A stretch of DNA of 32,892 nt from Spirochaetales bacterium (GTDB taxonomy: Bacteria > Spirochaetota > Spirochaetia > JABEVK01). The stretch lies in the NCBI GenBank assembly GCA_947478845.1, contig CANJXC010000021.1, forward strand, positions 1 through 32,892, written 5' to 3'. A program made the translations under genes and the position numbers. Position 1 is the stretch's first letter; every line of letters starts with the position of its first letter. Positions 1 through 32,892 of this stretch are shown here, piece by piece. Below the pieces are notes generated by a model. That model saw only the letters and a program-made list of their open reading frames with translations. It had not been told where the DNA came from and searched no databases.

Positions 1-3000
1 CTCGCTAAGCGGTTGGCGTTCCCCGCACCCGTTCCCGTGATACCAGCCAGCGATACCGCTGCCGTTCCTGCCGTCAGGGTTAAGGAGAAGGCTCCGTTTG
101 TTGTTCCGGTCACCGAAAGATCCCCAGTGGCACCGCCTCCGTTGGTTATAGCCGTGTTGGCCTGTAGAACCAAGTTTCCCGTGAAGCTCACCGCGCTCGA
201 GGTGGTCGTATGCGTGCCGTTGGTTTGAATGGTGGTCGCTGTCACCAACTGCGCCCCCGTGGTCGTCACCGAGGCTCCGAAGCGGGCGGTTAACGCAGAC
301 ACCACCGAGAGGCTTGTCAGTGGCGTGGTTAAGCCAACCACACCGGCAATGCTGACCGTACCGTTGGACCCTGGGGTCAGAGTCAGAGCTTTGGCGCCAT
401 TGATGGTGCCTGTTCCGGCAAAGGTAATGGCTCCGTTGTTGGTGGTCACTCCAATTGGAGTTGCACCAAGGGTTGTTGCGCCCGTAAAGGTGATGTTGGC
501 AGCACTTGTTGTTGCTTGGTAGGAGGTTCCGTTGAGCGTGATCGCCGTGGAAGTGACACTCTGGGTATCGCTGGTAAATACCGAGTTGAGTACCGAACTG
601 GAGGCGCTCGACACCGTCAGGCTTGTCAGTGGCGAGCTGCCGCCTACAACACCCGCGATGCTGACCGTCCCAGTGGCTCCCGGGGCCAGAGTCAGGGCAT
701 AGGCACCATTGATGGTTCCTGTTCCGGCAAAAGCAATAGCCCCGTTGCTGGCGCTCAGCGACGTGGAACCGGCCAAGGTTGAGACTCCCCAGCTCTGGTT
801 TGCATTGCCAGTGGTCACCGTGCCGAAGAAACTTGTCACACCGGCGGTGTGAGTGACACCGGCTAAGAAGTTTACTGTGTCGGTACTTTCATCGCCCAAG
901 GTCAGGGTTCCGGTGTTGTTGAGCGTGGAAGTCCCGGTAATCGTGTTGTTGGTACCAGTGAGGCTGATGTTGTAAGCCGCTGTTCCCGCGGCGGCAGTGA
1001 GGTTGCCCGACAAGGTGAGATTGCCTGCCACTGAAATCACGGAGGAGCTGTCGGTGATGGCCAGGTTGACAGCCGACAACGCTGAGCCGAAGGCGACGCC
1101 AGCGGACTTGGTGATTGTCACTGTGCCGAGGTTGGAGCCGACCGCTCCGGTGATGCTGACTGCACCTGAGGTATTGATGGTTAGGTTGGGTGTGCCCGAA
1201 GCGCCGTTGATGGTTGAGTTTGCCGCAATGAGGCTAGCCGCGCCTGCTCCCAACGTCAGGGTCGTGGCGGCAGCCAAGGTAGTTGCCGCCACTGTGATTG
1301 CGCCGGTCGAAGTGCCCCCAATGAGCGTATTGGCCGTGGTGGAAATCGCATTCCCATCAAAATTGAGCACACCAGTTCCTGACGCCGAGATGGTTCCTGC
1401 CAACGATTTAGAACTAGGAGCCGTTGCCGTAACGCCGGCGGTAAACTGTGTCGAAGTACCGGCCACGGTGAGAGTGCCGGTGTTGTTGAAGGTGGTGGCG
1501 CCTGCAATGGTGTTGGTAGTGCCGGTGAGGCTGACGTTGTAGGTTCCTGCTGCCAACGTCAACCCGGTCGTCAAAGTCAGATTGCCTGCCACGGAAATCG
1601 AGCCCGTGCTGTTGGTGATGGCCAGCGTGGCAGCCGACAAAGTGGACGAGAAGGTCGTTCCATTGGAATTGGTCACCGTCAAACTGTTGCTAGCCCCGGT
1701 CACGGCTCCCGAAACATTGATAGTGCCGCCCGAGCCAGCGTTGAAACTAAGGTTGCCACCGAGAGTCAAGTTCGACAGGGAGAGGTTCTGCCCGGCCCCA
1801 CCCCCGGTGGCCAAACTGCCGGTAAAAGTATTTGTTCCCACAGTGGTGGAAGTCACCCCGCCCGTGAAAAGGTAACCAGCTCCAATTGTGACGCCACCGG
1901 TGTTGGCAAACGTTACGGCAGAGGTTGTCGTCCCTCCCGAGGTTAGGTTGATCCCATAAGCACCGGCTCCGCTGACGGTCAGCGTGGTCGCATTCAAGGC
2001 ATCGGTAAAAGTGACGGTACCCGCTCCACGGGTTGCAGTGATGACCGTAGCCCAGCTCTGCCCGTTGCTGGTCACCGACTGGGCTCCGCTGCCATTCAGG
2101 TTGAGCGTGGAAGTTCCTGACACCAGCGTCGCACCGGTGGAGGCCAAGGGATTCAGGTTGAGGTTACCTGCCACGCCAAGGGTGAAGGTGGCTAAATCTA
2201 GGGTGCCTCCGGTTCCTGTATTGGCCGCTTGGAAGTTGCCGGCCACGTTGGCAGAGGTCGCCAGCGTCCCGCCTTGGTCGAGAGTTAGGTTGGCAAAGGA
2301 GCCGGTCCCTTGGCTGAGGCGAGGAGAAGCCGAGGTGAACCGGACGGTAGAGGTCGAAGTGCTCGCCGTCAAACTGGTGACCTCCCAGTTTCCGCCCACC
2401 GTCAAAGTGCCCCCGGGTGCCGATAGAGCAGCAAGAGAGGTGACCTCTCCCGCGACATCGAAGGTTCCTGTTATCGCCGAGGCGTTGACGGTTCCGGTGC
2501 CCGAAAGGTTACCAGCCAACGACACGTTGTTGTTTCCCAGCGTGAGCGCACCAGAGTTGACGGTCAGGTTCCTGAGGTTGGTGGTGGTGCCCACAGGCCC
2601 GGTCACACTCGCCGACCCGGCGCCCAAGGCAAAAGTCGCATCGTTGGTGGCGGCCGACCCGTTCAAGGCGGCGGTCAACGAAATCACCCCGGAACTGGTG
2701 GTAAAGGTGCTAGAAGCGCTAAGCGTCACGTTGCCAGAATACGTTTGGTTGCCATTGGTGGTGACGTTGCCAACGCTCAAGGCTGCTACCGAAGCATTCG
2801 TTGAGCTCAGGCTCAGACTGGTCAGCGGGGTGGTAGCGCCCACCTCGCCATTCAGGGTGACGGTTCCGGTCCCGGCGCTGAGGGTGAGCGTCTGCGCCCC
2901 GTCGAGGGCAGCAAAACTTACCGAACCCCCGCCTGAAGAGGTCCAGGTGGTGATGCTGGTAGGTCCCGTCAGCTCTACAGCCTGGGAGACGGTAACGGTC

Positions 3001-4721
3001 GGCGAGGTGCCCGAGCTCAAGTTGACCACGGTGCCCTGGAGTTGACTGCCCTCCAGCGTCAGCGCCCACCCGCCCAAGTTGAGGGTGCCGGAACTCACCA
3101 GCAGGTCGCCGCCGAGCGTCAGCGCGCTGGTGGTCAGCGTCACCGTGTTGGTACTGCCGATAGTCAGGTGGCCTAAAGGCACCGAGGCCGCCAAGGTTTT
3201 GGTACCGTTCATGGTGAGGGTCAAGTTTGTCGGATTCGACACTGTATTCGAAACTTCCACGTTGCCGGTCGCCGTGATGGTGTTGCTTGCAGGGTTGGTC
3301 AGGGTGCCCGTGCTGGTGAAGTCGCCAGAGGAAAGTGAACCGGAACTAGCTATCGTTGCTGAGTTGACCAGACTGCCGACGGTTAAGGTGGTGGCGACGG
3401 GGATAGTCAGGATGCCCCCGGTGACGGTCAATTCTCCGTCTAGGGTCAAGTTGCTGGATAGGGTGGCGGAAGTGGCAGTGCTGCCCACTTGAAGGTTGCC
3501 CAGTGTGGTCGTGGCGCCAATCGTGGAAGAAATGCCGGTAACAACGAAGGTACTATTGGTCGGTGAACTAAAAGTGCCCCCTACACTGAGGTTTCCACTG
3601 GCGGTGATGGTGTTGGTGAACCCATTGGTCACTGTGCCCGAGCTGACGGAAAAGTCGCCCACGTTGGCCGATGCGCCATTGGCGGTGATAAAAGCGAGGT
3701 CTCCTCCGTTGATGTTCACAGCCGCGCCGCCGCTATTCAATTGCCCTGTGGGCCCAGCCACCGAGAGGGTACCCGAGGTGAGAGTTACGGCCCCGGTGTT
3801 GAGCACGTGGGTTCCAATGGCAAAGGTGGCACCGGCATTGTCCAGCGTCAGGGCAGTGAAGGTGGCATCGCCATCGAGAGACAGCGTTCCCGCCGTCGAA
3901 ATTGTCAGGTTTGGGGAGTAGCTGATGTCGCCCACCACAAGGGAGTTTGTGCCCAGGCTGAGGCCGGTACCGGAGAAGCTGAACACCCCCCCAGAGCCTT
4001 TGAGAATCAGACTTCCATCGGAGGAGTCCAGCGCTAGGGTGCCGGAGTTGGTGAGCGTCTTGCCCCCAGTAACGTTGAGAGTGACCGCTTCGCTCTCGAC
4101 CGAGGAGTCGAGGGTCAGCTTTTTGCCAGCGCTAATGGAAAGATTGCCCACCGTTGAGCTCCCGGTCCAGCGCACGTCGCTGCCCCCAACGGACACCGTG
4201 TCGAAGGTTTGCCCGTTGGGTCGGACGGTCTGCATCGCGCCACCATCGAAGATCACGGTTGACCCCGTCGCATTGGCCAAGACCCCCAGAGTTAGGTCGC
4301 CGCTCAGGCTGAGGGTCGAGTTGTTGGATAGGGCTAAGGTTGCCCCGGTAAACACGGCATTTCCGGTCACCGACAACGTAAACGTGGAGCCCAAAGACAG
4401 CGTCGCTGTGCTCGAAACGGTTAGGTTTCCATGGGTCGCCAGTGAGGTGCTCAGTGTCAGATTAACCGCGGCATCCACCACAACATCGAAGTCGCTGTAG
4501 GTGATCGAGCTCGTGTCGGTAATGGTCGCGTTGGTCGAAAACGTCGCGCTGTCGCCAGAGTCCAAACCAGGATAGCCCGTCCCAACCGACCAGTTTCCGG
4601 GGTCGGTCCAGGTGGCTGCGTCGCCGCCGCCAGTCCAGCTGTAGCTTGTCGCTCCCCACCCCGCCCCCGCAAGAGCACCCATGAGAAAAACAAGAATGGA
4701 AACTCGGGTTAGACGAACCAA
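1..4721 (-). CDS. Giant secreted beta-repeat surface protein (autotransporter-type passenger), 3' end outside window
   Basis: The minus frame is open without a stop from the TTG at 4721 to the window edge, giving about 1,573 residues. The N-terminus has basic residues, a hydrophobic stretch and a likely signal-peptidase site after GAGWGA, so it is exported. A W-rich start (SYSWTGGGDAATWTDPGNW) resembles the opening of autotransporter-associated beta-strand proteins. The rest is a monotonous run of Thr/Ser/Gly/Val/Ala-rich strands such as GNLTLS, GTLTVAG and NTITGTSTLNNTG, typical of a beta-helix or beta-solenoid. Similar units recur, for example FAGTGTINGA...LTL...GTVSIAGVVG at about 310-450 and 620-760. 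The TTG start is chosen because an AGGTGAGG Shine-Dalgarno lies 11 nt upstream and the signal peptide begins there; ATG at 4682 would cut into the signal peptide. The C-terminal anchor (beta-barrel or other) is not visible. Many plus-strand open frames here are shadows of this gene. Confidence 0.82.
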   Translation of the reverse strand, partial: MVRLTRVSILVFLMGALAGAGWGATSYSWTGGGDAATWTDPGNWSVGTGYPGLDSGDSATFSTNATITDTSSITYSDFDVVVDAAVNLTLSTSLATHGNLTVSSTATLSLGSTFTLSVTGNAVFTGATLALSNNSTLSLSGDLTLGVLANATGSTVIFDGGAMQTVRPNGQTFDTVSVGGSDVRWTGSSTVGNLSISAGKKLTLDSSVESEAVTLNVTGGKTLTNSGTLALDSSDGSLILKGSGGVFSFSGTGLSLGTNSLVVGDISYSPNLTISTAGTLSLDGDATFTALTLDNAGATFAIGTHVLNTGAVTLTSGTLSVAGPTGQLNSGGAAVNINGGDLAFITANGASANVGDFSVSSGTVTNGFTNTITASGNLSVGGTFSSPTNSTFVVTGISSTIGATTTLGNLQVGSTATSATLSSNLTLDGELTVTGGILTIPVATTLTVGSLVNSATIASSGSLSSGDFTSTGTLTNPASNTITATGNVEVSNTVSNPTNLTLTMNGTKTLAASVPLGHLTIGSTNTVTLTTSALTLGGDLLVSSGTLNLGGWALTLEGSQLQGTVVNLSSGTSPTVTVSQAVELTGPTSITTWTSSGGGSVSFAALDGAQTLTLSAGTGTVTLNGEVGATTPLTSLSLSSTNASVAALSVGNVTTNGNQTYSGNVTLSASSTFTTSSGVISLTAALNGSAATNDATFALGAGSASVTGPVGTTTNLRNLTVNSGALTLGNNNVSLAGNLSGTGTVNASAITGTFDVAGEVTSLAALSAPGGTLTVGGNWEVTSLTASTSTSTVRFTSASPRLSQGTGSFANLTLDQGGTLATSANVAGNFQAANTGTGGTLDLATFTLGVAGNLNLNPLASTGATLVSGTSTLNLNGSGAQSVTSNGQSWATVITATRGAGTVTFTDALNATTLTVSGAGAYGINLTSGGTTTSAVTFANTGGVTIGAGYLFTGGVTSTTVGTNTFTGSLATGGGAGQNLSLSNLTLGGNLSFNAGSGGTINVSGAVTGASNSLTVTNSNGTTFSSTLSAATLAITNSTGSISVAGNLTLTTGLTLAAGTYNVSLTGTTNTIAGATTFNNTGTLTVAGTSTQFTAGVTATAPSSKSLAGTISASGTGVLNFDGNAISTTANTLIGGTSTGAITVAATTLAAATTLTLGAGAASLIAANSTINGASGTPNLTINTSGAVSITGAVGSNLGTVTITKSAGVAFGSALSAVNLAITDSSSVISVAGNLTLSGNLTAAAGTAAYNISLTGTNNTITGTSTLNNTGTLTLGDESTDTVNFLAGVTHTAGVTSFFGTVTTGNANQSWGVSTLAGSTSLSASNGAIAFAGTGTINGAYALTLAPGATGTVSIAGVVGGSSPLTSLTVSSASSSVLNSVFTSDTQSVTSTAITLNGTSYQATTSAANITFTGATTLGATPIGVTTNNGAITFAGTGTINGAKALTLTPGSNGTVSIAGVVGLTTPLTSLSVVSALTARFGASVTTTGAQLVTATTIQTNGTHTTTSSAVSFTGNLVLQANTAITNGGGATGDLSVTGTTNGAFSLTLTAGTAAVSLAGITGTGAGNANRLA

Positions 4722-4744
4722 AAAGGGAGATACCTCACCTTCAC

Positions 4745-4773
4745 AGTATACAACTCACACTTCTTATTGTCGG
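4745..4773 (-). promoter_or_regulatory. Candidate sigma-70 promoter of the giant surface protein gene
   Basis: On the minus strand a TATACT hexamer (4750-4745) is preceded at 17 nt by CCGACA, a 4/6 match to TTGACA. The SD of the surface protein lies just downstream, so the leader would be very short. Seen in sequence; activity is inferred. Confidence 0.4.
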
Positions 4774-4804
4774 CACTTCGGCTTGTTCACCGTAACCGAC
4801 CCCC

Positions 4805-4833
4805 TTGTCGACGGAACCTAGTTTCCTTACATT
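4805..4833 (+). promoter_or_regulatory. Candidate htpG promoter
   Basis: TTGTCG (4805-4810), a 17-nt spacer and TACATT (4828-4833) form a reasonable sigma-70-like promoter. The start of transcription would fall about 4840, just before the GAAGGAG Shine-Dalgarno of htpG. A 7-bp inverted repeat, TCGACGG (4808-4814) and CCGTCGA (4837-4843), brackets the -10 element and could be an operator. Confidence 0.45.
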
Positions 4834-4853
4834 AATCCGTCGAAGGAGTTTTC

Positions 4854-6740
4854 ATGTCCAAGCGAGAGTTTCAAACCGAAGTCAACCAGCTGCTGCAGTT
4901 GATCATCCATTCCCTTTACTCCCACCAGGAGATCTTCCTGCGGGAACTGGTTTCGAACGCTTCTGACGCGCTCGATAAACTCAAATACCTCACCCTCACC
5001 GAGGACGCCTACAAGTCGTTGGCCTTCGATCCGCGCATCGATCTCGATCTCGACGAGGAGCACCACACGCTGAGCATTGCCGATACCGGCATCGGCATGA
5101 ACGACGAAGACCTCGTGGCCCACCTGGGCACCATCGCCCGCTCGGGTACCAAAAACTTCCTGAGCAAGCTCTCCGGCGATGCCAAGCGCGATAGCAACCT
5201 CATCGGCCAGTTTGGCGTGGGGTTTTACTCGGTGTTCATGGTCGCCGACCGCGTGGAAGTGATTAGCCGCAAGGCCGGTGAGGAAAAAGCCTGGCGCTGG
5301 ACCAGCGACGGGAAGTCGGGCTTCGAGATCGAGGCCGCCGAGCGCGACAAACACGGCACCACCGTCATCGTGTACTTCAACGAAGAAGGGAAGGAATACG
5401 CCTCGTCGTGGAAAATCAAAGACGTCATCAAAAAGTACAGCAACCACATCGCCTTTCCCATCCACATGACCTACGACAAAAGCGAGTGGGACGAGGGCGA
5501 GAAAAAATCGATCAAAAAGAACACCACCGAGCAGATCAATTCGGCCAACGCCTTGTGGAAGCGCTCCAAGAGCGAGCTTAAGGACGAAGATTACAAGGAG
5601 TTCTACAAAACTCTTTCGGGAGACTGGGAAGAGCCGCTGGTGTGGTTCCACACCAAGGCCGAAGGGACGATGGAGTACACTACCCTGTTTTTTATTCCCA
5701 GCAAGCAGCCCTTCGATTTGTTCCAGGCCGACTTCAAACCCGGAGTGAAGTTGTACGTCAAGCGGGTGTTTATCACCGACGACGATAAAGAACTGCTGCC
5801 CACTTGGATGCGCTTCTTGCGCGGCGTCATCGACTCCGAAGACCTGCCCTTGAACGTCAGCCGCGAAATTTTGCAGCAGAACAAAGTGCTCAGCGCCATC
5901 AAGACGGCCAGCGTGAAAAAAGTGCTCAGCGAATTGCAAACTATCGCCACCAACAACCCCGAGCAGTACGGCAAGTTCATCGAAAACTACAACCGCCTGC
6001 TCAAGGAAGGCCTCTACAGCGATTTCGCCAACCGCGAGGCCTTGCTCGAGCTCGTGCGCGTCAAGTCGACCAAGGCTGTGGGCGAGGATGGCACTGCCAG
6101 TTTCACCAGCTTTGCCGAGGTGAAAGACCGCATGCAGAGCGAGCAGAAGGCTATTTACTACATCACTGGTGGTGCCTCAGGCCAGCTTCGCAACTCACCG
6201 CTGCTCGAAATCTACAAGAAGAAAGACATCGAAGTGCTCATCCTCGACGATGAAATTGACGAAATCGTGTTCAGCGGCATCGAGAAGTACAAAGACATCG
6301 AGCTCAAGTCGGTCAATCGGGCCAGTGCCGGCGAAGACCTCAAGGAAGAGGGCGACAAGAAGAAAGAGAAGGAAGTCAAACCACTTCTCGAAAAGCTGAA
6401 AAAGGCGTTGGGCGACAGCGTGAAAGACGTGCGCTCCTCGGTGCGCCTGGCCGATAGCCCCAGCTGCATAGTTGCCGACGAAGACGACCCCACGCTCAAA
6501 ATGGCGCAGATGATGAAGGCCATGGGCCAAGCGGGCAATATGCCGACGCTCAAGCCCATTCTCGAGGTGAATCCCGACCACGACATCGTGAAGCGCCTGG
6601 CCAACATCACCGACGACGACCAAATTGCCGACGCCGCGTGGTTGCTGCTCGACCAAGCCCTGCTCATCGAAGGCGTGCCCCTCGAAGACCCAGCCAAGTT
6701 TGTTCAGCGGCTCAACCGGGTGCTGGGAAGGGCAATTTAG
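4854..6740 (+). CDS. htpG: HtpG, Hsp90-family molecular chaperone
   Basis: Cytoplasmic ATP-dependent chaperone of the Hsp90 family, 628 residues, full length for bacterial HtpG. The N-terminal GHKL ATPase domain shows the family blocks: EIFLRELVSNASDALDKL near residues 24-42 (with the catalytic E and Mg-binding N), ADTGIGM near 75-82, and GQFGVGFYSVFMVADRVEV near 115-133. The middle domain carries the Hsp90 block SEDLPLNVSREILQQ (about 325-340), including the conserved ATP-contacting Arg. The C-terminal dimerisation domain ends RVLGRAI without the eukaryotic MEEVD tail. The ATG is fixed by GAAGGAG five nt upstream. The gene stands alone, divergent from the surface protein gene and followed by a bidirectional terminator. 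No CIRCE element was seen. The N-terminal sequence resembles spirochaete HtpG from memory. Confidence 0.97.
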   Translation: MSKREFQTEVNQLLQLIIHSLYSHQEIFLRELVSNASDALDKLKYLTLTEDAYKSLAFDPRIDLDLDEEHHTLSIADTGIGMNDEDLVAHLGTIARSGTKNFLSKLSGDAKRDSNLIGQFGVGFYSVFMVADRVEVISRKAGEEKAWRWTSDGKSGFEIEAAERDKHGTTVIVYFNEEGKEYASSWKIKDVIKKYSNHIAFPIHMTYDKSEWDEGEKKSIKKNTTEQINSANALWKRSKSELKDEDYKEFYKTLSGDWEEPLVWFHTKAEGTMEYTTLFFIPSKQPFDLFQADFKPGVKLYVKRVFITDDDKELLPTWMRFLRGVIDSEDLPLNVSREILQQNKVLSAIKTASVKKVLSELQTIATNNPEQYGKFIENYNRLLKEGLYSDFANREALLELVRVKSTKAVGEDGTASFTSFAEVKDRMQSEQKAIYYITGGASGQLRNSPLLEIYKKKDIEVLILDDEIDEIVFSGIEKYKDIELKSVNRASAGEDLKEEGDKKKEKEVKPLLEKLKKALGDSVKDVRSSVRLADSPSCIVADEDDPTLKMAQMMKAMGQAGNMPTLKPILEVNPDHDIVKRLANITDDDQIADAAWLLLDQALLIEGVPLEDPAKFVQRLNRVLGRAI

Positions 6741-6768
6741 GCCCATCCGCCGGTTAGGTGGGTAGAAT

Positions 6769-6815
6769 AAAAAAAGGCGATCCCTCGGTCGTAGACCAGG
6801 GGGATCGCCTTATTT
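6769..6815. terminator. Bidirectional intrinsic terminator behind htpG
   Basis: Perfect 9-bp inverted repeat GGCGATCCC (6776-6784) and GGGATCGCC (6801-6809). On the plus strand it is followed by TTATTTGTTTG; on the minus strand it runs into seven consecutive T. The minus orientation is therefore the stronger terminator, which implies a minus-strand gene once ended just upstream at 6834. Confidence 0.8.
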
Positions 6816-6833
6816 GTTTGCGGAAAGGAAAAG

Positions 6834-6891
6834 TCAGCGGGGTTGGTAGTTAGTGGCCACCCGGTCGCGGTAGGCGCCGCTGGTAATCTGG
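6834..6891 (-). pseudogene. C-terminal stump of a lost minus-strand gene
   Basis: Reading minus from 6891 gives QITSGAYRDRVATNYQPR followed by TGA (6836-6834), directly before the strong minus-strand terminator. Its upstream side is cut off exactly where the IS element begins (6892), and no continuation was recognised on the other side of the element. It is most simply the last 18 codons of a gene whose body was deleted with or after IS insertion. Identity unknown. Confidence 0.4.
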
Positions 6892-6969
6892 TGATCTACC
6901 CCCAAAGAACTGGACACTTTTTCTGGCAGAACTCGCATAATTGGCGAGACTGGCAGGGGGAGCGGACCG

Positions 6970-7236
6970 ATGAGGAAGTCGACTTACAAGGACGAGCAGA
7001 TCGCCTTTGCATTGAAACAGGCGGACACGGGGACGCCAGTGGCCGAGGTCGTGCGCAAAATTGGTATCAGCGAACAGACCTTCTACCGATGGAAGAAGAA
7101 GTTCGGCGACATGCTGCCTAGCGAGGTCAAGAAGCTTCGGCGGCTTGAAGAGGAGAATCGGCCACTGAAGCAGTTGGTGGCCGACCTGAGCTTGGACAAG
7201 GCCATGCTCCAGGACGTTCTTTCAAAAAAAGTCTGA
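6970..7236 (+). CDS. IS3-family transposase OrfA (HTH protein)
   Basis: 88 residues beginning MRKSTYKDEQIAFAL, with the helix-turn-helix block GTPVAEVVRKIGISEQTFYRWKKK at about 18-42. This is followed by the leucine-rich helix LRRLEEENRPLKQLVADLSL and the ending DKAMLQDVLSKKV, typical of IS407-group OrfA. The 3' end carries the slippery run A7 (7224-7230), the usual site of the -1 frameshift that fuses OrfA to OrfB; the following -1 frame does read as OrfB (LTPTRRRELAENL). OrfA itself looks intact, but its partner is deleted, so at most it could act as a DNA-binding protein or inhibitor. Confidence 0.85.
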   Translation: MRKSTYKDEQIAFALKQADTGTPVAEVVRKIGISEQTFYRWKKKFGDMLPSEVKKLRRLEEENRPLKQLVADLSLDKAMLQDVLSKKV

Positions 7237-7846
7237 CGCCTACCCGGAGGCGTGAGCTGGCCGAGAACCTGATCGCCGTGTACCGGGTGAGTGTCAGGAG
7301 GGCCTGCAGACTGGTAGAGATGGACAAGTCGACCTAACGAGGCCTGGGCGGGCGATCTTGATCGCCTGGATTCTTGTGTTGGCTCAACTGTTCAATGGCA
7401 AGCGGTTCCGAACCCTGACCTTGGTCGACACCTACACCCGTGAGTGCCTGGCAACGCATGTCGGCCAATCGATCCGTGGCATCGACGTGGTGTCCGTGCT
7501 GGAGGGTCTGATTCCGCTCCGGGGCAAGCCCGAACATATCCGGGTCGACAATGGTCCCGAATTCATCTCGAAGGATTTGGACCTCTGGGCGTACTCCAAC
7601 GGCGTTCACTTGAGGTTTTCTCGACCGGGAAAGCCGACGGACAACGCTTTTATGGAGTCGTTCAACGGAAGCCTTCGAGACGAATGCCTCCAGTCGAACT
7701 GGTTTCTGTCTCTGGACGACGCAAAGGACAAGATCGAAACTTGGCGAAGGGACTATAATGAATACCGGCCGCATAGTTCGCTAGGGTACAAAACCCCGGC
7801 CGACTTTGCAGCCCGCTACGAGGCACCAGACAGCCTGTCAGGCTGA
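7233..7846 (+). pseudogene. IS3-family transposase OrfB, deleted and frameshifted
   Basis: The first fragment (7233-7337) reads LTPTRRRELAENLIAVYRVS and continues through RRACRLVEMDKST to a TAA. It lies in the -1 frame relative to OrfA and matches the OrfB N-terminus. The second fragment, in another frame from about 7355, contains QLFNGKRFRTLTLVD, the second catalytic Asp in RVDNGPEF, the catalytic Glu in FMESFNGSLRDECL and the closing NEYRPHSSLGYKTPADF. Roughly 100 codons between them are missing, including the W-x-x-D segment with the first catalytic Asp, so the DDE triad is broken. Seen directly; loss of transposition is inferred. Confidence 0.85.
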
Positions 7847-7948
7847 CAAAACTAACATTTTAAGTGTCCAGGGAATGGGGTACGGTCACTATGTCTGTGT
7901 TAAACGGGTTGGGCACGTTTTTGGATTATCTGAGGCTTCTACCGAGAG

Positions 7949-8854
7949 TTATTTTAAACCTATACCACGACGCAACCATGTTCCAATGTTACTCACTGGG
8001 GCAGTTATTCGCCAACTTGTTGAACAGATGAGCGCTCGCACTTGGTTATCGCGATCCGTCACGGCCTGGTTGAGGCTGGCGATCTGCCCGTCGCGATCCG
8101 TCACCGCCTGGTTGAGGCTGGCGATCTGCCCGTCGCGATCCGTCACCGCCTGGTTGAGGCTGGCGATCTGCCCGTCGCGATCCGTCACCGCCTGGTTGAG
8201 GTGGGCAACTTGATGCTTTAGCTCGTTTAACTGAAAATGTTCCAATTGCCGTGAACCGAGCGAGGCAAAATAACTTATTAATTTTTGCTTTTCGAGTGAA
8301 TTGGATTTGAGCCAAACCAGTTTATGAGCAGCTGGTGCATTGTTTAGTTGCAACACTCCAAGCCCATGCGAATGCACAAACTCCAAGTTATTCGGGTAAC
8401 AGGCTTGCAGTTCTTCCCAAAGTTTCCACACACCAAAATTTCGCTCACGAACATTGGTGTCGTGAAATAAGACAACCGCACCGGGCGCAAGTTTTGGTAG
8501 CCATGTTTCAAAATCATGGCGTACCGCCTCATAAGTGTGTAACCCGTCAATGTGCAACAACTGTATTGATTCACCGTTGAAATAGGTTGCGGCATCATCA
8601 AAAGTCGTCCGCAACAACCGAGAAAATTCAGCATAGGTTTCCTGATGATTTGCATTAACTTTGGCAAAAATCTCATCACCATATTTACCGGCATGTTCAT
8701 CGCCCTGCCATGTATCAACGGCATAGCATTTAGTCGAAAGACCGGCCTCGACAACTGACTGGCAAAACGAAAAATAGGAATTACCGGTATGCGTACCAAG
8801 CTCAACAAATATTTTTGGTGATACTTCTTGGATCACCCACGCTGCAAAGGGCAA
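7949..8854 (-). CDS. Class I SAM methyltransferase (Methyltransf_24 type) with repeat-encoded coiled coil
   Basis: The catalytic part shows a Rossmann methyltransferase: motif I FVELGTHTGNSYFSFC near the start, then AVDTWQGDEHAG, LLHIDGLHTYEAVRHDFETW and PGAVVLFHDTNV. This is the pattern of sugar or peptide methyltransferases in polysaccharide clusters. From about residue 220 the protein becomes a coiled coil built of near-identical 14-residue units LNQAVTDRDGQIAS. It ends in STSWRITAPVSNIGTWLRRG, a tail like that of the second methyltransferase in this island. The frame is open upstream of the TTG at 8854 as far as about 9001, and the upstream residues (HPNAWVGHLPFAAW) look like genuine family sequence without an in-frame start. 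An ATG at 9021 lies in another frame, so the 5' end may carry a frameshift. Probably acts at the inner membrane face on a glycan; substrate unknown. Confidence 0.75.
   Translation of the reverse strand: MPFAAWVIQEVSPKIFVELGTHTGNSYFSFCQSVVEAGLSTKCYAVDTWQGDEHAGKYGDEIFAKVNANHQETYAEFSRLLRTTFDDAATYFNGESIQLLHIDGLHTYEAVRHDFETWLPKLAPGAVVLFHDTNVRERNFGVWKLWEELQACYPNNLEFVHSHGLGVLQLNNAPAAHKLVWLKSNSLEKQKLISYFASLGSRQLEHFQLNELKHQVAHLNQAVTDRDGQIASLNQAVTDRDGQIASLNQAVTDRDGQIASLNQAVTDRDNQVRALICSTSWRITAPVSNIGTWLRRGIGLK
8051..8207. repeat. 42-bp tandem repeat, about 3.7 copies, in a methyltransferase gene
   Basis: Copies start at 8051, 8093, 8135 and 8177 and are almost identical; copy 1 differs by CACGGCC for CACCGCC, and the last diverges after TGAGG. 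The unit is 14 codons, so gain or loss of a copy keeps the frame. It encodes two heptads per unit, with V and I at one core position and L and R at the other. Confidence 0.95.
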
Positions 8855-9115
8855 GTGCCCAACCCACGCGTTTGGGTGTTGAAGTGAGTTAGGGGTAAAT
8901 GCTGCTGCTAAAATAAAATTGTTTGGGATAATGTCATTGCCTCTGACGTTTGTAGCTTTACTTCGAGCATTGGTATACCTAGCAGACCGGATGCAACGCT
9001 GCTAGATTCTGATTTACTCATAGAACTGTGATCCCGGCGCGAGCTGCGGTGTGGACTGAGTGGAAGATCTTGCATGAAAAAGGACGAAAGTAGGAATAGT
9101 CACCCGCCGTGCATT

Positions 9116-9592
9116 TTACCCTGGCAACACTCCTCGACCAATCGGAAACAGTAAGAAACTCGTCCACCCGAGCCAAAGTGTCGGCAGGCGGCGAGGCATA
9201 CCCTTCTTAGCTGGCGCGGGATTTGCGGCAAATCGTCTGCACGACGGACTCCCCGTGTGGGATGTAGACGGCCATACACGGTCAAACGGGACTGTATGGC
9301 ATTCCACTTCAACCAAACCGTCAACTTGCCACAGAATCCCCCTCGAATCGAAGATAAAGGGCCCAAAGTTGAGTCCGGGCCGCCTAACAATCTGATCAAC
9401 CGGACTCAGGCCATTCGGCCTTCGCAGGTCATCGGAGCGATAGATCTTTTCAATCTCCTGGTCGATCAAATCCCTAGCGAACTGCTCAATAGATTGAATA
9501 GAGGAAGATCCAACAAGGCTTGTTCTCGAAAGAAGGTGACCGGTTATTGCCAGTGCAATGCTACCAATCTTCTCCATGACGATTGACTCCAT
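9116..9592 (-). CDS. Hypothetical protein, not recognised, possibly non-coding
   Basis: A 158-codon minus frame starting MESIVMEKIGSIALAITGHL; the second ATG (MEKIG) has GGAG eight nt upstream. The first ~95 residues (IEQFARDLIDQEIEKIYRSD, then RRPGLNFGPFIFDSRGILWQ) look like ordinary protein, while the last third is rich in Arg, Pro and Ser and looks like out-of-frame translation. It may be the 5' part of a gene broken by a frameshift near 9240. No family was recognised. It lies between the repeat-bearing methyltransferase and a transposase fragment, inside a stretch where most genes are broken. Confidence 0.25.
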   Translation of the reverse strand: MESIVMEKIGSIALAITGHLLSRTSLVGSSSIQSIEQFARDLIDQEIEKIYRSDDLRRPNGLSPVDQIVRRPGLNFGPFIFDSRGILWQVDGLVEVECHTVPFDRVWPSTSHTGSPSCRRFAANPAPAKKGMPRRLPTLWLGWTSFLLFPIGRGVLPG

Positions 9593-9611
9593 TTGCTTGA
9601 TCTGAGGATCG

Positions 9612-9770
9612 TTTTTTCGACTAGGTTCTCAACGCTTTAGAATACGACTCGAAGCCGAACAAGAGATCCAAGAATGGAATGAAACATTTTACAACCGGAA
9701 CCGAACACAAACCGGACTCGGAGGAATGTCACCTCCCCGTTGGGCGAAGAAATATTGGGCTAATAGGAAA
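9612..9770 (+). pseudogene. C-terminal fragment of an IS-type (rve) transposase
   Basis: In one plus frame the sequence reads RFRIRLEAEQEIQEWNETFY and continues NRNRTQTGLGGMSPPRW. This has the layout of the end of an IS3/IS481-type integrase-core transposase, where a Trp-rich helix is followed by YN-x-x-R-x-x-x-x-LGG-x-(S/T)P. There is no start and nothing upstream matches the catalytic core, so it is a relic. It is not part of either larger IS in the window. Family assignment rests on the tail pattern only. Confidence 0.45.
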
Positions 9771-9833
9771 TCGACAAAAGTTGCCGGTTTTTACTTGGTA
9801 AAGTTTTGGTTAGTTGACAGATTTTGGCCTGAC

Positions 9834-10468
9834 TCACTCACCAAAAACTGGATCGAGCTTCATTATACGGCTAAGCCCGCCACCGTCGGGTCCGATGGGA
9901 AAATCCTCAATGACCCAAATAGACCCGTCCGGCACCTGCGACACATGTCTGATGCGCATACCCATTGGTATTTCCTGCGAGACCTCCACAGGATCGTTAA
10001 AAAAACTGAGCCGTATCAGCATTTGGCTCTTCAGCCCTCAAATCGAGTTCCCGTTAAGAAGAACATTCCTGCCGGGACCCGTGAGATTTCCCAAGCATAA
10101 CGCGTCGCCGAAAAGCCGTTACCTGGCCGATGATCAGGGATATCGTCGGTTGCCGAGCCATAGTTGCGACCATTCGACACCAATGGCCAACCATAATTAG
10201 ATCCAGCGAGGATCAAATTAACCTCATAGCCCCCTTGAGGGCCGTGCTTAGTCTCCCATAACCTGCCATCCGGAGAAAAGGCGATCCCATAGACGTTTCT
10301 ATGGCCTATCTTCCAAATTTCTGCACGCATACCGGCCTCTATGTGGGTATTGGAAGGTTTGTCGGATGGATATCGTTGGTCGTAGCCAGCGCGACCTTCA
10401 CCTACACGTCGGAGTTGTGTTTCCGGCGTATTCGCTTTGTCATGCCCGCGTCTGGGACGCAGCAACAT
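9834..10468 (-). pseudogene. PQQ-dependent sugar dehydrogenase (GSDH/aldose dehydrogenase family), broken
   Basis: The first part (10468-10031) contains EIWKIGHRNVYGIAFSPDGR, LWETKHGPQGGYEVNLI, AGSNYGWPLVSNGRNYG and AGMFFLTGTRFEG, hallmarks of the soluble glucose/sorbosone dehydrogenase beta-propeller. It then hits TGA at about 10033. The next frame continues QMLIRLSFFNDP, MGMRIRHVSQVPDGSIWVIED and SRIMKLDPVFGE, the expected C-terminal blades. One missing base in GAGGGCTGAAGAGCC would join them as EGW-KSQML. The N-terminal half of the ~400-residue family is absent or unrecognisable upstream of 10468. The family oxidises sugars in the periplasm with PQQ. Here the gene is a relic, and the missing N-terminus means repairing one base would not restore it. 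Confidence 0.7.
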
Positions 10469-10623
10469 CGCAGTAGTCGGGCAGGAAATACATTACTTGA
10501 GCCGTTCGTGTTTCCCAAGTCACTTCTGAGTCCCCACAGCTAAAGCCGTCGAGGGCTAAGATTACGTTATTCAGGCACGACTACGCAAAATCGCCGGCGC
10601 CGCGCGATGACAAGTGCAGCGTG

Positions 10624-12633
10624 TTACCATGCACGCGCCGCCTCCAAAGCTAGGGAAGCGAGGCGCCGCCAATGCTCAACGAATACGTCCTCGGAGAAGG
10701 CGCGCGCTACTTCGGCCGCCGCACGTCGTACCGCTGTGAGTCGCCCGGGTGCCGCTAGGGAAGTTAGTACCCGAGCCTCCAGATCGTCTAACTCACGATA
10801 AAGATACCCTGTCACTCCGTCCCTTACAAATGAAGGTGGCCCGCCATTCGAGACCACGAAGGGGGCCATCCCGTGGCTCATCGCCTCCAGCACACTGATG
10901 CCAAAATGCTCGCAGGCTTGGGGCTCAATCTCTTCATCAACCCCATACCCAGCCGCGTGAATGTAGATATGGCCACGCGACAGGACGCCCTGGATGTCCT
11001 GATGGGTCGCGTTGGCATGGAAGGTGACAGGCAGCCCGTAGGCAAGACGCTGGAGCCACTGGAAATAATTCCGATGCTCTTCACCGATGTTAATACTGCC
11101 AATAAGATCAAGCGTTACCGGCACGCCCCGCGCCACCAGGCGGCTGATTAGTTCGATCGCCACTTCATGGCGCTTGTTGTGCCCGCCGGTGAAGAACCGT
11201 CCGATCAACACAAAGCGGTAAGGCTCTGCCAGCGGCGTCGTTTGGCTCCCGGCCGGAGCAAGGTTCACCGGCGGTGCGACGACTTCGATTGGGTGATCGG
11301 GAAGTCCGTGTCGGGTAAACGCACGCCGCAAGTGCCCCTTCACGAAGTCGGAATAGACAATGGTGCTGTCAAAACCGCATAAGTTGCCGCTGCGTCGTAG
11401 CCGTTGGTCTTCAGCGATGGGAAAAGGAAACTGACAAACATAGTGACTGTGGGGTGAGAAGGCCGGATAGGGAGGCAGAACCTCATTGCTCATCGTCACA
11501 GAGAAGGCGATCGGCCCGAGTTCCCTGATGTCGCGTCGGCGCGTGATCTTCAAGGCCGATAGGTCAAGGTCGAGGTCCCTGCCCACAGCGGCCATTCGCG
11601 TAGAACTGTAGATCTCCTCCAGGAGCAGGTGTACCTCGAATTCCGGCATGAGAGCGCGGGCGGCGGTGAGGAGGTAGCGCTCCCCGCCTCCGGGCGTAAT
11701 TGGGAAAGGGGTGTAGAAAACGGCGCGTGGCCGGCCTAACACGTGCACTGCTGGGCTGGGCAAGGCGGGCCGTTCCCAGAGTGCAGCGGCATCGCGCGCA
11801 GCGAGGTGCGCTCCCCAGCGGTTAAGGAAATGCCCGCGATTAACCTCGATAATGGTGTCTAGGCCAAGCGATTGGCGATACGTGGAAGAGGTTGCGTTTT
11901 CGAGATGGATTACCTGTGAGCGGCTGCAATAACCGACCAGCAGACTGCGCGCAGCGATTTTGAGGCAGAGATCCAAATCCTCGTAATACGCCGGCTCATA
12001 CACATATTCGAAGCCACCGAGTTCGAGGAAGAGGTCCCGGCGAACCAACAAGCAGGCGGCCGAGCAGTAGTCAACGACGTGGTCCTCGGACACGTCTGCC
12101 GCCGCATAGGCGCCCGACTTGCCGACCTGTACAACGAAACCATCCGATCCCACGAAGCCGCCCGCCTCCTGAAGGCGCCCATCCGGATAGAGGAAGCGAG
12201 GCCCAACCGCTCCAATCCGATGGTCTCTCTTGAGGCGCGCCATGAGCGGTTCAAGCCAACCTTGCGTCACGAAGGCATCGTTGTTGAGGAAGAGTACGTA
12301 TTCGCCGCGCGCCGCCTCGACACCGATGTTGTTGCCGTCCCCGAAGAAGCGGTTGACGTCGAGCCGGAGCACCCGGGCCGGGCCGTCCAGTTTGAGCAGC
12401 GTGGAGTAGTTTTCGATGGATGAGCCGTTGTCGACCACGACAATCTCGTAGCGGTGCCCGGCCGAGTGCATCCATAGGTTTCGCAGACAGATCTTTGTCA
12501 GGTCCGGTTTGTTGTAGTTAAGGATGATGATCGAAACTTCCGGTGTGTCCGCATCGTAAAAGGCACTGCCCACCTCCGCGGACCTCTCCTGCGCCTCGTC
12601 CATCCCGAGACGACCGCCTTCGAGCATCATCAT
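10624..12633 (-). CDS. Two-domain glycosyltransferase (GT2 + GT4 fusion)
   Basis: 669 residues with two separate glycosyltransferase domains. Residues ~30-270 are a GT-A fold GT2 of rhamnosyltransferase type: VSIIILNYNKPDLT, VVVDNGSS, YVLFLNNDAFVT (the DxD-like metal site as NND) and YYEDLDLCLK. Residues ~300-660 are a GT-B fold GT4: AVFYTPFPITPGGGERYLL, FVLIGRFFTGGHNKRHEVAI and the nucleotide-sugar block EHFGISVLEAMSHGMAPFVV. Such fusions add two consecutive sugars to a surface glycan at the cytoplasmic side of the inner membrane. The ATG at 12633 overlaps the stop of the preceding methyltransferase (ATGA), so the two are translationally coupled. It is followed by ~150 bp without a recognised gene and then by the broken sugar dehydrogenase. 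The sugar donors cannot be read from sequence. Confidence 0.88.
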   Translation of the reverse strand: MMMLEGGRLGMDEAQERSAEVGSAFYDADTPEVSIIILNYNKPDLTKICLRNLWMHSAGHRYEIVVVDNGSSIENYSTLLKLDGPARVLRLDVNRFFGDGNNIGVEAARGEYVLFLNNDAFVTQGWLEPLMARLKRDHRIGAVGPRFLYPDGRLQEAGGFVGSDGFVVQVGKSGAYAAADVSEDHVVDYCSAACLLVRRDLFLELGGFEYVYEPAYYEDLDLCLKIAARSLLVGYCSRSQVIHLENATSSTYRQSLGLDTIIEVNRGHFLNRWGAHLAARDAAALWERPALPSPAVHVLGRPRAVFYTPFPITPGGGERYLLTAARALMPEFEVHLLLEEIYSSTRMAAVGRDLDLDLSALKITRRRDIRELGPIAFSVTMSNEVLPPYPAFSPHSHYVCQFPFPIAEDQRLRRSGNLCGFDSTIVYSDFVKGHLRRAFTRHGLPDHPIEVVAPPVNLAPAGSQTTPLAEPYRFVLIGRFFTGGHNKRHEVAIELISRLVARGVPVTLDLIGSINIGEEHRNYFQWLQRLAYGLPVTFHANATHQDIQGVLSRGHIYIHAAGYGVDEEIEPQACEHFGISVLEAMSHGMAPFVVSNGGPPSFVRDGVTGYLYRELDDLEARVLTSLAAPGRLTAVRRAAAEVARAFSEDVFVEHWRRLASLALEAARAW

Positions 12634-13727
12634 CGCGTGATCCTCCGGATGGACCGGACCAAAACGCGCATCGGCCCTGTCAGGCGCCAGCTCGTGGAGG
12701 TGCGTATAGCCTCGATTCGTTCGGCGAAATGGGCCTCACGCGCGGCTAGGTGGGCCTTGGCCGCCTCTTGTTGTTCCGCGAACGCGATCTGAGCTGCAGC
12801 GTATTCCGCATTTATACTGTTCTGTCGTTCCCGCGCCGCCGTCAGCATGGCGCGAAGATAACCGCACTCGTGATCCATCTGCTGAAGCCGGCTCTGTTCC
12901 TCGGCGAGACGAACACGCTCTTCCGTCAACAGGATACGCAGCTGGTTCTGCTCATCATGGGCGAGCGTCGCGTCTGTATGGAGGCAGGTCGGCAGGCTAG
13001 CCGCCGCCCCCACGATGGCGTGAGGCGAGGCTACGGCAACGAGGTAGGGTGCGTGAGGCAGACCCTGCCGTTGCCGGAAGAGCGAGCCATCCGCGGTCGA
13101 AAAGCTTTCCACCCCGAAAGAGTCGCTCGAAGCGCATGCCAGTACCGAGCCTTCGAAAACCAACTGCTCATAGAGTCGGACTCGGGAAAAGCGCCGTCGA
13201 AGTAAGGCCTCGAACTCCTCAGGGCTCAGCTCCTTGAGGTGATAAGGGTTATTGTAGCCAGCTTCCTCCGAGTAGACGCGCCGGTCGGGCGTAGAGACGA
13301 CGAAGATGCCGTCCGGGCGCAGCACCCGCATGACCTCGTCCAGCAGCGTGTCATGTTCGGCGACGTGCTCGAGGGTTTCGTAGCATACCACCACATCGAC
13401 GCTGGCATCGGCGACCGGCATGGCCAGCACGCTTCCTATGCGGTATGTAAGGTTCTCTCGTCGGTAGAGTTTAGTGGCGAAGGTAACCGACGCCTCGTCG
13501 ATATCCACGCCAACCACCGAGCGCGCAACGGAGGCCAGAAGGGCAGAACCGTATCCCTCGCCTGAAGCGATATCCAGCACGTCCTTGGCGCGGCAGAGAC
13601 TCTTGGCGAAGAGGTAGCGGTGATAATGCTCGACACCAATGTTGCCTTGTAAGCCGGTTACGTAACGCTCCCCCGTGAACTCCATGCGCGCCAAAGGCTC
13701 GGGTAAGCGGATGTCCTCTTTATTCAT
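12630..13727 (-). CDS. SAM-dependent methyltransferase with C-terminal coiled coil
   Basis: 365 residues from the ATG at 13727, chosen because AAGGAG lies six nt upstream; an earlier in-frame start at 13781 has no such site. Motif I is VLDIASGEGYGSALLA, followed by VVGVDIDEASVTFA, VVVCYETLEHVAEHDTLL and VMRVLRPDGIFVVSTPD, a Methyltransf_11/25-type domain over residues ~30-190. Residues ~260-345 are a charged, Ala/Glu/Gln/Arg-rich coiled coil. The end reads TSTSWRLTGPMRVLVRSIRR, the same type of tail as the methyltransferase at 7949-8854. A methyltransferase plus coiled coil beside glycosyltransferases recalls WbdD-type chain-terminating enzymes of O-antigen export, but this protein has no visible kinase domain. 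The target glycan is unknown. Confidence 0.85.
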   Translation of the reverse strand: MNKEDIRLPEPLARMEFTGERYVTGLQGNIGVEHYHRYLFAKSLCRAKDVLDIASGEGYGSALLASVARSVVGVDIDEASVTFATKLYRRENLTYRIGSVLAMPVADASVDVVVCYETLEHVAEHDTLLDEVMRVLRPDGIFVVSTPDRRVYSEEAGYNNPYHLKELSPEEFEALLRRRFSRVRLYEQLVFEGSVLACASSDSFGVESFSTADGSLFRQRQGLPHAPYLVAVASPHAIVGAAASLPTCLHTDATLAHDEQNQLRILLTEERVRLAEEQSRLQQMDHECGYLRAMLTAARERQNSINAEYAAAQIAFAEQQEAAKAHLAAREAHFAERIEAIRTSTSWRLTGPMRVLVRSIRRITR

Positions 13728-13849
13728 GTCAGTCTCCTTGGAACCGATTTTCTGGGCCGATTGCGCAGTGCTGGGTGACAACTATGCTGGCCCCAGGTAT
13801 TCGGACCACCCTTTGAGCTTGGTGGTGTAGACTATTTCTTGGGGGTAGC

Positions 13850-14547
13850 ATGGATAAGCGGCGGTCGTTCAGCGACAAGATGAAGTTCGAAGTTTTGTTG
13901 GAAGTTCTGAAGGGTCAGCGGACGATGGCCGAAATCGCCAGTCAGTTTTAAGTGCATCCGATCCAGGTCGGTCGGTGGAAGAAAGAGTTCCTGGAAAGCG
14001 GACCCTCGATGTTCTCGTCGGCCAAATCAGCGAACGAGCGCCTGTAGATCCGCAGACAATGCGAGCTCTTGGAAATCAGTCGCTCGAGCTACTACTACGT
14101 GCCCCGGCCGGAGTCCGAAGCGACGATCAAGCTGATGAACCGCATCGACGAAATCTTCACCAACAACCTAGACTACCGCAGAAGGATGATGCGCAAAGTG
14201 CTCATCCGTGAGGACGGGCTGTACGTGAATCGCAAGCGGATCCGCCGTTTGATGCAGAAGATGGGCATCTGCGCGATTTATCCGGGTAAAAACATCAGCA
14301 AGCCGGGCAAAGGACTGCTCCACAAGATTTACCCCTACCTTCTGAGGCACCTCAGCATCACGGTACCCATCCACGTCTGGTGCACCGACATCACCTACAT
14401 ACGGATGAAGCGGGGGTTCATTTACCTGGTCGCCGTAATGGACTGGGGCACGAAGAAGATCCTCTCGTGGGAAATCTCCCAGTCGCTGGACAACCGCTTC
14501 TACGTCTCGGCGCTCAAGCCAGCCCTCGCCCAAAGGGGGCCAGCAAA
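13850..14547 (+). pseudogene. Decayed IS3-family transposase (OrfA and OrfB remnants in one frame)
   Basis: From ATG 13850 one frame reads MDKRRSFSDKMKFEVLLEVL, then TMAEIASQF-stop-VHPIQVGRWKKEFL (TAA 13949-13951), then SAKSANERL-stop (TAG 14045-14047). It continues as OrfB: IRRQCELLEISRSSYYYVPR, VNRKRIRRLMQKMGICAIYP, YPYLLRHLSITVPIHVWCTD (first catalytic Asp) and GFIYLVAVMDWGTKKILSW. The C-terminal part of OrfA and the N-terminal part of OrfB are deleted between the second stop and the OrfB block. After ALKPALAQRGPA the homology ends, so the second Asp and the Glu of the DDE triad are lost. At this point it meets the truncated glycosyltransferase gene head to head. Dead element; the outer ends were not located. 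Confidence 0.85.
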
Positions 14548-15333
14548 GTCGGAGACCGCGCCCAAGAACAAGACATTTGTTGCTTGAACCTCTACGGCGA
14601 ACCGACGTAATTGAGCCATTTCGGGTCCGTCTCCCATCAGCACAATGGGGGCTGAAACCTTGGATGCTCCTTCGATTAAGTATCGAAGGCCCTTGTAGTA
14701 GCGAAAAACTCCTACAAATGAAAAGAATCGCCCCCATTTCGACTTGTAGTCACAAACCTGCTGCGTGTCAGGCACGGGGTAAAAGGCTTGGTCCAGACCT
14801 AACGGAATGGATATCACTTTGCTTGGGTATCTACGCAAAAGTCGGCTGCTCTCGACGTACTTGGGGCTAGTAGCCACCAAAAACCGGGCTTGGGAAAACA
14901 GGAACGACTGAAGCGGTCTATACAGCTTGAGGATAGACTTCTGCCTCACAATGTCGCTGTGATAGGTGACCACTAGCGGCACTTTCGAACCGCTAAACCA
15001 ATACAGCAAGTCGCCAAAGGGCCAAGGAAAATGTAGCTGGACAACATCGAAGCGCCTTACCAAGCGGCGGAACTGAAACAGGGCAGACCAACTGAAAGGC
15101 GTGGAGGCAATGGTAAAGTCAGCGGGCACCCGATGAATCACAATGCCCTCATACACCAGCCGCTCGAACTGCTTGGCGGTGTTAGACAAGGTAAAGATCT
15201 CGGAACGCACACCTTCAACCTCCAGCCCACGACAAAGCTCGAGCAGGCTCCGCTCGATGCCGCCGTAACTGTCAGGATAAAAGGTCTTGTAAACGTGGAG
15301 TACCCGTAGGATGCCGAACTTAGCCAACAGCAA
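14500..15333 (-). pseudogene. GT4 glycosyltransferase, C-terminally truncated
   Basis: The N-terminal domain is a clear GT4 of GT-B fold: LRVLHVYKTFYPDSYGGIER, VVQLHFPWPFGDLLYWFSGS, VTYHSDIVRQ and LFSQARFLVATSPKYVE. The second domain starts with FFSFVGVFRYYKGLRYLIEG and IVLMGDGPEMAQLRRFA, then stops being GT-like after VLFLGAVSD. The last ~15 codons (FAGPLWARAGLSAET) are read from the antisense of the IS3 remnant. About 100 residues are missing, including the region that should carry the E-x7-E donor site, so the enzyme is probably inactive. The likely start is TTG 15333. It faces the coupled methyltransferase/glycosyltransferase pair across the IS relic and was probably part of the same polysaccharide cluster. 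Confidence 0.75.
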
Positions 15334-15685
15334 AACTCGACAGGCTTAAAAGTCCCTTCAACTGTTGGCTACGACCTGAGAAGAAACGCGAGAAATGTTT
15401 AGGAATCCTTGGCGGGCTCAAGGGCCACAACCAGGAGCCAATGCCACTGCGCACTAATAGGTTCGTCAAGGCAGACCTCCGGCATAATTGATGCTTATTG
15501 CATACTTTTTGTTTTAGTTCACATACCTAATCACCTGTTCGACCGCCGCCGAAACGAGCTGATCTCCCCTAGTCCCTGGCTGGTGATTTGCGACTAATCT
15601 GGTAAGACACTAGACTAATAGTTGTTATTGGTAAATAAGTAAATATCGATGTTGAATATGTCATAGTACTCCTATAGGATATTGT
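15334..15685. other. Intergenic stretch between the polysaccharide island and the Rrf2 gene
   Basis: No coding frame with recognisable sequence was seen. The right part (about 15480-15685) is markedly AT-rich compared with the flanks and holds the control region of the Rrf2-family gene. The left part carries upstream sequence of the truncated glycosyltransferase. This is where the disturbed island gives way to better preserved chromosomal genes. Confidence 0.5.
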
Positions 15686-15688
15686 ATG
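15661..15688 (+). promoter_or_regulatory. Dyad over the Rrf2-family gene RBS (candidate autoregulatory operator)
   Basis: ATAGTACTCCTATAGGATAT is centred on the perfect 10-bp palindrome TCCTATAGGA (15670-15679). The arms extend imperfectly outward to the start codon, and the AGGA Shine-Dalgarno (15676-15679) sits inside the dyad. Rrf2 regulators commonly bind such short dyads near their own promoter; binding here is inferred. Confidence 0.45.
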
Positions 15689-16114
15689 AAACTATCAAGC
15701 AAAAGCATGTATGCTCTGCGGGCTCTTTTGACCCTCGCTATTCACCCGAAAGGGGTGCCATTGCCTGTGAGGGTACTTGCTGAAAAGAACCAGATTCCAA
15801 TCAAGTTTCTGGAGCAGATCCTCACCCAACTCAAAAAATCTGGTCTGCTCATTTCGGTGGCAGGCCCCTCGGGTGGATACCTACTGGCGCGAGGTGCTGC
15901 CGAAATTACTTTGGGGCAGGTGATTGCTGAACTAGACGGAGAAGTGGCGCTGGTCGCGTGTTTGGCCAAAGAGGCCCACCAGATGTGCTCGTGCACCAAT
16001 CAAACAAAATGCAATTTGAGGGTGGCGATTTCCGAAGTGCAGAGCGGGCTGAACAGCCTACTTGACAGCCGCTCGCTCCAATCGGTTCTTGATCAAGGTG
16101 CTCGGCGAGGCTAA
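15686..16114 (+). CDS. Rrf2-family transcriptional regulator
   Basis: 142 residues, usual for the family. The N-terminal winged helix is typical: MKLSSKSMYALRALLTLAIH, then PLPVRVLAEKNQIPIKFLEQ, then ILTQLKKSGLLISVAGPSGG and YLLAR. Residues ~95-115 hold four cysteines spaced C-x8-C-x-C-x5-C (ACLAKEAHQMCSCTNQTKC), close to but not the same as the C-x5-C-x5-C cluster of IscR, so an iron-sulfur or redox-sensing role is possible. AGGA lies six nt before the ATG. No isc or suf genes are nearby, so the regulon cannot be inferred from context. It stands between the polysaccharide island and the convergent pcrA operon. A cysteine-metabolism role (CymR-like) is the main alternative. Confidence 0.88.
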   Translation: MKLSSKSMYALRALLTLAIHPKGVPLPVRVLAEKNQIPIKFLEQILTQLKKSGLLISVAGPSGGYLLARGAAEITLGQVIAELDGEVALVACLAKEAHQMCSCTNQTKCNLRVAISEVQSGLNSLLDSRSLQSVLDQGARRG

Positions 16115-16122
16115 GTGCGAGG

Positions 16123-16159
16123 CGCTCTTTGTCGTCTCCACCTATTTGGAGAAAGAGCG
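16123..16159. terminator. Putative bidirectional stem-loop between convergent genes
   Basis: CGCTCTTT (16123-16130) and AAAGAGCG (16152-16159) form a perfect 8-bp inverted repeat, with a further CTCC/GGAG pairing inside. It covers the stop of the small membrane protein and follows the Rrf2 gene. There is no T-run, so it is only a weak terminator candidate. Confidence 0.35.
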
Positions 16160-16447
16160 GAAGGCCAAAAATAGGCCGATGGCGTAAAGAAGCGGCACTC
16201 CCCCGGCGAACGCTAGGCGCAATACCGGGATTCCGGCAGGTTGCCAGGAATCGAGGGAATAGAGCCCGAGGCTTTCGACAAAATCAAGCAAAACTTTGGT
16301 GTATGACATCAAAGTACCCAGTATCACAAAGATCCAGGCCGGCTGACGCCCGTGGGCCCAAAGCATGAGGCCGGCTACGCAGGCGGCAAACCCGAAAATC
16401 ATCTTGGCCGCCCACTCCCAGGTCACCCCGGGTACAACAAACTCCAT
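16142..16447 (-). CDS. Small membrane protein of unknown function
   Basis: 101 residues starting MEFVVPGVTWEWAAKMIFGF. There are about three hydrophobic segments: roughly residues 12-32 (MIFGFAACVAGLMLW), 38-55 (AWIFVILGTLMSYTKVLL) and 76-98 (AFAGGVPLLYAIGLFLAF). The start is set by a TGATG overlap with the upstream gene (shared base 16447), so it is translationally coupled to it. It is the last gene of the lolA-rodZ-pcrA operon. No family was recognised; the strict coupling suggests that it works with the preceding unrecognised protein. Confidence 0.7.
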   Translation of the reverse strand: MEFVVPGVTWEWAAKMIFGFAACVAGLMLWAHGRQPAWIFVILGTLMSYTKVLLDFVESLGLYSLDSWQPAGIPVLRLAFAGGVPLLYAIGLFLAFRSFSK

Positions 16448-17283
16448 CAGCTTGCCCCCGCGAGAAAACGCTCGCACGCCAATTTCCAGGCCTTGGCCTC
16501 GCCCTCGCTCAACGCGAGCGGGAGTAAAGATTCCAAACTCTGGTCGGGGCTCAGCACAAAACCGGCCTCCAGAAGCGTCGTAAAGAGGAACTCATAATCC
16601 TCGGGTTCGCAGGTCGCTTCCAACCAAAGCCCGTGCCTGCGGAAGACTCCTGTTGGAAGAACAACGCGGTCGAACAGACCAGAGACGAGGGCACTGGTTT
16701 TGGCAAAGACCGGATCGAGCAATTTGCGCCGTAGCGTGACCACCGCCCGGACTAAGGCCGCCACCTCGGTCACCGCTACCAAAGGCGCCTCAGGCAACCC
16801 GGTCGTAGACCCAGCTAGGAGCACGGCGACGGCCTGAACCGGGCCAGCAGGGAGAACCGGAAGAATAATTTCACTCCAGACTCCCGGTAATGAGCGTTCG
16901 CGCACCGAAAGGGGTTTCTCGTCACGCAACGGTTTCCAAAGGGCTCTATCGTAATCTTGGAAGCTAAAGCGCTCAGCCTTCCAATGTTCAAGCGCCTCCA
17001 CGGCCACGGCCACGTTAGGGTAGAGGCGCAGTTTCGCCTCGAGACCAAACAGCTCATTCAGATGCCTCTGCAAGCGAGCGGTCCACCGCGTGGGTAGGTG
17101 GCTCGACAGGCCCTTGTCGAGCTGATTTTTCCATTCGCGGGCGGCTCCTTCCGGCCGGTGGCCAAACAACCAAGCCCCGCCTTGCTTCCATAGGTCAACC
17201 CAATGTTTATCCCCGGCGTAGAAGCGATCGCCACGAGCCCGCTGAATCGGAGGAAGCTGGTGGATCAGTGAGGTATCAATCAT
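16447..17283 (-). CDS. Unrecognised cytoplasmic protein, faintly like a degenerate aminotransferase
   Basis: 278 residues from ATG 17283, which overlaps the end of pcrA by 8 bp (ATGATTGA); a longer frame upstream is just the antisense-independent overlap with pcrA and lacks a Shine-Dalgarno. The N-terminal region (GDKHWVDLWKQGGAWLFGHR, then EWKNQLDKGLSSHLPTRW, then KLRLYPNVAVAVEALEHW) has the rhythm of the start of class-III PLP-dependent aminotransferases. The protein is much shorter than that family (~430 residues), and no PLP-binding Lys motif was seen. If related, it has lost catalysis. The remainder is Leu/Val/Ala-rich without transmembrane segments. Its coupling to pcrA on one side and to a membrane protein on the other is its strongest clue. 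Function unknown. Confidence 0.7.
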   Translation of the reverse strand: MIDTSLIHQLPPIQRARGDRFYAGDKHWVDLWKQGGAWLFGHRPEGAAREWKNQLDKGLSSHLPTRWTARLQRHLNELFGLEAKLRLYPNVAVAVEALEHWKAERFSFQDYDRALWKPLRDEKPLSVRERSLPGVWSEIILPVLPAGPVQAVAVLLAGSTTGLPEAPLVAVTEVAALVRAVVTLRRKLLDPVFAKTSALVSGLFDRVVLPTGVFRRHGLWLEATCEPEDYEFLFTTLLEAGFVLSPDQSLESLLPLALSEGEAKAWKLACERFLAGAS

Positions 17284-19366
17284 CGGAAGCCATTTTCTCC
17301 AGCGGCGTATAGGCCGGCAAAAACCGCCCCATCCGGCCGCTGTCGAAACGGACATCCAAGGCAAGCTCGCCGCCATTATACCATTTTTTCACCACAGTTC
17401 CGGAACCATAGTCGTCATGGTAGACCCTTTGGCCGGGAACCCACCCGTCATTCCCGCCAGCGGAGGCCACTTGCCCTAGGCCGTCCACATCGGTGGGGGT
17501 AATCTCCGCAAGAAACCGGCTCGGACTGCGGTCGAGGAAGCGTCCGTGCAGCAGGCGACGCTTGCACGCCGAAAACCAAAGCTCCTTGCGGGCCCGGGTG
17601 ATGGCCACGTAGAACAGGCGCCGCTCTTCCTCCAGCTCGTCGCGGTCCTGCGCGGTCTCGTCGCGGGGAAACAGGCCGTCTTCCAGCCCCGTGACGAGCA
17701 CCCGGTCGAACTCCAAGCCCTTGGTATTGTGCATGGTGATCAGCGTCACGGTACCGGGCACCTCTTCGTCAGACTCCCGACTCGCCGCAGCGTCGAGTTC
17801 AATCGTCTCCAAGAATTGACTCAGCCCCTCGCGACTTCCGGCAAAAGGCGCGGCCGCACTCACCAGTTCGTCGAGGTTTTGACGGCGACTGGTGCTCTGA
17901 ACTTCGTCTTGCTGCTGATGGTATTCGGCGAGCCCCGACTTCTCGATGATCTCATTCACCGCCGGGGCCAACTGAGGCGAGTTCTCCAGTAAACTGCCGA
18001 GCTCGGAGGCAAGCGACAAAAACTGGCCCAGCCCGCTCTTGGCCTTGCCTTTCATATCACCCAGAGCTAAGCCACAAGCGTCGAGCCAGTTGTTGGCAAA
18101 ACCCAAGTGGTTTTCGATATGGCCGAGGGCCGTAGCCCCCAAACCGCGGGCCGGTTTGTTGATAATGCGGCCAAAGGCGATGCCATCGCGGGGGTTGTTC
18201 AGAAAGGCCAGCCAAGCCAGCACATCCTTAATTTCCTCACGGGCAAAAAAGCGCACGCTGCCGACGATGCGGTAGGGAACTTTGGCCCGCACAAACGCGG
18301 CTTCAAAAGCCCGCGACTGCGCGTTTGTGCGGTAAAGAATGGCGGTTTGGGTAAGGGGCGACCGGCGGATGAGCTCAAGGGCCCACTGAGCTTCGGCATC
18401 CTGATCTTCGATGAGCACAAAGCGCGGTTTTTGGCCCTCGGGGTTCTTGGTCCAAAGGGTTTTGCCCAGCCGGCCCTGGTTTTTAGCCACCACTTGACCG
18501 GCAACGGCCAAAATGCGTCCCGTCGAGCGGTAGTTTTCCTCGAGGCGTATAACATTTGTGCCGGGAAAACGCTCCTGAAAGCCGAGAATGTGGCCGACAT
18601 CGGCGCCTCGGAAGCGGTAAATGGACTGATCATCGTCGCCCACCACGGCCAGCCAAGTTTCCGGACCAGCGAGTTCCTTCAGCAGTTCAAACTGGGCCCC
18701 GTTGCAATCCTGATACTCATCGACCAACACCACTTGGAACTTTTGCCGCATGCGGTTCTGAAACCCGTTATGGGTACGTAGCATCTGCACGCTCTTCTGA
18801 ATCAGCCCACCGAAATCCACGTTGCCACTGGCGGTGAGCTTAGCTTCGTAGAGAGCAAACACCTCTGCCAAATCCGGGTGGGCGCTAATAGAAGTCAGCT
18901 CATCGTCGGGGGTGAGGTTGTCGTCCTTGCACCGGCTAATCCAATGCTGAAACTGCCTTGCTTCGGCCGGCGGAACCTTGGCAGGTAGAATCGTCTTCAC
19001 GAGAGCCAGCGAGTCGTCGTCGTCGTAGATGGTGAAGTAGGGGTCAAGAGCCGCCAGCGCTGCGTTGCGACGCAGCATCCAGGCACAGAAACTGTGGAAG
19101 GTCTTTACCATAGGAAGGCTTTCGGCGTTGGCGTCGAGGGTGAGCAGGTTCACAACCCGCTCCTGCATTTCCCGGGCTGCCTTATTGGTAAAGGTCACGG
19201 CGAGGATTTGGTCGGGCCGGAACTGCATTTCCGAAATCAGCCACGCTATACGGGTGGTAATGACCCTCGTCTTGCCTGAGCCAGCGCCTGCGAGGATGAG
19301 CAGTGGTGCCTTTCCGTGGAGCACGGCTTCTTTTTGCCGCTCGTTCAGGGTGTCGAGGCTGAACAT
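17276..19366 (-). CDS. pcrA: UvrD/PcrA-family superfamily 1 DNA helicase
   Basis: 696 residues, normal for PcrA. It is an ATP-driven 3'-5' helicase for repair and removal of nucleoprotein blocks. Motifs in order: Q-motif LNERQKEAVLHG; Walker A AGAGSGKTR (residues 26-34, K32); Ia AVTFTNKAAREMQERV; II VVLVDEYQDCN; III VGDDDQSIYRFRGAD; IV ENYRSTGRIL; V VTLITMHNTKGLEFDRVLV; VI RRLFYVAITRARKEL. The C-terminus (GQRVYHDDYGSGTVVKKWYN) is the Tudor-like domain that binds RNA polymerase in PcrA. Motif II is DEYQD rather than DEAQD/DEFQD, a conservative change. It lies 10 nt after the RodZ-like gene and overlaps the next gene. Rep or UvrD would be alternative names. Confidence 0.93.
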   Translation of the reverse strand: MFSLDTLNERQKEAVLHGKAPLLILAGAGSGKTRVITTRIAWLISEMQFRPDQILAVTFTNKAAREMQERVVNLLTLDANAESLPMVKTFHSFCAWMLRRNAALAALDPYFTIYDDDDSLALVKTILPAKVPPAEARQFQHWISRCKDDNLTPDDELTSISAHPDLAEVFALYEAKLTASGNVDFGGLIQKSVQMLRTHNGFQNRMRQKFQVVLVDEYQDCNGAQFELLKELAGPETWLAVVGDDDQSIYRFRGADVGHILGFQERFPGTNVIRLEENYRSTGRILAVAGQVVAKNQGRLGKTLWTKNPEGQKPRFVLIEDQDAEAQWALELIRRSPLTQTAILYRTNAQSRAFEAAFVRAKVPYRIVGSVRFFAREEIKDVLAWLAFLNNPRDGIAFGRIINKPARGLGATALGHIENHLGFANNWLDACGLALGDMKGKAKSGLGQFLSLASELGSLLENSPQLAPAVNEIIEKSGLAEYHQQQDEVQSTSRRQNLDELVSAAAPFAGSREGLSQFLETIELDAAASRESDEEVPGTVTLITMHNTKGLEFDRVLVTGLEDGLFPRDETAQDRDELEEERRLFYVAITRARKELWFSACKRRLLHGRFLDRSPSRFLAEITPTDVDGLGQVASAGGNDGWVPGQRVYHDDYGSGTVVKKWYNGGELALDVRFDSGRMGRFLPAYTPLEKMASDD

Positions 19367-19376
19367 GAAACCCCGG

Positions 19377-20498
19377 TCAGTTCAACGGGTTGGCAACTAG
19401 GATGGACTTGCCAGTCTCGTCCTTGCCCCACTCGATGGTCCGCGCCACCACTTCGCCGCTGCGCCCAATTTCGAAATCGGTGTTTGCGTTGACCTTGCCT
19501 GCAAAGGCACCGGCGTTCGAGGCCCAGATTTTCACCTTGCGGCTGGCATCGATGCGGATGGTATCGCCTTTGTGAAAATAGGCTTCCTCCCTCAGGTTGT
19601 CGTCGGTGACGTAACGAAACAAGGCGTAGCCCCGGAAGGTCACATCGATGGTGAACGGCTTGGGAGTCACATCGGTCAGGATGACCAAGGGCTTTTGCTC
19701 CACCGTAATGCCCGAAACGGTGCCGGCAGCGGCCAGCCCGGGCTTCACCTCGTCTCCCAAACCGGCTGAAGTTGCGGCCAAGGCTGCGCTTGGGGCGGCC
19801 AGGCGCTCAAACGCAAACTCAGCTCCTCGGTTGGCATCACCAGGCGCTACATCTTTCAGGAACAAGCGCATATCGTTGATGTTGTCGCCATTCAAATCAA
19901 GAAACAACTCATCACCAAGCCTTAGTTTATAATCGCCTGGAGCCCCCGAAAGTACGGTGTCTTCCCCGATGCTTTTGAGGGTGAACGTGAAGGATTGGCC
20001 ATCGTCTTGCAGGGCTACCGTGTCGCCGGTGTACATCCGCTGCGTCAGTTGGGACTTGTCGGGAGCCAAAGAGAACTTGCGCGGCGCTTTGGGCACCGCA
20101 GCCGAGGCAAACGCCTTGGGAAGGCCCACCACGAAATCAAAAGCCGCAGGAACCACGAACACCAACACGGCACCAACCAGCGCCAAACCCACGACCCCCC
20201 ATACGATGCGGGTGGGCCAAGGGCTAGGTTTGCGTATGAGTTCTTCCATGGGTGCCGGTTGTTCCTGTATCTTCACCGTCCGGTATTTGGTAATGAGATC
20301 TTCGGTATCAAGGCCCAGATGCTCGCTATAGTTGCGCAGAAAACCGATAACGTAGGGCTCGGCAGGAAACACTTCGTGTTTATCCTCTTCGAGGCCCACG
20401 ATGAAATGGCGTGAGATATTCGTATCGCGCGAAACCTGATCAATACTTAGTCCGCGCTCTTCGCGGGCGAGCCGCAAAAACTGTCCAATCGATTCCAT
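19377..20498 (-). CDS. RodZ-like protein (HTH_25, one membrane helix, C-terminal beta domain)
   Basis: 373 residues from the ATG at 20498, chosen over the TTG at 20504 because GAAGG lies six nt upstream of the ATG. Residues ~1-70 are an Xre-type HTH of RodZ type: MESIGQFLRLAREERGLSID, then RDTNISRHFIVGLEEDK, then EPYVIGFLRNYSEHLGL. A single transmembrane segment follows at ~95-125 (IVWGVVGLALVGAVLVFVV). The periplasmic part ends in a DUF4115-like beta domain (IDVTFRGYALFRYVTDDNLR, then HKGDTIRIDASRKVKIWASN). RodZ links MreB filaments to the cell-wall elongation machinery. The gene lies directly behind the LolA-like gene and is co-transcribed with pcrA. Loss or weakening of MreB coupling cannot be judged from sequence. 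Confidence 0.82.
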   Translation of the reverse strand: MESIGQFLRLAREERGLSIDQVSRDTNISRHFIVGLEEDKHEVFPAEPYVIGFLRNYSEHLGLDTEDLITKYRTVKIQEQPAPMEELIRKPSPWPTRIVWGVVGLALVGAVLVFVVPAAFDFVVGLPKAFASAAVPKAPRKFSLAPDKSQLTQRMYTGDTVALQDDGQSFTFTLKSIGEDTVLSGAPGDYKLRLGDELFLDLNGDNINDMRLFLKDVAPGDANRGAEFAFERLAAPSAALAATSAGLGDEVKPGLAAAGTVSGITVEQKPLVILTDVTPKPFTIDVTFRGYALFRYVTDDNLREEAYFHKGDTIRIDASRKVKIWASNAGAFAGKVNANTDFEIGRSGEVVARTIEWGKDETGKSILVANPLN

Positions 20499-20500
20499 GG

Positions 20501-21172
20501 TCAACCTTCGGGTGAGAACAGGAAATTGTTGATGCGGTTCGACGTCGCTGGGCTGTCGTAATCGAACCGGCTGTCGGGAACCCCGGTGTTGGTTCGGATA
20601 CCAGAGAAATCAAACTGAATGATCTGTTGAGCGGCGGTGAGGCCTGTAATCCGCCGAATCATCTGATTCGAACCGATGTCGAGCTCTAGTTGCCGGAAGG
20701 CTTGGTTGCCTGAGCGCCAAGTGAGCTTGAGTTTCGTCACTTTTTCTGCGCTCGCCTCGTCGAGAGCCTCCGTTTGAGGGCCGTTCACGTAGCTAATGGA
20801 ATAGCTAGACTTGAGCAAGTTGAGCCCCTGCTTGCTTGCCATGGCGGCTATGGCTGCATCGCTACGCTTGCTGAGCTCCTGCGAAAAGGAGACAGAATAG
20901 CGGGGAAGGTACACGGTGAGCGTCTTGCCGTCGCTGTTGATCACTTGGCCCGAGGGGCTCGAGAAGGTGATGTTGAGGCGGTTGGGATTCTTGTAGTAAA
21001 TCACGCCGTCCATCGATACCTTGCCTTGGACTATGGCAACCCTTGCGGTGTAATCGTTCACCGACCCGTATTTCTCACTAACGACGTTGAAAAATTGGGC
21101 GGCTGTGACAATGTCCTGAGAAAAGGCGGGAAGGAGGAGAGACAACAAAACCAGGACCGCCAAGAGTTTCAA
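20501..21172 (-). CDS. lolA: LolA-like outer-membrane lipoprotein carrier
   Basis: 223 residues from TTG 21172. The start is chosen because a signal peptide begins there (MKLLAVLVLLSLLLPAFSQ, cleaved before DIVTAA), GAGG lies eight nt upstream and a promoter lies just behind it; the frame is open further upstream but would overlap that promoter. The mature protein has the LolA/DUF4292-like pattern: ARVAIVQGKVSMDGVIYYKN, then PNRLNITFSSPSGQVINSDG, then YLPRYSVSFSQ, then IQFDFSGIRTNTGVPDSRFD. LolA shuttles lipoproteins through the periplasm to the outer membrane, consistent with a diderm. It is first in the lolA-rodZ-pcrA operon. Another LolA-fold role is possible. Confidence 0.8.
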   Translation of the reverse strand: MKLLAVLVLLSLLLPAFSQDIVTAAQFFNVVSEKYGSVNDYTARVAIVQGKVSMDGVIYYKNPNRLNITFSSPSGQVINSDGKTLTVYLPRYSVSFSQELSKRSDAAIAAMASKQGLNLLKSSYSISYVNGPQTEALDEASAEKVTKLKLTWRSGNQAFRQLELDIGSNQMIRRITGLTAAQQIIQFDFSGIRTNTGVPDSRFDYDSPATSNRINNFLFSPEG

Positions 21173-21191
21173 CCGCAGTACCTCACGCTTT

Positions 21192-21220
21192 TGATTACCC
21201 CATTTGACTTGCTTCGTCAA
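21192..21220 (-). promoter_or_regulatory. Candidate promoter of the lolA-rodZ-pcrA operon
   Basis: On the minus strand TTGACG (21220-21215), a 17-nt spacer and TAATCA (21197-21192). The -35 is part of an inverted repeat, TTGAC (21204-21208) and GTCAA (21216-21220), in the middle of the divergent region. A plus-strand promoter for the UMP kinase gene may overlap it (TTGCTT 21209-21214, 17 nt, TAAACT 21232-21237). Confidence 0.45.
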
Positions 21221-21258
21221 GGATACCGGTCTAAACTTGACCACTGCGGAGGCCTTCG

Positions 21259-21969
21259 TTGACCCACGAAACGACGATTATTTCCTTGGGCGGATCCATG
21301 ATTGCCCCTACCACTGTCGATACGGCTTTCGTAAAAGCCTTCCGCTCTTTGGTAACCCTTTGGCTAGATGAGAGCCCGAGGCGGCGGGTCGTGTTGATCA
21401 CCGGCGGTGGTGGCCCAGCACGCCAGTGGCAAGAGGCCTATCGGGCGTCCACCGAAACTCACGAGGCGGAGGCGCAGGACTGGATAGGGATAGCTGCCAC
21501 AAGGCTCAACGCAGCCCTGATCAAGGCCGTTTTTGGCTCCGCTTGCCCCAACGAGGTGGTGACTGATCCCACGGCACCCTTTGATTGGACCGGCCGGGTC
21601 TTGGTGGCCGCCGGTTGGAAACCGGGCTTCTCCACCGACTACGATGCTGTGCTTCTGGCCGAGCGCTTTAAGGCCGATTCGGTGATCAACCTGAGCAATG
21701 TTGCGCAAGTCTATACAGAAGATCCCCGCAAGAATCCCGGAGCTAAGCCCTTGGCGGCGGTCTCGTGGGCAGACTTCCAGCAGATTGTGGGAACCGAATG
21801 GACTCCTGGGCTCAATATGCCCTTTGATCCGGTGGCCACCAAGAAAGCGGCGGCCATGGGGCTCAGCGTTTACATGGCCGCAGGGTCAGACCTACCCAAC
21901 CTCGGCAAAATCCTTCGAGGACAGGAGTTCTTCGGAACCGTGATCTCCGCGCGTGGCAGCAAACAGTGA
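21259..21969 (+). CDS. pyrH: Amino-acid-kinase fold protein, archaeal-type UMP kinase
   Basis: 236 residues starting at TTG 21259, with GGAGG six nt upstream. Amino-acid kinase fold: IISLGGSMIAP (phosphate-binding GG near residue 11), VVLITGGGGPARQWQEAY, GRVLVAAGWKPGFSTDYDAV, SVINLSNVAQVYTEDPRK, and NMPFDPVATKKAAAMGLSVY. This resembles the archaeal/spirochaete form of UMP kinase (UMP to UDP) rather than the hexameric bacterial PyrH (KLSGEAL start). It would supply UDP for pyrimidine nucleotides and sugar donors. The CDF transporter gene follows 7 nt downstream, so the two probably share a transcript. An unassigned amino-acid kinase is the alternative. Confidence 0.82.
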   Translation: MTHETTIISLGGSMIAPTTVDTAFVKAFRSLVTLWLDESPRRRVVLITGGGGPARQWQEAYRASTETHEAEAQDWIGIAATRLNAALIKAVFGSACPNEVVTDPTAPFDWTGRVLVAAGWKPGFSTDYDAVLLAERFKADSVINLSNVAQVYTEDPRKNPGAKPLAAVSWADFQQIVGTEWTPGLNMPFDPVATKKAAAMGLSVYMAAGSDLPNLGKILRGQEFFGTVISARGSKQ

Positions 21970-21976
21970 AGCGGTT

Positions 21977-22861
21977 ATGAGCACCACCGACCGCGCCAAT
22001 CGGGGGCTGAAGTCGACCTTGGTCGGCATTCTTTTTAATTTTGTGTTGGCCCTCACCAAGGGAATTGCGGGGTTCTTGGGCAATTCGTTCGCGCTCATTG
22101 CCGATGCCATCGAGTCGTCCTCCGACATCGTCAGTTCTTTGGTGGTTTACGCTGGCCTGAGATTTTCAACCATTCCCAAAGACGAGAATCATCCTTACGG
22201 CCATGGCAAGGCTGAACCGGTAGCCGCTGTGGTTGTGACCCTCGCCCTGATGGGGGCCGCGATGGTGATTGTGGCGCAAAGCGTTCAGGAGATTCTCACC
22301 CCCCACCACGCCCCGGCTCCGTTCACGTTGATCGTGCTGGTGGGGGTTGTCCTTACCAAAGAGCTTCTATACCGCTTTGTTTCGCGCGTAGGAAAAGAGG
22401 TGCAAAGTACCGCCGTCAAGACCGATGCCTGGCACCATCGCAGCGATGCCCTCACCTCGGTGGCGGCCTTCATCGGCATCTCGGTCGCCTTGATCGGCGG
22501 TCCGGGTTGGGAAAGCGCCGATGACTGGGGTGCCATCGCGGCTTCGGTGGTGATCATGGTCAACGCCATTGTGCTCTTCCGGCCCGCGTTTGATGAAATC
22601 ATGGACGCCAAGCCAAAGGGAGGCTACGACGAAAAAGTGCGCGCCTTGGCGCTTGGGGTTGACGGCGTTGTCGACACCGACAAGTGCCACGTACGTAAAA
22701 TGGGCCTTGAGTTTCTGGTTGATCTGCAGATCCGGGTGGACGGAAACCTCACCGTGACGCAAGGGCACTACATTTCTCACTTGGTGAAAGACCGTCTTCT
22801 GGCGGCCGATCTGGGGATCACCAACGCTTGGATTCACGTGGAACCCGTCAAAGTGCAGTGA
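21977..22861 (+). CDS. Cation diffusion facilitator (CDF) metal efflux protein
   Basis: 294 residues from ATG 21977; an earlier in-frame start overlaps the previous gene. Family signatures: NSFALIADAIESSSDIVSSL (TM2 with the metal-site Asp), HPYGHGKAEPVAAVVV, and the second TM metal site DAWHHRSDALTSVAAFIG. About six transmembrane segments occupy residues ~15-215, followed by a cytoplasmic ferredoxin-like C-terminal domain (YDEKVRALALGVDGVVDTDK). The TM2 site reads D-x3-S and TM5 H-x3-D; the ion is probably Zn, Fe, Mn or Co, exchanged for protons. It lies behind the UMP kinase gene. The metal cannot be fixed from sequence, and the NicO/CobW cassette 4 kb downstream also concerns divalent metals. 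Confidence 0.93.
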   Translation: MSTTDRANRGLKSTLVGILFNFVLALTKGIAGFLGNSFALIADAIESSSDIVSSLVVYAGLRFSTIPKDENHPYGHGKAEPVAAVVVTLALMGAAMVIVAQSVQEILTPHHAPAPFTLIVLVGVVLTKELLYRFVSRVGKEVQSTAVKTDAWHHRSDALTSVAAFIGISVALIGGPGWESADDWGAIAASVVIMVNAIVLFRPAFDEIMDAKPKGGYDEKVRALALGVDGVVDTDKCHVRKMGLEFLVDLQIRVDGNLTVTQGHYISHLVKDRLLAADLGITNAWIHVEPVKVQ

Positions 22862-22864
22862 AAC

Positions 22865-23240
22865 CTAGTTCCGGGATTTTGCTCACTATTCCGATTCTGG
22901 TGTTTTCGCGGGTTCTTCAGGGTGTAGGCGGCGCGATGATCATAGCCAACGGTATGGCCTTGGCCACGGAACATCACCCGGCCTCGCAACGGGGTTTATT
23001 TGTCGGCCATCGTCGCCTTCGCGGGGTGGATAGCCTCAGCAATCAATATTCCCCGGGACGCCAAGTCTGGCGAAGACAAGTTCACGCTCGATGGGGTCGG
23101 CACCCAAGGCTCTGCTGGGATCAGCAACCGGCTTTACTCAACTGGCCCGCAACCTCGGTACTGCCGCTGGCATTTCACTTTCCGGCCCAGAAATGAACTG
23201 CCATTTGGGTCTTTCATCCTTTCGGGTGATGCATTACTGT
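22865..23240 (+). pseudogene. Relic of a 14-TM MFS (DHA2-type) drug transporter, spread over three frames
   Basis: Frame 1 (about 22873-22998) reads VFSRVLQGVGGAMIIANGMA and ALATEHHPASQRG, the family's motif C region. Frame 2 (about 23000-23105) continues AIVAFAGWIASAINIPRDAK and KFTLDGVGT, the loop after TM6. Frame 3 (about 23109-23240) reads ALLGSATGFTQLARNLGTAA and GISLSGPEM, the late TM13 region. The order is correct but large parts are missing between the pieces, so at least two deletions with frameshifts have occurred. It sits directly behind the CDF gene and runs into the LuxR-type gene. Confidence 0.75.
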
Positions 23241-23248
23241 TAGTCTTG

Positions 23249-24337
23249 TTGAAACCTAGAGAGCTTTTTTCCAGCACTGAGTTCCTCTTTCGCCTCTGGG
23301 TTCCCACCACCATCATTTTGTGGAACGCTTTGGTGGTTCCTAACGATCTGTTGTTCGTCCATGACCCGCTCTACCTAGGTGTGCTTTGGACGGCCAGAGT
23401 TGTGAGCTCGGTGATGACCTTGGTGCTACTTGTCGCTGGATTGCAGAACTGGGCGGCCAAGACATTTTTTGCTTTGGCCACTTGGCTTGTCGTCTGTGTG
23501 GTCTTGCAGACTATCCTTGTACTTCTCAGTAGACCCGCCGATTTCTATACGGTTTACTTCTCGCACTTCGGTATCCTCGCGTTTCTTTTGTTTGCGGTTC
23601 CCGCACCCATTCGGGCTATCGTTATCGGTACAGCCGTCTATGTGGTGGCTATTTTATTCAAAGTTTGGTTCTCCGGGGAGTCGATTCCTTTGCTCTACAA
23701 GGTCAACATTTCCGGGACTTATGGGATGCTGACTGTGCTGGGTTTGCTTCACCTGTACAGTAGCCATCGCCTTCGTTTGTTGGAGGTTCGTCAGAAACAA
23801 GCGCTTGCGGACGAACTTAGGTTTAAAGAGGTGATGGCCAATGCCGGGTTCAACGCCTTGGTTCTGGTGCGTTCGGGCCTCTTGGTCGACGGAAACCACG
23901 CTTTCTGGGACCTGATAAGTAGGCCCCAGCAAGAACTGATGGGCCACCCGTGGACTGAGGTGTTTGAGGAAGACGAGCCCTTTGGCAAGATTAAAGCCTC
24001 GGGCCTCCTGAAAACTGCTGATGCCATTTTGCCCGTCGAGGTGGAGCGAAGACCAGTGGCCGACCTCGATGCGGATCTTCTCGTGTTAAGGGACAGGTCG
24101 ATAGAAGCCACCGGGTTGCTGGCGAACACGCTCGATTGGAAAGGCCGTGTAACCAACCTGCAACTGTCCGACCGTGAAAAGGAAATTGTCAGGGCGCTGA
24201 TCGAGGGCTGGCCCCGTGCCACCATCGCGGACCGGTTATTCATCAGCGAGGACACCGTGAAGTCCCACATCAGTCGGGTTTACCGAAAGCTGGGTGTTGG
24301 CTCGAAAGTGGCGCTGTTCCGTCTGCTTGCCGGCTAA
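23249..24337 (+). CDS. Membrane-bound LuxR-type regulator with PAS-like segment
   Basis: About 362 residues from TTG 23249 ([20 protein letters not shown]); no good Shine-Dalgarno is visible and the true start could be slightly different. Residues ~10-175 hold about six hydrophobic segments ([81 protein letters not shown]). A PAS-like segment follows ([20 protein letters not shown], then [14 protein letters not shown]). The C-terminus is a GerE/Lux[24 protein letters not shown], then [20 protein letters not shown], then [17 protein letters not shown]. It is probably a one-component membrane sensor-regulator. The preceding MFS relic leaves it without a clear partner; its stop overlaps that of nagB. 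Confidence 0.8.
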
Positions 24338-25137
24338 TAACTGTTCTCGAAGTTCTTTTCTTCGATTTCGCGGAAGTACTTCACCGTGCCTACTTTCAGC
24401 TCGTCGGTAGCCTCTTCGTCGGCAACGATCAGCGCCTTGGGATGCAGCTGCAGGCAACTGACGGTCCACATATGGTTGAGGCCCTGTTCGATGGCGTGGT
24501 GCAGCGCGCGCGCTTTGTTGTGACCTGTGACGAGGATGATCACTTCCTTGCTGTCCATAATGGTGCCTACCCCCACCGTGAGCGCGGTGGTGGGCACTTT
24601 GTCGAGCTCGCCACCGAAAAAGCGGCTGTTCACAACCTTGGTGGCAAGGGTAAGGGTTTTGATGCGGGTGCGGCTGGTGAGAGAACTTCCGGGTTCATTG
24701 AACGCAATGTGTCCGTCGGCCCCGACCCCGCCCACAAACAAGTGAACGCCCCCAACGGCTTTGATACGGGCTTCGTAGCTGGAACATTCGGCCTCGAGGT
24801 TGCTGGCGTTGCCGTCGAGGATATTCACGTTGGCCTTCTGGATGTCGAGGTGACTGAAGAAGTTGCTCCACATAAAAGTATGGTAGCTCTCTGCGTGGTC
24901 GCGGGGCAGGCCTACGTACTCGTCCATGTTAAAGGTCACCACGTCGCGGAAGCTGACTTTTCCGGCTTTGTGCAGGGCAATTAGCGACTTATACAAACCC
25001 ACCGGAGTGGACCCTGTGGGCAGGCCCAAAACAAAGGGCTTGTTCGAGGAAGGGGCAAACTCCCGAATGCGCCGTGCCACAAAGTTGGCTGCCCATGTGG
25101 AAACCGTGTCGTAGTCGGGCCTAATGATCAGTCTCAT
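24334..25137 (-). CDS. nagB: Glucosamine-6-phosphate deaminase
   Basis: 267 residues. Converts glucosamine-6-phosphate to fructose-6-phosphate and ammonia in the cytoplasm. Motifs: [18 protein letters not shown] (phosphate loop), [20 protein letters not shown] (general-base Asp near residue 70), [20 protein letters not shown] (active-site Asp and His), [20 protein letters not shown] and [18 protein letters not shown]. The length fits the hexameric E. coli type without a long extension. The ATG overlaps the stop of nagA (ATGA), so the two are coupled and ordered as the pathway runs. The stop codon overlaps the convergent stop of the LuxR-type gene. Confidence 0.97.
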
Positions 25138-26306
25138 AAAATATCCTTTTTAATTTCGCCATCGATGATTGTGATGAGAACATTGTACTGCTTGTCGAAT
25201 ACCACCGCATCGGCGGCCCAGCCTGGTATGAGGTTGCCGAGCCTGGGAATGCCCAGCACCGAGGCCGGGTTCGCGCTGGCCATTTTGACGGCCGTTTCGA
25301 TGGCGACGCCCCAACTGACGAGGTTTTTGATGCCGCGGATCATGGTGAGCGAGCTCCCGGCTATGACGTTGTCGGCCTTGCGTCGGAAAATCTCCCCTTC
25401 GATGACAACCTCTTCGTTGTTGGCAAACAGCGGGCCGGTTTTTTGCTCGGTGGGCTTGAGGGCATCGGTGATCAACACGATGCGGTTGAGGTCTTTGTCG
25501 CGCATCAACAGGCGCACCAGTTCGGGGTGCACGTGTACGCCATCGGCAATGATTTCAGCCCCCACTTCGGGGTGGCTCAGCACGGCCCCAACCGCGCCGG
25601 GGTTGCGGTGGTGCAGGCTGCTCATGGCGTTGTAAAAATGCGTTGAGTGCAGGATTCCTGCCTGAAACCCTTCCACCATATTTTCGTAGGTGGCGTTGGT
25701 ATGGCCTGCCTGCAGAGTGATTCCCTTTTGCACGCAGTACAGCGCAAGCTCGCGCATGCCTTTGAGCTCAGGGGCCACGGTCATGTTGGTGATTCTGCCT
25801 TCCGCTGCTTCCCAAAACCTCTCCATGAGCTCCACATCTGGCAGCTTCACCGTCTCAGCCCGCTGGACTCCGAGTTTTTCGGCGCTAATGAAGGGTCCTT
25901 CCAGGTGGAGACCAAGAATCTTGGCGCCGGTTTCCTTCCCCATGGCCCCAACGCACGCCCGGATAGTTTTGATAAAGTCGGAGGTTTCCTGGGGGTAGAT
26001 GGTGGGGCAAAAGCTCGTGACCCCGTATTGGGCCAAATGCTTCGACATTTCCAAAATAGATTCTGTGGTGCGGTCGTCGGTGCCAAAGCCCATGAAGCCA
26101 TGGATGTGATTATCGATGAAGCCCGGAGCAATGTAGTGGCCCTGAACATCAATGATTCGGGTACCGGAGTCGAACTTCTTTTGGGCAAACCGCTTCTCGT
26201 TGAATACATCCGCAATTTGGCCGTTCTCAAACAACACAGCGCAAACCGGCATGAGGCCATAGCCCGAGATCAACATGCCGTTGTGCAGGCAGAGCGACGA
26301 ACCCAC
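25134..26306 (-). CDS. nagA: N-acetylglucosamine-6-phosphate deacetylase
   Basis: 390 residues, amidohydrolase superfamily. Removes acetate from GlcNAc-6-phosphate, feeding NagB. Metal and substrate blocks: [20 protein letters not shown] (H-x-H), [16 protein letters not shown] (Glu ligand), [34 protein letters not shown] and [14 protein letters not shown] (catalytic Asp). The start is GTG 26306 with AAGGAG seven nt upstream. It is first in a nagA-nagB operon, and no NagE/PTS or kinase gene lies in the window. This points to growth on chitin or peptidoglycan-derived sugars or recycling of the cell's own wall. Confidence 0.96.
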
Positions 26307-26321
26307 GGTTGTCTCCTTATT

Positions 26322-26344
26322 GGACTGGTCCCAATGAAGACTCT
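26322..26344. promoter_or_regulatory. Candidate operator upstream of nagAB
   Basis: ATTGGACTGGTCCCAAT lies about 15 bp upstream of the nagA start, with GGAC-TG-GTCC as perfect core. It includes the ACTGGTC half-site known from GntR/DasR/NagR-type GlcNAc regulators. Whether a regulator binds here is inferred. Confidence 0.35.
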
Positions 26345-26367
26345 AGGGGGCGGTTTTTCACCTGTCA

Positions 26368-26396
26368 AGGTCTTCAAGAGCGCTCAAAGAAGACCT
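26368..26396. repeat. 8-bp inverted repeat in the nagA / DUF1007 divergent region
   Basis: AGGTCTTC (26368-26375) and GAAGACCT (26389-26396), separated by 13 nt. A third partial copy, GAAGACTCT, occurs near 26336. It could be an operator or a hairpin; no T-run follows. Confidence 0.5.
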
Positions 26397-26421
26397 CAAC
26401 AGCGTCTCTGGACTTTTAAGA

Positions 26422-26441
26422 GTCAATTACGCTACCTTGAC
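26422..26441. promoter_or_regulatory. Dyad before the metal cassette (candidate operator)
   Basis: GTCAA (26422-26426) and TTGAC (26437-26441) are a perfect 5-bp inverted repeat with a 10-nt spacer, ending three nt before the DUF1007 start codon. A metal-responsive repressor site is one reading. The repeat is short and could be chance. Confidence 0.25.
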
Positions 26442-26444
26442 ATT

Positions 26445-27044
26445 ATGTTCGATAGTCGGAAATGGCTGATACTTGCTTTGGCCTTCGGATGCGTCTCGGT
26501 GTCCGGTTGGGCCCACCCCCACGTGTGGGTCACCGTTCGGGCGCAAGCGGTCATTTCTTCCGGTTACCTAGAAAAGGTGCTGGTGTATTGGACCTTTGAC
26601 GAACTTTTCTCCAGCTTGGTAATGCTCGACAACGACGCCAACCTCGACGGCAAGCTCGATGCCAACGAAAGCTTGCTCGTGCGAAAAACCTACTTCGACA
26701 ACCTCAAGGGTTACGGCTATTTCACCCACATGTCGCTAGGTAAAAGGGACCTCGCTGTGAAGGCAGTCAACGAGTTCTTGGCCGGTGTCAGTGATGCAGG
26801 TCGGGTAATGTATCAATTCAGCATCCCTGTTGGCCAGCGCCTCGATGCGACGACGGCCTTTTCCTTTGCCTTCTATGACGAAACCTTTTATACCGACATG
26901 GCGTTTGAGAAAAGTGAGCCGGTAAAACTGTTGGTGACCGAGGGAGGCAAGGCTTGGGTGGTAATTCAGCCCGACTCGTCGAAGGCATTTTACGGGGGTC
27001 AGGTGGTGCCTATAAAAGCCCTCGTCACTTGGAAGCCCTCCTGA
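26445..27044 (+). CDS. DUF1007-family periplasmic protein with EF-hand-like loop
   Basis: 199 residues with a signal peptide ending at GWA, giving a mature N-terminus [14 protein letters not shown]. The H-P-H-x-x start is the DUF1007 hallmark and a plausible metal ligand. Residues near 60-75 read [20 protein letters not shown], in which [12 protein letters not shown] fits the canonical EF-hand loop. The rest is a beta-rich domain ([20 protein letters not shown]). DUF1007 genes are usually neighbours of NicO-type or ABC metal transporters, and here a CobW GTPase and a NicO protein follow with 16-bp overlaps, so a periplasmic metal-handling role is inferred. No clear Shine-Dalgarno precedes the ATG. 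A GTCAA-N10-TTGAC dyad (26422-26441) ends three nt before it. Confidence 0.85.
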
Positions 27045-28030
27045 AAGCGGCTAGAATCCCCGTCACTATCCTTACCGGTTTCCTTGGTTCGGGGAAGTCA
27101 ACGCTGGTGAACCGCGTCCTTCGAGAACTCCCGAGTTACCGCTTTGGTCTGGTGGTTAATGAGTTCGGCGACGCGGCCTTGGAAAGCCAACTCATTGAAA
27201 CCAGGAGTCAGCCTCTCATCGAATTGCCGGCTGGGTGCTTGTGCTGCGTTTCCGACGGAGATCTGGAAGGGGCTCTCAAGAAGCTCCTTCAGAAGGATAG
27301 CCGAGTCAACCACATCCTCGTCGAAGCTTCTGGGCTGAGTTCTCCGGGCCCCCTCATCGCGCTACTCACCGCCGACCGGCCGGCACACGAGTTTCCGTTT
27401 GTTTTGGGCGGGGTTTTCTGTGTGGTGGACGTATCGACTTTCCTAGAATGGGAGGTCCAGTGGTCGGCCGTGAAGAAACAACTGGCCTTCGCAGACGCAA
27501 TTTTTTTGGCAAAGGCCGACCTTTGCGGGGCAGAAACCGAAACTGCCGTGAGAGACCGGTTGGCCAAGCGTTACCCTCGCCTTCCTGTTTATAACACAAA
27601 CGGTAGTCTGCTCTGGAATCTACTTTTCACAGCGGAACAACCTTCACACGCAACGAGCCAAGACCCGAGGTCAAGCGAAACCGAGGACGAGCGAAGCCTC
27701 CCGAGTGCGGGCCGTAGGTTTTTCAAGACCGACACTTTGCATGGAGCCCAGGTGTTTGAGTACTCCAGCGACAAGGCGCTTTTTCCAGCGGCGCTTAGAA
27801 ACGTTTTAACTTCCTTTTACCCCGCCATTGTTCGCGCCAAAGGAATTGTGTACCTGAAAGACGCCTCCGCCAAACACTTTAAATACCTATTGCAGTACAC
27901 TGGTGCTCAAAAGCAGTTGTACAGCCGGCGGTGGTCAAAGCAGGAACAGCGTCGGACAAACTTGGTTTTTCTGGGGTCCAAGTTCGACGCTGTTGCCCTG
28001 CAGGAGAGTTTGGATTGTTGTCGGGTCTGA
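27029..28030 (+). CDS. CobW/COG0523-family GTPase (metal chaperone)
   Basis: 333 residues from TTG 27029, overlapping the DUF1007 gene by 16 bp; no clear Shine-Dalgarno. G domain: Walker [21 protein letters not shown] (residues ~13-30), [16 protein letters not shown], the metal-binding C-x-C-C in [20 protein letters not shown], and [19 protein letters not shown] (Walker B-like). The base-specificity motif appears as AKAD in FLAKADLCG instead of NKxD, an Asn-to-Ala change that may alter nucleotide preference. The C-terminal CobW_C domain begins near residue 230 ([20 protein letters not shown]). The family delivers Zn, Co or other metals to client proteins. Its place between DUF1007 and NicO suggests delivery linked to that transporter; the metal is unknown. 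Confidence 0.88.
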
Positions 28031-28827
28031 TTGATTTGCAGCACCAGTTTCAGAATAGCCTCACTGACTCTCTTCGAGCTTCAATGGGCCCTGAAGGGAT
28101 GTCTGCCCTCGGCCTGCTCTTGGTGTTCTCGTTCCTATACGGTGTTTTTCACACCCTCCTTCCCGGGCATCAAAAGTCCATCGTCAGCGCTTATTTTCTA
28201 AGCGAGAACGCCCGTTACGGTCAGGGCCTCTTGGTGGGCGTCTTGTTTGCAGTGCTCCATGCTTCGGTCGCCATCGGGGCTCTTGTTCTTGTTAGGCTGG
28301 TGTTTCACCTTTCGGCGGCTCAAAGCCTGCATAATGCAACATGGTGGACGCAAACCCTCGCCGCCTGGGGCGTCATCGGAGTTGGCATTGCGTTGTTTGC
28401 CACCAAGATGGCGGGTTTGGGCGAGGTAAAACGACTCGCCGACCTCGAACGGGTACGCCGTTTACTTGGTTGCGACCTCCATGACCGTTTGGAATCGAGC
28501 TACGAACCAATTCCGTGGAACCGCTTCCTGCCTTTCTTGTTCTTTACCGCAATCATGCCCTGCCCGGGCACCCTGATGGTATTGCTTTTCTCCCTTAGTC
28601 TGGGGGCCTTCTCGCTGGGACTGGCCTCGGTAGCAGCCATCTCGATGGGAATGGCCTTCACTCTAAGCGCCATCAGCTTGGGCATTATATGGATGAAAAA
28701 GCGCGGGAGACGGTTCACAAACCGAGCGCCCGGCCGGGCCATGGTGTTTTTCATCGAGGCTGTCAGCCTCGGCATCCTGGTCGGGTTTGCCCTTTTTCTT
28801 CTGCCTGGCACTACAGCGCGGGGTTGA
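28015..28827 (+). CDS. NicO-type nickel/cobalt membrane transporter
   Basis: 270 residues from TTG 28015 (AGGAGA seven nt upstream), overlapping the CobW gene by 16 bp. About six transmembrane segments. The family signature is [20 protein letters not shown] in the first segments (His-x-x-x-x-x-H), with [19 protein letters not shown] in the next. The block [20 protein letters not shown] (Cys-Pro-Gly) is the conserved late motif of NicO/RcnA-like proteins. The hydrophilic loop at ~145-170 ([20 protein letters not shown]) replaces the His-rich loop of RcnA. Transport direction is not readable; linkage with DUF1007 is more often seen in uptake-type contexts. It ends the cassette. Confidence 0.82.
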
Positions 28828-28895
28828 GTCGGGCTTGGTCCCCTTCCCTTCAAGCACGCTGAAATCGCCGATGGGCAACAGATCCTTCATCAGAG

Positions 28896-28911
28896 CTTCC
28901 CTACCGGGAAG
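28896..28911 (+). promoter_or_regulatory. Hairpin overlapping the RBS of the exported isomerase
   Basis: CTTCCC (28896-28901), loop TACC, GGGAAG (28906-28911). The 3' arm contains the Shine-Dalgarno-like GGAAGGG before ATG 28921. The stem would hide the ribosome binding site. A short T-run (GGTTTTGG) follows, so a weak terminator for the metal cassette is also possible. Confidence 0.4.
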
Positions 28912-28920
28912 GGTTTTGGT

Positions 28921-29931
28921 ATGCTTCCAAGCATGATTTTTCGAACTCTTGGTTTGGCCGCCGTGGCGGCTTTGTTTCTCACCTTGACCCTTTCTGCGGC
29001 CGATTCTCCGGTGCTTCCTGGCGAGGGTGTGTTTGCACGCATCGCCACCGTAAAGGGCGATATTCTTGTCCAGCTTGAGTACAAGAAGACCCCTATCACG
29101 GTAGCTAGCTTTGTGGGCCTTGCTGAGGGCTCACTCAACGGCTCCAGCCCGGGCAAACCTTTTTTTGACGGGCTGACGTTCCACCGAGTAGAACCGGGTT
29201 TTGTGATTCAGGGCGGTGACCCCAACGGAAACGGTTCCGGTGGTCCCGGGTATTCGTTTCCCAACGAGTACGACGCTTCGCTCAACCATGATTCGGCGGG
29301 CATACTTTCGATGGCCAATGCTGGCCCCGACACCAATGGAAGCCAGTTCTTCATCACCCTCGCTCCCGCCAGCTTCCTGAACGGCGGCTACACCGTGTGG
29401 GGTCACGTGGTGAAGGGCCAAGACGTCGTGGGCAAGATTCAGCCCAAGGACGCCATCACCAAAGTAACAATTTACCGGCAAGGAAAAGACGCACAAGCGT
29501 TTGTCGTCACCAAGGAAAGCTTCGACAAACTGCGGGCCGACTTCGGCAAAAAGCAGGAGGCCCTGTTGGCTAAGGAAAGCGAAGGCGCCAAGACGACCGC
29601 CAGCGGCCTTCGTTCGGTGGTTCTCAAAGAAGGCACGGGTCGCAAACCCAAAACGGGCCAAACCATTACAGCCTACTACGAGGGCAAACTGGTCAACGGC
29701 TATGTTTTCGACTCAAGCTACGCGCGTAAGCAGCCCATACAGTTTGCGGTGGGCACCGGTCGTGTCATCCCCGGGTGGGACGAAGCCTTACTCGACATGA
29801 AAGTGGGCGAAAAACGGAAACTCATCATTCCCCCCGAACTCGGCTACGGCCCCCGGGGAAACCCGCAGGGCAAGATTCCCGGCAACGCATGGCTGGTGTT
29901 TACGGTAGAACTCGTTGGCGTTCTAGACTAA
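28921..29931 (+). CDS. Exported cyclophilin-FKBP fusion peptidyl-prolyl isomerase
   Basis: 336 residues with an N-terminal signal peptide (LGLAAVAALFLTLTLSAADS, cleaved near SAA). The cyclophilin domain covers ~35-195: FHRVEPGFVIQGGDPNGNGS (catalytic Arg, Phe, Gln), [20 protein letters not shown]. The position of human CypA Trp121 reads Phe (ASFLNGGYTVWGHVV), predicting low cyclosporin affinity. After a short charged linker, the FKBP domain covers ~220-336: [58 protein letters not shown], with Tyr, Phe-Asp, Val-Ile-Pro-Gly-Trp and Tyr at the active-site positions. It folds proline-rich or exported proteins in the periplasm or at the surface. It lies 13 nt before a cytoplasmic paralogue. Confidence 0.92.
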   Translation: MLPSMIFRTLGLAAVAALFLTLTLSAADSPVLPGEGVFARIATVKGDILVQLEYKKTPITVASFVGLAEGSLNGSSPGKPFFDGLTFHRVEPGFVIQGGDPNGNGSGGPGYSFPNEYDASLNHDSAGILSMANAGPDTNGSQFFITLAPASFLNGGYTVWGHVVKGQDVVGKIQPKDAITKVTIYRQGKDAQAFVVTKESFDKLRADFGKKQEALLAKESEGAKTTASGLRSVVLKEGTGRKPKTGQTITAYYEGKLVNGYVFDSSYARKQPIQFAVGTGRVIPGWDEALLDMKVGEKRKLIIPPELGYGPRGNPQGKIPGNAWLVFTVELVGVLD

Positions 29932-29944
29932 TTAAGGAGCAATT

Positions 29945-30892
<948 letters not shown>

Positions 30893-30960
30893 GGCACTTC
30901 CTCACGGAATTTTTGCAAAACCCTGACTAACTCCTCACGAGAATCTGCTCAGATGGTAAG

Positions 30961-30973
30961 CCTCCTGAGGAGG
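30961..30973 (+). promoter_or_regulatory. SD-sequestering hairpin before the PhoX-like gene
   Basis: CCTCC-TGA-GGAGG: a 5-bp stem with a 3-nt loop whose 3' arm is the Shine-Dalgarno GAGGAGG of the gene starting at 30978. It may lower translation unless opened. Seen directly; effect inferred. Confidence 0.45.
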
Positions 30974-30977
30974 AAAA

Positions 30978-32840
30978 ATGAGAAAAAGCGTGTTACTTTG
31001 CGCCCTACTTGCTACGTCTGCCGTTCTATCCGCTATGGGCGCTCCCGAAGCGAAAGTAGCTTCTGCTGAGTTCACTAGCACTCCGTCTCCGCAAACCATT
31101 GCCGACATGATTCGCACTTACTCCGCTTCGCAGGTCAAGTTGACTATGGCAGACGGTACAACGAGGACTGTAGCCCTCGAATACAAGTCACTTTACACGA
31201 CAGACCAAAGCTTCGCCCTCAAGGACTCCCAAGGCCAACTGGTTTCAGCCGGGTCGCCGCTCAATGCGAAGGGCGAGGTGATCGCTGACGTGTCGGTCAG
31301 TCCCTCAGTTTCCTATATTTCTGACGCTCCCGACGCCAACTCGTTTGTGCAGGTGGATGGCAAACTCTACCTGTTCAGCCACTTTGAGTACGACACACTC
31401 GACGCCTCGGGCAAGAGCGCCTACGGAAAAGTGTCGGCTTCGATCGCCGTAACTGAACTGACACAGGGCGCTGACGGAACTCTCAAGGTAAAAGGTCTCC
31501 GTAAGGTGGACTTTGCGGGGGTACACGGTTTGTGGATTCCTTGCAACGGCTCACTGAGCCCCTGGAACACCCATTTGGCTTCCGAGGAATACGAGCCAGA
31601 TGCCCGTTGGTTCGAAAGCGAAACCGGCGACCCCACCAAGGATTCTACCAATGTCAGGGCCTTCGTCAAATTGTTCTCGGGAGACCCCTCCGGCGCCAAC
31701 CCATACGACTATGGTTGGACTCCCGAAGTCAGCCTGAAGGGCGATGTTCTTAAGGCTGTGAAACACTACTCGATGGGACGCTTCTCGAAAGAGTTGGCAT
31801 TGGTGGCGGGCGACAGCCGCACCGTGTACTTCGGTGACGACGGGGTGAACGCCATGCTGTTCATGTATGTGGCCGACAAGGCTGCCGACTTGAGCGCTGG
31901 AAGCTTGTACGCTGCCTCCGTTGAACAGGGCAAAGTAGCCGACTACCCGAGCGGTTCACTCACTTGGATCAAACTTGGCCACTCCACCGATGCCGAAATC
32001 CGCACTTTCCTCGAGCAAGGACTCAAGTTCAGCGACCTGTTTGAGACAAGCGCCACACCCGCGGAAGGTTTCACCGCCATTAAGCAGTACAGCTTTGCCG
32101 CCCGCGACAAGCTCGGCGTGGAGTACCTCAAAGTGAAGGCAGGAATGGAAACCGCTGCTGCCTTCTTGGAAAGCCGCCGCTACGGGGCGTTGTTGGGGGC
32201 CTGTTCGGAATGGAACAAGATGGAAGGGTTGGCTATAAACAACCTCGACAAACGCCTCTACGTCGCGATTTCTGACCAGTCCAAGGGGATGGAGTCGAGC
32301 AAGACCGATCCGGCTAATCAGTTGAGCTTCACCAAGGTGTCTTCGGGCGCCGTGTACGAGTTTGTTCTCTCGGAAGGCGAGCTGTCACCCTACCAGGCGA
32401 TTGGCTTCCGCACGCTACTTCAGGGTCAGGATTTGGCTGTGGGCGATGCCTTTGGCAACCGTGCCAATGTGGACCGCATCGCCAACCCCGACAACTTGGC
32501 CTATAGTCCGGCGTTAAGGACGCTGTTCATCGGTGAGGACTCAGGAATGCATACCAACAACTTCGTGTGGGCCTACTCACTCGAATCGGAGAAGCTGGTG
32601 CGGATCTTGTCGGTTCCCGCCGGAGCCGAGGCCACCGGTTTGTCGGTGGTTGAAAAGGCAGGCAAGTTTGCTTACCTCACCTCGAACTACCAGCATCCCG
32701 GCGACGAGATCACCGACAACGTGAGATTCCCTATTACCGCTGTGAGCAAGGATGAACTTCTAGCCGCACTTTCGGCGGGTCCTTCCATCAATGTTAAGGG
32801 TGGCGTGGGCTACCTCGCCGGTCTTCCAGCCTTGAAATAA
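30978..32840 (+). CDS. PhoX-like secreted protein (DUF839 family)
   Basis: 620 residues with a Sec-type signal peptide (MRKSVLLCALLATSAVLSAM), cleaved near MGA or PEA. It lacks the twin-arginine pair that normally exports PhoX phosphatases. PhoX/DUF839 blocks: GLWIPCNGSLSPWNTHLASE, MGRFSKELALVAGDSRTVYF, GDDGVNAMLFMYVADKAADL, EWNKMEGLAINNLDKRLYVA, NPDNLAYSPALRTLFIGEDS and VPAGAEATGLSVVEKAGKFA. The conserved Glu/Asp-rich propeller motifs that hold Ca/Fe in PhoX appear present in outline, but each ligand was not checked. A secreted phosphatase role is likely, and a related beta-propeller hydrolase is possible. GAGGAGG precedes the ATG inside a small hairpin. A strong stem-loop follows the stop, so it forms a single-gene unit. 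Confidence 0.85.
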   Translation: MRKSVLLCALLATSAVLSAMGAPEAKVASAEFTSTPSPQTIADMIRTYSASQVKLTMADGTTRTVALEYKSLYTTDQSFALKDSQGQLVSAGSPLNAKGEVIADVSVSPSVSYISDAPDANSFVQVDGKLYLFSHFEYDTLDASGKSAYGKVSASIAVTELTQGADGTLKVKGLRKVDFAGVHGLWIPCNGSLSPWNTHLASEEYEPDARWFESETGDPTKDSTNVRAFVKLFSGDPSGANPYDYGWTPEVSLKGDVLKAVKHYSMGRFSKELALVAGDSRTVYFGDDGVNAMLFMYVADKAADLSAGSLYAASVEQGKVADYPSGSLTWIKLGHSTDAEIRTFLEQGLKFSDLFETSATPAEGFTAIKQYSFAARDKLGVEYLKVKAGMETAAAFLESRRYGALLGACSEWNKMEGLAINNLDKRLYVAISDQSKGMESSKTDPANQLSFTKVSSGAVYEFVLSEGELSPYQAIGFRTLLQGQDLAVGDAFGNRANVDRIANPDNLAYSPALRTLFIGEDSGMHTNNFVWAYSLESEKLVRILSVPAGAEATGLSVVEKAGKFAYLTSNYQHPGDEITDNVRFPITAVSKDELLAALSAGPSINVKGGVGYLAGLPALK

Positions 32841-32842
32841 CC

Positions 32843-32881
32843 AATCCCGCAAGTCCAAGTAACACCTGAACTTGCGGGATT
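32843..32881 (+). terminator. Stem-loop behind the PhoX-like gene
   Basis: AATCCCGCAAGT (32843-32854) and ACTTGCGGGATT (32870-32881) form a perfect 12-bp stem with a 15-nt loop just after the stop codon. The T-run is short (only the TT in the stem), so termination strength is uncertain, but it is well placed. Confidence 0.65.
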
Positions 32882-32892
32882 CTACAAACTAC

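Follow-up and report, generated by a model that had tools for sequence, protein, structure and literature searches.

The window analysed here, a stretch of 32,892 nt taken at its full length, carries on its minus strand a gene for a methyltransferase followed by a coiled coil and a short conserved tail, with a tandem repeat inside the coil. A scrap of a second gene lies directly upstream and a damaged mobile element downstream. The features on which the analysis draws are listed below.

7949–8932, minus: Methyltransf_24 – coiled coil – SWR-tail gene, counted from ATT (Pfam, ORFs, homolog alignment)
8930–8932, minus: ATT where homologs have their ATG start codon (alignment with homologs)
8456–8806, minus: Methyltransf_24 domain (PF13578) with SAM motif VELGTHTG (Pfam, E 1.3e-28)
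8024–8296, minus: single continuous helix of 91 residues, the coiled-coil segment (AlphaFold2; 3.5-residue hydrophobic periodicity)
8049–8201, minus: 42-bp tandem array, 3.6 copies, (LNQAVTDRDGQIAS)n (TRF and shuffles)
7952–8023, minus: STSWRITAPVSNIGTWLRRGIGLK tail with the conserved SWRxTxPxR motif and a short cationic helix (homolog comparison, AlphaFold2)
8932–9015, minus: remnant of the wzt 3′ end (KSESSSVASGLLGIPMLEVKLQTSEA), about 84 bp, stopping abruptly upstream (homology to relatives)
6911–7870, plus: defective IS3-type element with HTH_Tnp_1 and rve fragments and tggacactt terminal inverted repeats
10624–12633, minus: gene for a GT2-GT1/GT4 glycosyltransferase, which overlaps the next gene listed at that gene's end (ORFs, Pfam)
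12630–13781, minus: another methyltransferase gene (Methyltransf_11), whose product has a heptad-like stretch towards its C-terminus and carries the same SWR tail (TSTSWRLTGPMR)

Homologs of the coil-bearing methyltransferase start at an ATG about 26 codons upstream of the TTG at 8854, and at that position the window reads ATT within flanking DNA that is clearly homologous. The TTG itself, taken as the start by the ORF caller, was rejected because it falls inside the conserved LPFAAW block. AlphaFold2 (13-sequence input) models a Rossmann-type methyltransferase part at moderate confidence, then an unbroken helix over residues 214–304 of the translation of 7952–8935 (pLDDT mostly 76–88), which is interrupted at STSW before a short helix closes the chain. 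A rod of 91 residues is predicted to be about 13.5 nm long. An earlier note on this DNA, made from the letters alone, had staked its structural argument on a continuous coiled coil, which the model indeed predicts. It had also described a membrane-type C-terminal tail; a tail does follow the methyltransferase and the coil, though its character is that of the conserved SWRxTxPxR motif. The protein carries PF13578, the FxxLG anchor, the coil and the S-W-[RK]-x-T-x-P-x-R tail, except that this copy has serine in place of the last arginine, which 58 of 60 homologs retain; the protein ends 22 residues past SW with no C-terminal GT2 modules. A fold search with the model returned class I O-methyltransferases, with MeT1 of Mycobacterium hassiacum, a sugar O-methyltransferase, as the best match for the methyltransferase part (E 1e-5, 18% identity). 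This match is weak (whole-model TM 0.35), and MeT1 further differs in having no coil and in belonging to another pathway. A sequence search against solved structures in the PDB found no methyltransferase relative.

Across the whole window TRF reports a single array (8049–8201, period 42, 3.6 copies, 99% match) with a score of 299, against a best score of 60 in 30 mononucleotide shuffles of the same window. Three units are identical, and the partial fourth carries one substitution, GCG/GCC, which is silent (alanine). The earlier note had placed an in-frame 42-bp repeat at 8051–8207 with two heptads in each 14-codon unit; the TRF call with its three identical units confirms the repeat, the coordinates were correct to 2–6 bases, and the translation, in frame with the gene that stops at 7949, bears out the heptads. 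An origin of the array in misassembly or in chance low complexity is very improbable: array copy counts can be wrong in an assembly such as this one of 22 contigs, but the array spans just 153 bp, close to read length, 42-bp arrays occur independently at the same place in homologs, and the shuffled windows fall far short of the observed score. The best homolog is a protein from a Comamonadaceae MAG (L002, 82% identity over 268 residues), whose methyltransferase domain differs from that of the window copy by dN 0.06 and dS 0.28 (pairwise dN/dS 0.22). That the repeat units are identical while the domain shows this synonymous divergence suggests that the 42-bp units were amplified after the split from L002.

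Homologs were gathered by protein-guided searches of genome collections, which yielded 60 distinct proteins in which a methyltransferase is followed by a coil and then by the SWRxTxPxR tail. Most come from Proteobacteria (Methylococcales, Gallionella, Burkholderiales, Chromatiales), with others from desulfo-bacteria, Chlorobiaceae and Bacteroidota. Non-pathogenic carriers include Methyloglobulus morosus (L010) and Methylomicrobium sp. RS1 (L012). Eleven proteins, the window protein included, stop within 40 residues of the SWR motif, and 48 of the 60 extend beyond the tail. A Pfam scan of six long homologs, L002 among them although it has no recognisable SWR tail, found GT2 in five (two also with GT1) and RgpF together with WbsX in one. 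Short forms end with the SWR motif, while in other members it is followed by further domains, often glycosyltransferases; a full-text literature search of open-access papers found nothing on the motif. All eight directly upstream neighbours that were scanned are wzt (ABC_tran and Wzt_C); Wzt C-terminal sequence also lies upstream of several more homologs. The idea that the IS element had cut off downstream GT domains of the window gene is superfluous, because the ten other short forms end 17–39 residues after SW. In the Chloroflexi homologs (L062–L066) the coil measures 168 or 179 residues, two lengths that lie one hendecad (11 residues) apart, and the tail is a variant, TRAWSMIQRW.

Coil length, measured between a conserved phenylalanine at the close of the methyltransferase domain and the tail's SW, ranges from 50 to 448 residues among the 60 homologs. 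Modulo 7, 34 lengths fall in class 0, followed by classes 4 (12), 1 (6), 5 (3), 3 (2), 6 (2) and 2 (1). When a single sequence is kept per 70% methyltransferase-identity cluster, 23 of 41 lengths are still in class 0 (P 5e-10), and in a tree-aware test on disjoint pairs 11 of 26 independent length changes are exact multiples of 7 (P 5e-4). A Rayleigh test places the strongest period at 3.5 and the next at 7; a strict 14-residue length rule was rejected, as there is no peak at 14. The runner-up class, +4, corresponds to a stutter (an 11-residue unit). A coiled coil can accommodate a stutter but is strained by an insertion of 2 or 6 residues (PMC5082667); lengths in classes 2 and 6 are among the least frequent in the 60 homologs. 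At its methyltransferase end and at its SWR-tail end alike, the coil keeps its hydrophobic face in a fixed phase (R 0.72 and 0.84). The heptad bias fades below 55–60% methyltransferase identity, with 10 of 26 and then 5 of 17 in class 0, and the E. coli coils longer than 450 residues do not show it (modulo 7: 4, 6, 0, 2). Heptad-multiple indels, too, gave no hits in the open-access full-text search.

At the DNA level, tandem arrays are present in 43 of 107 coils; the period is a multiple of 21 bp in 35 of them and exactly 42 bp in 18. The number of units, which the earlier note had proposed to compare among related genomes, is not constant. Two Bacteroidota genomes, L040 and L041, are 99.9% identical (6 mismatches in total over two aligned stretches, one of 5453 bp and one of 4279 bp), yet carry methyltransferase-gene coils of 364 and 343 residues, a difference of 63 bp or three 21-bp units; as both are metagenome assemblies, a collapsed repeat could possibly account for it. 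In E. coli a homolog occurs in 17 of 5,426 genomes, in an ABC-exporter capsule-like cluster that is mostly plasmid-borne; there, methyltransferase domains 97–100% identical in DNA are followed by coils of 550, 518 and 454 residues, the closest ones differing by in-frame blocks of 32 and 96 residues. Species thus do harbour alternative coil-length alleles, all of them in frame. Change of coil length through repeats without loss of frame, as the earlier note had proposed, thus holds for the family, in which lengths move mostly in heptad steps. The E. coli entries (L160, L161 and L163–L176, mostly plasmids) encode a Methyltransf_24 protein with a coil of about 450–555 residues and the same SWR tail.

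Coiled coils of this kind have a known use. In WbdD and related terminators the coil sets a fixed distance between enzyme and polymerase, so that chains are capped at a set length (PMC11231755, PMC5082667), and the characterised coiled-coil terminators adjoin wzt and are often fused to glycosyltransferases (PMC11231755). The window protein resembles WbdD of E. coli O9a in its N-terminal methyltransferase, long coil and putatively membrane-proximal C-terminal segment (PMC5082667), and its relatives do so in having wzt next to them (PMC11231755). It differs in that WbdD is a kinase-methyltransferase while the window protein is a Methyltransf_24 protein in which no kinase domain of the WbdD or O7 ORF6 type was found and which has no PDB sequence match to WbdD; its coil, unlike that of WbdD, is built of near-identical tandem units, and this copy is without exporter genes. 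ORF6 of Klebsiella pneumoniae O7, a methyltransferase-kinase followed by a coiled coil and two GT2 modules (PMC11231755), shares the order methyltransferase, coil, GT2 with the long homologs scanned, but carries kinase and CBM domains, whereas the window protein stops after the SWR tail. The E. coli O101/O162 methyltransferase with a C-terminal coiled coil, itself a proposed ruler (PMC13168486), is similar by description.

Domain anatomy, exporter linkage in relatives and heptad-biased lengths fit a ruler model of the WbdD type. Under such a model, the rod would space the methyltransferase from the membrane-proximal SWR tail and, in most members, from the fused C-terminal domains; its length would shift by gain or loss of in-frame units, usually whole heptads and occasionally 11-residue units, and steps in register would keep the coil continuous and its face aligned with both ends. 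Rod length would then most likely fix chain size at capping, by analogy with WbdD and Klebsiella O7 ORF6; methyl-capping, oligomerisation and the relation between coil length and chain length are what we infer from these systems. The coil could alternatively be a spacer of flexible length or an oligomerisation rod that drifts by slippage and does not set chain length, the heptad bias then stemming from the repeat unit (7 or 14 codons) and from coil stability. We regard this as unlikely, even though length varies almost tenfold across homologs, 21- and 42-bp units yield heptad steps by mutation alone, and the long E. coli coils differ by 32 and 96 residues. The face keeps its phase at both ends at any length and the genomic setting matches that of proven rulers, yet neither observation separates a spacer from a ruler. 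The mechanism of the earlier note, a ruler whose length is set by repeats, remains plausible and well supported for the family (lengths, alleles, wzt linkage) and is unlikely to operate today in the window gene.

This last point follows from the state of the window copy. A distant relative is present in just 2 of 392 other genomes of the phylum, and no homolog was found in six other genomes of the organism's family, from which we conclude that the gene was probably acquired horizontally; its source would be a proteobacterial-type, wzt-linked (ABC-transporter-dependent) O-antigen or capsule locus. GC content near the gene is 48%, against 55–60% across most of the window. The copy is not part of a complete wzm/wzt locus, having just the 84-bp wzt scrap beside it, and Wzt_C is absent from the whole genome, which is 99.75% complete. 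Downstream lies the 960-bp defective IS3-type element, and a glucose/sorbosone dehydrogenase fragment occupies 10031–10468. With wzt deleted, the start changed, a tail residue lost and an IS adjoining, the gene is probably a decaying orphan. Because wzt and Wzt_C are gone and the start codon and tail residue are lost, present chain-length control by this copy is unlikely, and the ruler role that the earlier note gave to the window gene itself is doubtful. The dN/dS of 0.22 to L002 does indicate selection over most of the gene's history, and it may still be translated from ATT. Whether the gene even now encodes a working methyltransferase that stands alone, has an adjustable coil, starts at ATT or TTG and acts on a surface glycan was weighed on the same evidence. 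Its frame is intact up to the stop, the dN/dS is low, ten other homologs are short forms, and 4 kb upstream there is another methyltransferase gene whose product has this tail; set against the changed start, the wzt scrap, the missing Wzt_C, the R-to-S change in the tail, and the adjoining IS and gene fragments, these points leave that reading rather improbable. On another contig (C3) of the same genome there is a Wzt-like ATPase without Wzt_C, which is a possible substitute partner for the window protein.

In all, the reading we prefer, at a probability of roughly two in three, is that the repeat is a recently amplified coil segment of a horizontally acquired glycan methyltransferase, that rod length in the family probably governs chain capping, and that the window copy is decaying. 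A broader proposition, towards which we are sceptical, is that this widespread and unnamed methyltransferase family is a self-adjusting ruler whose heptad repeats slip, so that surface-glycan length varies between strains. If true, polymer length would change in discrete steps of about 1 nm without frame loss, making the gene a contingency locus for polymer length and not for on/off expression. Coiled-coil glycan rulers are known from a small number of enterobacterial systems, where length was changed by engineering; the family would offer many natural rulers that differ by countable units, including the L040/L041 pair and the E. coli alleles, and such natural alleles make both the evolution of rulers by repeat slippage and the control of polymer size directly testable. 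The window copy, apparently a stranded relic, carries little weight here.

Other proteins of this genome bear the same tail. The methyltransferase at 12630–13781 and the glycosyltransferase at 10624–12633 resemble a split version of the fused methyltransferase-glycosyltransferase architecture of relatives. Contig C3 encodes a 144-residue coil-SWR protein without an enzyme domain (L147), flanked by the Wzt-like ATPase and a glycosyltransferase-like gene, and a 342-residue protein (L148) that ends in a coil-like stretch and ASWRLTAPLRALRQL, again an SWR tail. It may be that glycan enzymes in general dock through the SWR tail. Further along the window is an interrupted glycan gene: the GT4 glycosyltransferase gene at 14500–15333 (minus strand) has a truncated end, which is overlapped by a transposase fragment at 14069–14587 (plus strand).
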